A stretch of 64,000 bases of DNA from Chloroflexota bacterium (GCA_009937635.1 JAACFF010000001.1:1-64000); one strand, 5' to 3'. Shown: positions 1 through 64,000, counted from the first letter of the stretch. The notes: generated by a model from the letters alone, not told the origin. Made by a program: numbers and translations.

Positions 1-213
1 AAATGTGTGAACATATTCTACGACTTCGATCACAATCGGCAGCTCCTCGCCATGATGTTCAAAATGCATGAGTCCAAGACCTTCCATTATTGTCTGGAAA
101 AGAAGGCGTAGCAATCCAATGCCGCCAAAGACAAAAAAGGCCGCGGCAGCCAGTCCCAAGCCGATGATAGGCAGGATGATGAGATATCGGGTAGCTACAA
201 AAAAACGTGACAT
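1..213 (-). CDS. YqhA/UPF0114-like membrane protein, 3' end outside the window
   Basis: The minus strand from ATG at 213 reads open to the window edge for 71 codons. It starts MSRFFVATRYLIILPIIG, followed by a long hydrophobic stretch (about residues 8-45) and a polar part with EHHGEELP. A basic N-terminus, an RYL motif and membrane helices are typical of the YqhA (UPF0114) family, whose function is unknown. A clear ribosome binding site (AAGGAG, 7 bases before ATG) supports the start. Only the N-terminal part is visible, so the family call rests on overall look and not on a full domain match. Confidence 0.6.
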   Translation of the reverse strand, partial: MSRFFVATRYLIILPIIGLGLAAAAFFVFGGIGLLRLLFQTIMEGLGLMHFEHHGEELPIVIEVVEYVHTF

Positions 214-236
214 GTAAATTCTCCTTGTAAATAGGT

Positions 237-277
237 GTCAGCTTTCAGCTATCAATTGTCAGCCATTAGCTTTCAGG
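237..277. repeat. short TCAG-rich degenerate direct repeats in a spacer
   Basis: The spacer between the YqhA-like gene and the next gene holds near-copies of TCAGCTTTCAGCTATCA and TCAGCCATTAGCTTTCAG. Similar TCAG/TCAGTGAT-rich stretches occur at about 45156-45199 and 51008-51067, also between genes. No function is known to me. Confidence 0.35.
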
Positions 278-383
278 AAATTTGTTTGCGTTGGTGGTGA
301 TACCCTTCCGGCGGGGGTGGCCTCTCCTATCCGGTCCTCCAAATCGTCACATATTGTCAGCCGGGATTGAAACGGCCGTCACC

Positions 384-1073
384 TTAATCTCGCTCTTGCA
401 TAGCTCGGCTAAGCTGATCAAGCCGGCCACGGCGCTGCATGTACTGTATAAGTTCACGCGCTTTGGCTTTCCTCCCTGTTCCGCCGAGATCCTCGAAATC
501 AACCCCCAGCCCAAAACTAAGATCTTGCAACTCCGCGAGATTGAATTGATTAGCAAGCTGCTGGTAGAGGTCAGCTACTTCCGGATCCTGGCCGCCAGAA
601 GAGCTTCTGCGGGCTGGCTCGGCTTGGCCCTGACCAACAGATGCGGATGATGACCGGCCGATGGCTATCCCTTGGCTGTTTGTGATATCCCCTACCTCAA
701 TGCTGTCACCTGTTGTTTTATTGCCCTGGATGTAATCACCCTCAACAATTATATTCGGAGGAGGAATCGAGGTTTTCCCGGGTTCAGTCGCAACCTGCTG
801 ATCCGGCAGTTCTACCGATTGGCTGAAAGCCAATAGTTCGGGGTTTGTTGAATTGGCTTCCAGGGCTGCTTCTACGAGCTCATCTAAGCGGCCGCGACCG
901 CGAGTCCACGTTATTAGGTTAAGGACCACCTCGTCGAGCGGTCCCGCGCCGGCTATAGATTCAAGATTTTCCTCGAGACCGAAAAGCACCATCCGCTGCA
1001 AATCTCCTCGACGCGGAAAGGCGCTTAAGAGCGCTTTATGAAGGGCTTTCATCTGGCTGCCGCTCAGGTCCAT
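384..1073 (-). CDS. adaptor-like protein with two death-like/effector-associated domains
   Basis: The 229-residue protein has two small helical domains joined by a low-complexity linker. Residues 1-80 resemble the effector-associated domain EAD1 (LHKALLSAFP, then a helix ending in TRGRGRLDELVEAA). Residues 165-229 resemble a bacterial death-like domain (LYQQLANQFNLAELQDLSF, GVDFEDL, then ARELIQYMQRRGRLDQL). The linker at about 108-147 has the Gly/Ile-rich pattern IVEGDYIQGN...GDITNSQGIAIG, which is common between such domains in Chloroflexota and Cyanobacteria. These domains are known as homotypic adaptors that bring effectors to NTPase or protease partners. No catalytic domain is present, so a bridging role is inferred. 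The start is supported by AAGGAGG 8 bases upstream. The nearest possible partners are the STAND proteins at 2.3-9.7 kb, but neither shows an EAD by eye. Confidence 0.7.
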   Translation of the reverse strand: MDLSGSQMKALHKALLSAFPRRGDLQRMVLFGLEENLESIAGAGPLDEVVLNLITWTRGRGRLDELVEAALEANSTNPELLAFSQSVELPDQQVATEPGKTSIPPPNIIVEGDYIQGNKTTGDSIEVGDITNSQGIAIGRSSSASVGQGQAEPARRSSSGGQDPEVADLYQQLANQFNLAELQDLSFGLGVDFEDLGGTGRKAKARELIQYMQRRGRLDQLSRAMQERD

Positions 1074-1302
1074 TGCACTGCCTCCTTGCCAGCCTATCTA
1101 TGGGTTATATCTCGCCAGGAGCAATAGAAATGAGCGATGCGTGCGCTCGCACATTACTCGACGGTCGGGCTGAACTATCTGATTATACGCCAGGATAGTG
1201 GGAATGTGAAGCACGATTCTGGGCGTCTTGTTGTGTATTGAATTCGACTGAAAATGAAAGAGGTTGTGCGATTGGGCAACGATTACCTTCACTATTAAAA
1301 CG

Positions 1303-1333
1303 AAGAAGCCCTCGGGTTTAGCGAGAGCTTCTT
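1303..1333 (-). terminator. intrinsic terminator after the isochorismatase-like gene
   Basis: AAGAAGCCCTCG at 1303-1314 pairs with GCGAGAGCTTCTT at 1321-1333, with one bulge. Read on the minus strand the stem is followed by a T-rich tail. It lies 17 bases past the stop of the gene at 1350-1997. Confidence 0.6.
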
Positions 1334-1349
1334 TGTTGACTGGGGTCGT

Positions 1350-1997
1350 TTAATCCGCATATCCGCGGCTGCTATCGGCCGCTTCCGTTTCACCGGACAG
1401 GGTGTTGAGAAACTCATTGTGATCGACCGGGTGGGAGAACATCGGATAATCTTTTTCAATGGCCACCCGTTGTTCTTCTTCGCTGGTCGCGGCCACACAG
1501 TCGGTGAGGGTGAAAACATTAAACCCTTTTTCGTATGCGGTGCGCATTGACGATTCGACGCAGCAGTTGGTTAGAAAACCACCCAAGGCGACATTTTCAA
1601 TGCCGCGTCCGCGCAAAATAAAGTCAAGGTTGGTGCTGGAAAAGGCACATAAGCCACGTTTTCCTTCAACAACGAGATCGCCTTCTTGCGGCTGCATTTC
1701 ATCGGCGAAGTCAGCGCCCCATGTCCCTTTACGGAACGAGCTGGTATCTACCACCCCTTTGAGTATGCCATAGGGAAAAGCTCCCAATTCCGGATACCCT
1801 TCGGCAAAGGTGATGGGAGCATGGATGATGGTGGCGCCCAATTCGCGCGCCTGGGCGACAGTTTCTTGTGCATGTTCAAGCATGTTGCTGCTTTCCATGA
1901 CTTCTTTTACGGCCCCGTGAAGTGTGCCGCCTTCAGTCGTGAAATCATTTTGGAACTCAATCATGACCACGGCCGTTTTCTTTGGATCTAGCTTCAT
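1350..1997 (-). CDS. isochorismatase-like cysteine hydrolase
   Basis: This is a 215-residue member of the isochorismatase/nicotinamidase superfamily, soluble cytoplasmic hydrolases acting on amide or vinyl-ether bonds. The family triad is visible: Asp18 in EFQNDF, Lys113 in VEGKRG and Cys146 in TNCCVESS. The FLTNCCVE loop and the following RTAYEKGF helix are typical. The substrate cannot be told from sequence, since the family includes ureidoacrylate, nicotinamide and N-carbamoyl hydrolases. A ribosome binding site GGAGGTG lies 5 bases before the ATG. The gene stands alone with its own terminator. The C-terminal tail (ETEAADSSRGYAD) is acidic and probably disordered. Confidence 0.85.
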   Translation of the reverse strand: MKLDPKKTAVVMIEFQNDFTTEGGTLHGAVKEVMESSNMLEHAQETVAQARELGATIIHAPITFAEGYPELGAFPYGILKGVVDTSSFRKGTWGADFADEMQPQEGDLVVEGKRGLCAFSSTNLDFILRGRGIENVALGGFLTNCCVESSMRTAYEKGFNVFTLTDCVAATSEEEQRVAIEKDYPMFSHPVDHNEFLNTLSGETEAADSSRGYAD

Positions 1998-2012
1998 TTT
2001 TCACCTCCTACT

Positions 2013-2075
2013 ACACCTCTCTGAGGTTTTTACACTTTCCCGAGAGAAAACTTAAACATCAGACCTCAGAGGTGT
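2013..2075. repeat. imperfect inverted repeat upstream of the isochorismatase-like gene
   Basis: ACACCTCTCTGAGGT at 2013-2027 and ACCTCAGAGGTGT at 2063-2075 are inverted copies, with two bases missing in one arm and 35 bases between them. The element lies just upstream of the ribosome binding site of the gene at 1350-1997. It could be a regulator site, an mRNA foldback or the remains of a small palindromic element. Confidence 0.45.
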
Positions 2076-2313
2076 TCCAACAAATTTATGTGGACAACTG
2101 AGTTCATTATACAAAATTTCTGATCGCCAACGCAATGGTGAGTTTCGGTTGGAAAGAGACTTCGTTTTTGGTGCATCTTGCCAGCAAGTGTACAATCTGG
2201 TCGACGAATCCAACGTGCGCAAGGTGGTCAGCGCTCCCAACATGGAACGCCATCAACTTGCACATTTAGGGACGGACTATCGACTCACGGCTAAATTATT
2301 GGCTGAATGCTAA
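2056..2313 (+). pseudogene. possible coding remnant without a clear start
   Basis: After the TAA at 2053-2055 the frame stays open to the TAA at 2311-2313. The 85-codon translation has ordinary protein composition (for example RLERDFVFGA, YNLVDESNVRKVV and RHQLAHLGTDYRLTAKLL). It has no ATG and no convincing ribosome binding site; the only alternative start is a TTG at 2149. I do not recognise the family. It is more likely the 3' remnant of a lost gene than a working one, and it could be chance. The rest of the 352-base gap between the neighbouring genes holds only the inverted repeat. Confidence 0.3.
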
Positions 2314-2349
2314 TTTGCCTGTGCCATCCGATACCCGGTGCCACGTAAG

Positions 2350-5300
2350 ATGTCTGAACGAGAAGATCTAGAACAGGCTATTGCCACCGTCGAGGCCCAG
2401 CGCGCCAGCTTGGGTGATGCTGCGGTTGATGCAGTCCTGGTAGGTCTGCGGCAAAAGTTGGCCGAATTAGAGTCGGCGGAGAGCCAGGTCTTACAGGAAA
2501 CCGTTGCGCGGACCTCGGGCGCCGAGCGGCGCATTGTTACGGTGCTCTTTTGTGACGTAACGGGCTCGACGGCACTGGCCGAAAAATTAGACCCGGAAAC
2601 GTGGGCCGAGATCATGGATGAGGCTTTCGGATATTTAACCGAACCGATCGATCGCTTCGACGGCACGGTAGCGCGCCTCATGGGAGATGCCATCTTGGCC
2701 TTTTTTGGCGCGCCAAAGGCTCATGAAGATGACCCACAGCGCGCCGTGCGGGCCAGCCTGGCCATTATCGAAAATATGCGATCTTTCCGCGAGGAGCTGC
2801 GGCGGGAGCGCGGACTGGATTTTAACGTGCGCGTAGGCATTAACACGGGATTGGTCGTGACCGGAAGGATCGGCTCGAAGTTGCATGAAGAGTATACGGC
2901 GCTGGGGGATGCCGTGAACGTAGCGGCACGTATGGAGCAAACGGCCGTGCCGGGCACGATACAAATCGCCCAAAGCACTTACAGGTTGGTGGCATCACAG
3001 TTTGATTTCTTGCCGTTGGGGGGCATCGCCGTTAAAGGTAGAAGCGAGCCGGTTCAAGCTTACCGCGTTCTGGGGCGCGTCGCTCAACCTGAGCCGGCAC
3101 GGGGGCTTACCCAACAGGGGATTCATTCCTCCCTGGTGGGTCGCGAGACCGAGTATGCAGAGGCCAGGAAATCTGTGGCGCGCTTGATAAAAGGGAAAGG
3201 CGGTATCCTAGCCATTGTTGGCGAAGCCGGCGTGGGTAAATCGCGGCTCTTAGCGGAGGTTCACCAAGACAGTTCTCAAGAAGCGTTGCTTTGGCTGGAG
3301 GGTCGCACTTTATCTTATGGCCAGACGATCAGTTATTGGCCCTTTCAGGAGATCTTGTGGGCTTACGCGGGCATCAATGAAGATGACGGCGAAACCGAGG
3401 CGTGGCAAAAGCTGGAAGGCGCTGTACATCAATTGTTTGACGAGGAGACTATCAAAATCTTACCCTTCCTGGCCAGTCTGATTTCGCTAGAGGTCAAGGG
3501 GGAATTTTCCCAACGCGTCGAACATTTGGATGGAGAGGCGATTGGGCACCAGATCTACCTGGCGGCGCGGCGATTCTTCGAGCGCTTGTCAATGAAGCTG
3601 CCGACGGTGTTGGTCTTCGAGGATCTGCACTGGGCCGACGAATCCTCATCCTTGTTGCTAGAGCATCTTTTGCCCTTGGTAGAGCGCTATCCTTTGTTGT
3701 TCCTCATCAGTAGCCGCCCATACCGCCAGTCGCCGCTTTCAAGTTTTCGTAGGGCTTCCACTCGGAACCACGCGGCGCGCTACAATGAGCTGCTTCTTTC
3801 ACCCCTTTCCCAAGCAGACAGCGCCCAATTGGCTCATAACCTGCTCGACATCGACGATTTGCCCCCGGATGTGCAGGCCATGATCGTCAACAAGGCCAGC
3901 GGCAACCCTTTCTTTCTAGAGGAGATCATTCGAGCCCTAATTAGCACAGGAGCCATCGTCTACAACTCCGACAGCGGGCGCTGGCAGGCTACGACGAAGG
4001 TGGAGTCGATCAGTATCCCAGACACGGTTCAAGGGGTGATCATGGCCCGCGTGGATCGATTGGATAAGGATGTCAGGCGCGTGCTACAGATGGCAGCCGT
4101 GGTCGGCCGTAGTTTTTTCTACCGGGTGCTAGAGGCCATGGGCCATGTCGATAGGGCATTGGACCAACACCTGGCCGAACTGGAGCAAGTGCAATTAATT
4201 CGCAAGAAGCAAAGCGTGCCCGAGTTGGAATACATTTTCAAGCACGCCCTGGCGCAGGAGGCAACATACCAGAGCATTTTGTTACGCAAACGGCGAGAAC
4301 TTCATGCCAGGGTTGGCCAGGCCATCGAGAGCTTGTTTGAAGAGCGTCTGGAAGAGTTTTACGGCGTGTTGGCCTACCATTACGCTAGTGCGGAAAATTG
4401 GAAAAAAGCACAGGAATATCTGTTCAAGGCGGGCGATAAGGCAGGGCAGGTTGCGGCGGACGCCGAGGCGCTGGCACATTACCGGCAGGCGTTGGAAGCT
4501 TATGAGCGTGTCTTTGGAGATCGCTGGGATCCTGTTCAAAGGGCAGTTCTGGCGCGCAAAATGGGCGAGGCCCACTTTCGAAGAGGCGAACACGAGCAGG
4601 CACTCGATCACTTTCAGCAGGCCTTTAAGCTTTTGGGCCGGCCACCTATTCCGGCTACCAGGGGAGCCACACTGCTGGCCATTGCCAACGAGCTCCTTCG
4701 CCAGATAGGTCACCGATTGCTGCCTAGATTTTTCGTCAAGTTAGGAAGTGAAGAGGTTAGCCTGGCGGTGGAAGAAGAGGCGCGCATCCATTACCTCCTG
4801 GGATGGATCTTCTTGTTTACCGAAAGGGAGCGTTTGCTTTGGGCTGCGGTTCGCCGGCTGAATTTTGCTGAACAAAGCGGCTATTTGCCCGGGGCGGCAT
4901 CTGGCAGTGCAGCTTTTGGCGTGGTCCTGGATATGGTGCCATTGTTGAAGTTGGCCGAGGCATACCACCGCAGGGCTGTCAGCTTGGCCGACCAGTCTGG
5001 AGATCTTAACGCACTGGGCGTTGCTCACCAGGCTCTGGGTTTCTTTGAACTCAATCTTGGCAACTTTGCCTTATCCACGGCGCGTGTACAGCGATCCGAA
5101 GAGGTCTTTCGCCAGGCAGGGGATCTGCATGGCCTTGGAAGCGCACTTATCTTGTTAGCTTTCAACCGCATACACCAGGGCCATCTGAGGGAGTCTTTGG
5201 AATATATTGACGAGCTTATCACTAATGGGCAAGATGGAGCGGATCCGCAACTGGTTAGTTGGGGATATATCGCCCGGGGGGCTGTTCAGTTGCAACTCGG

Positions 5301-5901
5301 GCGCCTGGATCAGGCGGTTACTGATTTGCAACAAGGTATCTTGATAGCGGATATGCTGCCTGATTATTATTGGAAGATTCTGGCTCAGGGCTTCTTAGGG
5401 CAATGTCACGTGCGGCAAGGTATGTTAGCGGAGGCCTTCGAATCGTTGGATATAGGTGAGCAAGTTCATGTCAAGCGTGGGATTGCCGGGCCCGCGCTTT
5501 ACTATTTGCGGATTGGTCAGTTGGAAGCGCATCTCGCAGTGGCCGGGCAGAGCGATGAAGTTGAGAAAAGGGCCCAGTTAACGATGGCCGGCAAGGCTCG
5601 CAAGACTGTGCAAAAGCTCAGCAATGCGTACCGGCTTTTCCAGGCGGAAGCACAGCGATTGATCGGCACCTACCAATGGTTGCAGGGCAAGCCAGAGGAT
5701 GCGAGGCTATCATGGCAGCGCAGTCTTGCCGTGGCGGATGAGCTGGGGCAGCACTATGAATTGGGGGTGACCCATCTGGAAATGGGCCGGCGACTAAAAG
5801 ACCTTTCCCACCTGCGGCAGGCGGAAGCCGCCTTGTCGGAAATTGGGGCCGCGTGGCATCTGGCACAGTTGCGGATTGCCTTGACTGTCTCCGATAAGTG
5901 A
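2350..5901 (+). CDS. class III nucleotide cyclase fused to STAND-type AAA ATPase and TPRs (copy 1)
   Basis: The 1183-residue protein has four parts. A short N-terminal coiled helix (1-55) precedes a cyclase homology domain (about 60-215). Both metal-binding aspartates are present, Asp69 in FCDVTGST and Asp113 in MGDAILAFFG, and the transition-state Asn and Arg are seen in VNVAARM. A STAND/AAA_16 ATPase follows, with Walker A GEAGVGKS (about 291-298), Walker B VLVFEDLHWAD and the GNPFFLEEI motif. The remaining ~550 residues are TPR-like helical repeats. Such proteins are thought to make a cyclic nucleotide under control of ligand-driven ATPase switching. Adenylyl versus guanylyl specificity cannot be decided here. 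The ATG at 2350 is chosen because it matches the start of the paralogue at 6069; an in-frame GTG lies 12 bases upstream. Residues for catalysis look intact. Confidence 0.85.
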   Translation: MSEREDLEQAIATVEAQRASLGDAAVDAVLVGLRQKLAELESAESQVLQETVARTSGAERRIVTVLFCDVTGSTALAEKLDPETWAEIMDEAFGYLTEPIDRFDGTVARLMGDAILAFFGAPKAHEDDPQRAVRASLAIIENMRSFREELRRERGLDFNVRVGINTGLVVTGRIGSKLHEEYTALGDAVNVAARMEQTAVPGTIQIAQSTYRLVASQFDFLPLGGIAVKGRSEPVQAYRVLGRVAQPEPARGLTQQGIHSSLVGRETEYAEARKSVARLIKGKGGILAIVGEAGVGKSRLLAEVHQDSSQEALLWLEGRTLSYGQTISYWPFQEILWAYAGINEDDGETEAWQKLEGAVHQLFDEETIKILPFLASLISLEVKGEFSQRVEHLDGEAIGHQIYLAARRFFERLSMKLPTVLVFEDLHWADESSSLLLEHLLPLVERYPLLFLISSRPYRQSPLSSFRRASTRNHAARYNELLLSPLSQADSAQLAHNLLDIDDLPPDVQAMIVNKASGNPFFLEEIIRALISTGAIVYNSDSGRWQATTKVESISIPDTVQGVIMARVDRLDKDVRRVLQMAAVVGRSFFYRVLEAMGHVDRALDQHLAELEQVQLIRKKQSVPELEYIFKHALAQEATYQSILLRKRRELHARVGQAIESLFEERLEEFYGVLAYHYASAENWKKAQEYLFKAGDKAGQVAADAEALAHYRQALEAYERVFGDRWDPVQRAVLARKMGEAHFRRGEHEQALDHFQQAFKLLGRPPIPATRGATLLAIANELLRQIGHRLLPRFFVKLGSEEVSLAVEEEARIHYLLGWIFLFTERERLLWAAVRRLNFAEQSGYLPGAASGSAAFGVVLDMVPLLKLAEAYHRRAVSLADQSGDLNALGVAHQALGFFELNLGNFALSTARVQRSEEVFRQAGDLHGLGSALILLAFNRIHQGHLRESLEYIDELITNGQDGADPQLVSWGYIARGAVQLQLGRLDQAVTDLQQGILIADMLPDYYWKILAQGFLGQCHVRQGMLAEAFESLDIGEQVHVKRGIAGPALYYLRIGQLEAHLAVAGQSDEVEKRAQLTMAGKARKTVQKLSNAYRLFQAEAQRLIGTYQWLQGKPEDARLSWQRSLAVADELGQHYELGVTHLEMGRRLKDLSHLRQAEAALSEIGAAWHLAQLRIALTVSDK

Positions 5902-6068
5902 TCTACGATCAAGCTATAAGCACACAATATTCTTTTTCGTTTGCGACAGAAGGTGCGACAGTCTTATTCAGGTGCTGCTGTAGCCGGACGGTCTTCGGAG
6001 CCGGCATAACGTTAGCACACTGATTTGCTGCCAAAAATCGGCCTGACTGCTGCTCCCTCGAATCATCT

Positions 6069-9000
6069 ATGTCTGAACAAGTTCAGTTAGAAAAAGCGAT
6101 CGCCGCCGTCGAGGCCCAGCGTGCCAGTCTGGGTGATACTGCGGTGGATGCAGTCTTAGATGGCCTTCGACGGAAGTTGGCCTCTTTAGAGGCTGCAGAT
6201 CACCAGCCTCTGAAAGAAACAGTTGAACAAACTTCGGCCAGCGAGCGGCGTATCGTTACCGTATTATTTTGTGACGTAGCGGGCTCGACATCGCTGGCGG
6301 AGAAATTGGACCCGGAAACGTGGGCCGAGATTATGGACGAGGCTTTTGAATATTTGACGGAACCCGTCGATCGCTTTGGCGGCACTGTAGCCCAACTGAT
6401 AGGCGATGCCGTCCTGGCTTTCTTCGGCGCGCCAGTGGCGCATGAAGACGATCCCGAGCGCGCTATTCTGGCAGGCTTGGCCATATTCGAAAATATTCAA
6501 ACCTTCCGGGAAAAGCTGAGACGCGATCAAGGGATGGATTTTGACGTGCGGGTAGGGATCAACACAGGGCTGGTGGTGACCGGGAAGATCGGTTCGAAAC
6601 TGCACGAAGGATATACGGCCCTGGGTGATGCCGTGAATCTAGCAACGCGAATTGAAGCGACAGCACAACCGGGCACTGTTCAAGTTTCTGAGCATACCCA
6701 TAAGATGGCCGCACAGCTCTTTGAGTTCGAGGAAGCAGGGGGCATCGACATCGAAGGCAAAAAGGCACGGCTGCGGACGTATCGAGTTCTGGGTCGCAAG
6801 CGTGAAACGGGAGAATCGCGTGGCTTAGCACCCTACGGCGTGGCATCTTCACTTATCGGACGCGATACCGAATTAAAGAGCGCACAGGCTGCGATAGGGC
6901 GCTTGCTAAGCGGGCGGGGCGGTATTATTATCATCAATGGCGAAGCTGGTATAGGTAAATCGCGTCTGGTGCATGAACTGCGGAAACAGAGCCAGGGTGA
7001 GTCACTTACATGGCTAAATGGACGCACCTTGTCCTATGGAGAAAGTATCAGTTACCGTCCAATTCAAGGGATATTGCGACAATATAGTGGAATTGGGGAT
7101 GAGGATAGCGAATCTGAAGCGTGGGGCAAATTGGAAGAAAGTGTCCAGAATCTGTTCGCGGAAGGATCCCCAGTAATTCTGCCCTATCTGGCGAGCTTGA
7201 TGACAATTGAGGCGCAGGGTGATTATGTCGAAAGGGTGAGATTTTTGGACGGCGAAGCAATGCGTGACCAGATCTTGGTCGCATCTCGTCGCTTTTTTGA
7301 GCGGTTGGCCGTAGCACGTCCGTTGGTATTGGTGTTCGAGGATTTTCAGTGGGTGGATGCATCGTCGGCGCGCTTGCTCGAACGTTTGTTGCCCCTGACC
7401 GCGCGGGTCAGCCTGTTGATCTGCTGCGTCAGCCGACTCGACACAAACCCAACTTCCGCACAACTGGGCCAGATAATCAAGCAGGATTATGCCGGACAGA
7501 TTATCACGCTTTCACCCCTTTCAAAAGTGGATAGCGCGCAGTTGGTAAGCACTCTCTTGGAAAACGACGAACTGTCTGCTCGTACGCGGGAAATGATCGT
7601 GCAGAAAGCAGATGGTAACCCGTTCTTTCTTGAAGAGATCATACGGGATTTGATTGATGAAGGGGCTTTGGTGTTGGATGCGGACGGCGGCCGTTGGCGG
7701 GCAACGGCGCGTATCGAAACGATCAACATCCCGGATACAATCCAGGGGGTCATTACGGCACGCATTGACCGGTTAGACAAAGGGGTCAAACGTGTGCTAC
7801 GGGCGGCTGCTGTCATTGGACAAAGTTTTCGCGTTCAGGTGTTAAGCGCCGTTTTGAAGGCAGAGCAGGCCTTGGATCAGCAGCTCGCGGTCTTGCAAAC
7901 GGCGGAGTTGATCCGCGTTAAACAAACTCTGCCAGAGCTAGAGTACATTTTCAGGAATGGTCTGGCGCAAGAGGCGACCTACCAGAGCATCCTTTTGCAG
8001 ACGCGGCGGCGACTTCACGCCAGGGTGGGACAGGCCATCGAGTCTCTATTTGCGGACCGCTTGGAGGAGTTTTATGGGCTTTTAGCCTATCATTATGCTC
8101 AAGCAGAAGCGTGGGAGCCGGCGCAAGGTTACTTGCTGAAGGCTGGGGATCAGGCGGGCCAGGTGGCGGCCAGCGCGGAGGCGCTGACCCACTACCGGCG
8201 CGCCCTAAAGGCTTACGAAAACGTCTTTGGACAAAATTGGGATCCACTGCAACGCGCTACGCTGGCGCGCAAGATGGGCGAAGCGTATTATGGTCTGGGG
8301 CAATTGGCGGAGAGCCGGGAATTTTTCCAGAATGCATTGGCGCTTTTGGACAGACCGTTACCGCAATCAAGACTGGGGCTGCTGACTGGTGTGTTGAGAC
8401 AGATTGGAAGACAAGCAACACACCGTTTTTGGCCCTCCCGCTTTGTGGCCCGCGCGCCAGCGGAGAAGCGCGAAGCTTTGCGTGAGGTCGTACGTTCCTA
8501 TGAACGACTGGGAGTTATATTTTATATCGAGGGAGAAGCCGCCTCTTCAATTTATGCCTTTCTGCGCTCGCTCAACCTGGCGGAACCGGCGGGTCCTTCT
8601 CCAGAATTGGCTCGGGCTTATGCCAATAACGTGATCGCTTCTGGCCTGATTCCACCGCTACGATTTATGGCTGACCAGTATAGCCAACTGGCCCTGGAGA
8701 TCGCCAGAAAAGGGGAAGATCTGGCAGCGCTGGCCTGGGTCTGGCAATTGACAGGTATTTACTGCACGGGCATCGGGCGTTGGCAGGCGGCAATTGACGC
8801 GGAAGAGCAGGCAGCAGATATCAACAAGCGTATCGGCCGCCTGCGCTGGCGGGAGGAAAGCGTAGGCATTTTGGCCCAGGTGTTGCATATTAGCGGCGAC
8901 TACACTCGCAGCCGAGAGCTGTATCTGGAGATGACTACTTCCAGCCAAGAGCGGGGTGACCGCCAGACACAAGTGTGGGCATTGGCTGGTCGCGTTGAAA

Positions 9001-9659
9001 ATGGTTTGCGCGTGGGTGGCCCTGGTTATCTGGATGAACTCATTGACTACCTGGAGCAGGCCCAGGCTTTAATGGCCGAACACCGCTATCCAAATCGCCC
9101 TGATCAGATTCAGATCATCAGCTTGTTGGCCCAGGTCCGGTTCAGGCGCAAGGAGTGGGAACTCGCCAGGCAGGTGGCCGCAAGGGCGGTTGAACTTATC
9201 GCTTCCGAATGGCCACCCAGCACTTTTTACACTTTTGAAGCTTACGCGGGAATTCCGGTGGTCTACATGGGCTTGTGGCAGGCGGCAGAGAGAGGCCACT
9301 ATGTAGCACCGGCGCATGAATCTTATAGGAAGCTGGCCTTGAAGGCGTGCCGGCGTTTACATAGTTTTGCACGCGTCTTTCCCATCGCCAAACCGAGAGC
9401 GTGGCTCTGGCAGGGCGCTTACGAGTGGCTGGTGAATAGGCGCGGTAAAGCGCACAAATTGTGGCAGAGGAGTCTGGATCAGGCTGAACGTCTGAATATG
9501 CCTTATGATCTGGGGCTGGCTCATTATGAGATCGGCCGTCACTTGCCCGTAAGCGATCCAACTAAGCAGGAGCATTTGCGGCATGCTGAACAGATCTTTT
9601 CCCAATTGGGCGCGGCTTGGGACCTGGAGCGAGCACAGAATACCCTGGGACAAGGGTGA
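6069..9659 (+). CDS. class III nucleotide cyclase fused to STAND-type AAA ATPase and TPRs (copy 2)
   Basis: The 1196-residue tandem paralogue has the same order of domains as the gene before it and long near-identical stretches in the cyclase part (for example AEKLDPETWAEIMDEAF). Cyclase metal residues are kept (FCDVAGST, IGDAVLAFFG), as are the Asn and Arg in VNLATRI. Walker A is GEAGIGKS and Walker B is LVLVFEDFQWVD, followed by GNPFFLEEI. The TPR half (about 640-1196) is far more diverged from copy 1 than the catalytic parts, which suggests that the two copies sense different inputs with a common output. The 167-base gap between them shows no terminator, so co-transcription is possible. 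No strong ribosome binding site is visible before the ATG. Confidence 0.85.
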   Translation: MSEQVQLEKAIAAVEAQRASLGDTAVDAVLDGLRRKLASLEAADHQPLKETVEQTSASERRIVTVLFCDVAGSTSLAEKLDPETWAEIMDEAFEYLTEPVDRFGGTVAQLIGDAVLAFFGAPVAHEDDPERAILAGLAIFENIQTFREKLRRDQGMDFDVRVGINTGLVVTGKIGSKLHEGYTALGDAVNLATRIEATAQPGTVQVSEHTHKMAAQLFEFEEAGGIDIEGKKARLRTYRVLGRKRETGESRGLAPYGVASSLIGRDTELKSAQAAIGRLLSGRGGIIIINGEAGIGKSRLVHELRKQSQGESLTWLNGRTLSYGESISYRPIQGILRQYSGIGDEDSESEAWGKLEESVQNLFAEGSPVILPYLASLMTIEAQGDYVERVRFLDGEAMRDQILVASRRFFERLAVARPLVLVFEDFQWVDASSARLLERLLPLTARVSLLICCVSRLDTNPTSAQLGQIIKQDYAGQIITLSPLSKVDSAQLVSTLLENDELSARTREMIVQKADGNPFFLEEIIRDLIDEGALVLDADGGRWRATARIETINIPDTIQGVITARIDRLDKGVKRVLRAAAVIGQSFRVQVLSAVLKAEQALDQQLAVLQTAELIRVKQTLPELEYIFRNGLAQEATYQSILLQTRRRLHARVGQAIESLFADRLEEFYGLLAYHYAQAEAWEPAQGYLLKAGDQAGQVAASAEALTHYRRALKAYENVFGQNWDPLQRATLARKMGEAYYGLGQLAESREFFQNALALLDRPLPQSRLGLLTGVLRQIGRQATHRFWPSRFVARAPAEKREALREVVRSYERLGVIFYIEGEAASSIYAFLRSLNLAEPAGPSPELARAYANNVIASGLIPPLRFMADQYSQLALEIARKGEDLAALAWVWQLTGIYCTGIGRWQAAIDAEEQAADINKRIGRLRWREESVGILAQVLHISGDYTRSRELYLEMTTSSQERGDRQTQVWALAGRVENGLRVGGPGYLDELIDYLEQAQALMAEHRYPNRPDQIQIISLLAQVRFRRKEWELARQVAARAVELIASEWPPSTFYTFEAYAGIPVVYMGLWQAAERGHYVAPAHESYRKLALKACRRLHSFARVFPIAKPRAWLWQGAYEWLVNRRGKAHKLWQRSLDQAERLNMPYDLGLAHYEIGRHLPVSDPTKQEHLRHAEQIFSQLGAAWDLERAQNTLGQG

Positions 9660-9761
9660 ATACAGTAGCCAGTGATCGTCTTGATAATTAGTAAACGCAT
9701 TCTTGTTTCCCAGTTGTCTATTCAAAATACGTGGTAATCAGCGGGAGCGTGACCTATTGGA

Positions 9762-10613
9762 TCACGAGCCAGGCGGCTCTTCACCAGACAATGCCCTTGC
9801 CTTAAACGTTTCATAGACACCTATCAGACTAAGCAGTAACAGAATCAAGATGTAAAGCCAGGATGATGGTTTGTCCAAGGCGAGTTCGCTTCCGTAGCGA
9901 GCTAGGGCCAGGAGCTGTAGTAGAGAAAAGGCAACCAAACTGGCCATGATGGAACGCACGCGTAACCGGTCGTTTTCCCATGCAGCTTGCCCGGTGACGA
10001 TGCCAAGGCCGATTAACCAGGCCCCAATGGCGCGTCCGGTAAGCGCTGAGAGCCCCCATGGCCAAAGAGGAGCCACTGTCAGCGGAGCGACGAGCAAACT
10101 GGCGCCGATCAGCAGAAAAAGCCCGGCAAGTACAATCAGCAGTATATGCACCCAACGGGCCAGCGGGAAGCGGCGCGGTGGGTCTATGCCGGGTGCACGT
10201 ACCTGTAGTATGAAGAGAACGGTCAAGATCACGGGGACGGACACATAGACGATAAGCCAGAACCAGGTGCCAGCGCGAGTGATGGGCAATGGTGCGTTGA
10301 AGTGAAACTTGTCGATGTGCATTAGGGTGACGATTAGGGTCAGAAAGGTAAAGATGGTGACAGCGGGGATGGAGGGGCGGCTGTTGATCCACAGGCGTTC
10401 ACGACCCGAGAGGAATTCTAACACGGCCGCGCTCCAGTACGATCCACCCAAGAAAGCAGCCGTTAGCAGGGAGGCAACGGTCCAGGAGAAGTAACGATCG
10501 GTCTGGGCGGTCAGGATATAAAGGGAGAAGCCAACGGCGAAGACCAATGCACCGGCCACAAAGAGCATGATACGGGTTGTAGGCAATGTTGGGCGGTAGT
10601 TTTCTTGAGCCAT
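9762..10613 (-). CDS. integral membrane protein, about eight helices, unknown function
   Basis: The 283-residue protein is almost entirely hydrophobic, with about eight predicted membrane segments (for example MLFVAGALVFAVGFSLYIL near the N-terminus and WLYILILLLLSLIGVYETF near the C-terminus). I do not recognise a family. The ATG at 10613 (MAQENYRP) is chosen because AAGGAGG lies 8 bases upstream. The longer open frame extends into the next gene and has no start signal. It lies 85 bases downstream of the lipoprotein hydrolase on the same strand, so the two may form an operon. It converges with the cyclase pair. Confidence 0.75.
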   Translation of the reverse strand: MAQENYRPTLPTTRIMLFVAGALVFAVGFSLYILTAQTDRYFSWTVASLLTAAFLGGSYWSAAVLEFLSGRERLWINSRPSIPAVTIFTFLTLIVTLMHIDKFHFNAPLPITRAGTWFWLIVYVSVPVILTVLFILQVRAPGIDPPRRFPLARWVHILLIVLAGLFLLIGASLLVAPLTVAPLWPWGLSALTGRAIGAWLIGLGIVTGQAAWENDRLRVRSIMASLVAFSLLQLLALARYGSELALDKPSSWLYILILLLLSLIGVYETFKARALSGEEPPGS

Positions 10614-10698
10614 GGTTTTGTTCCTCCTTTTGGGTTCAATTGGCATGCGACAACTCGACATTCCCGGTACGAGTGCTGTCAGTTTATGGTGACCGACT

Positions 10699-11934
10699 TT
10701 AAGGATAAGCGCCTTTAACATGACTGTCAAAGAATTCCAGCGAGCGACCCATAGCGGTGTAGAAGTTGACGGCGATATTGTGATTGTCGCCATCGTACAA
10801 ATAAAGCTCTGAGGGCTTGCCGACTGATTCCATTTGCCCCTGTAAAAGCTCTGATACTGCCACGGGCACGATCTCGTCAGTCGTCGCATGGTGCAGTTGC
10901 AGTGGTCCGGATATCTCTTCCAGATAGGCATTGGCGGAAATCGAGTCCCAGAAGGCGGGGTTTTCTTCTGGTGACCCATATGTAGCAAAAAGGCTGTCTC
11001 TCCAACGGGTAGGCCAGCGCGTGCTCGACGGCGTGGGCCTGGGCACGAACCCTGCGGCCGATTCGCTGATAACAGAATGGGCGAACAAGTCAGGAAAAGG
11101 CCCGACCACGCCGCTCCAGATCACGCCGGCCTTGACCTCATTGGAGACGACCATGGCCCTGAGCGTAATATGCCCGCCCATGGAGTGGCCCCACATGCCG
11201 ATACGCGCTGGGTCGGCCTCCGGGTGGGTCTTGACGGCGGCCATGGCGTTGAGCACGTCGATGGTGTAGTTGGGGGTGCCATAGGCACCGCCCGCGCGCC
11301 CTTCGGAGTTGCCGTGGCCGCGATAGTCGGAGCGGAAAACGATGTAGCCATTGCTGGCGAGATAGTCGATATAGTCCAGGTAACGTTCGGTTGTGCGGTA
11401 TTCGTCGGGAGGGACGTAGCCATGGTTGAATAGGATCACGGGCCAGCCGCTCTCGGGCTTTAAGCCCCAGGGCACGGTCAGTAAGCCATAAATCTTGTTG
11501 CCTTCGGATAGATAGGAGGCGACGTAACGGCCGTAATTCTCTCCCGCTTCCAAAGTGCGCTCGATCAGTAGTTCGCTGCCGGGATAACTGTCGCGGCGCA
11601 TAACTTCGATCATGAGTGGATGTTCTGGCGCTGAAGTGGGAGTAGGCGTGGCCGTCTCAGTTGGGGGAGATGTGACCCTGGCTGTATGGGTGGCAGATGG
11701 CGTTAAGGAAGGTAAGGGAGATGGCGAAAGAGGTACGGCAGTCTCCGTGGTGACGGCTGCCAATGCATCTGGGGTGGTGGAAACAACAACGGCCGTGGCC
11801 GCGGCGTTTTCCACCACCCAGCTATCGCCTAGCTGATCATAGTTACAGCCGATCAGAATTAGGGCCAACGTAGACAGCAGGATACAAAGTATCGGGAACC
11901 TGCCAAAGAACCTCTCGCGCTGCTTTTGCTCCAT
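10699..11934 (-). CDS. secreted lipoprotein alpha/beta hydrolase (S9 peptidase/esterase-like)
   Basis: The 411-residue protein begins with a lipoprotein signal (LALILIGC, lipid cysteine at 30). A Thr/Pro/Ser-rich linker (about 45-105) leads to an alpha/beta hydrolase domain. Visible catalytic elements are the oxyanion-loop motif ILFNHGY, the nucleophile elbow GHSMGG with Ser251, Asp353 in TTDEIVPV and His385 in DGDNHN. The arrangement is that of prolyl-oligopeptidase-like or dienelactone-hydrolase-like enzymes acting outside the cell. Whether the substrate is a peptide or an ester is not visible. Its linker type, with TETATPTPTSAP, is common in Chloroflexota exported proteins and recurs in three other lipoproteins here. 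Confidence 0.85.
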   Translation of the reverse strand: MEQKQRERFFGRFPILCILLSTLALILIGCNYDQLGDSWVVENAAATAVVVSTTPDALAAVTTETAVPLSPSPLPSLTPSATHTARVTSPPTETATPTPTSAPEHPLMIEVMRRDSYPGSELLIERTLEAGENYGRYVASYLSEGNKIYGLLTVPWGLKPESGWPVILFNHGYVPPDEYRTTERYLDYIDYLASNGYIVFRSDYRGHGNSEGRAGGAYGTPNYTIDVLNAMAAVKTHPEADPARIGMWGHSMGGHITLRAMVVSNEVKAGVIWSGVVGPFPDLFAHSVISESAAGFVPRPTPSSTRWPTRWRDSLFATYGSPEENPAFWDSISANAYLEEISGPLQLHHATTDEIVPVAVSELLQGQMESVGKPSELYLYDGDNHNIAVNFYTAMGRSLEFFDSHVKGAYP

Positions 11935-12009
11935 CGACGGTGATCATAACAGATATGCACTCTCTTTTGCCACAAGCTGAACGAACTGAAGCCCGATTTA
12001 CCTTTCAGT

Positions 12010-12489
12010 TTATTCGGAGCCTTGATAATTGATGTCGACCGCATGGGTTTCCGTTAAAACATCCAAAAAATGGAGATCTAGATCAAGATCAAACTCATGG
12101 GTGCCTCCGTTTTTCAGGTTCAAGACAACGCTGTAATCACCCCTCGGATTACTTTGCAAGGTCAGAAAACCCGGATCTGCGGATACCAAAGGCGCGTAAA
12201 GAATATCAAAAGTCTAATCTGTCCCGAATTGGCCTGGCGACACGCGGCCACGTTCGAACTTGATGTTTCTCACCGCAAGTCGCCCTTGGCCGTCTACGGT
12301 TCCATCCTCATATATGGCGACATCCATTTGGAATAGATCATCCATGCCATTATCATTGATATCCAAATTAACGCGCTGCTTTGGCACTGATAACTCTGCT
12401 ATTTTCTCGGCGGCTAAGAGTTCTCCTCCCAGCCAGAAGATCATCAATGTTGCCATCAAAACAGGAATTAGAATTCTTAATTTTTTCAT
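12010..12489 (-). pseudogene. secreted protein gene split by an in-frame TAG
   Basis: From ATG 12489 (ribosome binding site GGAG) the frame encodes a signal peptide (MKKLRILIPVLMATLMIFWL) and a short beta-rich part ending FGTD. It then meets TAG at 12214-12216. The same frame continues without a shift for 67 sense codons (TFDILYAPLVSADPG ... DVLTETHAVDINYQGSE) to TAA at 12010. Both halves have similar beta-rich, Asp/Asn-containing composition, so this is probably one gene of 159 residues with a single nonsense change. Alternatives are a sequence error or a functional 91-residue product. The family is not recognised; repeated DLDLDLH and LDINDNGMDD patterns suggest a small extracellular domain. 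Confidence 0.6.
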
Positions 12490-12523
12490 GATTAATCTCC
12501 AAGTCTTAAAGATGCAAATCCTA

Positions 12524-12931
12524 CTAGCTATAAGGCGCGGTGAGCTCTAACTGGATGTTATCCGGGTCTCGTACGGCCATGACATAGATACCAAAGCCCG
12601 CGCCCAGATCCCGAATGTCACCGCGTGTGACCTCGTTATCATCCAGGAATGTCGCCGCCGCTTCCAGTTCGGCCAGTCCGGCGACGCTAAGACTGACATG
12701 GTCCAGACCGATGCGATTTTCATTAAAACGATCGTCTTTGACGGCCTGAGATAGATCAGGGGGCGGCGTCAAAACCAGGAGTAGGCTGCCGTTGCTGAGA
12801 GCGACTCGAGGATCGAACTCAACCACAACCTGAAATCCCAGGAAACGAGTATAAAACTCTGTGCTGCGTTTGACGTCTCTTACGGTCAAGGTCATGTGAT
12901 GGACACCACCGGTGCCAATTGAGTTGCTCAT
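12524..12931 (-). CDS. VOC (glyoxalase/bleomycin-resistance) family protein, copy 1
   Basis: The 135-residue VOC-fold protein has the expected metal-ligand pattern: His in GGVHHMTL, a second His in LDHVSLSV and a Glu in IQLELT. The fold hosts glyoxalases, extradiol dioxygenases and resistance proteins, and the reaction is not determinable. The start MSNSIGTGG is chosen by match with the second copy at 14663-15070; the longer frame adds ten unlikely residues. The two copies share most residues, including the identical C-terminus RDPDNIQLELTAPYS. They flank the remains of a regulator gene, which suggests a duplication. Confidence 0.8.
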   Translation of the reverse strand: MSNSIGTGGVHHMTLTVRDVKRSTEFYTRFLGFQVVVEFDPRVALSNGSLLLVLTPPPDLSQAVKDDRFNENRIGLDHVSLSVAGLAELEAAATFLDDNEVTRGDIRDLGAGFGIYVMAVRDPDNIQLELTAPYS

Positions 12932-13084
12932 CGTTATTGTCTTCCAAAAATTGTGTAACACTGTGTTATTAATATGCGCCAGTTTAGCAAGGCAAGCGTT
13001 AGCTAAGTGTCACCTAAAGCGTTAGCTGGTATGGAAAACTGTGAAATTTGGGGTTTTGCGTGAGGAGGTAGTGGAATATTTGCG

Positions 13085-14531
13085 CTAAACGGCCGTGTAC
13101 GCCAGGAAACGGCTACTTTGCTCAACATCCATCAAGCTGTCTGCAAGCTGGCGGGCTATATCACCGGCTTGCTGTTCATAAGAGGTTGCTTTGTCCGGTA
13201 TGTCTAAGGTGCGGAACAAAGATATGAGGCCTTTACTACAGTCAAGTGCCAAAGGGAGCAATCCAATTTGCTCAGCTCGAGACAGGGTTTCGCCTAGTTG
13301 AGTTTCCGCTTCAGCGAACTTTTGCTGGCCGGCTAAACAACGGCCGAATTCATAGCCCAGCGGCAATTCATGGATCAAAAGCTGGCGGCGGCGGGCTTCG
13401 TGCAAATCCTCCTCCACGGCTGATAGCGCTTCATGCCATTGGTTATTATGCTGGGCGGCGGTGACCGCGGCCGTCACGGGGATCGTCAGGGCCAGCGAGG
13501 TGCCAATATCGCCCATTGGCTCCCTGGCGTTGGCCTTCACCTGCCAACGATAACCTTCGGCGCTTTCTCCGCCTGCGAAGGCATCCAACGCCAACGCCGC
13601 TTCCAGCGCGCGGAGCATCAATGGGGCGGCTGCTTCGCTGGCAGCCAATGCTTCCCTGTGAATGGCCTCTGCTTGCCCCACCTGTCCCAAGCGGCGCCAG
13701 AGCGTGCCCAATTGCAGCGGAACGGCCGTCAGCGCCATGAGCAAGCCGACTTCATCTCCGATTCGCCGGCTTTCCTGGTAAAGTATCTGCGCACGCCCCC
13801 AATTTCCAAGCGCATCATGCACCATTCCTTGCACCCAGGAAGCATAGGCCATGTTCCAGCCATTGCCGATCTCGCGGCTCAAATTGCCTGCTTCAACCGC
13901 GAATTCCAGCGCTTTAAGATCGTTTAGAACGCTCTTGATTTCCGGCGATCGCAGCCAGGTGATTACCGGCTCAAACGACAGGCCGCCGCCGGCGTAACAA
14001 TTGGCGGTGGCTGTGGTGATGCCTAAGCGGCTCGCCCAGGTCATTAATTCTTCTGCCAGCCGTGTTTTACCGATGCCGGCCTCGCCAGTAAGGCATACAA
14101 TCATCATAACAATCGGGAAGCAAATCCCCCCGGTAGTGTGATAGCGCCGCTTCAAGGTGGGCGCGTTTCTGGCCAGGCTGCTCCATTTTGTTCGCCTGTT
14201 GTAGCGTATTTTCAAATTCCAGGACGTCTAGAGAAAAAGGTGAGTCCGGCAGCCATTGGACATGGGAACTACCTATCACGAGATAGTTTTCAGCCTCTGG
14301 CAATTTGCGCCGCAACTGGTATAAAGCCTGTCGCAGATTGCTGCGGGCGCTTGATTCAGGAATATCCGGCCAAAAGGTGAATGCAATACTTTGGCGAGAT
14401 TGCCGGGTGAGGCAGTGGAGCATTAAATAGGCGAGCAGCGACTGTTGGCGGATTTGGCTTATGCTGTCAATCTCTTGATTGCGATCAAACAGATGAAATC
14501 CGCCGAGCAACTGAATTTTAATTGATGCCAT
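13085..14531 (-). pseudogene. decayed SARP/BTAD-type regulator with AAA and TPR parts
   Basis: Pieces of one large regulator are readable in order. From ATG 14531 comes a winged-helix plus BTAD segment (MASIKIQLLGGFHLFDR ... SNLRQALYQLRRKLPEAE ... ALSHYRGDLLPDCYDD). The frame is then lost, and a P-loop piece (VCLTGEAGIGKTRLAEEL) appears in another frame. This piece breaks again after IKSVLNDL, where most of the ATPase domain is missing, and runs into a TPR-like C-terminus ending RFLAYTAV. Intact relatives are about 900-1000 residues, so at least two internal deletions and one frameshift have occurred. The remaining 376-codon frame is open but lacks the DNA-binding part and most of the ATPase. 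Confidence 0.75.
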
Positions 14532-14662
14532 CCCTGAACGATACTAATAGCAAGATCAAAATCAAATTATCTCGCTATCGTCTTCAGGTAATCAATTAAG
14601 GTGCCCTTACCGTCAGGAAGAACCAGGGCAAAGGAAACGAACGATAAAACCTGCCTGACTTA

Positions 14663-15070
14663 TTAGCTGTACGGAGCGGTAAGCTCTAGCTGGATATTAT
14701 CCGGGTCGCGTATGACCATAACGTAAATGGCGAAGCCTTCGCCTAAGTCTTTTATCTCACCGCGCGTCACGCCGTGTTCGTCTAGAAAGGCCGCCGCCGC
14801 TTCCATCTCCGCCAGGCTGGCGACACTGAGACTGACATGATCCAGACCTATGCGATTTTCGCTAAAACGATCATCTTCGATGGCCTGAGATGGATCAGGT
14901 GGCGGCGCCAGCGACAGGAGCAGGCTGCCATTGCTAAACATTTTTTTAGGGCCAAAGTCAGCCACGAACTGAAATCCCAAATAACGGGTATAGAACTCTG
15001 TACTACGATTAAGGTCGCTGACAGTAATGGCTAAATGATGTACGCCACCGGTGCTAATTGAATTACTCAT
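14663..15070 (-). CDS. VOC (glyoxalase/bleomycin-resistance) family protein, copy 2
   Basis: This 135-residue paralogue of the gene at 12524-12931 has the same metal-binding pattern (His in GGVHHLAI, His in LDHVSLSV, Glu in IQLELT) and the same last fifteen residues. Changes are concentrated between residues 30 and 55 and around 100-115. It lies directly upstream of the broken regulator on the same strand, so the regulator may once have controlled or been co-transcribed with it. A ribosome binding site (GGAGG, as CCTCC on the plus strand at 15081-15085) precedes the ATG. Reaction and substrate are unknown. Confidence 0.8.
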   Translation of the reverse strand: MSNSISTGGVHHLAITVSDLNRSTEFYTRYLGFQFVADFGPKKMFSNGSLLLSLAPPPDPSQAIEDDRFSENRIGLDHVSLSVASLAEMEAAAAFLDEHGVTRGEIKDLGEGFAIYVMVIRDPDNIQLELTAPYS

Positions 15071-15137
15071 GAAGATTGTCCTCCAAGGTGAGTGATTACT
15101 GAGTCACGATAAAAGGGTTGATCATTGCTGCCGCAAA

Positions 15138-15358
15138 TCAGGCACAATTCACAATACCCGTCGTACAATATATGATATTATTCCCTAGGCTGTCTATCAA
15201 AAAGTTTACACTATCTTTATCATTGCCGATTTCTTTCACATATGGCCAGCGCAGATCGTCCAGGCTGGCCTGGGTACCTGCAACGCCTCCGCAAGCAATT
15301 TGGCTAGCGTGGTCTTGCCGGCCATTAGCGGCCCTATCAGGATTATGTCAGACGTCAT
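15138..15358 (-). pseudogene. frameshifted remnant of a P-loop kinase (shikimate-kinase-like)
   Basis: From ATG 15358 the frame reads MTSDIILIGPLMAGKTTLAK with a Walker A motif, but it hits a stop after 40 codons. Shifting frame at the CCC run near 15271 restores a plausible continuation (SLDDLRWPYVKEIGND, then DSVNFLIDSLG) to a TGA at 15138. LDDLRW...KEIG after the P-loop helix is typical of small shikimate-kinase-like AAA kinases. The piece is only about 73 codons against some 170-190 for relatives, so it is both frameshifted and 3'-truncated. Confidence 0.6.
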
Positions 15359-15385
15359 GAGAAAATCTGCTAAACCCGGATATAG

Positions 15386-17158
15386 CTAGATCTTGGCAAC
15401 GCGCTCGACCACACGTATGGATACGGTCCGGCCCGCCCGGCGCAATTCAACCGTATCGCCATGATTAATGTTGTCGATGACATCGGCGTCAAAACGGTAG
15501 GCGTAGGGCAATCCTTCCAGCGAGCAGGCGGGGGCGCTGTGTTGGTCGATATCGGTGTTGACGATGGCCAGAGGCGCCTGGTCGCGGTAAATGAGTTCTA
15601 AGAGGACGTAGGGAGCAACGGAGGATCCGCTGCCCTTGGGGAAAATGGCGACTTTACCGGCCATGCTTTGCCCGTCTCGCGGGTGGCCCGGCTCCTCGAC
15701 GACGCCGGTCTCACGATTGACAAAACCGAGGAAGGTGATCGGCGCCTCGCTGACGAAAGCTTCACCTTGAATAGTGAAATCGCCTTGGGAGGGGAGGCCG
15801 TGGCCGGAAGAGGTGAAGGGGTTGGTGGCGAGGAGCGAGGACGGAGGAGGGAAAGGTGAGGGGTGAAGGGCGGGTGGCGAGTGGTCTGGAGAGAGGGGTG
15901 GGTCTTGTGGTTTGAATTTAAGCCGGCCGGTGGTGAGGGCTATGCAGTCGGGAAGGTTCATGACGGAGGTGGGGATGCCGTTGAGCCCTGATTTGATGTA
16001 GTGCTCCGCCTTCATAGAGTTGGTCAGAACGTGCTTGACCCATTTCTGGTCATAGGGCACGACTTCGGGGCAGGTGTTTTCCAGTAACAGCGCGCCGCTA
16101 TTGCGAATGATGGCAGCTGTGCCCGTTTTTTCGGCTATGGCTTTGTTGGCGGAGGAGGTAAATATCCAGAGCGGCGGGGGAGCACCTGGCGCTGCCGGAT
16201 CGGCGGTGACCTTTTTGCCGCGTAATAACTCGGCCGTAGCGCGCAATTCGCCCATAGATGCCTGCGGGCAGCCTATGGTGACCAGGGAAACGGCCGACTT
16301 GGGGCGCAGTTCCTTGTAGCGTTGGGCCAGTTCAGCCGGTCCGAAGGAAAGGTGGGCCTGGAAGGTGGCGGGTGGATGATCTTCCAGATAGAGCAATGGG
16401 CAGCCATAATTGGCGGCGGCGGCGGAGAGCGCCTTCTTCTGTTCGTGGCTCATCCCTGGCGGCAGTCCCATAATGGCGGGAATGGGACCATAGGGCATTT
16501 TCCAATCAGGATGGCGCTGCTTGCCAATCCAGTCGCCAAGGATGGAAAAGTCGGTGGGATCGGCCAGTTCGGCGGTGACGATCACCTGTAAATTGGGGCC
16601 TCGCGCTTCTTCGCTTAGCAGCCCGTAATAGGGGGCGTAGCCGGTGAGGGCGGAGGCCAGGGCGGACAAACCGGATTCACGATTGGTGTGCAGATCGCAG
16701 TAAGAGTTCCCGAAACAGATGGCGTTGGATTCGGCCCAGGCAGCGGTGCCCTCGGTGACCACGCCTTCCCACTCATATGGAATACAGGATTGGGTCGGCC
16801 GTACACCCAGCTTCGCATAGAGGGAAACAATCTCGTGATTGTGTTCTAAGAAATGGGGCGCTGTGATGCGCATGGCTTCAAACTGCTCTTCGTCACAGCC
16901 GGCAGAGTTGAGCGTTGTGGAGGCAGCGACTTTGGCCAAGGGGTCGCGGGTCAATTTCGCCAGGAACTGGCGTAGACCCAGTCCACCGGTAAGCGGCGAG
17001 ACGCCGGAAAGATGGGCGCTGCGAATGGGGACCAGTTTGGTCGCGCCGGCGGCAGCGGCCATGTCCAGTAACAAACGCATGCCCATTTGCTTGGCAACGC
17101 CGCGCTCACCACTTAGCATCGCTTGTTGTTCGCGGTTGAGGGGGACAGTTTCTGTCAT
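15386..17158 (-). CDS. aconitase X, large and small domains fused (candidate phosphomevalonate dehydratase)
   Basis: The 590-residue protein joins the aconitase X catalytic part (DUF521, about 1-415) to the swivelling small part (DUF126, about 459-590). Likely iron-sulfur ligands are Cys125 (SCIPYEW), Cys297 (IGCPQAS) and Cys363 (ENTCPEVV). The active-site stretch WAESNAICFGNS...HTNRESG is well kept, and the small domain has GEAFVSEAPITF, GHPRDGQS and PKGSGSS. The family includes mevalonate-5-phosphate dehydratase of archaea and hydroxyproline dehydratases of bacteria. The UbiD-like gene in the same operon favours the mevalonate-type reaction, which is an inference. The two parts are joined by an odd Pro/Ser linker (416-458). 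The start lies two bases after the stop of the stress-protein gene. Confidence 0.85.
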   Translation of the reverse strand: MTETVPLNREQQAMLSGERGVAKQMGMRLLLDMAAAAGATKLVPIRSAHLSGVSPLTGGLGLRQFLAKLTRDPLAKVAASTTLNSAGCDEEQFEAMRITAPHFLEHNHEIVSLYAKLGVRPTQSCIPYEWEGVVTEGTAAWAESNAICFGNSYCDLHTNRESGLSALASALTGYAPYYGLLSEEARGPNLQVIVTAELADPTDFSILGDWIGKQRHPDWKMPYGPIPAIMGLPPGMSHEQKKALSAAAANYGCPLLYLEDHPPATFQAHLSFGPAELAQRYKELRPKSAVSLVTIGCPQASMGELRATAELLRGKKVTADPAAPGAPPPLWIFTSSANKAIAEKTGTAAIIRNSGALLLENTCPEVVPYDQKWVKHVLTNSMKAEHYIKSGLNGIPTSVMNLPDCIALTTGRLKFKPQDPPLSPDHSPPALHPSPFPPPSSLLATNPFTSSGHGLPSQGDFTIQGEAFVSEAPITFLGFVNRETGVVEEPGHPRDGQSMAGKVAIFPKGSGSSVAPYVLLELIYRDQAPLAIVNTDIDQHSAPACSLEGLPYAYRFDADVIDNINHGDTVELRRAGRTVSIRVVERVAKI

Positions 17159-17160
17159 GG

Positions 17161-17604
17161 CTAGCTCTCGTCTTCCGGGCGCACGATCTGTACTTCGACG
17201 CCACTGTTTTCGTAAATTCTATCGGCAAATTGTTTGACGGCATCCTCACCGGCCAGTTCGGCCGTTGTGCCGCGTGGCGCGCCCAAAAGCAGGATGCTGG
17301 CCCTGTTCTCGGTCAAGTAGCGGCAGATTTCATCTTGCACATTGCCCAAGAGAATTACCGTGTCGGCCTTCAACCCGGCATCACGAGCCCGTTTTTCGGC
17401 CACGACCAGCAGCGCTTTGCCAAGCCAGATAAGCTCGTCGCGTATGACATCTTGCAGCGCAGATTCTTCCTGGCTCAACATGCCCGGGGAAACAACGTAA
17501 ATAAAGACGAGCGGGTTCCCAGTACGTTGGGCAAGATCGATGGCCGCCAGTTGTACAGCCCGGCTGCCTGCACCACCTCGTGTCGCACAAACAATATCAT
17601 TCAT
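17161..17604 (-). CDS. universal stress protein (UspA) family
   Basis: The 147-residue single Usp domain starts MNDIVCATRGGAGS and has the alpha/beta order of the family, with ILLLGAPRGTTAE as the last nucleotide-binding strand and loop. The classical ATP motif G-2x-G-9x-G-S/T is not fully kept, so ATP binding is uncertain. The ATG at 17604 overlaps the antiporter stop by eight bases and has GGAAG before it. A longer frame from 17619 is less likely. Usp domains often sit beside transporters, and this one may regulate the antiporter encoded upstream. Its position between the antiporter and aconitase X, with overlaps, indicates one mRNA. Confidence 0.8.
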   Translation of the reverse strand: MNDIVCATRGGAGSRAVQLAAIDLAQRTGNPLVFIYVVSPGMLSQEESALQDVIRDELIWLGKALLVVAEKRARDAGLKADTVILLGNVQDEICRYLTENRASILLLGAPRGTTAELAGEDAVKQFADRIYENSGVEVQIVRPEDES

Positions 17605-19282
17605 GGTTGTCTTCCACATCCTTTTCAGTCGCGGGAGAAGTTTCCGGCGTCGAGGAACGGGGCCTGCGGCTCTCTCTGATCAAGTCTAATGCAGCCATAC
17701 GATTGTCAGCAGCGTGGACCAGTTCCTCGTGTACCGCTTCGGAAATCACGTCGTGCTGCATGGCGTCGGTAATGGCAGAGCGTTCGGCGCGCAGGGCGTC
17801 GGTACGTGCCTGCAAAAACAACTCTTGCTCCAATTCCGGATGGGCTTCCATGTGATCGCGTATGGCCAGTTTGGACTCGCTAATCTCTTCATTATAGACG
17901 GCGCTCGTTGCATCCCAGATATCGCGAAACAGCATGCCGTCTTTACGCAGCCGGTTTAATTCTTGTAAGCCTGCGCGTTTGGTGAAGAGGCGCGCTTGGC
18001 GGCGCTGGTGTTCCAACAGATGTTCAGGCCGCTCGGCCAGGCCCAGGCGGCGGATCAACGCTTCAATGGTTATACCTTGTACAAGGAGGGTAAAGAGTAC
18101 AACGGCGAAGGTCATCACTTGCAGTTCCCTGGCAAAGGTCTCGCCGAAGACATCACCGGTGAGGGTCAAGGCCAACGCCAAACTGATGGCGCCGCGTAAA
18201 CCACCCCAAAACATCACGTGTCGATAGGACCCTGGGATCTTCTGCGGTAAGGAGGTGAAGCGTGAATAGATAGCGGTTATGCCATAGACGACGATGGCGC
18301 GGCTGAACAGAACCGCCAGCACGGCGACGATGATCGGTATGATGTTGGGCCACATCTGTACGATCTCTATTTCTAGACCGATGAACAAGAACACGAGAGA
18401 GTTGGCTACGAAGGCCATGAACTCCCAAAAGTTATCTAGGGTGAGCCGCGTGGTGGGGGATGTATTTTGTGTGCCGATATTGCCGACCATCAGCCCAGCA
18501 GCCACCACGGCCAGGATGCCGCTCACGTGGAAACGCTCGGCGATTACGTAGGCACCTAAGGCCAGAGCCACGGTCGTTGAGGTTTCGATTAGATGATCGT
18601 CCAGATTTTTCAAAATGCCGTAGGAAACCACATAGCCCAAAATGAACCCAACCGCAAGCCCGCCTAGAGCCACGCGGAAAAATTCGACTAGCCCTTGCCA
18701 TAAGATTGAAATGCCTTGTTGAGCGGGATCGATGCCAGAGGCGGCAAACCCCACGGCCATACTAAAGAGCACAATAGCCACACCATCATTGAGCAGACTT
18801 TCCCCTTCCACCAGAAGCCCCAGTCGTTTGCTCACGCCAAGGGTGCGGAAAAAGGAGATCACGGCTACCGGATCCGTGGCGGAGATCAACGCGCCAAAAG
18901 CGAAGGCTGCCAACAAAGGTACATCAAGCACCCAGGTGATGATTTCACCAACAATCACGGTTCCGAGCAGGGTGCCGAGAACGGCCAGGAGCAAAATGGG
19001 AACAATATCCTGGCGCAGTTTCTCCCACTTGATCTGCAGGGTGGCCTCAAATAGCAGGGGAGGCACAAGGATGGCCAGAATTAAATCGCTGCTGACGTCG
19101 ATCAGAAACGGGTTGGGGAAGAAGGAGAGGAACAGCCCCACAGCAACCAGGGCGACCGTGTAGGGGACACGGATACGACGGCTAATGATGGCCACCAGCG
19201 CCGCGATGGACAGCAGCACAACAAGACCCAATTCCTGTTGAACCAGCCCACTTTCTTCAGCTAATAGCGTTGCGAAACCCAT
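17597..19282 (-). CDS. CPA1-family Na+/H+ antiporter
   Basis: The 561-residue membrane protein has about twelve helices, followed by a hydrophilic C-terminal tail of some 150 residues with coiled-coil character. CPA1 signatures are visible: ALISATDPVAVISFF with the ion-binding Asp, and VEGESLLNDGVAIVLF. The enzyme exchanges sodium or potassium for protons across the cytoplasmic membrane. The ATG at 19282 (MGFATLLAEES) is preferred because GGAGG lies 5 bases upstream; the longer frame lacks a ribosome binding site. It starts 16 bases after the UbiD-like gene and overlaps the stress-protein gene, so it is part of a four-gene operon. The metabolic link of an antiporter to the two flanking enzymes is unclear. 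Confidence 0.9.
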   Translation of the reverse strand: MGFATLLAEESGLVQQELGLVVLLSIAALVAIISRRIRVPYTVALVAVGLFLSFFPNPFLIDVSSDLILAILVPPLLFEATLQIKWEKLRQDIVPILLLAVLGTLLGTVIVGEIITWVLDVPLLAAFAFGALISATDPVAVISFFRTLGVSKRLGLLVEGESLLNDGVAIVLFSMAVGFAASGIDPAQQGISILWQGLVEFFRVALGGLAVGFILGYVVSYGILKNLDDHLIETSTTVALALGAYVIAERFHVSGILAVVAAGLMVGNIGTQNTSPTTRLTLDNFWEFMAFVANSLVFLFIGLEIEIVQMWPNIIPIIVAVLAVLFSRAIVVYGITAIYSRFTSLPQKIPGSYRHVMFWGGLRGAISLALALTLTGDVFGETFARELQVMTFAVVLFTLLVQGITIEALIRRLGLAERPEHLLEHQRRQARLFTKRAGLQELNRLRKDGMLFRDIWDATSAVYNEEISESKLAIRDHMEAHPELEQELFLQARTDALRAERSAITDAMQHDVISEAVHEELVHAADNRMAALDLIRESRRPRSSTPETSPATEKDVEDNHE

Positions 19283-19298
19283 AATACCTCCAAAAAGA

Positions 19299-20615
19299 TC
19301 ATGAATGTACGTAGTCGGATAAATTGACAGCCCCATATTTGCCTTTTTGGAATTTGCTTCGATTTGCTCCCCAGGGAATGGTGCAATCGAGCCCCATTTT
19401 GGCCGTTAAGCTCTTTTGGCCCGGAACGTGGACGCCGGATGGGTCAAGGGAGCTGCCGGGTTGGTCTTGGAATGTATAGAGGTCCTCACTGGCCTGAAAA
19501 CGCGTGGCCATCGCCCACTGTACCTCGTGTGGATCATAGATATCGATATCACCGTCGACGATCCAGACATGCTTTAGGGAACTATGCCCACGGAAGGCGG
19601 CATCAATAGCGATACGGCCGTCATCGGGACCTTGCTTGTCGATTTGGACCACGGCATGCAGCCAGGAAGCGCCTCCAGGTGTGATCACTGCGCCGGTACA
19701 CCTGGCCACTTTGTTCACTTCGGCATAAATTGTAGGTTCTCGCGGCATGCCCATCAGCAATTTATGTTCCAGACCGCCCGGCAATAAGGCATGAAATATT
19801 GGATTTCGTCTGTGGGTGATGAGGTCTATTTCAATGACGGGCTGGTCGCGGATGATGTCCATTGTCTCAGTGAGGTCCATGAACGGTCCTTCTGCCACTC
19901 GCCGGCGCGTGATGCGGCCCTCCAACACGATCTCAGCATCGGCCGGAACTTCGAGATCCTTGGTCAGGCATTTGACCAGGGGTGTGGGGGCCAGCGCCTG
20001 GGCGACCGAAAGCTCGTCTACACCGGGTGGGGGAGACATTGAAGCTGCCAGGTGCACCGCCTGGGAAACGCCAATACAGATGGCGATGGGCAAATCGCCT
20101 TCGGTCTTGCTTAATGCCGTATGGGTTCCACGTCGCTCGACAATGCGCACGGCGAAATGATTTTTATCCAGTCGTAACAATCGATGGTAGCACATGTTAC
20201 GCCCCAGATCGGGATCTTTGATGATGGCTACATTGCTGGCTATGTAATGGCCTGCATCTTGCGCCAGGTGCAGAAGAATGGGCAATTGAAAGAGATCGAC
20301 ATCTTCTACAATCACTTCCTGGCAAGAGGCTTTCTCGAGCATGGGTGGTAGTTGGGGATTCGCAACGGCCACTGAAAGATGATGCATGAGCTCAGGCAGG
20401 GGCACGCCCAGATCCATACTGAAAAATTTGCGGTCGGAACATAGGCCTGAACATACACGCCAGCCGGGATAATTCTTGATCTCGTTGAACAATACAAGTT
20501 TGCCCTCAAGGGCATGGGCAACGTTGGCCAGCTCATAGGAGGTGTCCACGGGCTGGTCGATGCGTACCAGATCGCCGCTCTCGCCGGCCTTGGCAATAAA
20601 ATTGCGGAAGCTCAT
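19299..20615 (-). CDS. UbiD-family prenyl-FMN decarboxylase (candidate anhydromevalonate phosphate decarboxylase)
   Basis: The 438-residue protein has the three-part UbiD fold pattern: an N-terminal domain with EDVDLFQLPIL, a prenyl-FMN domain with GRNMCYHRL and RIVERRGTHTA, and a C-terminal domain with DCTIPWGANRSKFQKG. The catalytic loop reads EGPFMDLT (Glu242, with Asp247 where typical UbiD has a second Glu). The stretch LLPGGLEHKLLMG also looks more like archaeal UbiD relatives than ubiquinone UbiD. Archaeal homologues decarboxylate trans-anhydromevalonate 5-phosphate. It is the first gene of an operon that ends with aconitase X, the preceding enzyme of that route. The ATG at 20615 has AGGAAAGGAA before it. 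A UbiX-type prenyl-FMN maker is needed but is not in the window. Confidence 0.85.
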   Translation of the reverse strand: MSFRNFIAKAGESGDLVRIDQPVDTSYELANVAHALEGKLVLFNEIKNYPGWRVCSGLCSDRKFFSMDLGVPLPELMHHLSVAVANPQLPPMLEKASCQEVIVEDVDLFQLPILLHLAQDAGHYIASNVAIIKDPDLGRNMCYHRLLRLDKNHFAVRIVERRGTHTALSKTEGDLPIAICIGVSQAVHLAASMSPPPGVDELSVAQALAPTPLVKCLTKDLEVPADAEIVLEGRITRRRVAEGPFMDLTETMDIIRDQPVIEIDLITHRRNPIFHALLPGGLEHKLLMGMPREPTIYAEVNKVARCTGAVITPGGASWLHAVVQIDKQGPDDGRIAIDAAFRGHSSLKHVWIVDGDIDIYDPHEVQWAMATRFQASEDLYTFQDQPGSSLDPSGVHVPGQKSLTAKMGLDCTIPWGANRSKFQKGKYGAVNLSDYVHS

Positions 20616-20776
20616 AAATTCCTTTCCTAGCGTTGTGTGCAAAGCGAAAAGTTGCGCGAAATTCACTCTGCCGACCAACGCTTGATGATATAGTTACTAT
20701 GAATTGTTAACTCGTATTCAATGCAGATTATCCAGATTATTGTGTGAAGAGGCAATGAACACCCTGGAGGAAATCG

Positions 20777-22402
20777 ATGTTAGACCGTAGAGCGCTGTGG
20801 TTGACCATTGCCATGTTTGTCCTAGTATCGCTGGCCTGCAACGCGTTCGCCGGTAACCGCCAAACGGCCCTGGCTCCAGCGCCCACACCCATAGATGGCA
20901 TCACAGCTATTACTACGACTGAGATGGTGGCTACGGTTACTTTGCCCGGGCAATCGCCCGACTCGACAGCTACAGTTTCTATACTTATCGATCTTAATGT
21001 TCGCAGCGGACCAGGGGTACAATACGATCGTGTTGGGTTTCTCTTGAAAGGGGATTCAGCGCCCATCGTTGGCGTTCACCAAGAAACAGGCTGGTGGAAG
21101 ATTGAGTGCCCGGCTCTCAGCGACGAATCGCAATGCTGGATTTCAGGCGGTGAACAATATTCTCGGTTAGACGGCGTGGAACCGGTGCCGGAAGTCGAGG
21201 CTCCGCCTACGCCTACGCCGATTCCGCCTGAAATTGGCGAGGGCCGGGGTCTATTGGCATTTGTCGACGATGGACGTCTCGTTATTGCGGAGCTCGACCT
21301 TGTCCGGAATCCCGTGCTGCTGGCCAATGAACCGGTTCAGCTTGGTGACGCGGCCAATGCTCAAAGGCTGTCTATCTCGCCAGACGGCCGTCGTGTGGCC
21401 TATGTCGCGGGAAACTCGGAGGCCAACAGCTTGAATGTCGTCAATATTGACGGAAAGGATCAACGGGTACTGGTCTCTTCCAGCGAGCTGCCCATGGGAG
21501 TTGTAGAAAGTGCCACGGGCACTCGCAGGATGGTGGGTCAGATACAGTGGTTGGAAGATAGTAGTAGTTTAGCTTTCAGCACGGTAGTGCTTGATTCGGC
21601 TGGTTCCAAGGTTGGCGGGTGGGAGGATCTGTGGGTTGTGAACATTAACGGTGAGCTTGCGGAATCGTTACGGGCTGGTACAGGAGGTGGCGCATTTGTC
21701 ATTGCCCCCAATGATAAGGTATTGTTGAGCCGGTCCGACAGTATTAAGCGCGCTAATCTGGATGGATCGAATGTCGAAACTATCATTGAGTTCGAAGCGA
21801 TCAACACGGCCAGTGAAACTGCTTATTACCCACTGCTACAGCTGGCGGCAACAGGCGGCATCTTTGCAGCTATTCCGGCTTCTCAGCCTTTGGAGCCAGG
21901 AGCGAGGACGATGCTGTGGCAAATAGCGGACAACGAACCCGCCGGACAACTGGGTACAGTTGAAGAGAGCAGCTTGTTTGAGCCAGTTTTGTGGTCTGAA
22001 GATGGCAGCCGGTTGGCATACATCCAACAGCCAACTGATCAGGATGTTCCGCAGACGACACGGTTAATAATTGCCGATGGCAAGGGGATTGACGCAGAGC
22101 CTTATGCAGGTGGGGAAAAGCTGGCCCTGCATGGTTGGGGACCTGGCAGCTCAGATTTCCTTTATTCAGGAATTGGTTTCTATGCCATTGGACGGCCAAG
22201 CGCGCCAACTGTACAAACTGTGCTCAGCCCCGGGCAAACGGTCAGCGACGCTCAATGGATCACAGGGCAGGCTTTTATCATCGCTGTTGGATTCCCCGAG
22301 AGTAATACGTGGCAGATCAGTAGTGCCACCGTTTCAGGAGATAGTTCGTTACTTGCTGCGCTGCATGGATTTGAAGCGGTTTTCGACGTCTGGCGACCAT
22401 GA
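20777..22402 (+). CDS. lipoprotein with SH3b domain and TolB/WD-like beta-propeller
   Basis: The 541-residue exported protein has a lipobox at VSLAC (Cys21) and a Thr/Pro linker. A bacterial SH3 domain (about 66-130) shows VRSGPGVQYDRVG and GWWKI. A second linker (PPTPTPIPP) leads to a long beta-propeller part with TolB-like repeats (SISPDGRRVAYV, LWSEDGSRLAYI). Such proteins sit on the outer face of the membrane and may bind peptidoglycan or peptides. No enzymatic motif is visible. GGAGG precedes the ATG by 7 bases. It is transcribed away from the UbiD operon and ends at a hairpin shared with ftsZ. Confidence 0.85.
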   Translation: MLDRRALWLTIAMFVLVSLACNAFAGNRQTALAPAPTPIDGITAITTTEMVATVTLPGQSPDSTATVSILIDLNVRSGPGVQYDRVGFLLKGDSAPIVGVHQETGWWKIECPALSDESQCWISGGEQYSRLDGVEPVPEVEAPPTPTPIPPEIGEGRGLLAFVDDGRLVIAELDLVRNPVLLANEPVQLGDAANAQRLSISPDGRRVAYVAGNSEANSLNVVNIDGKDQRVLVSSSELPMGVVESATGTRRMVGQIQWLEDSSSLAFSTVVLDSAGSKVGGWEDLWVVNINGELAESLRAGTGGGAFVIAPNDKVLLSRSDSIKRANLDGSNVETIIEFEAINTASETAYYPLLQLAATGGIFAAIPASQPLEPGARTMLWQIADNEPAGQLGTVEESSLFEPVLWSEDGSRLAYIQQPTDQDVPQTTRLIIADGKGIDAEPYAGGEKLALHGWGPGSSDFLYSGIGFYAIGRPSAPTVQTVLSPGQTVSDAQWITGQAFIIAVGFPESNTWQISSATVSGDSSLLAALHGFEAVFDVWRP

Positions 22403-22423
22403 CCCTGTGGCCAAAGAAGCAAG

Positions 22424-22452
22424 GCTCCCCCTATCTCATGGACAGGGGGAGC
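22424..22452. terminator. hairpin between convergent propeller gene and ftsZ
   Basis: GCTCCCCCT at 22424-22432 pairs perfectly with AGGGGGAGC at 22444-22452 over an 11-base loop. There is no strong T-run on either side. It lies between two convergent genes and could serve both. Confidence 0.55.
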
Positions 22453-22501
22453 TGACAGAGGGGATGCTAACGACCAATCTATTGGTCAATTAAACACAAT
22501 A

Positions 22502-23689
22502 TTATCGCCTGCGCAGAAAAGCAGGAATATCCAGATTGTTTGGCGAGAATCGCACTTGCACCTTGGCTGCTTCCGCAGGAGGGCTTGCTTCTTGCTGCTC
22601 ACGTTGTGGCTGCCCGTTGGGCTTGGCGGTCAGGGCAGGATCTTGCGCCGGCATTTTCGTTTGCGCAGTTGATTGGGATGATTTTCTTGTCGAAGATCCG
22701 GAGCGATTGTATTGTGGGATTAATTGTCTCCGGGTTTGGTTCGTCTCAAAGCCAGTGGCAATCACCGTAATACGCAGATCATCGCCCATGTTCTCATCAA
22801 CAACGGCCCCAAAGATCATATTGGCATCAGGGTGAGCCTTCTCCCGTATGATCGCCGCCGCCTGGTTTACCTCGAACAGCGTCATTCCGGCTCCACCTGT
22901 TATGTTAAATAGAATGCCGCGTGCGCCATCAATGGTCACTTCTAGCAAGCGAGAGCTGATTGATTGCTCGGCAGCAGCACGTGCTCTGTCCTCGCCTGTA
23001 CCATGACCCACGGCCATTAAAGCAGAACCACCTTCAGTCATGATCGTCCTGACATCTGCGAAATCCAGGTTGATTAGACCCGGTGTCGTAATAAGTTCAG
23101 TGATACCTTGAATACCTTGTTGCAGCACGTCATCAGCCATTCTGAAGGATTCGGTCAGCGACATTCGTTTGTCGGTTAGTTCCAACAGACGGTCATTGGG
23201 GATGACGATCAAGGTATCGACGTGTTCACGTAATTGCTCAATGCCTTGTTCGGCCGAGTTAGCTCGTTTGCTGCCTTCGAACAGGAACGGCCGAGTCACC
23301 ACACCAATAGTCAACGCCCCTTGCTCGCGGGCTGCCTTGGCGACGACCGGCGCGGCGCCCGTCCCGGTGCCACCACCCATACCGGCTGTGACAAAGACCA
23401 TATCAGAGCCCTGCAATATCTGGTACAGTTCGTCCAAGGTTTCACTGGCCGCTTTCTCTCCACGTTCAGCGACCCCTCCGGCCCCCAGGCCACGGGTTAG
23501 TTTGTCTCCAATGCGCACACGAACGGGCGCATCAGACATCAACAGGGATTGATTATCGGTATTGACGACAACAAAATCGACGCCGCTAACGCCTTCGGAG
23601 ATCATGCGATTCACCGCATTTCCACCGCCGCCGCCGATGCCGACAACGCGAATAACTGCCATACTCTCAAGTGTGGATGCTCTTTTCAT
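22502..23689 (-). CDS. ftsZ: cell division GTPase FtsZ
   Basis: The 395-residue tubulin homologue forms the cytokinetic ring. The nucleotide-binding signature GGGTGTG is in [12 protein letters not shown], preceded by [12 protein letters not shown]. The T7 loop with its catalytic aspartates reads [10 protein letters not shown]. After the globular part (to about 330) there is a Gln/Ser/Pro-rich linker and a conserved C-terminal peptide, DIPAFLRRR, which in other bacteria docks FtsA, SepF or ZipA-type partners. No ftsA, ftsQ or mur genes lie nearby, so it is outside a division cluster here. A GGGGGA stretch lies before the ATG. Confidence 0.97.
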
Positions 23690-23762
23690 ATTCTTAATCC
23701 CCCTAAAGAAACAATGATTGCGCGAAGGGACCCGCTATAATAAGTTAATTGAATACCAGACC

Positions 23763-23975
23763 TCATAATAAGGTCGCTTTATTGCCTGGTCGTGGATCAT
23801 AATGGCTTGCGAACTGCTCCAGGGTGGCGCGTTCTACCAGCCATTTGTTACCAAATTTGATCGCTGGCAGCTTGCCTTGCCGAATCAGACGCCGTACCGA
23901 TTCCGGGTGGATCTTTAGGCGCTTGCTTACATCATCAACGCCAGCATACTGTTCCAGCAAAGACTCTTTACTCAT
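23763..23975 (-). CDS. small excisionase/MerR-like HTH DNA-binding protein (BldC-type)
   Basis: The 70-residue protein consists of one winged HTH of the excisionase family: YAGVDDVSKRLKIHPESVRR followed by LIRQGKLPAIKFGNKWLVER. Such stand-alone proteins are either phage-type excision factors or, as with actinobacterial BldC, developmental regulators. No integrase or attachment site is nearby, so a transcriptional role is more likely. Two palindromes lie directly upstream, which suggests autoregulation. It follows the same strand as ftsZ, 73 bases upstream of it. Confidence 0.8.
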   Translation of the reverse strand: MSKESLLEQYAGVDDVSKRLKIHPESVRRLIRQGKLPAIKFGNKWLVERATLEQFASHYDPRPGNKATLL

Positions 23976-23984
23976 TCAATTGTG

Positions 23985-23995
23985 TGTACAGTACA
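23985..23995. promoter_or_regulatory. TGTACAGTACA palindrome just before the HTH gene
   Basis: An 11-base perfect palindrome, TGTACAGTACA, ends ten bases upstream of the start codon of the HTH gene at 23763-23975. Its position fits an operator overlapping the translation start region. This is inferred from position and symmetry only. Confidence 0.35.
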
Positions 23996-24012
23996 TAAAG
24001 GGACGATACTAC

Positions 24013-24071
24013 TTAACTTGACGTAACGATACACCAAGAATAACAATATGTCAAGTGTTACGTAAAGTTAA
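24013..24071. promoter_or_regulatory. long inverted repeat between HTH gene and galK
   Basis: TTAACTTGACGTAAC at 24013-24027 and GTTACGTAAAGTTAA at 24057-24071 are inverted copies matching at 14 of 15 positions, 29 bases apart. A GTCAAGT at 24050-24056 also mirrors ACTTGAC in the left arm. The region is AT-rich. A paired binding site for a dimeric or cooperatively bound regulator, perhaps the adjacent HTH protein, is the simplest reading. Confidence 0.5.
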
Positions 24072-24112
24072 ATACCCATTTTTGGGGCTTTATCGTGATT
24101 CGTCGGCCCAAA

Positions 24113-25261
24113 TTATTGATCTATTACAAGGTTTGCACCGTCAGTTGCTTTACATATATAGACTTGTGGTGACAGACCGGTTTTATTTTCGTACTGGTGG
24201 GCCACTGTATGCGCAAAGGATTGGGCATCTCCGACTTGAACGAGCGCTACAGCGCAACCTCCAAAACCGGCACCTGTCAAGCGAGCACCATAGCAGCCGG
24301 GTTGGCTCTGGGCGATTTCCACCATCAAATTCAATTCCTTGTTAGCTATTTCGAAGTCATCACGCATGCTAATATGACTACCGGCCATCAATTGGCCCAG
24401 TTTGATGGCGTCACCCTGTTGCATAACCATGGCAGCTTCAACTGTTCGGTGATTCTCGGTGATGACGTGACGCGCGCGCCGGCGCGTGAGCGAATCCAAT
24501 TCTGAAGCTCTGGCTTCGAATTCCTCAATTGTCACGTCGCGCAGAGCGGGAACACCAAAAAACTTAGCGGCCGTTTCGCATTGCTGCCTGCGCTCATTAT
24601 AAGCGGAGTCAACCAAGCCGCGGCGCGTGGCTGTGTCTAAAACCACTACACTGGTTGCAGGCGGTAAGGGCACAGATTTCGTGTCCAGTGAACGACAGTC
24701 GATCAGTAAGGCATGCCCCGCTTCACCGACCGCGCTAATCATCTGATCCATGATGCCGCAGTTGACTCCTACCCATTGGTTTTCCGCGCGCTGCGCAAGT
24801 TTGGCCATTTCTACTCCGTTCCAGGACAGTGCACTTACGGCCGAAAAAGTACGCGCTGTGGCCAACTCCAGCGCCGCTGAAGAAGAAAGACCCGCGCCGA
24901 TGGGAACATCGCCAGCCACTACCCCTTCCCAGCCGCGCAACGTTTGCCCAGCCCGTTGTAGGATGAAAGCCATACCTTGAACATACTCACCCCAACCGGC
25001 ATCTGCATAGACGATTTCATCCAGATCAAAGATGATGGTCCTGGCCATATCCAGTGCATGCAGAGAAACTTGCCGGTCCTGTCGCGCGCGGGCCGCGATG
25101 TAGACGGCGCGGTTGATAGCCATGGGCAGCACGAACCCATCATTGTAGTCTGTATGTTCGCCAATCAGGTTGACACGACCAGGGGCGCGCACAATCAGAC
25201 CGGGAGGCGCGCCGAATCGTTCAATAAAACCGGTCGTGACCTGCTCTTGGATCTTGCTCAT
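24113..25261 (-). CDS. galK: galactokinase
   Basis: The 382-residue GHMP-family kinase phosphorylates galactose at C1 with ATP, the entry step of the Leloir pathway. The galactokinase signature GRVNLIGEHTDYNDG lies near residue 30, the ATP-binding motif PIGAGLSSSAALELA near 120, and the third GHMP motif LTGAGFGGCAVAL near 340. The catalytic Asp is in CGIMDQM. The ATG at 25261 (MSKIQEQV) gives the normal family length; the longer frame adds 28 unlikely residues. No galT or galE is adjacent. It fits functionally with the beta-galactosidase at 37.9 kb. Confidence 0.95.
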   Translation of the reverse strand: MSKIQEQVTTGFIERFGAPPGLIVRAPGRVNLIGEHTDYNDGFVLPMAINRAVYIAARARQDRQVSLHALDMARTIIFDLDEIVYADAGWGEYVQGMAFILQRAGQTLRGWEGVVAGDVPIGAGLSSSAALELATARTFSAVSALSWNGVEMAKLAQRAENQWVGVNCGIMDQMISAVGEAGHALLIDCRSLDTKSVPLPPATSVVVLDTATRRGLVDSAYNERRQQCETAAKFFGVPALRDVTIEEFEARASELDSLTRRRARHVITENHRTVEAAMVMQQGDAIKLGQLMAGSHISMRDDFEIANKELNLMVEIAQSQPGCYGARLTGAGFGGCAVALVQVGDAQSFAHTVAHQYENKTGLSPQVYICKATDGANLVIDQ

Positions 25262-25370
25262 GAAATCTGCGTGCGAGTATATCAGAAATCGGTTTATTGC
25301 CCGAGAGTGGGGGCTGTAAAGTTTGCGGATTGATTCCGTTCGCATTCAAGAACGTTATGTCATATCATAA

Positions 25371-26027
25371 ATGTGCACAATGACTGTACTACTGTTTGCA
25401 AATGGTGATCTGGAAACGATAACGTGGATACGGCCTTACCTGGCAAGCGCTTCGGCCGTGATCGCCGCTGACGGCGGGTCGCGGCACCTGTGGCGTCTAG
25501 AACATCTTCCTGATCTTGTCATTGGGGATATGGATTCTTTGCCGCTGCAAGTCCGTGCTTGGCTGGCGGCGTCAAATGTGCCCCTGATACGCCACGCGCG
25601 GGAAAAGGACGAAACAGATCTGGAATTGGCGCTGCTCCATGCAGTCGCCAATTATGAGGATGATGTTCTCGTATTTGGCGCGTTTGGAGGTCGGCTTGAC
25701 CAGACGTTAGCCAATATCTTGCTGTTATCCCATCCGGCGCTGGACACGCGTCGGATCGAATTGCTGGCGCCTCATGAGCGCGCCTGGTTGGCAACGGCCG
25801 AAACAAAGATCCACGGTGAGATAGGCGACACAGTTTCGCTCATCCCTCTAGGGGGAGATGTTCTCGTTCGCCTTGCAACCGGTTTGCAATGGATCTTGAA
25901 AGAAGAGGTCCTGGCTTTTGGTCCCGCGCGAGGCGTGAGCAATTTGATGACGGCCGAACTGGCTAACATCTCTGTTGCATCAGGAACGCTGTTATGCATT
26001 CACACGAAACGGACCTGGGGACGATAA
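25371..26027 (+). CDS. thiN: thiamine pyrophosphokinase
   Basis: The 218-residue protein transfers pyrophosphate from ATP to thiamine, giving thiamine diphosphate. Family motifs are present in order: AADGGSRHL, VIGDMDSLP, REKDETDLELALLHA and FGGRLDQTLANI. A conserved SNLM lies near the C-terminus (substrate pocket). It is divergent from galK, with 109 bases between them. A second ATG at 25380 is equally possible; neither has a good ribosome binding site. No thiamine riboswitch was recognised upstream. Confidence 0.9.
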   Translation: MCTMTVLLFANGDLETITWIRPYLASASAVIAADGGSRHLWRLEHLPDLVIGDMDSLPLQVRAWLAASNVPLIRHAREKDETDLELALLHAVANYEDDVLVFGAFGGRLDQTLANILLLSHPALDTRRIELLAPHERAWLATAETKIHGEIGDTVSLIPLGGDVLVRLATGLQWILKEEVLAFGPARGVSNLMTAELANISVASGTLLCIHTKRTWGR

Positions 26028-26193
26028 CCGGACGATACTTTAAGATTGTAATGACGGAAACAAAAAACAAGGCAAGGTGGTTATTGCAAAACTGCGCCGT
26101 GATATATTACAATGATGATGCTTGCCATTATCATTGTTTAAGCTGATCAAATGATTTTCCGAGTGACAAGACACCGTGAGCGGAGGAAGTCAA

Positions 26194-28185
26194 ATGGCTA
26201 GACCGAAAATCGGCCGTTACGAAATTCGCAATCAATTGGGCGAAGGTGGAATGGGCACGGTTTACCTGGCCTATGACCCCACGCTGGGACGCGAAGTGGC
26301 GATTAAGGTGTTACAGCCCCATTTATACATGCATGATCCGGATTTTTCGGTCCGGTTTGAACGAGAGGCCAAGGCCGTCGCCACGCTTGAGCATGGCGGT
26401 ATTGTCTCCCTTTATGATTTTGGTGCGGAAGATGAGTGGCTCTATTATGTGATGCGCCTTATGAAAGGGGGAACCCTCAAACAACGCATTGCTAGAGGTC
26501 CTCTCAATCTGGATGAGACGGTTAGTGTTTTGCGCCGCATCGGCGGCGCGTTAGACAAAGCCCACAGGCGAGGTATTGTGCACCGCGATTTGAAGCCGGG
26601 GAACATCCTTTTCGATGAGGATGGAGACGCCTATCTGAGCGATTTTGGGATCGTCAAGATGGACGATACTACCGGGCTAAGGACGCGAACAGGCCAGATT
26701 TTGGGCACGCCGCAATATATGAGCCCGGAACAGTTGGATGGGAAAGAGATAGACGGCCGTAGTGACATCTACTCGCTGGGCGTCGTCCTCTATGAAATGT
26801 TAAGTGGCACTAGACCCTACGATGATGAGAGTGAGGGCCGTGTAATCGCCATGCATTATACGCTGCCTGTGCCTAACATCGCCGAAGCCAATCCTATTTT
26901 ACCGCCTGGTCTTCAACCTATTATTAATAAGGCAATGGCCAAAGATCCGGCGGAGCGATATACTTCCGTCTCTGAGCTAACGGCTGCCGTGTCAGCCATA
27001 GCAGCCGCCCGCTTTACACCGCGCCCTGAACCAGAACCAATAACCCGACCGGTACCGGTAGACGATAGTGCCAAAAGCGGTGGTATTTCTAAATGGGTCT
27101 TTGTCCTTGCCGGTTTGGCGCTGATTTTTTTCATGATAGTCGGCGGAATAGCATTTGCGACTTACGTCAGTGGTAACGGCAGTGCTACTGGAGTAGGGGG
27201 TGAGGAGGAAGATAGGCCCGGTGAGGTTACAGAGACTGTGGCCGCTCTTAAGAATACCGCTGATCCAGAAGCAGTTGCCGCTACCAATGAAGCAGCAATA
27301 ACCACGGCTGTTGCCGCCACAGTAGCCGCTGATCCGGCATCTATTGCCGGTACAGAAGATGCTGAGATATCCATGGCCGTTGCCGCGACAACTGCCGCTG
27401 AATCAGAATCAATGGCGGCTGCGGCCCAATCAGAAGCAAAGACTGCTACAAAGGATGCTGCAAATGCCAAGAGCACAGCCGCTGCCGCCGCTACTGCCGC
27501 TGAATCAGAAGCAATGGCTGCTACAGCAGAAGCTGCTGCTGCCAAAGCTGCCACAGCCGCTGCGGCGACAACGTCTGCTGAATTAGCATCTGAGTGCATT
27601 TCTGCCAATACGTGGACGCCCAGTGGATCTGGTTCAATCGACACAGACCGAAATAATTGTTTGTTGTTGTCCCCTTGGGGAATTGAGGCAGAAGAGAGTA
27701 CAATCATTATCGATGCGGCTCGACCAAGCAGCGAAGAAATAAACGGAATATTTTCGCAGATTGATGAGGATGTGACCATCGAGTTTGATGTTAAAGTTGA
27801 TCGATTGACGTCGCCTGGCGACGATATATTAACCAATGTTGCGTTTGGAATCTTGCCCAGTCATCTTCCTGAGAATTTCGGGCACATCTATTATCAGCAG
27901 GAAAGCCCTCAAGCAGGCTATCCAACGTTCGTCAAGCACAAGGAGAGGGGTGGATTTGAAGAATACATGACCCTGGACGGAGAGTTTATTAGATACACGC
28001 TCGGTACGGTCGATCGCTTCACGATGAGTCTGGTCAGGGATGAATTGAACATATTCCGCAATGGGATGCAGGTTGCAGGACCAATAGATATAGACTTTGC
28101 TGATAGATTTTTCTGGATTGGGTACCGATTGCCGGTAGGTGGCGCGATAGAAGCCACGATCTCAAATTTGAAGATTGAAGAGTAG
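26194..28185 (+). CDS. transmembrane Ser/Thr protein kinase (PknB-type) with extracellular lectin-like domain
   Basis: The 663-residue receptor-type kinase has a full Hanks-type catalytic domain (about 1-275). The glycine loop LGEGGMGTVY, catalytic Lys in VAIKVL, HRDLKPGN, DFG and a GTPQYMSPEQ activation segment are all present. One membrane helix follows (WVFVLAGLALIFFMIVGG). An Ala-rich, coiled-coil-like extracellular stalk of about 110 residues leads to a C-terminal beta-rich domain of the concanavalin/LamG type (DVTIEFDVKVDRL ... FRNGMQV ... IEATISNLKI). It probably reads a cell-surface carbohydrate or wall signal. ATG 26194 is chosen over GTG 26176 because GGAGG lies 7 bases before it. 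The next gene follows in the same direction after 94 bases. Confidence 0.9.
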   Translation: MARPKIGRYEIRNQLGEGGMGTVYLAYDPTLGREVAIKVLQPHLYMHDPDFSVRFEREAKAVATLEHGGIVSLYDFGAEDEWLYYVMRLMKGGTLKQRIARGPLNLDETVSVLRRIGGALDKAHRRGIVHRDLKPGNILFDEDGDAYLSDFGIVKMDDTTGLRTRTGQILGTPQYMSPEQLDGKEIDGRSDIYSLGVVLYEMLSGTRPYDDESEGRVIAMHYTLPVPNIAEANPILPPGLQPIINKAMAKDPAERYTSVSELTAAVSAIAAARFTPRPEPEPITRPVPVDDSAKSGGISKWVFVLAGLALIFFMIVGGIAFATYVSGNGSATGVGGEEEDRPGEVTETVAALKNTADPEAVAATNEAAITTAVAATVAADPASIAGTEDAEISMAVAATTAAESESMAAAAQSEAKTATKDAANAKSTAAAAATAAESEAMAATAEAAAAKAATAAAATTSAELASECISANTWTPSGSGSIDTDRNNCLLLSPWGIEAEESTIIIDAARPSSEEINGIFSQIDEDVTIEFDVKVDRLTSPGDDILTNVAFGILPSHLPENFGHIYYQQESPQAGYPTFVKHKERGGFEEYMTLDGEFIRYTLGTVDRFTMSLVRDELNIFRNGMQVAGPIDIDFADRFFWIGYRLPVGGAIEATISNLKIEE

Positions 28186-28279
28186 AGAGTGATTTCACAC
28201 GCGACGCAGGTGACTTCCCCTCATTCTGTTTTCTGACTGTGATAGTTGAGATGGAAGTTGAATATTGCAAGGATTTTTT

Positions 28280-30460
28280 ATGGAGAGCGGACAAGTAAAT
28301 CCACCTGAAACTTTGTGGCAGGCGGATATAGAGCAAACGGTAATCCAACCACCGCAAGTCGTGGGCGAAACCTTGTTCCTTACTGCCCAGTCATCAAGGC
28401 AGCGCGGCAAGCATACGGATCTTACTGTACTTGATCTGGCCGACGGATCCCTTCTCTGGCAGCATAGCTTCGAGTATGGATTGGTGAGCGGAATGCAATC
28501 GTACCGCTTACTGGCGGAAGGACAGGATATCGCTGTTGTCACTACCGGTAGTAGCAACCTTCTTCGAGGGCAGGGGGGCGTATATGCCTTCGACCAGGCT
28601 GGCGAGATCATTTGGCATTGGCAGGGAGAATACCAACATTATTCGGCACCCGTGGTTATGGATCGCCAGCTATTGGTCATCGCCGGGGCCAAGACGTTGG
28701 CCATCATAAGCCCTGAGGAAGATGGGGACGCGGAACGCCATATTCCTCTTGTTGTCAATGCATCTGGGGCGGCGCCGGCTGTGCACCAGGCGAGCGTTAT
28801 CATTCCCTGCCGCAGTCCGGAGTTGCTGGCTATCAATTTGAATGGCACGGTGCGCTGGCATTTTCAATTTGAAACAGTTAAGCGAGATTGGCTAAACGAG
28901 ACGCCATTGGTCACCGACGCGTTTACTTACGTCGTCAGTAGTCTAGGTAGTATCTTTGCCCTGGATACAAGTACGGGCAGTTTGGTTTGGCAGGAGGCGA
29001 TTGGCGATGGCCGTGCCCTGAGCTCCCCGGCTCTCGCCGGTTCGCGTTTATATACTGGCACCCGCTACGGCCTAATTGCGCTTGATGCAGCCAGCGGCCG
29101 TGTTGACTGGAAGTTTGAAACGTCCCGCGCCATGACAGCCACGCCCCTGATTCTTCACGACACGCTTTACGTAACTTGCGAGGATCATCATCTTTATGCT
29201 CTCGATCTTGATACGGGTCAGGAACGATGGCGATATGGGATGGAACGCCGCATTGAGATGCCCCCTGTGTTGGCCCCCGACGCTTTGCTCGTGGCCGATC
29301 GAGGCGGAACTGTGATGGCTCTGCAGCGGCCAGCCGTTCCAGAATTCGCAGCAGTCGTGATTGAAGAAGCGCCTGTGGATCCGGAAGTTGTGCTTGCGGA
29401 GCGAAAAGAAACGGCCGTGGCCTTCGCAGCGGAAGGAGATTATGTGCAGGCGGCTGAATTGTGGCATAAATTGGGCGCTTTGGAGGAAGCCGCCGAAGCA
29501 TATGAATTGGCCGGCAACTGGCTGAAAGCCGCGGATTTGTGGCTACAACTGGACCGCTTTGGAAAACGCGCCAACGCCTTTGAAAACCACGCCCGTTTTC
29601 TCAGCAAACAAGCAATTGATGACGAAGAGAAGGCTGTCGCCTGGGAACAAGCGGCTCGCGCCTATGTGGAAACGGGACAAACAGAAGAACGCTTGAGGTG
29701 CGAACGTGAAGTGTCGCGCTACCGGCGCCAACCCATCATTCTCCTGGAGATTCATCCGGAAGAAATGACTTTGAATGTTTGGTCGAGGCTTAGCTACACG
29801 TTGCATAATAATGGATTTGGAATTGCGCGTTTCGTCATAGTCAGTTTGAAGGACGAGCGGTTTTCTGGAAAATCGGGGCGCACTAAGACCACGCCGACAA
29901 TAACACCCGGCCATCAATTTGAACATTCGTTGGATTTATGTCCACGCACTCAGGGCAGTAGCGTTCCACTGCGATTGGGCATTGAATATACCGACAAGAG
30001 CAATCAAATCCATAAACTAGAACGCACTTTTTCCCTGGAGGTGGCCGGAGAAGTGACGACACCGACTACTTCGCCCATAGTGCAGACGCCTACTTATCAG
30101 GAACTGGAATCTATGCCAGCAACGGGCGTTCAGCTAAGCCGTGAGGATTTTGACCGGCTGGCCAGCATTTTGGCGCAAATGCCGGAGTTTAGATCGATAG
30201 CCTCACGCTCCGATTTCTTTCTCGACGTCTTTATTGGTACGCCAATGCAAGAACGCCTGATGAGCATGCTCAATCTGGATGGTTCTCCACGAATTGTGGC
30301 AGTACGCGCCATCGCAGCACTGACCCGCTTTGGCCAGGATAAGCCGGGCCGGGAAACCCTGGGAATGTTACTCAATAGGCTTCTGGACTATATGGGGGGC
30401 GGTTCCAATGCCGAGTTCGTGCGCGGACTCTTTGAACGCTACCCTTTGCAAGAGGAATAA
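28280..30460 (+). CDS. PQQ-type beta-propeller protein with TPR-like part and C-terminal effector-associated-like domain
   Basis: The 726-residue protein has no signal peptide. Residues 1-360 are PQQ-type propeller repeats (IFALDTSTGSLVWQE, LIALDAASGRVDWKFE, LYALDLDTGQERW). A short helical-repeat part (about 385-480, ALEEAAEAYELAGNWLKAAD) and a beta domain follow. The last 110 residues (LSREDFDRLASILAQMPEF ... LDGSPRIVAVRAIAALTRFG ... LLNRLLDYMGG) have the pattern of an effector-associated domain. It probably displays this adaptor domain from a propeller scaffold and could be a substrate or partner of the kinase upstream. The ATG at 28280 has AAGGA before it; a TTG lies 15 bases earlier. Confidence 0.75.
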   Translation: MESGQVNPPETLWQADIEQTVIQPPQVVGETLFLTAQSSRQRGKHTDLTVLDLADGSLLWQHSFEYGLVSGMQSYRLLAEGQDIAVVTTGSSNLLRGQGGVYAFDQAGEIIWHWQGEYQHYSAPVVMDRQLLVIAGAKTLAIISPEEDGDAERHIPLVVNASGAAPAVHQASVIIPCRSPELLAINLNGTVRWHFQFETVKRDWLNETPLVTDAFTYVVSSLGSIFALDTSTGSLVWQEAIGDGRALSSPALAGSRLYTGTRYGLIALDAASGRVDWKFETSRAMTATPLILHDTLYVTCEDHHLYALDLDTGQERWRYGMERRIEMPPVLAPDALLVADRGGTVMALQRPAVPEFAAVVIEEAPVDPEVVLAERKETAVAFAAEGDYVQAAELWHKLGALEEAAEAYELAGNWLKAADLWLQLDRFGKRANAFENHARFLSKQAIDDEEKAVAWEQAARAYVETGQTEERLRCEREVSRYRRQPIILLEIHPEEMTLNVWSRLSYTLHNNGFGIARFVIVSLKDERFSGKSGRTKTTPTITPGHQFEHSLDLCPRTQGSSVPLRLGIEYTDKSNQIHKLERTFSLEVAGEVTTPTTSPIVQTPTYQELESMPATGVQLSREDFDRLASILAQMPEFRSIASRSDFFLDVFIGTPMQERLMSMLNLDGSPRIVAVRAIAALTRFGQDKPGRETLGMLLNRLLDYMGGGSNAEFVRGLFERYPLQEE

Positions 30461-30518
30461 TAGCCAACAGTGTTAGCTTCTTGACAGCCAAAGCGGCTGA
30501 TGCTACGATCCGCGCAAT

Positions 30519-30608
30519 ATGAACGAAAGATCGAAATACATGTTTTTTGGCTTTAGCGATTTCTTGACCACCGGTGCCGGGCGCGCGGAGGAGGTTGGTT
30601 CTGCTTAA
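30519..30608 (+). CDS. candidate Phe-rich leader peptide of pheST
   Basis: A short frame upstream of pheS runs from ATG 30519 (or ATG 30540) to TAA 30606-30608. From the second ATG it reads MFFGFSDFL, with four Phe in the first eight codons, then TTGAGRAEEVGSA. It is followed by an intrinsic terminator and then pheS, the layout of amino-acid attenuators such as the E. coli pheST leader. A small hairpin (CTGCTT 30601-30606 with AAGCAG 30618-30623) spans the stop codon. Against it, no good ribosome binding site is visible before either ATG, and I could not draw a long antiterminator by eye. Confidence 0.4.
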   Translation: MNERSKYMFFGFSDFLTTGAGRAEEVGSA

Positions 30609-30638
30609 GTGAGGCCAAAGCAGGGACAGCGAATTCGA

Positions 30639-30669
30639 AAGAACGCGGCATCAAAACCGCGTTCTTTTT
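30639..30669 (+). terminator. intrinsic terminator upstream of pheS
   Basis: AAGAACGCGG at 30639-30648 pairs perfectly with CCGCGTTCTT at 30657-30666 over an 8-base loop and runs into a T-tract. It either ends the propeller gene (stop 178 bases upstream) or acts as the attenuator of pheST, since a Phe-rich short frame lies just before it. Confidence 0.8.
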
Positions 30670-30790
30670 ATTTTTGCACGTGGCGGTGGGTATGATATGC
30701 TTCTCTTTTGAAACTGGGATGCAGAGTGATGCTGATGAACGCAGATGAGATGGAGGAGATCGCACAGCTGCGTGGAGTGGAAGGTATTTG

Positions 30791-31816
30791 ATGGCAACAG
30801 ACCTAGATCATATCTATGCTGAATCATTAACGAATTTGAGTTTGGCCGGGAACACGGCCGAATTGGAGGCGTGGTATCGAGAGACGCTGAGCCGCAAAGG
30901 GCGTGTTTATCTGCTGACGCGGCAGATGGGCCAATTGGAGCGGGAAGCGCGTCCTGCCTTTGGTAAGCGGCTGAACGAGATCAAGCAAGATTTGCAGGAA
31001 GCATATGACGGCCGTTTGGCGGAGATCAAAACGGCCGAAATGCAAGCTGAATTGAACGTCGACGCAATCGACGTCACCCTCCCCGGACGTCCCCAGTTGC
31101 GAGGAGGCCTGCATATCATCACGCAAACTTTACGCGACATCTACCGCATTTTCGGCGACATGGGCTTTCAAATCTATCGCAGCCCCGATGTTGAGACGGA
31201 TGAGTACAACTTCGAATTGCTGAACTTTCCGCCGTACCATCCGGCGCGCGAGATGCAAGATAGCTTTTATACAACGCAACCGGACGTCATTTTGCGCACG
31301 CAAACCAGCCCGGGTCAGATCCGGGCTATGAGAGAATATTATCCTGAACCGATACGTATTATCGTCCCCGGCATGTGCTATCGCAATGAACAGGTCACTT
31401 CGCGCAGCGAAATCCAGTTCACGCAGGTGGAGGGCCTGGCTGTGGGCCACAACATCACCTTCGCCGACCTGAAGGGCACGTTAACTGAATTTGCGCGACG
31501 CCTATTTGGGGAAGCGCGGCAAACGCGTTTTCGCGCCAGCTATTTCCCTTTCACCGAACCGAGCGCCGAAATGGACGTAAGCTGTTTTCTCTGCGAAGGT
31601 GAGGGGTGCCAGGTTTGTAAGTATACTGGCTGGCTGGAAATATTGGGCTCCGGCATGGTTCATCCAAACGTGCTGCGTAATGGCGGCTATAATCCACAAA
31701 AGTATTTCGGCTTTGCTTTTGGAATGGGGCCGGAACGAATCGCCATGCTTAAGTATGGTATAGACGATATTCGCCAGTTCTGGGCCAACGACATGCGTTT
31801 CTTGCAACAGTTTTAA
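30791..31816 (+). CDS. pheS: phenylalanyl-tRNA synthetase alpha subunit
   Basis: The 341-residue class II synthetase subunit charges tRNA-Phe as an alpha2-beta2 tetramer with PheT. An N-terminal coiled coil (1-85) precedes the catalytic domain. Motif 2 is seen around PGMCYRNEQVTSRSEIQFTQ and motif 3 around FAFGMGPERIAMLKYGI. The Cys insert CFLCEGEGCQVCKYTGW is common in PheS of Chloroflexota and Thermus-like groups and may bind zinc. The start codon ATG is preceded by GGAAGG. pheT follows after 110 bases that hold a strong foldback. Confidence 0.97.
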   Translation: MATDLDHIYAESLTNLSLAGNTAELEAWYRETLSRKGRVYLLTRQMGQLEREARPAFGKRLNEIKQDLQEAYDGRLAEIKTAEMQAELNVDAIDVTLPGRPQLRGGLHIITQTLRDIYRIFGDMGFQIYRSPDVETDEYNFELLNFPPYHPAREMQDSFYTTQPDVILRTQTSPGQIRAMREYYPEPIRIIVPGMCYRNEQVTSRSEIQFTQVEGLAVGHNITFADLKGTLTEFARRLFGEARQTRFRASYFPFTEPSAEMDVSCFLCEGEGCQVCKYTGWLEILGSGMVHPNVLRNGGYNPQKYFGFAFGMGPERIAMLKYGIDDIRQFWANDMRFLQQF

Positions 31817-31817
31817 T

Positions 31818-31889
31818 AATAGCTCCGGCCGGTCTCTTGACCGCGCCTGGGAATGCCAGGTGACACGGTCCCGGACTGGCCGCACTATT
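31818..31889 (+). other. 72-nt foldback RNA element between pheS and pheT
   Basis: Starting one base after the pheS stop, nearly the whole intergenic stretch folds on itself. AATAG (31818-31822) pairs with CTATT (31885-31889). GGCCGGTC pairs with GACTGGCC, and GACC with GGTC. An inner CCTGG-GAATG-CCAGG hairpin closes the top. There is no T-tract, so it is not an ordinary terminator. It may set the PheS:PheT ratio or protect the mRNA, or be a mobile palindromic element. Confidence 0.6.
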
Positions 31890-31926
31890 AAAGACCACAA
31901 CTAGTGGGTAAAAATGGAGATTACTT

Positions 31927-34464
31927 ATGCTTGTACCCTTATCATGGCTAAGTGATTATGTGGACATCAAGCTCGAGGTTAGCGAGGTTGCTAATATCTT
32001 GACCAACGCCGGTTTGGAGGTGAAGCACATCTTGCGTACCGGTATTCAGGGTGCTGACCTTGTCTGGGAACGAGACAAGATCCTACTGGGGCACATTCAC
32101 AAGGTGGAGCAGCACCCCGATGCCGATCGGCTTGTTCTGGCTTCCGTTGAGTATGGTGCTGAAGCGCTTAAGGTTGTCGTGACCGGCGCTCCGAATTTAT
32201 TCCCATTTGTGGGCAAAGGAGACATCAGCGGGTTAAATCTTTACTCGCCTCTGGCGCTGGAAGGGGCGACGCTTTATGATGGGCACAAAGAAGGACGTAA
32301 GAAGAGCAAACTGAAAGGACGCGCTTTGCGCGGCATTTACAATGATGCCATGCTCTGCTCAGAAAAAGAGTTGGGCATCAGCGAAGAGCATGAAGGCATC
32401 ATCATCATGGTCGCGGACGCCTGGTCGCCCAACTATGTGGCTGGCACGCCGGTGCAGGATGTATTAGGCGATGCGATCCTGGAGATTGATATTATCCCCA
32501 ATATCGCTCGCTGCGCCTCGATCGTGGGAGTAGCGCGGGAATACGCGGCCTTGACGGGTCAGAGTGTGAGCTATCCCAATTATGATGTGGTGATGGAAGG
32601 TCCGGCGTTGGACGGCCGTGTCACTATCAGCACCGATGAGCCAACGCTCAATCCCCGTTTTGTCGCTCTGGTTATCAATGGGGTGGAGCAGAAACCGAGC
32701 CCCTATTGGATGCAGCATCGCTTACGGTTGGCCGGACAACGGCCGATCAATGCCGTCGTCGACATCAGCAACTATGTGATGCTGGAAATGGGACAGCCTA
32801 ATCACACCTTTGACTATGATTTCCTGCGTCAGCGGGCCGATCAATACGATCCGGATGGCCCCATTCACATTCATACGCGTTTGCCAAAGGAGGGAGAGAC
32901 GCTAACCACTCTGGATGGCGTTGAGCACCAGTTGCCGCATCACGCCATTTTAGTGACCGATCCGCTCGGTAATCTAAGCGTGGGAGGAATCATGGGTGGA
33001 CTCGACAGCGAAATAAAGCCAGAGACCAACAACGTATTATTAGAGGCAGCTGCCTGGAATTTTATCAATATCCGCCGCAGCGCCACGGAATTAGGCATTC
33101 ATACTGATGCGGCGTTCCGCTTCAGCCGCGGAGTACATCCCAGCCAGGCATTGCTGGGAGCTAAGCGTGCGGCGGAACTGATGCGACGACTGGCCGGCGG
33201 AACGGTTCTAGATGGAATTGTGGATACTTATTCTGAACGGCCCGAGATCTTGACCCTTGAGCTTGATCCAGGATATGCAAGGCAATTGAGCGGATTGAAT
33301 CTAAATGCGGAGGAGATAGCTGTCACCTTGGAGAGACTCGAGTTCAGAGTGGAACCATATGGTGACCACTTGATGGTAACGGTGCCCGATCACCGTATGG
33401 ATATCGAAGGCGCCCACGATCTAGTGGAAGAAATCTGCCGCATGGTTGGTTATGACAATATTCCCTCGACGATCATTGCCGACGTCTTGCCACCCCAAAG
33501 AGGCAACCCTGAATTGGAACGGGAAGAGCAGGTTCGCGACATACTGGTACAGTTAGGCTTGCAGGAGATTATGACCTACCGGCTGACGGCGCAGGAACGC
33601 GAAGCGAGGCTCATCCCTCCCGGCAGCGGTGTGCCGGAGAATGACCGGCCTTTTGTGACGTTGACCAATCCGATATCGATCGACCGGCGGGTGATGCGTC
33701 ATAGTGTGCTTTCGTCCGTACTGGAAATTGTGGCTGATAACAGCCGTTTCCAGCAAAGAATCGGGTTATTTGAAATTGGTGAGGTTTATCTGGTGCAAGA
33801 AGATGAAATACTGCCGGATGAACTGTCTCGACTGGCAATTGTTTTGACCGGGCCGCGCAACAGTGGCCATTGGCGAGAGCCTGCACAGGCGAACCTAATG
33901 GACTTCTTTGATCTCAAGGGCGTCATTGAAAGCCTGTTCGCCGGACTGCACCTGGATGTGCGTTATGAAGCAACGAACCATCCAACGTACCGGCCAGGCC
34001 GTACAGCTCGGATTAATCTGGGTGAGATGCAGTTGGGCGTTATGGGCGAATTGCATCCCCTGGTTGCGGAAAGCTATGGTGTGCGCATAAATCGCAACCA
34101 GCCGGTGATGGCCGCCGATCTGGATCTGGCGACCATACTGGATCATCTGATTTCGGCTCACCACTTCGACACTATCTCCCCTTATCCTGCCGTACATGAA
34201 GACCTGGCTCTGGTTGTTGACCAACATATCCCGGCGGCCGATGTGACTGAAGCGTTAAGCAAGGCGGGCGGTTTTCTGCTCAAGCAAGTTGATCTATTTG
34301 ACGTCTATGAAGGAACGCAGATCCCGGCGGGGAAAAAGAGCCTGGCGTATCATTTGACCTTCCAGGCGCCCACTAAGACCTTGACGGACAAGGATGTCTA
34401 CAAACAGCGCCAGCGTATCCTCAAACAGCTTCAAAGAAACCTGGGTGCTAAATTGCGCGATTGA
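31927..34464 (+). CDS. pheT: phenylalanyl-tRNA synthetase beta subunit
   Basis: The 845-residue partner of PheS carries an N-terminal tRNA-binding OB domain (about 45-165, with VEQHPDADRLVLASVEYG). The B3/B4 editing part follows (RRSATELGIHTDAAFRFSRG near 390), then B5 (DHRMDIEGAHDLVEEICRMVGY). The catalytic-like core and the C-terminal ferredoxin-fold anticodon-binding domain (about 750-845, SPYPAVHEDLALVVDQ) complete it. Length and order are normal for bacterial PheT. A GGAG ribosome binding site precedes the ATG. A broken gene begins two bases after its stop, so that remnant may once have been co-transcribed. Confidence 0.97.
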   Translation: MLVPLSWLSDYVDIKLEVSEVANILTNAGLEVKHILRTGIQGADLVWERDKILLGHIHKVEQHPDADRLVLASVEYGAEALKVVVTGAPNLFPFVGKGDISGLNLYSPLALEGATLYDGHKEGRKKSKLKGRALRGIYNDAMLCSEKELGISEEHEGIIIMVADAWSPNYVAGTPVQDVLGDAILEIDIIPNIARCASIVGVAREYAALTGQSVSYPNYDVVMEGPALDGRVTISTDEPTLNPRFVALVINGVEQKPSPYWMQHRLRLAGQRPINAVVDISNYVMLEMGQPNHTFDYDFLRQRADQYDPDGPIHIHTRLPKEGETLTTLDGVEHQLPHHAILVTDPLGNLSVGGIMGGLDSEIKPETNNVLLEAAAWNFINIRRSATELGIHTDAAFRFSRGVHPSQALLGAKRAAELMRRLAGGTVLDGIVDTYSERPEILTLELDPGYARQLSGLNLNAEEIAVTLERLEFRVEPYGDHLMVTVPDHRMDIEGAHDLVEEICRMVGYDNIPSTIIADVLPPQRGNPELEREEQVRDILVQLGLQEIMTYRLTAQEREARLIPPGSGVPENDRPFVTLTNPISIDRRVMRHSVLSSVLEIVADNSRFQQRIGLFEIGEVYLVQEDEILPDELSRLAIVLTGPRNSGHWREPAQANLMDFFDLKGVIESLFAGLHLDVRYEATNHPTYRPGRTARINLGEMQLGVMGELHPLVAESYGVRINRNQPVMAADLDLATILDHLISAHHFDTISPYPAVHEDLALVVDQHIPAADVTEALSKAGGFLLKQVDLFDVYEGTQIPAGKKSLAYHLTFQAPTKTLTDKDVYKQRQRILKQLQRNLGAKLRD

Positions 34465-34466
34465 GC

Positions 34467-35701
34467 ATGTGGCGACTTTTTGGCGTTGTTCTGGCGCTTT
34501 TTCTTTTTACTTAACCGACTTTTGCCCAAGAGTCTTCAGATTCCCCGCCCTTTCGTAACGTTTCCAAGGCGTCCGGCTTTGTCGCGCCGCGACACGGGGA
34601 TGGCAAGACAACTGGCCAAGCATGGGGGGATTACGATCAAGACGGTTGGCTGGATATTTATGTAACGGATTCTGGCGGTCCCAATATTCTCTATCGCAAT
34701 AACGGCGATCCGGATATCTACCTGGTCAACGACGAGTTCATCAATGACATAGGTAATGTGTTGTGGCGCAATGACGGGTCCGGATGCGAGCATCATTGCT
34801 TCACCAATGTCTCAGAAGAGGCTGGCGCTGACACGACGGTGATGGGCATGGGGCTGGCAACGGCCGATTATGACGCAGACGGCGATCTGGACTTTTATTT
34901 TTCCAACGCGTGACCGATGACTCTATTGGGCAATCAAGGCGATGGAAGTTTTGCCAATCTAGCCGTAGATGCTACTGTGGAGAGAGCCGCTGTGGCCTGG
35001 GGATCGCTCTTTTTCGACTACAATAACGATGGCTGGCTCGATCTCTATCTGGCGGTGATGGAAGGGTTGGAAGGGGGTCAGCGGCCAATGTGCTGTTTGA
35101 GAAAAATGGGGATGGCAGCTTTGCCGACTTGGGGCAGGCCAGTGGGGCTGGCGATACAGGGCCGAGTACGGGCGTGGCTTATGCTGACTATGACCAGGAC
35201 GGCCGTGTGGACCTGGTGATTGGTAATTATGATGATGGCTACCTGCTGTATCGCAACGAGTCCTCGGAGGCTCAAGGCCATAATTGGCTGGCGATTCAGT
35301 TGGTTGGCAATGGACCCGTCAACCGTGATGCGGTAGGAGCGCGCGTTGTCGTAACAGACGGCAACGGCCGTAGCCAGATGCAAGAGGTGAAAAGCGGTTC
35401 CAGTCTGGGGGCCGGCAATTCGTTGATTCTGCACTTTGGCCTGGGCAGTGCCGAAGTTGGCGATGTACTGGTGAAATGGCCGGACGGATTTGAACAAGAG
35501 CTAGGGAGACTAGAAGCCAATTTACAGCATACCATCCAATATGGGGAATCGCCACAAAATATCCTCTTCCTGCCAATAGGGCTGATCATACTGGCTGGAG
35601 TGACATTGGTGGCATTTTTGCTTTGGCACCGTCGTTCTCGGAGCGAGCCCGCTGATATTGGCGATGCGCCGGCCAAGCCTTCCACAAACATCCACGCATA
35701 A
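34467..35701 (+). pseudogene. broken FG-GAP/VCBS and ASPIC-UnbV type exported protein
   Basis: One reading path covers the whole region but is interrupted three times. It starts MWRLFGVVLALFLFT, a signal peptide, and meets TAA at codon 16. It continues in frame (GQAWGDYDQDGWLDIYVTD, ATADYDADGDLDFYFSNA) to a TGA at 34911-34913. It goes on with FFDYNNDGWLDLYLAV and needs a frameshift near 35085 to enter the last part. That part has FAD-free repeats with DYDQDGRVDL, an ASPIC/UnbV-like domain (SGSSLGAGNSLILHFGLG ... VKWPDG) and a C-terminal membrane helix. Repeated D-x-D-x-D-G loops are calcium-binding FG-GAP propeller motifs. Relatives are longer, so internal losses are likely too. The last 203 codons remain open but lack an export signal. 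Confidence 0.75.
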
Positions 35702-35785
35702 AATCTGCCGGCACGCTGGCAGCCGGTCTGCGTGATGCAATTGACACGATCAGCTTCTTTCAAGTATCATCCAATCGCAGTAGCC

Positions 35786-36205
35786 ATGAATATTGGAGCG
35801 GAATGTGTTTTCCACAATGTGAGCTTGGGCGATTTGGGCCAGATCAGGCGCTACGTACGTGAAACGGCCGTCGCTGGCGGATGTAATGCCGAGGCCGTAG
35901 ACGAGTTAATCGTGGCCGTGAACGAAGCAGCGGCCAATATCGTGCGACATGGCTATCAGAACGAGCTGGGGGAAATCAAGGTGACGGTTGTTTGCAGTGA
36001 AGATAGGATCACGGTGACGCTGCTTGATTACAGCCCTGGATTTGACCCGACGACAGTGCCCAGTCCAGACATGACGCGGCCCCTGGATGAACGGCCGTTT
36101 GGTGGCATGGGTGTGCATATAATGCGCACTTTTTGTGATGAGTTGAGCTACTGCAGAGACCCCCGCGGAGGAAACGAGTTGATCTTGTTGAAGCGAATTG
36201 TCTGA
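35786..36205 (+). CDS. RsbW-like serine kinase/anti-sigma factor
   Basis: The 139-residue GHKL-type ATPase belongs to the HATPase_c_2 group used in partner switching. The N-box reads ELIVAVNEAAANIVRHGY, and the G-box region GGMGVHIMRTFCDEL. Such proteins bind a sigma factor or effector and release it when they bind an unphosphorylated STAS protein, which they can also phosphorylate. The start MNIGAECVFHNVS is chosen by normal family length; the longer frame (from GTG 35732) adds 18 residues without homology-like content. The STAS gene follows after 42 bases. No sigma factor gene is nearby. Confidence 0.85.
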   Translation: MNIGAECVFHNVSLGDLGQIRRYVRETAVAGGCNAEAVDELIVAVNEAAANIVRHGYQNELGEIKVTVVCSEDRITVTLLDYSPGFDPTTVPSPDMTRPLDERPFGGMGVHIMRTFCDELSYCRDPRGGNELILLKRIV

Positions 36206-36247
36206 TTTGGAAACGGCACCGTGCGTAAGACAAGGAGATAAATTATC

Positions 36248-36670
36248 ATGATTAATGTAACGGTTGATAAGGTAGAGGAACGTGTACCAGTGACGGTGAT
36301 CCGGTTGGAAGGGGAGTTGGAAGCATCAAATTATGGGTCGCTGATTGCACAGACGCAAGAGCTTTATACGGAAGGAACGCGTGACCTGCTGCTCGATCTT
36401 GAGAATGTGAGCTTCGTATCCAGCTCCGGCCTGGTTGCCCTGCACAGGATGGCCCTGATCATGCGCGGGGAGACACTGGAGGATGCTGAGGAGGGTTGGG
36501 GCGCATTCCACGCTATCTCTCGCGATTTGGATAGCGCGGATAGCCCGGAAATGCACTTCAAGCTACTCAGGCCGCAGCTTCTGGTACGTAAGGTGCTCGA
36601 TACCGCAGGTTTTAGCGATATCATGCCGATTTTCGAGGATGAGGAGACGGCCGTTGCTTCATTCGGCTAA
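36248..36670 (+). CDS. STAS-domain anti-anti-sigma factor (RsbV-like)
   Basis: The 140-residue STAS protein is the antagonist in the partner switch. The phosphorylation site is visible in VSFVSSSGLVALHRM, where a serine of the SSS run is the usual target. The N-terminal strand pattern (VTVIRLEGELEASNYGSL) is typical. It is about 30 residues longer than minimal RsbV, owing to an insert with ETLEDAEEGWGAFHAISRDL after the phosphorylation helix. AAGGAG lies 11 bases before the ATG. It lies between its presumed kinase and its presumed phosphatase. Confidence 0.9.
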   Translation: MINVTVDKVEERVPVTVIRLEGELEASNYGSLIAQTQELYTEGTRDLLLDLENVSFVSSSGLVALHRMALIMRGETLEDAEEGWGAFHAISRDLDSADSPEMHFKLLRPQLLVRKVLDTAGFSDIMPIFEDEETAVASFG

Positions 36671-36729
36671 GGCGGGCAGAGAGATTTGTTTTTGTTGAAA
36701 TTCTAGAATGTAAACGGCGTGCAGGTTGA

Positions 36730-37854
36730 ATGACCAAGAAGACATCCTTGCATGGATTTGGCTTATTTAGTGATGCTGCGAGTCGCCAGACGTATGCGGC
36801 TGGCGAGGTCATTTTTCACACTGGCGACTATGCGGACAGGATGTATGTCGTTGTGCAGGGGGAACTGCTTCTTACTCTGCACGGGAGCGAAATCGATAGG
36901 CTGACGGCTGGAGATCTATTCGGCGAAATGGGCATGGTGGAAAATCGACCGCGCAATGGTACAGTAACGGCCGTCAGCGAATCCACCTTGATTCCCATCG
37001 ACCGCCTGCGCTTCGCCACCCTTGTACGCCAGCATCCGGGCTTCGCTACGCGGGTCATGACAATCATATCGGCGCGGCTGCGACGACGGACGGAATTGGA
37101 GGTGAACCGGCGAGCGCTGGCGCGTGAGCTGGCTATTGGGCGAAAGATGCAACTGGCGCTGCTGCCGCAGCAAGTGCCGCAGTTCCCAGGTTGGCAGTTT
37201 GCGACACATTATGAATCTGCGTGGCAGGTTGGAGGAGACTTCTATGACTTCATCAGGCCAGCAGAAGATCTGCAAAAGCTTTGCCTGGTTATTGCCGATG
37301 TCACGGGCAAAGGGGTGCCGGCGGCCTTGATGATGGCCGTGGCGCGCACACTGATTCGGGCAGAAACGGGAAAAGGGCCTTCACCAGCAACTGTTTTGCA
37401 ACGGGTCAACGAATTGATTCTTAGCGATAATCGGTCGCCGTTGTTCTTAAGCGCTTTTTATGCTGTTTTGAATCTAGAGAAGGGAGTGCTGCATTACGCC
37501 AATGGGGGGCATAATCCACCCCTTTGCCTGCGATGGGCAAGTGGGAAGGTTGAAGAGCTGCTGGCGCAAGGTTATTTGTTAGGCGCATTTAGGGGTGTTT
37601 CTTTCGGCGAGGAGCAGACGATCTTGGGGGTTGGCGATGCTCTGGTGCTATATACCGACGGCGTTAACGAGGCGCGGAATGCAGAGGGGCGTTTTTTTGG
37701 CGAAGAGCGGTTGAGAGCGGCCGTGGTCGCCGCAGGGGATTGCAACGCGCAAGAGATTGTACAGATGATAGTGACGGCCGTAGATAATTTCACCGGTTCG
37801 GTGGATCAGGCGGATGATTTGACGATCTTGGTAGTTAAGAGAGTTGCTTACTAA
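36730..37854 (+). CDS. cyclic-nucleotide-binding SpoIIE/PP2C phosphatase
   Basis: The 374-residue protein joins a cNMP-binding domain (about 10-120) to a SpoIIE-type PP2C phosphatase (about 145-374). The phosphate-binding cassette reads FGEMGMVENRPRNGTV, with the key Glu and Arg kept. The phosphatase has its metal-binding motifs in VGGDFYDFI, VIADVTGKGVPAAL, LYTDGVNEARN and DQADDLTILVV. It is expected to dephosphorylate the STAS protein and so drive release of the kinase partner, gated by a cyclic nucleotide. The two cyclase fusions at 2.3-9.7 kb could supply the messenger. Its stop overlaps that of the convergent beta-galactosidase by four bases. Confidence 0.92.
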   Translation: MTKKTSLHGFGLFSDAASRQTYAAGEVIFHTGDYADRMYVVVQGELLLTLHGSEIDRLTAGDLFGEMGMVENRPRNGTVTAVSESTLIPIDRLRFATLVRQHPGFATRVMTIISARLRRRTELEVNRRALARELAIGRKMQLALLPQQVPQFPGWQFATHYESAWQVGGDFYDFIRPAEDLQKLCLVIADVTGKGVPAALMMAVARTLIRAETGKGPSPATVLQRVNELILSDNRSPLFLSAFYAVLNLEKGVLHYANGGHNPPLCLRWASGKVEELLAQGYLLGAFRGVSFGEEQTILGVGDALVLYTDGVNEARNAEGRFFGEERLRAAVVAAGDCNAQEIVQMIVTAVDNFTGSVDQADDLTILVVKRVAY

Positions 37855-39884
37855 ACTATCCCTCTCGCTAGCTTTAAGATACGAAATCCATATCCGGCGA
37901 TTGTGAAGGCATCCGTAATGACTTGCTCTGAGAGGGCATCAACGGCTGCCGGAACATCCAGTTTAATCGTTTGGGGTATCGGCTCAAAGTTAAGTAGGAA
38001 TATAAACTTTTCTGTGTCCTTTGTGCGAACCTGTGCGGTGACACCGCGCGGCAATGGATGGACGATGGCCGTTTTCAAGCCCAACATTTTAGCCAACCAA
38101 CCATAAAAATCTGTTAAAAAACCATCGTCATATCTAGCCGCAAGATAGTAAGCCCGACCTTTCCCAAACTGGTTAACCGTGATGGCTGGCGATCCCGCAT
38201 AAAAATCCTGCTCATAGACAGCAAAAACCTCGGCCCCCTGAGAGTGCACAATATCTGCATAATGCTTAACCGGATAATTTGCGCCCGAAAGCGTTTTATT
38301 GGTCAATTGAATTGTCTGCTGATGATGGTCAAATAATACATCTGTCTCTTCAACCCAAATGCCTAACAGATCTTTGAGCGGGCCGGGTGAGCCACCCATA
38401 AAAACGAGATCGCTTTGATTCACTACACCTGTTAGGTAGGTCGTTACAAGCGTACCGCCAGCCTGTACATATTCGCACAGCCACTCGGCGACGCCTTCTT
38501 GCAGAAGGTACAACATCGGCGCAACCACCAGTTTGTAATTCGAAAACTCAGTAAAGTTACTGTTAATAATGTCTACGGTCACACCTTGCTGCCAAAACTG
38601 TCGATAATGAGCCAAGCACCGTTCCTGGTAATTTTTATCTTTATTGCGCGGTAACTGAGCCATATCTAGTGCCCATTCGTTTTGCAAATCATAAATGATA
38701 GCGACATCTGCCTGGTTGACCGATTCCAGAACTGGTCCAAGGCGAGCGAGTAATTCGCCAACGGCCGTTACCTCTTGAAACGTTCTCGTCTGCTCACGCC
38801 CGGCGTGGCTGACCACCGCCCCATGAAACTTCTCTGCACCTCCCCGACTTTGCCGCCACTGAAAATATTGGACGCTATTGGCGCCATGGGCCACGGCCTG
38901 AAGCGAAGCCAATACGTGCATACCGGGCCTTTTAGGACGGCTGACACCCTGCCAATTGGTCACACTTGGCGTGGATTCCATCAGGAGAAAAGGCCGTTGC
39001 TGGTAAGAGCGATGCAAATCATGAAAAAACGCCGTATCTGCCGCCAATCGCCAATCTTCAATTTCGCTGTGCCAACGTGGATAGCTGTCCCAAGAGATGA
39101 CATCTACATGCGATGCAAACGTCCAGTAATCCAATCCTACATTTGGCCACATAAAGTTAGTTGTAACAGGAACATTGGGTGTTATCTCCTGTAACGGCTC
39201 TTTCTCCGCCAAATAGAAATCCAAGACCTGATCACTAACAAAACGCATCCAGTCCAGCATTAATCCATGCACAGAAGGATCTACTGGCTCTATCTGTGAC
39301 CAATCGGTATAGCGATGGCTCCAAAAAGCTGTCCACCATGCTTTGTTCACAGCATCCAAAGATCCGTAACGCATCTGCAGCCATTCTCTAAATGCTTGCA
39401 AACAAAGCTCGCAGCGACAGTTCTGATTGCCATATTCATTGGAAACGTGCCACATCATCAAGGCGGGATGGTCCCGATACCGTTCCGCCAAAAGGGTGTT
39501 GATTTGCCGAACCTTTTGCCGGTAAATGGGTGAAGTTGGGCAATGATTATGGCGCAAATGATGGGGGTGGCGACGGCCGTATTCATCCACCAAGCGAATT
39601 TCCGGATAACTTTGGGACATCCACGCTGGTTTAGCGGCGCTTGGTGTGGCTAGAATCGCCCCAATTTCATTTTCAGCCAGCCTGTCCATAAGCCCGTCCA
39701 TCCAACCAAACTCATATTCTCCTTCAACAGGCTCCAACATCGCCCAAGAAAAAATGCCTATACTCATGACATTGCAGCGAGCTGCTTTCATCAATTCGAT
39801 ATCGCGAGTCAATACATTAGGATAGTCAAGCCACTGCTCGAAATTATAATCGGCCCCATGCCAAAAGAACTTAGGTTCAAACAT
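37851..39884 (-). CDS. GH42 beta-galactosidase
   Basis: The 677-residue cytoplasmic glycosidase cleaves terminal beta-galactosides. The acid/base Glu150 lies in HVSNEYGN and the nucleophile Glu303 in LLMESTPS. The zinc-site cysteines of this family are present (NHCPTS and NCRCELC). A trimerisation-type domain with VVAPMLYLL and a small C-terminal beta domain follow the barrel. There is no signal peptide, so substrates must be imported. ATG 39884 is preferred over GTG 39890 because AGGAAA lies at proper distance. GH42 next to a GH53 gene and a sugar importer is the layout of galactan-use loci such as B. subtilis ganSPQAB. The 280 bases upstream (39885-40164) are AT-rich and hold no gene I can support. 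Confidence 0.93.
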   Translation of the reverse strand: MFEPKFFWHGADYNFEQWLDYPNVLTRDIELMKAARCNVMSIGIFSWAMLEPVEGEYEFGWMDGLMDRLAENEIGAILATPSAAKPAWMSQSYPEIRLVDEYGRRHPHHLRHNHCPTSPIYRQKVRQINTLLAERYRDHPALMMWHVSNEYGNQNCRCELCLQAFREWLQMRYGSLDAVNKAWWTAFWSHRYTDWSQIEPVDPSVHGLMLDWMRFVSDQVLDFYLAEKEPLQEITPNVPVTTNFMWPNVGLDYWTFASHVDVISWDSYPRWHSEIEDWRLAADTAFFHDLHRSYQQRPFLLMESTPSVTNWQGVSRPKRPGMHVLASLQAVAHGANSVQYFQWRQSRGGAEKFHGAVVSHAGREQTRTFQEVTAVGELLARLGPVLESVNQADVAIIYDLQNEWALDMAQLPRNKDKNYQERCLAHYRQFWQQGVTVDIINSNFTEFSNYKLVVAPMLYLLQEGVAEWLCEYVQAGGTLVTTYLTGVVNQSDLVFMGGSPGPLKDLLGIWVEETDVLFDHHQQTIQLTNKTLSGANYPVKHYADIVHSQGAEVFAVYEQDFYAGSPAITVNQFGKGRAYYLAARYDDGFLTDFYGWLAKMLGLKTAIVHPLPRGVTAQVRTKDTEKFIFLLNFEPIPQTIKLDVPAAVDALSEQVITDAFTIAGYGFRILKLARGIV

Positions 39885-40164
39885 CTTCACAATTTTCCTA
39901 ATTTAGTGACTTGCTTATTAACAACCTGAGCTAGTCATCGATTGAACATAACTGAATCTGCATTTGCAGTTTCTTTGTCACAATTGCAGCATTACACATT
40001 TTGCAATAATAGCGATAATTTATGCCTAAGACATATTAAGTGGCAATCATTTCCATGAGTGTGACTATAAAAAGCCTGTTCTCTTACCAGTATCCGGGGA
40101 CCTTTATCATGGCGTTTCCAAAGTCGCGGAAAACTGGCAGAATTTGGACACGTTGACCTTTTAG

Positions 40165-41083
40165 CTATTGCTTGCCGCCCTTGGGAACGGCAGCGTAGCT
40201 CCTTTTGCCTTGAAACTCCAGCAAAGCAGGGAGCGCTCCATCGTTAAAGTCGAAGAGCGCCTGGTTTGCCCACCCATTGCCAGAGCTGGGTCGGTCGGAC
40301 CCCAGCCATTGCCGTCCACGTCGCATCCCTATAGAAGACACCGAGTCCGTGATCATCGGGAATCTCACTGACGATGTTCATGATCTTCCGTGTCATTACC
40401 CGTTGCCCTTTAGGTGTAGCTGGGTAACCGGGTGTAAACTGGCTTCTATCGATGACGATGTTTTCAAGGTAATCATCATTGGCCAATTTGAAAGGTTAAG
40501 CAAATTCGACAATGACGATGTCCTTATTGTAAAGGGTGGCGATGCTGTTCAATGTATTTTGCAGAGTCTCCAGCGTGCAGTGCCAGAATGGGTAGTAGGA
40601 TAGTCCCATAACATCACACGGCACACCTTCCTCGATAATATTGCCATACCACCACTCAAGCAGGCCATAGTTGCCAGCTTCTGCCAGGTGCAGCATGATT
40701 TTCGTCTCAAGTGAACAATCGTTGACCGCCTTAACCCCCTGTTTAAACAGCCCAGTCAGCTCGGTAAAAGATAGCCAGCCGTAAGTAGACAGCGCCCCTT
40801 CCGGCCACAGCATACCGCCGTTGATCTCAATGCCAATCTGCAACATATCAGGCGATGTCCCCTGCGCGATGAGGGCGCTGCACACATTGGCCGTATGCTC
40901 GTAGACCGCTGTTTCTAGCTGTTGCAGGTCATAACTAGCCCAAGTTGCTTGTTTGTCCTGGCGTCCCGGGTCAGCCCAGAAATTAGAGTAGTGGAAGTCG
41001 ATCAGGACGCCCATGCCCAAATCCTTGGCCCGCTTCACCATTTGCAAAATCAACCAGTGCCGGAGATAACGGCATATTGGCAA
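40165..41083 (-). pseudogene. broken GH53 endo-beta-1,4-galactanase
   Basis: The minus strand carries most of a GH53 enzyme in pieces. The first part has VKRAKDLGMGVLIDFHYSNF, WADPGRQDKQATW and IGIEINGGMLWPEG, where the acid/base Glu position of the family appears as IEINGG instead of the usual NE. It runs to VEFA and an in-frame TAA at 40496. The same frame continues (FTPGYPATPKGQRV, HGLGVFYRDATW). It then shifts near 40295 into the last part (GNGWANQALFDFNDGALPAL) ending at 40165. The normal N-terminal 80 or so residues with the signal peptide are missing. Three kinds of lesion in one gene make sequence error an unlikely sole cause. Confidence 0.8.
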
Positions 41084-41194
41084 TTGCTTTTTTGTGCACT
41101 ACAATTGGTTTTTGCCGCTGAAGGTTAGATAAGCATCGTTTAATGGAGGTGTAGCGATACATATAGATCTAGTGGACCCAAAACAAGTATCAAT

Positions 41195-41202
41195 TTTCGA
41201 AA
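41195..41202. promoter_or_regulatory. possible LacI-type operator before the sugar importer
   Basis: TTTCGAAA with a central CG, flanked by A and T at matching distance, lies 37 bases upstream of the binding-protein start codon. LacI-family operators have such CG-centred palindromes. No LacI gene is in the window, so this is a weak call. Confidence 0.25.
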
Positions 41203-41238
41203 TTGCCGAGATACATATTACTTAAAGTGAGGAGACAG

Positions 41239-42579
41239 ATGAGAAATAACAAACTATTCTTACTTTTGATCGCCCTTCTAATAGGTGCCATGTTGTTTAG
41301 CGCATGTGGCGGAGGAGGAGAAGATGCCGAAGCACCGGCCGAGGCACCTGCTCAAGAAGAAGCGGCTGAAGAGCCTGTGGAAGAAGAAGCGGCTGAAGAG
41401 CCTGTGGAAGAAGAGGCTGAAGAGCCTGTGGAAGAAGAGGCTGAAGAAGCCCCTGCTGAAACGGTTGCTACTTTGACCATCTGGGCTGACGACAAACGTA
41501 TACCCGTATTGGAAACACTGGTAGATGACTTTGCCGAATTGGCTGGCGTAGAAATTGTCCTGGAGCAGGTACAGATTCAAGATATGCTCGAGCAGACGCG
41601 TGTTGCCATTCCCGCTGGTGAAGGGCCTGATATCTTTATTACCGCCCATGATCAGATCGGCCAGTATGTTGAAGGTGGTCTGATTACGCCAATAGACCTC
41701 GGAGACAAAGTGGATAACATAGCGCCGAACGCTCTGCAAGCTTTCAATTACAACAGTGAGTTGTATGCGCTGCCTTATGCGACTGAGAACGTGGGTCTGA
41801 TCCGCAATGTTGATCTGGTACCGGACCCAGTAGCAACATTGGAGGAGATGTTGGAAGTCGGCGGTCCTTTGATGGAAGAAGGGGCCATTCAATCCGTAAC
41901 TGTCTTGCCTAGTGAATACGCCACGCACGGTTTCCACACCGCCTTTGGCGGCTATTTATTTGGCCTGGATGCGGACGGCAACTACTTGCCTGATGACATA
42001 GGCCTTGACAGTCCTGGTTTCATCGCTTGGGGCGAATGGCTTCAACAAGCTGTAAACGACGGATACATACCGACAACGCTCGATTACGCGACGGCAAATG
42101 CCCTCTTTGCCGAAGGCGGTATGCCTTTCATTGCTAATGGTCCCTGGGCGCTTGGTGAATACCGCGACGCCGGTGTTAACTTCTCTGTCGATCCGATGCC
42201 GAACGGGCCATATGGTGATGGTGCGCCCTTCCTGGGTGCACAAGGCTTTGTGGTGAATGCCCAGAGTGAGAACCAACTGCTGGCCCAGACTTTCCTGACC
42301 GAGTTAGTGGCCACTGACGAAGTTATGGCTGACTTCCAGGCACAGGATCCGCGTATCCCTGCCTGGCTTCCCACGCTAGAACTTATAGATGATGCCGATC
42401 TGGCCGCCTTCGGCATAGCCGGGGAGAATGCCCAGCCCATGCCCTCCATCCCGCAGATGGGTTCTGTGTGGGGTTCCTGGAAAGATGGTTTGCAGTTGGT
42501 CATGAACGGTGAAGATGTAACGGAAACCTTCACGAACTCCGCCAATCAGATACGCGATGCAATTGCCGGTGGATCATAA
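41239..42579 (+). CDS. sugar ABC transporter substrate-binding lipoprotein (MalE/GanS-like)
   Basis: The 446-residue lipoprotein has a lipobox at LFSAC and a Glu/Pro-rich acidic tether (about 30-78) made of EEPVEEEA repeats. A group 1 extracellular solute-binding domain follows (TLTIWADDKRIPVLETL ... GEGPDIFITAHDQIGQYVEGG). The closest type is the maltose/maltodextrin-binding group, which also contains galacto-oligosaccharide binders. GAGGAG precedes ATG 41239; the longer frame is rejected. It is the first gene of an importer cluster and is followed by a hairpin that may raise its mRNA level over the permeases. The neighbouring GH42 and GH53 genes suggest galacto-oligosaccharides, while the GH13 gene suggests maltodextrins. 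Confidence 0.9.
   Translation: MRNNKLFLLLIALLIGAMLFSACGGGGEDAEAPAEAPAQEEAAEEPVEEEAAEEPVEEEAEEPVEEEAEEAPAETVATLTIWADDKRIPVLETLVDDFAELAGVEIVLEQVQIQDMLEQTRVAIPAGEGPDIFITAHDQIGQYVEGGLITPIDLGDKVDNIAPNALQAFNYNSELYALPYATENVGLIRNVDLVPDPVATLEEMLEVGGPLMEEGAIQSVTVLPSEYATHGFHTAFGGYLFGLDADGNYLPDDIGLDSPGFIAWGEWLQQAVNDGYIPTTLDYATANALFAEGGMPFIANGPWALGEYRDAGVNFSVDPMPNGPYGDGAPFLGAQGFVVNAQSENQLLAQTFLTELVATDEVMADFQAQDPRIPAWLPTLELIDDADLAAFGIAGENAQPMPSIPQMGSVWGSWKDGLQLVMNGEDVTETFTNSANQIRDAIAGGS
41362..41439 (+). repeat. tandem repeat coding the acidic EEPVEEEA tether
   Basis: Three in-frame units follow each other (27, 27 and 24 bases), each containing GCTGAAGAGCCTGTGGAAGA, with a partial fourth after 41439. They encode the acidic linker between the lipid anchor and the binding domain. 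Such repeats change length easily by slippage. Confidence 0.85.
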
Positions 42580-42618
42580 AGATTTAGCTTAAACAATAGA
42601 TCAATGATGTAAGTCTTT

Positions 42619-42653
42619 GAAGCCGGGGTTGGACACTGTCCTACCCCGGCTTC
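42619..42653 (+). other. stable intergenic hairpin after the binding-protein gene
   Basis: GAAGCCGGGGT at 42619-42629 pairs perfectly with ACCCCGGCTTC at 42643-42653. No T-run follows, and the permease genes continue in the same direction. It probably stabilises the upstream mRNA or causes partial termination, as between malE and malF in other bacteria. Confidence 0.7.
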
Positions 42654-42675
42654 TGTCTTTCTGGAGGGAAGGTCG

Positions 42676-44262
42676 ATGAGTAGTACAGCGGCGACGATAA
42701 CCTCTGAGGAGCCTGGAAAGAGCCAGCCCTCAGCAACTGTAGGCGGGATGCTTATTCGTATGCTTCTGCTGGGCATCTTTGATGTCTTTGCAGTCTGGTT
42801 AATCTTCAATTTGGTCGGTGATGGGTATTGGCCACTAGCGGTCATGATTGCCCTAATCACCATCTTTCTTAATATCGTTTTTCTGCGCAAGGGGATGTAT
42901 CCTTTGCGTTGGATGGCAATTGGACTGTCGCTGATGGCCCTCCTGTCAGTATACCCCATCTTGTATACATTCTGGATCTCTTTTACCAATTACGGCGATG
43001 GGCATTTGCTAACCAAACAGCAATCGATTGAAACATTGGAACGGCAAATGTATCTTCCAGAAGGGGGAGTTGCATTTAGTTGGACAGCTTTTCAAACGCC
43101 AGATGGTGATTTTGCCTTATGGCTGATTCACGAAGATGGCACGACGCTTCTGGCCAAACCCGGTGAAGAACCGGAAGTGATCGTTGATCCCTCCCAATTC
43201 GGCCCGTTGGATGAGGATGGCATTCCGATAGAACTGGACGGGTATACGCGTCTCTCCCGTCTGCAGACGGTACCTATTATCGATCAACTAGGGGCAATTG
43301 ATTTTGGTGAAGGCGAGGATATTGTTAGGATTAACAACCTCGACAGCGCCTCTACAACGGTACAGCGTTACATTTATAACGAGGAAAATGACATGATCAC
43401 GGATACAGCCACCGGAGTTGTTTACAATGATGTAAAGGGCACCTGGACCGCGGCTGATGGCTCGACAGTGCCACCAGGATTCTGGGTAGGAGTCGGTTTG
43501 GAAAACTTCACGCGTTTCTTCACCGGTTCGGCGATTGCCGGCCCGCTGGTCCTTGTAACCATCTGGAACTTCATATTTCCCTTTATGACCGTTTTGACTA
43601 CCTTTTTTCTGGGCTTGTTTACAGCAATGCTTTTTAATGACTTACCGGGCAACAGGATCATTCGCTCGCTGCTGATCATTCCCTATACGATTCCTAGCTT
43701 GGTAACCATCCTCATCTGGCGCGGAATGTTTATGGAACCAATTGGTGTCATTTATCAGACGCTGGTTAATATTTTCGGTTCGTCTCCTTCCTGGTTTCAG
43801 GATCCCTTCTGGGCCAAGGTCGGTATCTTGGTCGTAAACTTGTGGCTGGGTTACCCATATTTTATGCTCGTTTGCAGCGGCGCCTTACAGGGCATCCCGC
43901 AGGATATTTACAGCGCGGCTGACGTCGATGGCGCCAACGCGTGGCAAAAGTTCTGGCAGCTAACGATGCCCTTACTGCTTGTTGCTGTGGGCCCTCTCTT
44001 GGTTGCCTCTTATGTTTTCAACTTTAACAATTTTAATGTCATCTTCCTGTACAATTCGGGTGGCCCACCGATTGCCGGCGCGGCGACTCCGATTGGTCAT
44101 ACTGATATCCTGATAAGTTATGTCTATAAGTTGGCGTTTGCCGGATTCCGCGGCGCAGACTTCGGTTTTGCGGCGGCGATCAGCATCATTATCTTTGTCG
44201 TCGTCATTTTGATAACGTTATTCCAGTTCCGCTACACCAATATGTGGGAGGAGGCAGCATAA
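42676..44262 (+). CDS. sugar ABC transporter permease, MalF type
   Basis: The 528-residue inner-membrane permease has three N-terminal helices and then a large extracytoplasmic insert (about 115-280, with GVAFSWTAFQTPDGDFALW). This insert resembles the P2 loop of enterobacterial MalF. The C-terminal helices and the EAA loop (IYSAADVDGANAWQKFWQLTMPLL), which contacts the ATPase, follow. The insert makes MalF identity more likely than a short permease such as GanP. GGAGG lies 8 bases before the ATG. It is one base from the next permease gene. Confidence 0.9.
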   Translation: MSSTAATITSEEPGKSQPSATVGGMLIRMLLLGIFDVFAVWLIFNLVGDGYWPLAVMIALITIFLNIVFLRKGMYPLRWMAIGLSLMALLSVYPILYTFWISFTNYGDGHLLTKQQSIETLERQMYLPEGGVAFSWTAFQTPDGDFALWLIHEDGTTLLAKPGEEPEVIVDPSQFGPLDEDGIPIELDGYTRLSRLQTVPIIDQLGAIDFGEGEDIVRINNLDSASTTVQRYIYNEENDMITDTATGVVYNDVKGTWTAADGSTVPPGFWVGVGLENFTRFFTGSAIAGPLVLVTIWNFIFPFMTVLTTFFLGLFTAMLFNDLPGNRIIRSLLIIPYTIPSLVTILIWRGMFMEPIGVIYQTLVNIFGSSPSWFQDPFWAKVGILVVNLWLGYPYFMLVCSGALQGIPQDIYSAADVDGANAWQKFWQLTMPLLLVAVGPLLVASYVFNFNNFNVIFLYNSGGPPIAGAATPIGHTDILISYVYKLAFAGFRGADFGFAAAISIIIFVVVILITLFQFRYTNMWEEAA

Positions 44263-44263
44263 A

Positions 44264-45157
44264 ATGAGCACTGTAACAACGACTAAGAAATCACTCCCTA
44301 GCGCAGCGCGCAGCCGAAGGATAAGCAAAACTATACGCATGATCATTGCTATTGTGATGATCTTCTTTGCCCTATTTCCGGCGGCCTGGGCCGTTTCCGC
44401 TTCACTAAATCCTGTTGGCAATCTGGCCTCACAGACGTTGATCCCCGCAAATGCCAGCCTGAAGAATTACCAGGAGCTCTTAAGTTCGCCAACGCTTAAG
44501 TTTGGCACGTGGATGTGGAATTCGCTCAAAGTTTCCGTAAGCGTTACACTTCTTTCCGTCCTGATCACAACCACGACCGCCTTTGCTTTTTCACGCTTTC
44601 GCTTCTACGGTCGTGGCACTTTGCTCAAGAGCATCCTGCTCATCCAGGTCTTTCCCGCAATCCTGGCCATGGTCGCTATTTTCGCTATCGTGCAGCAACT
44701 AGGTTCCCAAATCCCCTTCTTGGGTCTCAATACGCTCACCGGACTTGGGTTCATCTACCTGGGTGGAGCCATGGGCATCAATATCTGGCTTATGAAGGGT
44801 TTTTTCGACACCGTGCCTATTGACATCGACGAGTCGGCCATGGTCGACGGCGCCACCCACTGGCAAACGTTCTGGATGTTGATCTTCCCCTTGGTGCGGC
44901 CCGTGGTTGTCGTCGTCGCCCTATTAACCTTCATTAGCACGTATGGTGAGTTCCTCCTGGCGCGCGTCTTACTTAAGAGCAATGATAGCTTCACTGTGAT
45001 GGTTGGTCTTTACCAATTGCAAGCACAACAATTTGCCACAAATTGGGGCGTCTTTTGTGCAGGAGCTGTAATTGCTGCTATTCCAATTGTGGTTCTCTAT
45101 CTGTTCTTACAAGATTACATCGTTGGTGGCTTGACTACGGGGGCTGTGAAGGGATAG
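44264..45157 (+). CDS. sugar ABC transporter permease, MalG type
   Basis: The 297-residue permease has six membrane helices and the EAA loop as DESAMVDGATHWQTFWMLIFP. It pairs with the MalF-type subunit to form the channel. GGAGGAGG inside the end of the upstream gene serves as its ribosome binding site, and only one base separates the two genes, so they are translationally coupled. No ATP-binding subunit gene is in the window; a shared MsmK/MalK-type ATPase elsewhere in the genome must energise the system. Confidence 0.93.
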   Translation: MSTVTTTKKSLPSAARSRRISKTIRMIIAIVMIFFALFPAAWAVSASLNPVGNLASQTLIPANASLKNYQELLSSPTLKFGTWMWNSLKVSVSVTLLSVLITTTTAFAFSRFRFYGRGTLLKSILLIQVFPAILAMVAIFAIVQQLGSQIPFLGLNTLTGLGFIYLGGAMGINIWLMKGFFDTVPIDIDESAMVDGATHWQTFWMLIFPLVRPVVVVVALLTFISTYGEFLLARVLLKSNDSFTVMVGLYQLQAQQFATNWGVFCAGAVIAAIPIVVLYLFLQDYIVGGLTTGAVKG

Positions 45158-45248
45158 GTGACAGGTATCAGTTGTCTGTAATCAGTTTTCAGTGATTAGA
45201 AGATTGCTGGGCGCTGGTGGCAGATAGTTTGTAATTTGGTTTATTGCT

Positions 45249-45276
45249 AAGGGGGTACGCGTTGTGCCCCTTTTTT
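45249..45276 (+). terminator. intrinsic terminator after the importer permeases
   Basis: AAGGGG at 45249-45254 pairs with CCCCTT at 45267-45272 and is followed by a run of T's. It ends the binding-protein/permease operon 92 bases after the MalG-type stop. The spacer before it holds TCAGT-rich degenerate repeats (45156-45199). Confidence 0.75.
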
Positions 45277-45370
45277 GTTGGTTGGTACGTGCCGGGTGCC
45301 AGGCATTTCTTGCCAAGAATATCGCACCCTGCAATGTAGCAAAATGCCTAGCACCTCAAGAGGAATAGTG

Positions 45371-47104
45371 ATGATAAAGCGGGTTTATTCTCACGCTGTC
45401 GTTCCAAGCTTACTGACTATTTTTATTCTAGCCGCTTGCGTTGGTGAAGAGAGGGGAGCCGATCAAACTCCTGCACCGACAACGGCCGTCCCTGAGCCGA
45501 CAACCGAACCGATTTCGCCGCCAATTGTTGCACCGGACTCTCTCTACAAAGGAACGTTGGGCATACCCTGGTGGAACGACGTCGTGTTCTATGAAGTCTT
45601 TGTACGCAGTTTCAGCGACAGCGACGGGGACGGCGTCGGGGATATCAATGGTTTGATCGAAAAACTTGATTATCTCAACGATGGCAACCCAAATACAACG
45701 GATGACCTGGGAGTAACCGGACTGTGGCTGATGCCAATCATGGAATCCCCCAGCTACCATGGATATGACGTAGTCGATTACTTCAAAGTGGATGAAGAAT
45801 ACGGCACGGGAGAGGATTTCCGGCGTTTGATCGAAGAAGCACAAAGCCGCGGTATACGTGTCATCGTTGACCTGGTCACCAACCATACCTCAAGCGAGCA
45901 CCCCTGGTTTGAAGCATCGCGCAATCCTGATTCTGAAAAGAGAGCTTGGTACGTATGGGAGGATGAGGACCCGGGCTACCGTGGTCCGCAAGGGCAACAG
46001 GTGTGGCATCAAACACCTGAGGGCTATTACTATGCCCTTTTTTGGGATGGCATGCCCGACTTGAACTATGAAAACCCGGAAGTGACGGAGGCTATACAGG
46101 AGGCTGCGCGTTATTGGTTAGAAGATATGGGGGTTGATGGTTTCCGGCTGGATGCGATCAAACACATCGTCGAAAACGGACAACTGCAAGAGAACACGCA
46201 GGGCACGCACGAGTGGTTGAAAGGTTTCTACACTTTTTACAAAGATGTGAATCCCAATGCCTTGGCCGTGGGTGAGGCGTGGACCGGCACGCAGCAAGTG
46301 CTCAAATATACGGGCGACGAGGTGGACATCGCCTTTCAATTTGACCTGGCGCAGGCGGTTTTGAACAGCGCTGACAACGGACTGGCGCCCATGGTAGGCA
46401 AGGAACAGAAGACTGTCGTAGAGAGCTTTCCTCCAGGGCAGTATGCTACTTTCTTGACCAATCACGACCAGAACCGGGTGATGTCGCGCCTGGGTGGGGA
46501 TGAAAACAAGGCAAAAGTGGCGGCAACCTGGTTGTTGACATCACCTGGCGTGCCCTTTGTTTATTATGGCGAAGAGATTGGTATGATGGGCACAAAGCCG
46601 GACGAAGATATAAGACGGCCGATGCAGTGGCGCCACGATGATGGGCTAAGTGTAGGCTTCACTGAGGGACGGCCGTGGCGGTATCCGGCTGAAGATTATG
46701 AGGAACGCAGCGTAGCCCATCAAACGGATGATGCCGGCTCGCTGCTGAGCCACTACCGATCGCTTATTCATTTGCGCAATGATCATGAAGCGCTGCGCGT
46801 AGGGCAATGGACACCCGTGGAGACGGACTCTAGCGATGTATATGCCTATCTGCGCACCACCGAAGAAGAAGCGCTTCTTGTGCTGATTAACTTTTCCGAG
46901 GATGCGGTGGACGATTATGGGCTTTCGTTATTGGAAGGTCCATTGAGTGAAGATCTTACACCTCGAATGTTATTCGGAACGGCCGATCCCGCACTGATGA
47001 GCGTCAATGAGATTGGTGGTTTTGATTCCTACCAACCTATAGATACGCTGCCACCCCAGAGCAGCTTTGTATTCGAATTGGTTTCCTCAGGAGAGGCTGG
47101 ATAG
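45371..47104 (+). CDS. secreted GH13 alpha-amylase-family lipoprotein
   Basis: The 577-residue exported enzyme has a lipobox at ILAAC and a Pro/Thr linker before the (beta/alpha)8 barrel. GH13 regions are clear: VDLVTNHTS (region I), GFRLDAIKH with the nucleophile Asp (II), VGEAW with the acid/base Glu (III) and FLTNHDQNR with the third Asp (IV). A calcium-type loop, SFSDSDGDGVGDINGL, lies near the start of the barrel. It should cleave alpha-glucans or maltodextrins at the cell surface and feed the importer. ATG 45371 (MIKRVYSH) has AGAGGA upstream; the longer frame lacks a ribosome binding site. The 280 bases after it (47105-47384) hold nothing I can name. Confidence 0.9.
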   Translation: MIKRVYSHAVVPSLLTIFILAACVGEERGADQTPAPTTAVPEPTTEPISPPIVAPDSLYKGTLGIPWWNDVVFYEVFVRSFSDSDGDGVGDINGLIEKLDYLNDGNPNTTDDLGVTGLWLMPIMESPSYHGYDVVDYFKVDEEYGTGEDFRRLIEEAQSRGIRVIVDLVTNHTSSEHPWFEASRNPDSEKRAWYVWEDEDPGYRGPQGQQVWHQTPEGYYYALFWDGMPDLNYENPEVTEAIQEAARYWLEDMGVDGFRLDAIKHIVENGQLQENTQGTHEWLKGFYTFYKDVNPNALAVGEAWTGTQQVLKYTGDEVDIAFQFDLAQAVLNSADNGLAPMVGKEQKTVVESFPPGQYATFLTNHDQNRVMSRLGGDENKAKVAATWLLTSPGVPFVYYGEEIGMMGTKPDEDIRRPMQWRHDDGLSVGFTEGRPWRYPAEDYEERSVAHQTDDAGSLLSHYRSLIHLRNDHEALRVGQWTPVETDSSDVYAYLRTTEEEALLVLINFSEDAVDDYGLSLLEGPLSEDLTPRMLFGTADPALMSVNEIGGFDSYQPIDTLPPQSSFVFELVSSGEAG

Positions 47105-47384
47105 CAAAAGCAGATCGAGATCGCCGGTTCCAACTTGCTTACGACAGGAGCATCGGCTGTTATCAACGGAATTTAGCTTGTGCCTCTAAAGTCGCCTAAC
47201 AACCACACAATCACCAATCATCTTTCCCGATCTTGTCGCAAAAGCATGATGCTGTTGGGCGCATTGGCGCTTGAAGGATTATAAAATCGGCGCCGGCGAA
47301 TATTATCAAGCAATTTGGCTTGCGAATTTCTACCATACCTGTTGGGCTTGCCTATTTCAAAATACGTAATAGGCTATACGCTCT

Positions 47385-49481
47385 ATGGGCACGAAGGGCA
47401 ATCGGTTGAGCAAATTAACTGGCCCGCTGGCAGTGTTGCTGTTGGCAGCATTTCTGCGCCTGTTCCGCTTGGCAAGCGTCCCTTTTGGCTGGCACCCTGA
47501 CGAAGCGACGAAGGCGCTCCTGGCGCGTGGGGTTCTTGCTGGTGAGTATTTCCCCGCCTTTTTTTCGGCCTTTACTGGCCGGGAAGCATTGTTTGTCTAC
47601 CTGGAGGCGCTGCTCTTCTTCTTTCTGGGCGAGGGTATTTTCACCGGGCGTTTGCTTTCAGCCTTTGTGGGTATCCTCACCGTGGCCTTGACCTATGCCA
47701 CCGGTCGCGAACTGTTCAAACGGCGTGTAGGTTTACTGGCCACGGCTTTGCTGGCCGTTTCACTTTGGCACGTCATCGCCAGCCGCAATGGGTACCGGGC
47801 GGTGATCCAGCCTTTGATACAATTGCCGGTGATCCTCCTGTTATTTCGCGGATTGAGGCAAACCAGAATAGAGAAGGCAGATGGTTCTCGAGGTCGTTTT
47901 TACCTGCGCTCTTCCACATTCAATTTCATCATGGCTGGCGTTTTTCTGGGGATGACGCAATATACTTATACGGCCGTGCGTCTTTTTCCTTTCCTGGTGG
48001 CGATCATCGTTGTGCTGGCCTGGATTTTCGACCGCCCACGTGTTAATGGCAACCTGGGTAACCTGGCCCTAATGGGGCTGGTGGCCTTCCTTCTGTTTCT
48101 GCCCCTGGGTTATTATTTCTGGCAAAACCCACTCGACTTTTACGGCCGTGCATCCCAGATTTCCGTCTTCTCCCCGGAATGGGCAGAAGGGGACGCGGGC
48201 GCACGACTGATGCAAAGTGTGCGCGAAACGGCGCGCATGTGGACCGTATGGGGGGATATCAATTTTCGCTTCAATATTTCCGGGCGACCGGTTTTTACTC
48301 CGCTAGAAGGCTTGCTATTTCTCTCAGGTATAGTGCTGACGCTCTGGCGCGCCATGCGTCATGACGGTCTACAGCGAGTTGCTTATTTATCTTTGTTAAT
48401 CTGGCTGGGTGTGATGCTGCTGCCGATGGTGTTGTCGGCGGAGTCGCTGCCTTATTACCAACGGGCCATCGGTGTGCTGCCGGCTATTTATGTGCTGCCG
48501 GCGATTGCGCTGGATGCGGCTATTTCCTGGTATGACAAACGCACTAACTGGCGGTACCGGCGAGTGGGCACGGCCGTTTTGATCCTTTTTGTAGTCTGGT
48601 TAGCCTTTCAGGCGTTCCAGGACTACTTTAGCGCATGGCACGAAACAGTACGCAATGACGATGATCGTCGCGTGGCCATGGTTTATGTGGCTGATTACCT
48701 CAAGGAAAATGATCCAAACGGAGAACTCTATCTTTCGACGCAATATATGCAGCATCCCACGCTGGCTTTGCTGGCGCCGGAACGATATGATGGCATTCAT
48801 TGGTTTGACGCGCGTCAAAGCTTGCCATTGCCGCCCGAACAAAATGAAGCCATCTACGTATTGCTGGCAGAAAACCAACCACAACCGTGGTTGCTGGCCC
48901 ATGCCGCCGATCTGCAAAAAGTACACACAGGTTTGGATCGCTTTAACCGGCCTGTTTTTGAAGTTTACCATTGGCGAGGGGGCGGTTACCCGCAGCCTGA
49001 AGACAGTGCTCCCGCGGTATGGTCCTGGGAAACGAGCTTTGAAGCCGGAGACATTCAGGGCCTACGCCACGCTATCGAACTACCTGTTGCATTTGGCGAC
49101 GTCATTCAGTTCCTGGGGCATGATCGTAACGCGACGGAGCTCACGCCGGCCGACACATTGGAACTGATCCTGCACTGGCAGTTGTCAAGCAAACCGCAGC
49201 GGCAATACACGATCTTTGCCCACCTCCTCGACAAAGATGGGCGGGTCGTGACTGGATTTGACGCCAATGAATATCCGACTAGCTTCTGGCGTAAAGAAGG
49301 GGGGGAACGGCTAATGAGCTATATGCGGCTGCCGCTTGGTGCTGATCTAGAGCCTGGAGAATACCAGCTTGAGATAGGGGTCTACAACCAGCCAACAGGC
49401 GAAAGGCTGCCCATCATGGAGAGAGGGGAAATGGTGGCGGACCGTCTATTATTGGCCCCTATTTCCGTAGTTGGAGAGTAA
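47385..49481 (+). CDS. GT39/ArnT-like membrane glycosyltransferase
   Basis: The 698-residue protein has an N-terminal GT-C membrane part of about eleven helices. Its first loop holds the acidic motif FGWHPDEATKALLA typical of dolichyl- or undecaprenyl-phosphate-sugar using enzymes. A soluble part (about 400-560) and a C-terminal beta-sandwich (about 565-698, LELILHWQLSSKPQRQYTIF ... GEYQLEIGVYNQPTGERL) follow. It likely transfers a lipid-linked sugar to a protein or glycan outside the membrane. No ribosome binding site is obvious before the ATG. Acceptor and donor are unknown. Confidence 0.85.
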   Translation: MGTKGNRLSKLTGPLAVLLLAAFLRLFRLASVPFGWHPDEATKALLARGVLAGEYFPAFFSAFTGREALFVYLEALLFFFLGEGIFTGRLLSAFVGILTVALTYATGRELFKRRVGLLATALLAVSLWHVIASRNGYRAVIQPLIQLPVILLLFRGLRQTRIEKADGSRGRFYLRSSTFNFIMAGVFLGMTQYTYTAVRLFPFLVAIIVVLAWIFDRPRVNGNLGNLALMGLVAFLLFLPLGYYFWQNPLDFYGRASQISVFSPEWAEGDAGARLMQSVRETARMWTVWGDINFRFNISGRPVFTPLEGLLFLSGIVLTLWRAMRHDGLQRVAYLSLLIWLGVMLLPMVLSAESLPYYQRAIGVLPAIYVLPAIALDAAISWYDKRTNWRYRRVGTAVLILFVVWLAFQAFQDYFSAWHETVRNDDDRRVAMVYVADYLKENDPNGELYLSTQYMQHPTLALLAPERYDGIHWFDARQSLPLPPEQNEAIYVLLAENQPQPWLLAHAADLQKVHTGLDRFNRPVFEVYHWRGGGYPQPEDSAPAVWSWETSFEAGDIQGLRHAIELPVAFGDVIQFLGHDRNATELTPADTLELILHWQLSSKPQRQYTIFAHLLDKDGRVVTGFDANEYPTSFWRKEGGERLMSYMRLPLGADLEPGEYQLEIGVYNQPTGERLPIMERGEMVADRLLLAPISVVGE

Positions 49482-49649
49482 AGTTTTGCTTATCCGAGAT
49501 TTGGTTTCAAACGGGCTGCCGAGATTGGTTTAACCTGTCAGTGGGAGGTGCCCGAAGACGCTTTCATGGCCTTGGAATTGACGCCAGGGTACCTGGACAA
49601 ATGGGTTGGGGTTGTTCATTATCAAGCGGAATTTGGCACTGTTTGATAT

Positions 49650-51008
49650 TTATGGTTGGAATTGGCCCGGATCGGTGGGCTTTTGGTTTGGTGACTGCGG
49701 GATCGAAAAGTAATTTGTCAGGCTGAATTCCGTCACCGGATTGACGATCTGCTGCACCTGGTCGGAGATATCGCCAAAACAGCAGCCAATTCCCAGATTC
49801 CAGATGGCTGCGCCTTTCACCTGCGGATAAGGGGCGTACAGACTGGATGCCCACTGTAAATCGCGCAGCGCCTGGTCGGCATGAGGGATATTGTTGTGTT
49901 CCCAACCCCACTCGGTGATTAGCACGGTCGGTCGGGCGAAGCCTCGTTCGTCGGCGATGCGGAAAAGTTCCAGGAATCGGCCGACTTTGTACGGGTACTG
50001 GTGTGCGATGTTTTCTTCCAGAAAACTGTACTCGTGCAAGGCAATGGCCAGTTGCTCGGGGTTGTCGCCGGCTAACTGGAGGAAGGCCAACATCGAAGGC
50101 GTCTGCCACTGCTCCGGTTCCGGTTCGCCTGATGCCCAGCCGAAGGCGGCCCAGCGGAAGCCGTCGGCCATGGCCAGGCGCGCCGTTTCCAGGGCAAACT
50201 GGCCAAACCACTCGGCTTTTGTGCGATCGGGCTCGTTTAGTGTCTCGATCCAGACCAGGCTGGGATCCAGCTCGGCGGGGAATTTCTCGCGGTGTTCCTG
50301 CCAATGTACCTGGGCAGCCAGGGCTGGCTCAAGTTCATAATGGGGCACTCCGCCCGTGGAACGGTAAACCAGGGTATGGGGGACGCCACTGGTTTTCATC
50401 AGTTCCTGCGCACGGAATAAGGGTTCGGCATTGTCTACTGTCTTGATGAAGAGCGGCACTCCAGCTTGATCAAGACGACCCATCCAATCATCCAGCAGAT
50501 CGCGATCTTCCGGCAACGTTACGTGAAAACCCATCTTGGCAAATGCTAAATCTTGGCCATTGGCTTGCAAATCAGCGCGCACTGCGGCGAAATCCAGCGT
50601 GGGTAAGGGCGCCGGCGTGGGAGGTGGAGGAGGCGTTGCGGTTTGAGATGAGCCCGAGGTTACAGGCAAGAAAATATTGGCGGTAGCGGTGATCCCGCTT
50701 TGAGCTTGCTCGTTCGGCGTTACTGTTGCGGGAGCAGGATAGGAATCCGGTTGAAGTGTTTTCGTGGGCGGGATTTCTTCAGTGGGACCGGGATAAGGCA
50801 ATGAAGTGACAATAGAGGAATTGGCGGGCACGCTTTCTGCCGGGCTGTCCAGGCTATCCGTGGCTGGCACAGGTGCTGAAGCTGTTGAGTTCCCGGAATC
50901 GGCCGTGCTGGTCGTGTCATCAGCGGGAAAACCACGGCAAGCGGCCAACGAAAAGAGGAGAAGGGTGGCTGCCCAAAAGAAAGTGAAATTTTTTGCCAGA
51001 TTACGCAT
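49650..51008 (-). CDS. lipoprotein with glycoside-hydrolase-like TIM barrel
   Basis: The 452-residue exported protein has a lipobox at FSLAAC, a long Ser/Thr/Pro linker (about 27-145) and a barrel domain. Clan GH-A-like catalytic candidates are the Glu in WIETLNEPD (acid/base) and the Glu in LITEWGWE (nucleophile). The family is not assigned by eye; it resembles proteins annotated as cellulase-like or of unknown GH type in Chloroflexota. The substrate is unknown. It is convergent with the glycosyltransferase and divergent from YjbQ. Confidence 0.75.
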   Translation of the reverse strand: MRNLAKNFTFFWAATLLLFSLAACRGFPADDTTSTADSGNSTASAPVPATDSLDSPAESVPANSSIVTSLPYPGPTEEIPPTKTLQPDSYPAPATVTPNEQAQSGITATANIFLPVTSGSSQTATPPPPPTPAPLPTLDFAAVRADLQANGQDLAFAKMGFHVTLPEDRDLLDDWMGRLDQAGVPLFIKTVDNAEPLFRAQELMKTSGVPHTLVYRSTGGVPHYELEPALAAQVHWQEHREKFPAELDPSLVWIETLNEPDRTKAEWFGQFALETARLAMADGFRWAAFGWASGEPEPEQWQTPSMLAFLQLAGDNPEQLAIALHEYSFLEENIAHQYPYKVGRFLELFRIADERGFARPTVLITEWGWEHNNIPHADQALRDLQWASSLYAPYPQVKGAAIWNLGIGCCFGDISDQVQQIVNPVTEFSLTNYFSIPQSPNQKPTDPGQFQP

Positions 51009-51197
51009 ATAAGTTGCTCAGTGACCTGTACTCAGTGGTTTAAGACTGAATATTGATCACTGGTAACAGAAGCGCATCATACGGATGAAGGGCGAAAAGG
51101 TCAATTGTCCCGACCTTGTTCACGGCAAATACTAACGTCCAAGCTTGAGATCGGCTAAACTCAAGGCACAAGAGGCGAAAATGGAGCATAGTGGACG

Positions 51198-51629
51198 ATG
51201 AGTGAATGGATACAAAAAGAGATAGCACTCGCACCAAAACGGCGGGGCTTTCACCTGGTGACCAGGGAAATCGTGGGACAGCTGCCTGAAATCGGCCGTT
51301 TCAAGGTAGGTTTGGCGACACTGTTTATCCAGCATACGTCAGCCTCGCTATCGCTGAATGAGAATGCCGATCCCACGGTGCGTATGGATATGGAATCCTA
51401 CTTCAATAAGGCAGTTCCACAGGATGAGCCCTATTTCGTGCACACTTATGAAGGACCTGACGACATGCCCGCCCATATCAAGGCTGTTCTCCTGGGTAAT
51501 AACGTAACAGTTCCAATCACCAACGGTCGTCTCAATTTGGGCACGTGGCAGGGGATCTATCTCAATGAGCACCGTGATCGAGCCCGTGGACGCAGATTGG
51601 TTGTGACGATGTTTGGCCAACTGGGCTAA
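51198..51629 (+). CDS. YjbQ/UPF0047 family protein
   Basis: The 143-residue protein matches the YjbQ family along its whole length. Conserved stretches are QHTSASLSLNENADP, GPDDMPAHIKAVL and LNLGTWQGIYLNEHR, which carry the metal-binding His and acidic residues. E. coli YjbQ has weak thiamine-phosphate synthase activity, and the physiological role is unsettled. The window also has thiN, 25 kb away, which is not evidence of a link. Its stop abuts the stop of the convergent aminotransferase gene. Confidence 0.92.
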   Translation: MSEWIQKEIALAPKRRGFHLVTREIVGQLPEIGRFKVGLATLFIQHTSASLSLNENADPTVRMDMESYFNKAVPQDEPYFVHTYEGPDDMPAHIKAVLLGNNVTVPITNGRLNLGTWQGIYLNEHRDRARGRRLVVTMFGQLG

Positions 51630-52826
51630 TCAGGCAGACGCGACAACCTTTACATTGATGATGTCATCGCCTGTCACGTTGTGATGTGTCGGCAAGGTCA
51701 AAAGACGACGGGCGATAGTCTCCGCCCCCGGGAAGCTTGCCTGGGTGCCTGGCTTGTAAATGGCCGGCAGGCTCTTTTCGTAGAGGCGACCTACGCCCAT
51801 ACCGGCTGCCCACAATGCTTCGTAAAGCGACTCGCGTTCTTCTTCGCTTGCTGCCAGGAGGGGGTAGCGCAGGAAAATAGGCTCGGCTTTCTCGGCCACG
51901 AAAATGGAGCGCAAGTTGGGAGAACGGCCGAGCGCTTCTTGCAACTTGCGTGCTTTGCGGCGTCGCTGGGCATTGATTGCATCCAGACGGGGCAGCAGCG
52001 CCAGACCCACGCCGGCTTGCATCGCCGTAAGCCCTTGAACGGTGTAGCCCCAGCTACTCTCATGGTTGCCCACGCGGTGCAGACCCATCTTGGTCGCCGC
52101 CCAAAAGCCCCGAGGCTGAAAGGCGAGTTGGAAGGCAGCCTGACGCATCCAAGCTGTCACCGAGACCAGGTTTGAAGGTTCAGGCAAGTGGGTCCATCCA
52201 CTGTCTAAGACGGCTGTGGCTTGGGCGTCGTTGGCTACGGTGATGCCGCCCCCACCAGTAGAAATGGGCTTGCCAGGACCCAGACTAAACAGGCCGAAAT
52301 CTCCACGTGTGCCTACGGGCTGCCCATCCCATCTGGCTCCCATGGCCTGTGCGGCATCCTCAATGACCACAGCGTCTGCCTCATGGGCTAAAGCGATGGT
52401 TTCACCAACTGCTAAGGGGATGCCGAAGGGGTGGACCAGCACGACTGCCAAGGTCTGTTCGCCGACAACGGCTTCCAAACCGTCTGGCTCGTAGCACATG
52501 GTCTCTGGGACGAGATCGACAAATATGGGCTGTAATTCGAGATCGACGACGACGCGAGCAACGGCGGGGCAGGTGTAGGCAGGCATAACGACCTGCGTCC
52601 GTGCCGGTCGCCTAGCCTTCAATCCTTGAAAAAGACAATAGAGGGCGGTGCGGCCAGAGGAAGCTAGGCGGCAAGCGTCTCCGCTGATACCGAAATAGGA
52701 TGCAAGCGCTATGCGGAATTGCTCTAATGTTTCTTTAGAACTACGCAATCCGGCGAGCAAATCGTTTGACGTGATCGGTACGGCCGTAGGCGGCAGGTGG
52801 CTTAGCCGGCGTTTCTTCATAGGCAT
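51630..52826 (-). CDS. DegT/DnrJ/EryC1-family PLP aminotransferase
   Basis: The 398-residue fold-type I PLP enzyme is of the sugar-aminotransferase family. The PLP Lys is in FSLGPGKPISTGGGG, and the cofactor pocket includes ASSGRTALY, YTCPAVARVV and VIEDAAQAMGA. Members transaminate nucleotide-linked keto sugars for surface glycans or antibiotics. The ATG at 52826 overlaps the TGA of the upstream transporter gene as TGATG, so the two are translationally coupled. The TTG at 52829 is less likely. The pairing with an exporter suggests that a small aminated product is made and pumped out, or that the pairing is incidental. Confidence 0.85.
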   Translation of the reverse strand: MPMKKRRLSHLPPTAVPITSNDLLAGLRSSKETLEQFRIALASYFGISGDACRLASSGRTALYCLFQGLKARRPARTQVVMPAYTCPAVARVVVDLELQPIFVDLVPETMCYEPDGLEAVVGEQTLAVVLVHPFGIPLAVGETIALAHEADAVVIEDAAQAMGARWDGQPVGTRGDFGLFSLGPGKPISTGGGGITVANDAQATAVLDSGWTHLPEPSNLVSVTAWMRQAAFQLAFQPRGFWAATKMGLHRVGNHESSWGYTVQGLTAMQAGVGLALLPRLDAINAQRRRKARKLQEALGRSPNLRSIFVAEKAEPIFLRYPLLAASEEERESLYEALWAAGMGVGRLYEKSLPAIYKPGTQASFPGAETIARRLLTLPTHHNVTGDDIINVKVVASA

Positions 52827-54076
52827 CAATTGAGCCTGCGCACTTGGGGCAGGGCAAAATTAAGCGCTATCCCAAACAAAAGGGCCACAATGCCACCCAG
52901 TGTAAGGGCCATCGTCAGTCCCAATGGCACAGCTAATGCGCCAATGACGAGGTTTCCTCCCGTATCTGCCCCGGCGTGCAACATGCTATAGATGCTCATT
53001 ACACGTCCGCGTACGCGATCAGCTGTATTAATCTGTACCAGGGTAATGGCCAAGCTTTGCAAGATGAGCAGCATGAAACCGAGGGCGATCAGAATGAGGC
53101 AGGCTACCCACATGTTTGGGGCGTGGGCGAAGGCGATGACCAGCAAGGAGAGCCCCAAAGCGGACAAAAGTAAATTGCGGCCCCGTTGACCGGTACCCAG
53201 CCGCGCCGATCCCACCGTGCCCAGCACAGATCCCAATGCACCTGCCGCCAGCAATATTCCCAAGCCCACCGAACCAACTTGCATGACTTCCTCAGCATAG
53301 GCGGGCATCAAGCCAAATACGGGATATGCGAGCCCTCCTACAATGGCCATCAAAGCGATGACGCCTAGAATGGCGGGTTGCTTCCATAAGGTAGTAAAGC
53401 CTTCAGACAGCGCAGCGCCGAAAGCTCTCTGTTCATGATCTTGAGCCACATCGGTCACACGTATGAAAGTCAAGGCTATGATAGGAACGAGGTAAGTGAG
53501 CGAGTTGATCATCATCGTGCCGCCAACTCCGATGGCAGCGATCAGAATCCCTCCTATAGCGAAGCCGATCAAGCTGGAAATGTTGAATATAGTGGCATTG
53601 AGGGCCACGGCATTGGCCAGATCACGGCGATCGACAATATCGACAAGAAATGCCCGGCGGGCGGGATGGTCAATGGCCAGTAAAGCGCCAAAGACAAAGT
53701 AGAGTAAAAGAACGTGCCATAGTTGTATACGACCGCTCAAGGCCAGTATACCGAAAACCGCAGCCTGCAAGAAAAGGCCAAACTGGGTGACCATGATCAA
53801 CTTGCGGCGCGGCACGCGGTCTATGAGAACGCCGCCGGCGAGGGAAATGGGCACAACCGGTAGCAAGGCGATAAATCCAACTGCACCCAGCCAGAAGGTG
53901 GAATCGGTGATTTCGTAAATGAGATAGCCTTCGCCGATGACTTGCAGAGACGTGCCTATGGTAGAGATAATCTGCGCCAGCCAGAAGAGGCGGAAGTTGC
54001 GCGATCGAAGGGCAGGTGCAATGATCTCCCAACGACTGATCTCACCGCCGGTCGTCGTATTCTCAGGGGTTAACAC
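52826..54076 (-). CDS. MFS exporter (DHA3/MFS_3 type)
   Basis: The 416-residue transporter has twelve predicted membrane helices. The N-terminal half shows SRNFRLFWLAQIISTIGTSL and the loop motif GGVLIDRVPRRKLI. The second half holds INTADRVRGRVMSIYSMLHAG, typical of the enterobactin-exporter (EntS) group. Substrates of this group are drugs or siderophores. The start is GTG 54076 with no clear ribosome binding site; a later start is possible. It overlaps the aminotransferase gene by one base. Confidence 0.87.
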   Translation of the reverse strand: MLTPENTTTGGEISRWEIIAPALRSRNFRLFWLAQIISTIGTSLQVIGEGYLIYEITDSTFWLGAVGFIALLPVVPISLAGGVLIDRVPRRKLIMVTQFGLFLQAAVFGILALSGRIQLWHVLLLYFVFGALLAIDHPARRAFLVDIVDRRDLANAVALNATIFNISSLIGFAIGGILIAAIGVGGTMMINSLTYLVPIIALTFIRVTDVAQDHEQRAFGAALSEGFTTLWKQPAILGVIALMAIVGGLAYPVFGLMPAYAEEVMQVGSVGLGILLAAGALGSVLGTVGSARLGTGQRGRNLLLSALGLSLLVIAFAHAPNMWVACLILIALGFMLLILQSLAITLVQINTADRVRGRVMSIYSMLHAGADTGGNLVIGALAVPLGLTMALTLGGIVALLFGIALNFALPQVRRLN

Positions 54077-54224
54077 GAAAGAGGGCTCTTGTTTGTCAAA
54101 TGCGATGGAATAGTTGGCAAAGACGTGAAGGGGTCATGCTCACTCTTTATGTTCATCAGCGAGAACAGTTTGAAAAGCTCAGTGAAAGCTTTGCGCCCCA
54201 TATCCATAGCAGTCTCTTAGTAGA

Positions 54225-55346
54225 TCACTTGGATGCCCGGTAATGGAAGTAGCCGGCCCCAAGAGCGAAACCGGCGATTAAAGCGATGGCTACAAACAGC
54301 CAATTCGATCCGGTACGTTGGTTGGATTCTGGGGTAGAAAGCGGCTCACTTGCCCGATTGGTTTCGGTGCCATCCTGGCCGCGGCTGGCGCTGCTTGCTT
54401 CACCATTTTCCTGACCGCTATCGGCGATGCTACTGGTCGATTCCTGTTCCGGATTTTCTTCGCTATTAAGGACTGCGGCAACGATGGTGGCCGGCAGGAC
54501 TTCGTCGTCGGATCCAATATCGTCGATGGCAGGTGCGGCGCCAGCCGGTGCTTCATCCGCTTCAACTGGTTCTGGTGTTGGCACGATTGGTTCGGCGCGC
54601 AGCTCTTCCATTATTTCCTCGGTTACCGAAATTGTTTCGCCGCTGGTGAGGATCGAGATACCGTCGATTTCATCTTGCAACGGTTCAAGCATGTCCAGTA
54701 ACTTATCTACATCCCCTTCGGTACGAATCTGTACGCTGGTCTTTATATCCGGACTTGCTTGGCGCACATCTGCAAGAACTGGCAGTACAAAATCGTAAAC
54801 AGTGTCTGGTTCGGTCTGGACCTTTTGAATTTGCAGAATGATATAGTCCGCATATGGGGCCATGGCTGCGGCGTGGCTGATCGCAAAATCATGATCCGGA
54901 CCGAGCGCTACCGCTAGATCGTACTCGTCTGCGACCTGGCGCAGACGACGGATGCTTTCCACGGGGTTCTCTTGTTCATTCTTAGGGTTGGCTGGTCCAT
55001 GTTCCAGGTTGTAGCCCACGATATCGATTTCTTCATGGATATGTGGCAGCAGGCGGATGGCGTCTTCAGCGGACTTAAAGACGACAAGCTTCTGGCCGGC
55101 CGTGACTTCCTGCAGTAGATCGAGCTGAGAAATATGTTCAACCCTGGCGACGTCATCCGCTTGGGCTCTCTCGTTAAATAGCTCCACCAGGGGCGGACCA
55201 AGGCTCAGATCAATCCACAAGTCACTCAGTTTGCCGTTTTCATTTGCAGATGTTGTGCCAACAAGCGCAGCTAAAAAGATGGCAAGTGCTAGAATTGTGG
55301 CTGCGCATAGCCGTGTGATCGACACATGAACGAATATTCTTTGCAT
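54225..55346 (-). CDS. secreted, C-terminally anchored protein of unknown function
   Basis: The 373-residue protein has an N-terminal signal helix and a folded part (about 40-230) with alternating strands and helices (IDIVGYNLEHGPANPK, YADYIILQIQKVQ, IDGISILTSGETI). This pattern is consistent with a TIM-barrel-like domain. An acidic Ser/Glu-rich low-complexity stretch (about 235-340) and one C-terminal membrane helix followed by HYRASK complete it. The domain is not recognised; catalytic candidates such as GPDHDF and NLEHG are guesses. It starts 15 bases after the giant TPR gene, so it is the last gene of that operon. Confidence 0.7.
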   Translation of the reverse strand: MQRIFVHVSITRLCAATILALAIFLAALVGTTSANENGKLSDLWIDLSLGPPLVELFNERAQADDVARVEHISQLDLLQEVTAGQKLVVFKSAEDAIRLLPHIHEEIDIVGYNLEHGPANPKNEQENPVESIRRLRQVADEYDLAVALGPDHDFAISHAAAMAPYADYIILQIQKVQTEPDTVYDFVLPVLADVRQASPDIKTSVQIRTEGDVDKLLDMLEPLQDEIDGISILTSGETISVTEEIMEELRAEPIVPTPEPVEADEAPAGAAPAIDDIGSDDEVLPATIVAAVLNSEENPEQESTSSIADSGQENGEASSASRGQDGTETNRASEPLSTPESNQRTGSNWLFVAIALIAGFALGAGYFHYRASK

Positions 55347-55361
55347 GATACACTCGAATGT

Positions 55362-58300
55362 TTACTGATCGTCCGTGGTGATCGGCTCTTCCGGTCTGGC
55401 GAGTCCACCCGGTTCAGCCTGGCGGGCCAAATCATTCCAATATACGACTGCATCCCGATTTTCCGCTTCTCGGGCAATGGTAGCCATACGCAGATAGCTG
55501 GTTGGCACACCAGGCATTATCCTGGCAGCCCGCACATAATATTCCTCGGCACGGATATCTTCGCCCCGAATTTGAGAGAGATCCCCCAGCGCCACCAGCG
55601 CTTCCACAGCGGCCGGTTCGATTACCAATGCTGCTTCTAAATCAGCTTGTGCCTCGGCAAGCATCTCCAGTTCAGTGTATGCGCCAGCCCGCCTGATAAG
55701 CGTTGCCGCCGTAGGCGCACGCTCTACAGCCTGGTCCAAGAGCACGAGCGCTTCGTCCTGTTCTCCCTGAGCCAGTTTTAACGATGCGTATTGGGTCATC
55801 AACTCGCCGGATGCGGGGGCAATAGCCAGACCTTGTTCAAGGGTCTCAGCGGCCTCAGACCAGTTTTCTTGAGCTTGGAACAGGCTGGCGAGGTTCAAAT
55901 AACCGTCAACCAGTGTTGGAGCCGCGGTTAGCGCCTGGAGATAGGCATCCTCAGCCTGGGACACATTTCCGTCTAACTGGAAAGCATTGCCGAGGGCGAG
56001 ATAATGACCAGGTGTCGCGGGATCGATGGCGATCGCTTTGCGGTACTGGGCAATGGCTTCATCTAAATCTTCGGTAAGTATGTAGAGGTCACCGAGAGCA
56101 GCATGAACGTCCGCAACGTCGGGCTGGGATTCCAAAGCTTGATCGAATTGATCTTTGACCTGTTCGAAGTTGCCGCGATTAACAAAATAATCACCCATGG
56201 CCAGGAACATCTGTGTGCTTTCACCCAGTTCACTCAGGCCTTCGTTTAAGAATTCAAGTGCCTGTTCCGGACGACCTTGCTGTAGTTGCAGCGTAGCCAG
56301 TGTGTTGTAGAGAGCTACGGGATCAGATACGTGCGTTAGGCCATCGCTCACGAGTTCCTGTGCGCGCTGCGGATCTCCCTGGCTTGCCCACAATTGGCTG
56401 GCAGCCACACGGTAGGTGGCTTCTGTGGGCTTTAAGGCGATAGCTTGCTCGTAGGAAGCCAGGGCACCGTTCACCCGACCCTGTGCCAGGTACAGGTCGG
56501 CTAATTCTACATAAAGACGGTCATTATCGGGATCGTTGACCTGCGCGTTGGTGTATGACTCCAACGCTGCGGCGTAATGGCCTTTAATGCGCTCAATACG
56601 ACCACGTCGTAGAAGCAGTTCAGGGTCACTTGGGCGTTGTTGCAGCGCCTGCTTGGTATAGCTGAGTGCTGTCTCATAATCGCCGTAACGAATGAGAGAA
56701 TCGATAAGCGTCAGATTTAACGCCTGATCGGCTGCCGGGAGGGTCGCCGCATGCTGGTACCAATTCAGCGCATCGTCCGCGTTGCCACGGCGTTGTTCCA
56801 GCTCGCCAAGGCGTATGTAGCTGCTAACGTTATTGTAGTCAATATTTCTGGCTTTATTAAGCAAGGAGTCAGCATCTTCGTATTCGCCAGCATCCATTCG
56901 TAATTCAGCCAGACCCACGTAGGCGTCGGCAGATCCTGGATTCTTCTCAATGGTTTCTTGAAAGCTCTGTTCAGCACGATCCGAGCGACTACGCGCCTGC
57001 CATGCTCTGGCCAAGGCCAGGGTCGCTTGCCCGTTGCCGGGATGGTTCCTGGCAGTGTTCACATAAATGGTCATCGCTTCCGTCGTCTTGCCCAAATCAT
57101 CCAAACTATTGGCCAGCGCAATTTGTGCTTCAACCGCTCCTGGAGAGAGACTAACGGCTGTTTCCAACTGTTCAACAGCTTCTTTAGGTTTTTCCACTAA
57201 CGTCAGCGCTTCGGCCAATCCGAGACGCGCGGCGGGCGACCAGCTATCCAATCGGATAGATTCTTCATAAGCGGCAATCGCCTCATCCAGCTTATATTGG
57301 ACCAGGTATAGATCGCCAATCTCCTTATGATAGCGGGCCATTATGGTTGAAGATTCACCCTCTTCTCGGCCTTGTTCCAGGCGCTGCAGGTAAAGCTGGA
57401 GCGCCCGGTCGCCTTGCTCCTGACCCTGATAGAGCTGGCCCAGGGCGAAGACATCATTGGGATTCGTCACGCTCAGGAGATTGTCTTGCGCAGTAAATGT
57501 GCCTGTCGTTTTGGCCTGAATTGCAGGCGCAATTTTGCTCCGTTCCAACGACTCATCAGAGCTAAAAAGGGCGTCAAGCGAGGCTGTTTGACCTGTCCAA
57601 TTGACGAAGGTGCGGTATGGATCCGTTTGCGCTAGAGTGGGATTGGTCAACTCTATGGCACGCTGGTAAAGAGATTTGGCCCGCTCCGATTCTCCGGAAG
57701 CGGAATACAGATCGGCTAGGCGAATATAGGCTTCGGCTAAATTATTATCTAGCGCTAAAGCGGACTCGTAGCTATCAATGGCGCCTTCTATGTCGTTTTG
57801 CCGGCGTAGCACGTCGCCTAATAAAAGTCTGGGCCAGGCAGCAGCTGGTGCCGCGGCCGCGGCCGAATGGTAATAGTTCATAGCTGCCTGCATTTCGCCC
57901 AGATCTTCGTACGTGCTGGCGATGCGCGAGAGGGCAAATGCCCGGCTGTCGGCCGAGGCCAAGGGGCGTGCGCGGTTGGAACGGCTGTAGGGAACCAACT
58001 GTTCCACAGCTGATTGATACGCGTCTATCGCCGCTTCCGCATCGCCCAACCTTTGCCATTGGTCGCCAAGGGCTAATAGCAACGTGGATTCGTCGGAGTC
58101 TTGGCGCAGAGCGATTTGCAGCAGAACCATGACGTCGCGGGGCGTTCCCCCATTTTGACGCAATTCCTCACTCAAAGCGACGTAAACGCCAACCTGTGTT
58201 GGATCTAATTCAAAAGCGCGCTGGTAGGCACGGACAGCGGCGATCTGATCTTCTTGTGCGTTGAAAAACTCCCCGCGTAAAGTATGCCCGTCCGCGGTAT

Positions 58301-61300
58301 AGGGATTTTGGCTTACTGCAAAGGCGATTTCTTCCCCGGCTTCATTGACTCTGCCGGATGCCAGCAACACTTGGGCCAACGCCAGATGTGTTGCCGTTGT
58401 TTCTTGGACCTGCAATTCTTGCAGCCAAATTGCATGGCGCAGCAGGTTGACGGCCGTGTCGTATGATCCTTGCGCCGCCTCCAGATCTGCTTGCATAATG
58501 ATCACTTCAGCCGATAATGGGTACAAGACACGCATTGATCGTACAAGCTGAATTGCCTCGTCAAAAAGCCCGAGTTCGCGGTAGACGCTGATCAGGACGA
58601 AGAGATTGTATTCGTTGGTTTGCTGCCTGGCTGCCTGAACGTACAAAGGCAACGCGCGTTCGGTGAAGTCTCGTTGTCGCCACAAATCAGCTTCGGCGAC
58701 AAGGCGTGAGGCTTCGTCGGGCCAACCTTGCAGTTCCACGGCATCACGATATTGTGCCGCTGCGCACTGCTCCATGCCATCGCTCAGGCAGGCATCGCCT
58801 AGGGCCACATGATAGCGGGCAACAGAAGGAGCCATCTCTTGAGCGATATCAAACTCCCCAATACTTTCCTCGACATTGCCCTGTTGAGCATAGAGCTGGC
58901 CCAGTTTGTAGTGTAAGACTGGCGCGTCCTCTTGGGCGATCATCTGTTCCAACAGCGATGAAGCAATATCAAACTGGCCTTCTCGCTGCGCTATCTCCGC
59001 TAGACCTACCCTGGCTAACATCGATTGTTCATTTTCTTTGATGGCGGACTCAAAATGAAGCCTGGCTTTTGTCCAATCGTGTTCGGCCATGGCCGTGTTA
59101 CCAGAAATAGCTTCGGTCGTGACTGGCGTGTTGTCTACTGCGTACAGGGTGTATGCCTCATGATCTTCCAACCAAGTGAACCATTCTGAAGCCATACGCA
59201 GCTGCAGATCCAATTCGCTGCCGCTGGGAACAACGACATACCCAACATTATAATTTTGTAATGTGCTGACAGACGATTCTGTGAGGTAGGGCGTATTGAA
59301 GAAGCTATCCTGGTCTAAAAGCCGTTGTAGGGCAATGTCTTGCTGATCAGCCGGGAAGACTTCGCTGGTGGTTGGCATGCGATGGGCAAGGACGTGGGCG
59401 TTGGCTACATAGGCGGGAATGGTCACACTCAAATCTTGTTCGGCCAGGACCATCGCCGGGCCATTGGCAGCCAATTCGGCATTTAGCCTGCTGATTATCC
59501 CCCCAGGTGTTGGGTAGGAATAGGCGAAGGCCATACGGCCGTTCAGGTTCCGAATATTGCTAAGAATGCCCGGACTGAGCAGTAAAACCGCCAGCAGTAC
59601 AAAGATCAGTGTTCCGAACTGGGTCATGGTCCTGGCGCTGGCCTCAGGATCGCCAATGCTGCTCATCTTCTGCAAACGGGCAACGACACGGACAGCGGCG
59701 GCCATGATCATTTGGGCTGCCATGGCAAATATCAACGCGTAGGGCAAGATCCACACAAAGCGCCACAAGATCCAAGGCATGACAAATGATCCGATCAGCG
59801 GGGTGATCACCGGGCTGAACATGACGACAAGCACCCCAAGCGAAACGCTGACCACGAACTGAGCGGCAACGTCGCGGCGCAATCGAAACAGGAACATCGG
59901 CAAGAGCAGCAGAGCCAAGAAATAGGGGGGCTCCATGATCAAACTGGGATCGGATATGTAATGATCTAGATCAAAAAGTATCAGCCGTCGCCGGTCCATG
60001 TTCAAAGCGAAGCGCCAGATCAGAAAAGGATTCGTGCTTTCATAGACGTCGCCCGCTTCCATTTCATCAATATCTGGCAGTTGGCCATAGTAATCTAGAC
60101 TGCTTGCGTGGACAAAAGGTAGAACTGGCACCTGTTTTTCACCGATATCCCAACCATCAAAAGAGCTGGGATAAGAAGCGGCCAGCGGCGCTTCTTCCAG
60201 AGAGAGCACCAGTTGCACCAAGGGTAGGACCATAACGATCGCGATAAGACCAAAGAGGGCAACGACGCGCAACCAGGCCGAACTACGGCGCAAATTCATC
60301 AACAAATGAAACGCGCCAAAGGCGCCGATGGCCAAGGCCAACATAGCAGCAATTAAGGGGTGGATCGTGGATACGGCAAACGTCGCTGCCGCCGCAGCAA
60401 TCCAGGCACGCCATCTCCCTTCGCGAATAAAACTGATGGCAAAGGCGAATATGATAGGCAGCATAGTCACGGGAACCATGAACTTGTCGGCATTGATACG
60501 TTCGAAGAAGAACAAGCTCACGTTGTCGCCACGGATGAAGGGGGCGGCCGCATAGATCAACAACGAAATGCTTGCGGTCAGTAAACCGAAGCGCCGGCTG
60601 CCGCTTCCTGCTGCCTTCCCCAATGTATATGAAGCAAAAATGGCCCATAAAGCCAGCATCGCCTTGGATGCGGCGGCAACCAGTGTGTTGGCGCCTATGA
60701 CTGAGAAATATGACCACAGGTAAAAGAGTGACAGCGATTGGTTAAATACCATGCGCACGCCTGGACCGAGGTCCGTGCCGAAGATAGGCTCGGTTTCGTT
60801 GAGCGGCAGACCGGCTATCGCGTCCGCCGAAAAAGAATTGACTGCAAAAGCGTCACCGTCGATCTTATACAAGTTCAGAGTTGGCAGTAAGGCGACAAAG
60901 GCGATGAGAATCAAGCCCAACAAGATAATCTCATCAACTTTCCAGGGGTTCTGGCTGCGCGGTCGGCGGCTGAATATGATGGCTTCGTGGAAGAGCCAGG
61001 ATATGATCACAGCGCCGCTGGCGACCGCCCAACCCAGGGCGAGTTGGTGGATGTCTACGTGGAGTAGCAAGGCGATGATGCCGGGAATGGCAAGAATCGC
61101 GACTCCAAGCGGCAGAGCCAGGGCCAGCCGTTCCACAACATCCAGGTCCAGCTTCCAGGTGATTATATCTCCGAGGAGGTAACCAGGGGTGATGAGTAGA
61201 GCGATAAACGCCAGCCAACTGGCTGCCTGCAAGGGTAGGAGGGCAGGCAACGCTGCCAGTACCATCACCCAAATGGCGATGAGTCCGGCTACCGTCAAGT

Positions 61301-61334
61301 ATTGAAGTGTAAGTAGTCTTCGCAATCGCTGCAT
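55362..61334 (-). CDS. giant membrane protein: GT-C-like N-terminal half and about thirty TPRs
   Basis: The 1990-residue protein starts with a membrane part of about 650 residues and some fourteen helices, resembling GT-C glycosyltransferase or O-antigen-ligase-like proteins. An extracytoplasmic segment (about 655-755, MVLAEQDLSVTIPAYVANAH) follows. From about 760 to 1980 the chain is a nearly continuous TPR array (for example ALALDNNLAEAYIRLADLYS, IDPATPGHYLALGNAFQLDG). It may assemble surface glycan or protein complexes as a scaffold. It ends with a short charged tail. Nine bases separate it from the FemAB-like gene. XrtA/PEP-CTERM polysaccharide loci also carry a large TPR protein (PrsT), but that one lacks this membrane half. 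Confidence 0.85.
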   Translation of the reverse strand: MQRLRRLLTLQYLTVAGLIAIWVMVLAALPALLPLQAASWLAFIALLITPGYLLGDIITWKLDLDVVERLALALPLGVAILAIPGIIALLLHVDIHQLALGWAVASGAVIISWLFHEAIIFSRRPRSQNPWKVDEIILLGLILIAFVALLPTLNLYKIDGDAFAVNSFSADAIAGLPLNETEPIFGTDLGPGVRMVFNQSLSLFYLWSYFSVIGANTLVAAASKAMLALWAIFASYTLGKAAGSGSRRFGLLTASISLLIYAAAPFIRGDNVSLFFFERINADKFMVPVTMLPIIFAFAISFIREGRWRAWIAAAAATFAVSTIHPLIAAMLALAIGAFGAFHLLMNLRRSSAWLRVVALFGLIAIVMVLPLVQLVLSLEEAPLAASYPSSFDGWDIGEKQVPVLPFVHASSLDYYGQLPDIDEMEAGDVYESTNPFLIWRFALNMDRRRLILFDLDHYISDPSLIMEPPYFLALLLLPMFLFRLRRDVAAQFVVSVSLGVLVVMFSPVITPLIGSFVMPWILWRFVWILPYALIFAMAAQMIMAAAVRVVARLQKMSSIGDPEASARTMTQFGTLIFVLLAVLLLSPGILSNIRNLNGRMAFAYSYPTPGGIISRLNAELAANGPAMVLAEQDLSVTIPAYVANAHVLAHRMPTTSEVFPADQQDIALQRLLDQDSFFNTPYLTESSVSTLQNYNVGYVVVPSGSELDLQLRMASEWFTWLEDHEAYTLYAVDNTPVTTEAISGNTAMAEHDWTKARLHFESAIKENEQSMLARVGLAEIAQREGQFDIASSLLEQMIAQEDAPVLHYKLGQLYAQQGNVEESIGEFDIAQEMAPSVARYHVALGDACLSDGMEQCAAAQYRDAVELQGWPDEASRLVAEADLWRQRDFTERALPLYVQAARQQTNEYNLFVLISVYRELGLFDEAIQLVRSMRVLYPLSAEVIIMQADLEAAQGSYDTAVNLLRHAIWLQELQVQETTATHLALAQVLLASGRVNEAGEEIAFAVSQNPYTADGHTLRGEFFNAQEDQIAAVRAYQRAFELDPTQVGVYVALSEELRQNGGTPRDVMVLLQIALRQDSDESTLLLALGDQWQRLGDAEAAIDAYQSAVEQLVPYSRSNRARPLASADSRAFALSRIASTYEDLGEMQAAMNYYHSAAAAAPAAAWPRLLLGDVLRRQNDIEGAIDSYESALALDNNLAEAYIRLADLYSASGESERAKSLYQRAIELTNPTLAQTDPYRTFVNWTGQTASLDALFSSDESLERSKIAPAIQAKTTGTFTAQDNLLSVTNPNDVFALGQLYQGQEQGDRALQLYLQRLEQGREEGESSTIMARYHKEIGDLYLVQYKLDEAIAAYEESIRLDSWSPAARLGLAEALTLVEKPKEAVEQLETAVSLSPGAVEAQIALANSLDDLGKTTEAMTIYVNTARNHPGNGQATLALARAWQARSRSDRAEQSFQETIEKNPGSADAYVGLAELRMDAGEYEDADSLLNKARNIDYNNVSSYIRLGELEQRRGNADDALNWYQHAATLPAADQALNLTLIDSLIRYGDYETALSYTKQALQQRPSDPELLLRRGRIERIKGHYAAALESYTNAQVNDPDNDRLYVELADLYLAQGRVNGALASYEQAIALKPTEATYRVAASQLWASQGDPQRAQELVSDGLTHVSDPVALYNTLATLQLQQGRPEQALEFLNEGLSELGESTQMFLAMGDYFVNRGNFEQVKDQFDQALESQPDVADVHAALGDLYILTEDLDEAIAQYRKAIAIDPATPGHYLALGNAFQLDGNVSQAEDAYLQALTAAPTLVDGYLNLASLFQAQENWSEAAETLEQGLAIAPASGELMTQYASLKLAQGEQDEALVLLDQAVERAPTAATLIRRAGAYTELEMLAEAQADLEAALVIEPAAVEALVALGDLSQIRGEDIRAEEYYVRAARIMPGVPTSYLRMATIAREAENRDAVVYWNDLARQAEPGGLARPEEPITTDDQ

Positions 61335-61343
61335 GGTTAATAC

Positions 61344-62420
61344 TCAGGCAAACGGTACGTGCCAGCGGAGTTTGGGCCCTAGATATCGTGTCAAAGAGAA
61401 GGGTAACCTAGGCCAAATCTGCATAAACAACCGGAATCGTTCATCCGATTGTACCTGACTCGTCATACTTTGCGCGTTATCCTGTCCATCGCTCAGTACA
61501 GTTATCTGATAAATTGGGTGAGAAGTCCCTCCCCATTGTCCTTTGAACTTCGAGGAGTTGGCCTCCGCAGGGCTGCGGCCCATATCCAGATGCGAAAAGC
61601 CGTTGTTTATGGCGTCGCGCATGATTTCCCAAAGGGCCAAGTAGGCGGGACGCAAGCGGAGGGTAGCCGGCAGGGCAGCTCCCCACATACCGTAAACGAA
61701 ATCATTCATTTCCAACTGGAAATAGCCGGCAATGGCTTGTTGCTCGTGCCGCACAATGGCGATGTTAAAACCATCGGGAAATGTATCGACCACGTGCTTT
61801 AAAAATGCCTGACTAAACACAGGTGTGCCCGCTTGATGGGTAAATTGGCTGAATATTTCATAGAATGGCCCAAGGTGCTTTTCGCTGCGCCCAACTTCTA
61901 CTTCCAGACCGTTGCGTTTTGCCTTGCGAACCTGTCGGCGAATGTTACCAGCCAGTCGCTGCCACAGCTCTTCTTCAGTTGACGGCAAGTCAAGCAGCCA
62001 ATATACGTGTTGGCTTTCTGACCGCAATCGGTTCGAAAACGGCCGTCGGGAATCTTGAATGAGCAGTCGTTTAACACTTTCCTCACAAGCCAGCTGCATG
62101 CCGCGTTCGATCAAGGAGTGGGCAATCTGCTCATCGTCGGCACATACTCCACCGGGCATGGTCATCGCCCGTTTTCCTGTGAGGCGACTTGGCAGAAGGA
62201 ATAAGGGCAATACGCCTACGATGTTATGAGCGGATTGTGCAAAGAGATATCTTGTCTCGTAGCCGTATGTATTTTGCAATACGTGGCGCCAGCCGGAAAG
62301 ATGCAGCGGCAAGCCAACCTTGGCTGAACGGACGTACGCGTCCCATATCTCACAGGCGTCACCGGTGAGGTCCGCGACCACAACACTGTTATCTGCGACA
62401 ATTTCCTTGATCAAGGTCAC
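61344..62420 (-). CDS. FemAB/GNAT-like acyltransferase, XrtA-locus type
   Basis: The 358-residue protein has the two GNAT-like halves of FemAB relatives. The PGGVCADDEQIAHSLIE stretch and LAGNIRRQVRKAKRNGLEVEV (helix contacting the acyl donor) are typical, as is DMGRSPAEANSSKFKGQWGG near the end. It most resembles the FemAB-related proteins of exosortase/PEP-CTERM polysaccharide loci. Family members attach amino acids from aminoacyl-tRNA or acyl groups to glycans; the acceptor here is unknown. The start is GTG 62420, overlapping the deacetylase stop as GTGA. Confidence 0.82.
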   Translation of the reverse strand: MTLIKEIVADNSVVVADLTGDACEIWDAYVRSAKVGLPLHLSGWRHVLQNTYGYETRYLFAQSAHNIVGVLPLFLLPSRLTGKRAMTMPGGVCADDEQIAHSLIERGMQLACEESVKRLLIQDSRRPFSNRLRSESQHVYWLLDLPSTEEELWQRLAGNIRRQVRKAKRNGLEVEVGRSEKHLGPFYEIFSQFTHQAGTPVFSQAFLKHVVDTFPDGFNIAIVRHEQQAIAGYFQLEMNDFVYGMWGAALPATLRLRPAYLALWEIMRDAINNGFSHLDMGRSPAEANSSKFKGQWGGTSHPIYQITVLSDGQDNAQSMTSQVQSDERFRLFMQIWPRLPFSLTRYLGPKLRWHVPFA

Positions 62421-63280
62421 GTTGATATCACCGTCAATTCGTCAGGCTGGTATTCGACGGACGCTGCCATTTGTAGCATCAACTCTTGCAGTGTACCGAA
62501 TTGGAACTCGCTCAAGAGTTGGCGAAGTTTTTTCTGCAAGCTGCGACGGCCGTGATAATGCGTAATGCGTTCACGAATAGTCACCTGGCTATAAACTTGC
62601 TCCGTATCCAATTCCCAGGGATGAACATAGATGATGGCCGGCTCTCCTTGTTTGTTAGTCTGGCGAATACCATGCCGGATCATAGCGTACGGCAAGGCGC
62701 GATTGTAAAAACCACCTGCGATGGGCCATTTTATACCGGCAATAGACATCGTAGTGGCCGGGAACTCGAAGAGTTGGTGCCCTCCCACTTTATAAGGGAA
62801 GCGTGGTGCTTCGGGAAAACCGTATAACGTGCTGCGAATGGGGAAGACGCTGCTGTCATATAAAAATCCACGAGATTCCAGTATGTCAAATGCCCACGGT
62901 GTGCTGGAATTAAGGGAAAAATAAGGCGCCCGGTGCCCGATTGGGGATTGGCCGGTAATCTTGTAAATTACCTCAATTGTCTGATCTAGCTCTTGGGCGA
63001 ATTCGTCCGCAGTGAGGCGCGTTACAAACCGGTGATAATAACCGTGGACGCCAATTTCGTGCCCCTGTGAGTAGATCATTTCTACCAGGTCTGGGTGGGC
63101 ATCCGCTACGTAACCCAACACAAAAAAGGTAGCTTTCACCTGCTGCTCGTTTAGTAAAGCAAGCAGGCGTTGCGTTGCTTGTACAACGCGACTTTCAAAC
63201 GCGGGCCATTGGTCCACCAATGGATTGGTGCTGGTGAGACCCTGGAACCAATCTTCCAGATCGACAGTGAAGGCGTTCAT
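62417..63280 (-). CDS. polysaccharide deacetylase, XrtA-locus type (DUF3473)
   Basis: The 287-residue NodB-fold deacetylase starts MNAFTVDLEDWFQG, with the catalytic Asp-Glu-Asp pattern of this subfamily. The metal-binding histidines are in GHEIGVHGYYHRFV, and motif 3 is IGHRAPYFSLN. The DUF3473-like end has IIYVHPWELD. It removes N-acetyl groups from a glycan. Start 63280 fits homologues; the longer frame adds seven residues. It overlaps the FemAB-like gene by four bases. The pairing of these two enzymes is characteristic of XrtA/PEP-CTERM exopolysaccharide loci, but no exosortase is seen here. Confidence 0.9.
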   Translation of the reverse strand: MNAFTVDLEDWFQGLTSTNPLVDQWPAFESRVVQATQRLLALLNEQQVKATFFVLGYVADAHPDLVEMIYSQGHEIGVHGYYHRFVTRLTADEFAQELDQTIEVIYKITGQSPIGHRAPYFSLNSSTPWAFDILESRGFLYDSSVFPIRSTLYGFPEAPRFPYKVGGHQLFEFPATTMSIAGIKWPIAGGFYNRALPYAMIRHGIRQTNKQGEPAIIYVHPWELDTEQVYSQVTIRERITHYHGRRSLQKKLRQLLSEFQFGTLQELMLQMAASVEYQPDELTVIST

Positions 63281-63355
63281 TAGCCCATTTTCTTGCAACA
63301 TCAGTGTTCTTTCAACACGATATGATAATCGCGGCTACAATTCATAACCATTAGT

Positions 63356-64000
63356 TTAACCGACATATCCCAGTCCGCGTAAGCGATCGGCGACAACCTG
63401 TTTCTGCGATTCGGTGAGGCCGCCATCCTGGCCATTGTCTGACTGAGACCACTCGCCACTGGTCACGATCGGCGCGGGGCGATAATCTGGTTGGAAAATA
63501 TCGTGCAGCACGCGCCCGTCCATCTCATCAGGAATGGGCGCACTCATCAAGTGCAAAATCGTCGGCGCCAAATCAACCAACGATGCCCCCTCGATTTCAA
63601 CGCCGGGTTGGACAGCCGCACCATAGGCCAGGAAAATACCATTCAAACGATGGGTGCCGGAAATTCCACGCTGCATCGATTCGATGATCTTATGGCTGCC
63701 GAATTCGTATTCGCCAAATCCGAAATATTCGAGACGGGTGGGGATGAATACAATGTCGGCTGCTTGCTCCAGCCGATCGCCATGGTAAATCTCCTCGCGA
63801 CGATAGATTGATTCAACTACATTTTCGCCGGTGGCGGGATCGCGCAGTTGCGCCAACCGCTCCATAATCTGTGCGCGAACTTGTTCGTATTCTTCGCCAG
63901 GTTGTACGACGCCCTGGGGTTCTCGTCCTGCTACATTAAGATAGATTTGGCCGACATTTCCCAGGGAATAGGCGACGGTGCGGCTCCAATCTACATCGGC
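63356..64000 (-). CDS. alkaline-phosphatase/phosphodiesterase-fold protein, 5' end outside the window
   Basis: The frame is open from the window edge for 214 codons to the stop at 63356. The visible C-terminal part has DWSRTVAYSLGNVGQIYLN, TGENVVESIYRREEIYHG, GSHKIIESMQRGISGTHR and LVDLAPTILHLMSAPIPDEM. That order is typical of the type I phosphodiesterase/nucleotide pyrophosphatase and sulfatase-like superfamily, with THR and the following loop near the second metal site. The N-terminal nucleophile region is not visible. It lies 75 bases upstream of the deacetylase on the same strand and may belong to the same operon. Confidence 0.8.
   Translation of the reverse strand, partial: ADVDWSRTVAYSLGNVGQIYLNVAGREPQGVVQPGEEYEQVRAQIMERLAQLRDPATGENVVESIYRREEIYHGDRLEQAADIVFIPTRLEYFGFGEYEFGSHKIIESMQRGISGTHRLNGIFLAYGAAVQPGVEIEGASLVDLAPTILHLMSAPIPDEMDGRVLHDIFQPDYRPAPIVTSGEWSQSDNGQDGGLTESQKQVVADRLRGLGYVG

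Follow-up and report, generated by a model that had tools for sequence, protein, structure and literature searches.

The window analysed here, a stretch of 64,000 nucleotides from a Chloroflexota bacterium, raises the question of whether its host makes isopentenyl phosphate through an archaeal-type branch of the mevalonate pathway, as an aconitase X (AcnX) and a UbiD-like decarboxylase are encoded together within a single compact gene cluster. The initial annotation had proposed that the two proteins are the signature enzymes of that branch, namely phosphomevalonate dehydratase (PMDh) and anhydromevalonate phosphate decarboxylase (AMPD), and this assignment is backed by active-site residues, tree placement, gene context and the pathway inventory of related genomes. 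We consider it highly likely that these two genes together specify the archaeal mevalonate branch.

A four-gene operon and its counterparts in relatives

The cluster comprises four open reading frames on the minus strand whose positions and order are as first described, and profile searches confirm the identity of each:

19299..20615, minus strand: UbiD-family decarboxylase, probable AMPD, with the motif EGPFMD (438 aa; TIGR00148, 330 bits; UbiD Pfam domains)
17597..19336, minus strand: CPA1-type Na+/H+ antiporter, longest open reading frame (TIGR00831, 329 bits, cut-off 279.6)
17161..17619, minus strand: UspA-like universal stress protein (PF00582, 42.8 bits)
15386..17158, minus strand: single-chain aconitase X, probable phosphomevalonate dehydratase (590 aa; PF04412, 294.9 bits; PF01989, 69.9 bits)

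Pfam matches over cut-off cover the N-terminal, middle and C-terminal UbiD domains, Na_H_Exchanger (244.6 bits), Usp (42.8 bits), AcnX (294.9 bits) and AcnX_swivel (69.9 bits). The reported spacings of 16, -8 and 2 bases hold if internal Met starts are taken for CPA1 and UspA, with the CPA1 start at 19282 leaving a 16-base gap after UbiD, but not for the longest open reading frames of these two genes, which turn the first two junctions into overlaps. The four-gene operon is real, and we infer that its genes are co-transcribed; promoter and terminator scans returned counts at chance level.

A scan of species genomes revealed 16 further Chloroflexota loci with a fused AcnX at 64-72% identity, among them two with the label Promineifilum (L073 and L074, the latter being the same genome as G144), as well as two Marine Group III-like euryarchaeote loci (L079 and L080) with a fused AcnX at about 50% identity. 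UbiD adjoins AcnX or lies a few genes upstream in the Promineifilum relatives as well as in most archaeal loci retrieved, and this recurrent proximity argues that the pairing of the two genes is not due to chance. The archaeal neighbourhood recurrently reads mevalonate kinase (MVK)-(UbiX)-UbiD-AcnX large subunit-AcnX small subunit-(isopentenyl phosphate kinase, IPK), and the Marine Group III locus L079 carries MVK, UbiD and fused AcnX in this order with UbiX adjacent. In the Chloroflexota relatives, ion-homeostasis genes are interleaved with UbiD and AcnX or follow them: CPA1 stands between the two in eight relatives and UspA occupies the same place in six, and the order UbiD-CPA1-UspA-MscS-like-AcnX-CPA2-small protein is seen in L069, where the MscS-like and small-protein labels were assigned by eye from sequence. 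The Promineifilum lineage has UbiD directly beside AcnX, followed in most loci by a CPA2 antiporter, and the window locus has kept CPA1 and UspA and is devoid of the MscS-like and CPA2 genes. The CPA1 antiporter is thus a conserved neighbour of the AcnX/UbiD pair, and we know of no reason for an antiporter to act in isoprenoid synthesis.

Architecture and active-site residues of the two enzymes

Watanabe et al. (2021; PMC8184944) describe type I AcnX as one chain in which the swivel domain comes first (4-1-2-3) and type II as two subunits. In the window protein, residues ~1-412 correspond to the large-subunit domains 1-2-3 and residues ~463-590 to the swivel domain 4, and an AlphaFold model (pLDDT 86, pTM 0.86) places a disordered linker at about 421-439. 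The resulting order, 1-2-3-linker-4, is that of mitochondrial-type aconitases and is absent from the AcnX layouts listed in PMC8184944. The best solved match of the model is the Thermococcus kodakarensis AcnX (TkAcnX) chain 7cnr_A, with a TM of 0.88 of target, and chain 7cnr_B scores 0.75.

Alignment to TkAcnX, with residue roles taken from PMC8184944, reveals that Cys110, Cys283 and Cys342 are kept as Cys125, Cys297 and Cys363, and that Asn79, Glu129, Ser130, Lys361 and Tyr365 are conserved together with the phosphate-binding loop Gly48-Val49-Ser50. The swivel domain presents Leu, Ser, Ser and Val at the positions of Leu27, Ser62, Thr63 and Val64, so that the differences found are Thr63 to Ser and, on the phosphate side, Asn53 to Thr and Ser131 to Asn. 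The positions of the type I signature hold Ser, Leu, Val and Glu in the window AcnX, with the Glu standing in place of the site C cysteine (Cys510), whereas a second AcnX encoded in the genome (L040) is of the hydroxyproline type and carries the Asp and Trp. The window protein also departs from the two-subunit organisation of type IIb AcnX, as it is one chain of 590 amino acids; since the Marine Group III homologue is likewise a single chain and is encoded in a mevalonate operon, we regard this as a difference in layout within the PMDh family. On the strength of these sequence comparisons, the window AcnX is very probably a phosphomevalonate dehydratase.

The UbiD-like protein contains both EGPFMD and LLPGGLEHKLLMG, as initially annotated. 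The Asp in place of the second Glu, which had been singled out in the motif, is indeed present but unremarkable: EGPFxD ends with Asp in the window's UbiD and in each of 58 others taken from AcnX loci, most of them archaeal, hence in all 59 compared, which marks this residue as normal for the AcnX-linked UbiD group. The window UbiD is 70-78% identical to its counterparts in the fused-AcnX relatives, and a UbiX partner is encoded in the same genome (240.6 bits, cut-off 108.9). By sequence, the protein is very probably an anhydromevalonate phosphate decarboxylase.

Predicted route and pathway inventory

In the route that we propose, with substrates and reactions predicted from sequence, mevalonate kinase would produce mevalonate 5-phosphate, which the fused AcnX would dehydrate to trans-anhydromevalonate 5-phosphate with Cys125, Cys297 and Cys363 as putative cluster ligands and Ser512 as the candidate general base. 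The UbiD protein, using prenyl-FMN supplied by UbiX, would then decarboxylate this intermediate to isopentenyl phosphate, which IPK would convert to IPP.

The MAG that holds the window (6.56 Mb in 658 contigs, 95% complete and 8.12% contaminated) bears out part of the genome-wide pattern set out beforehand for such a route. Two HMGRs, an archaeal-type HMGS, MVK and UbiX are present, and the DXP pathway, as judged by IspG alone, is absent, IspG being missing from the MAG. On the other side, IPK was not found in this fragmented assembly, where the search returned only glutamate 5-kinase and aspartokinase, and two MDD-like genes are present. The archaeal mevalonate pathway is therefore incomplete in the window's own assembly. 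The stretch after MVK on contig C11 encodes ribosomal protein L28 and no IPK, and a LOG-family gene that lies beside IPK in several relatives has no match in the assembly either; the lack of the LOG gene suggests, short of proof, a gap in the assembly, and we infer that IPK is missing from the assembly rather than from the organism.

The two MDD-family genes (sharing 66% identity, and scoring about 266 bits with TIGR01240, over its cut-off) may stem from contamination or may represent a parallel decarboxylase route, and in GC content their contigs are not clearly separable from the window. They also support an alternative in which IPP would arise chiefly through an MDD-family decarboxylase, by way of either phosphomevalonate decarboxylase and IPK or the classical route, with AcnX and UbiD redundant or serving another purpose; also in its favour, several other Anaerolineae carry an MDD-like gene in addition to the AcnX/UbiD set. 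However, the GHMP proteins of the genome, part of which were profile-checked, include no recognisable phosphomevalonate kinase, and the contamination of the MAG weakens the case further. Furthermore, an MDD-family decarboxylase is found in none of the 17 other Chloroflexota genomes with a fused AcnX and IspG in none of 32 genomes, in a search whose control recovered IspG in nine well-known bacteria. We therefore regard the MDD-based alternative as very unlikely. With neither IspG nor MDD in evidence, AcnX and UbiD form the only visible route from mevalonate 5-phosphate to isopentenyl phosphate in these 17 other genomes, and IPK scores over its curated cut-off in 14 of them. Most of this Chloroflexota group thus seems to rely on the AcnX/UbiD route alone for its IPP.

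Archaeal ancestry and comparison with known systems

In a tree built from 114 large domains of AcnX, the window protein falls amid 17 fused sequences from Chloroflexota (support 99), which are then joined by the Marine Group III fused protein (support 100) and, next outward, by the two-subunit AcnX of two Heimdallarchaeota (support 99), the whole group lying inside the archaeal PMDhs. Forcing the fused Chloroflexota AcnX together with the hydroxyproline-type AcnX, the grouping that would have contradicted the proposed function, is rejected in the AU test (p=0.009); this and the further p-values given below are indicative only, as they derive from quick-search trees and from groups partly picked after the tree was seen.

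These placements bear on the reading that the adjacency of AcnX and UbiD is incidental. The best NCBIfam match of the window AcnX is indeed a hydroxyproline dehydratase equivalog, but its score of 206.8 bits falls short of the cut-off of 700, and the best solved structure match of the UbiD protein, 6h6x, is a UbiD-family decarboxylase. Yet the AcnX landmark residues are PMDh-like, the genome encodes a separate hydroxyproline-type AcnX, tree and AU test both put the window protein with the archaeal PMDhs, and AcnX and UbiD recur beside mevalonate kinase in archaea, all of which leaves an incidental pairing slightly less credible still than the MDD-based alternative. As for a misbinned archaeal contig, which the contamination of the MAG and the archaeal type of AcnX and UbiD might bring to mind, we give it next to no weight, as it is already contradicted by repeated bacterial synteny: FtsZ and galactokinase lie nearby in the window, the FtsZ-bearing neighbourhood recurs in two genomes of the same family, one of them in 3 contigs and 99% complete, and the gene pair is found in many independently assembled Chloroflexota MAGs.

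Within the preferred reading of a genuine PMDh/AMPD pair, the Chloroflexota enzymes do not share a single history. Constraining all Chloroflexota PMDh-type proteins to one clade is rejected (p=6.6e-5), as is joining the fused group to that of L094, L021, L022 and L023 (p=1.4e-6), while another Anaerolineae PMDh set lies beside Asgard sequences. These rejections point to at least two acquisitions of archaeal PMDh by Chloroflexota, and the tree as drawn would suggest perhaps three or four.

In the UbiD tree, which includes only two outgroup sequences and leaves the experimentally characterised AMPDs outside, the window protein clusters with AcnX-linked UbiDs from Chloroflexota L094, Methanomicrobia, Thermoplasmatota and Bathyarchaeota and is separate from HmfF and InD. 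The UbiD of Marine Group III, 42% identical to that of the window, is found elsewhere in the same tree; the test neither establishes nor rejects descent of the fused-clade UbiDs and those of Marine Group III from one ancestor (p=0.106), and a single origin of the Chloroflexota UbiD set is rejected (p=5e-6). The placement hints that the adjacent AcnX and UbiD genes may have come from different donors. We give an even chance to a scenario in which the fusion arose once in a Marine Group III/Heimdallarchaeota-like lineage and passed to the Promineifilum group, where it would operate with an AMPD of other archaeal ancestry in a mosaic branch, and in which other Chloroflexota separately took two-subunit PMDhs from other archaea.

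Taken together, the data provide comparative support for the view that a pathway long called archaea-only operates in a broad group of uncultured Chloroflexota, in which no other isoprenoid route seems to be at work; its repeated acquisition bears on the debate over whether bacterial mevalonate pathways are ancestral or acquired. The evolutionary history of the fused PMDh is potentially of interest in its own right, and a single-chain enzyme may suit engineering because there are no two subunits to match.

In the literature searched, we found no text that joins AcnX with UbiD and none that joins Marine Group III with mevalonate. The nearest described counterpart of the window's route is that of Candidatus Promineifilum breve, whose two signature enzymes are reportedly both active according to the abstract of the original study. 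It belongs to the same phylum and uses the same two signature enzymes, and, as judged by the Promineifilum MAGs L073 and L074 among the closest relatives, to the same group as the window. The archaeal mevalonate pathway of this organism is the subject of Kanno et al. (2024, Appl Environ Microbiol 90:e0110624, as cited in PMC13001223), so that the central hypothesis of the initial annotation, though very likely correct, had already been published for another organism of that group. New in the present analysis are the single-chain form of PMDh with its Marine Group III connection, the support for more than one acquisition, and how widely genomes depend on the route.

Among the remaining systems, the Roseiflexus-type alternative mevalonate pathway, in which phosphomevalonate decarboxylase acts together with IPK (Dellas et al. 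2013, PMC3857490), is also found in Chloroflexota and likewise proceeds via isopentenyl phosphate and IPK, but employs a GHMP-family decarboxylase where the window has AcnX and UbiD. The type I AcnX is a single chain like the window protein, but differs in its 4-1-2-3 order, its [2Fe-2S] ligands and its Asp/Trp substrate residues, none of which the window AcnX has. The type IIb PMDhs of Aeropyrum pernix and T. kodakarensis share its fold, cluster cysteines and substrate-binding residues, but are assembled from two subunits where the window has one chain of order 1-2-3-linker-4. Finally, the Marine Group III fused AcnX displays the same domain order in L079, at about 50% identity and within an MVK-UbiD-AcnX operon, and differs in its archaeal host and in a UbiD only 42% identical to that of the window.

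Ion-homeostasis companions of UbiD and AcnX

In the window's Chloroflexota group, UbiD and AcnX are consistently accompanied by ion-homeostasis genes, which variously comprise CPA1, UspA, CPA2, an MscS-like protein and a small PII-like protein (the MscS-like and small-protein labels in relatives being read by eye) and which lie in the following regions:

window 15386-20615, UbiD/AcnX region with ion-homeostasis genes
locus L064 5470-11764, UbiD/AcnX region with ion-homeostasis genes
locus L069 5578-13541, UbiD/AcnX region with ion-homeostasis genes

In other Chloroflexota, the AcnX proteins of L045 (genome G149) and L041 (G138) are very divergent: their substrate residues are changed and they sit on long branches.

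Additional genes in the MAG

The window's own genome encodes a second AcnX, with landmark residues of the hydroxyproline-dehydratase type, and two diphosphomevalonate-decarboxylase-like genes:

L040 5854-7559 (contig C239), second AcnX, two subunits
L056 4101-5183, minus strand (contig C533), diphosphomevalonate-decarboxylase-like
L055 2244-3197, plus strand (contig C322), diphosphomevalonate-decarboxylase-like

The latter pair shares 66% identity, carries Asn in place of Lys in the KYWGK motif, and has counterparts in none of the 17 other Chloroflexota genomes with fused AcnX; it may stem from contaminating DNA or else encode a phosphomevalonate decarboxylase route that runs in parallel.

Phosphomevalonate dehydratase-type AcnX in other lineages

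Other Anaerolineae (L236, L237, L241, L242 and L046; genomes G072, G232, G397 and G200) encode phosphomevalonate dehydratase-type AcnX as two subunits, accompanied by UbiD and UbiX, and also carry an MDD-like gene; in the tree, their AcnX proteins occupy separate positions close to Asgard archaea. A single contig recorded as Deltaproteobacteria bacterium (L110) combines AcnX of this type with HMGR and IPK, and is either one more example from bacteria or archaeal DNA that was misbinned. Finally, one cluster on a single archaeal contig (L096) unites MVK, MDD-like, UbiX, UbiD, AcnX large and small subunit and IPK genes, so that the two decarboxylation routes seem to be encoded jointly.
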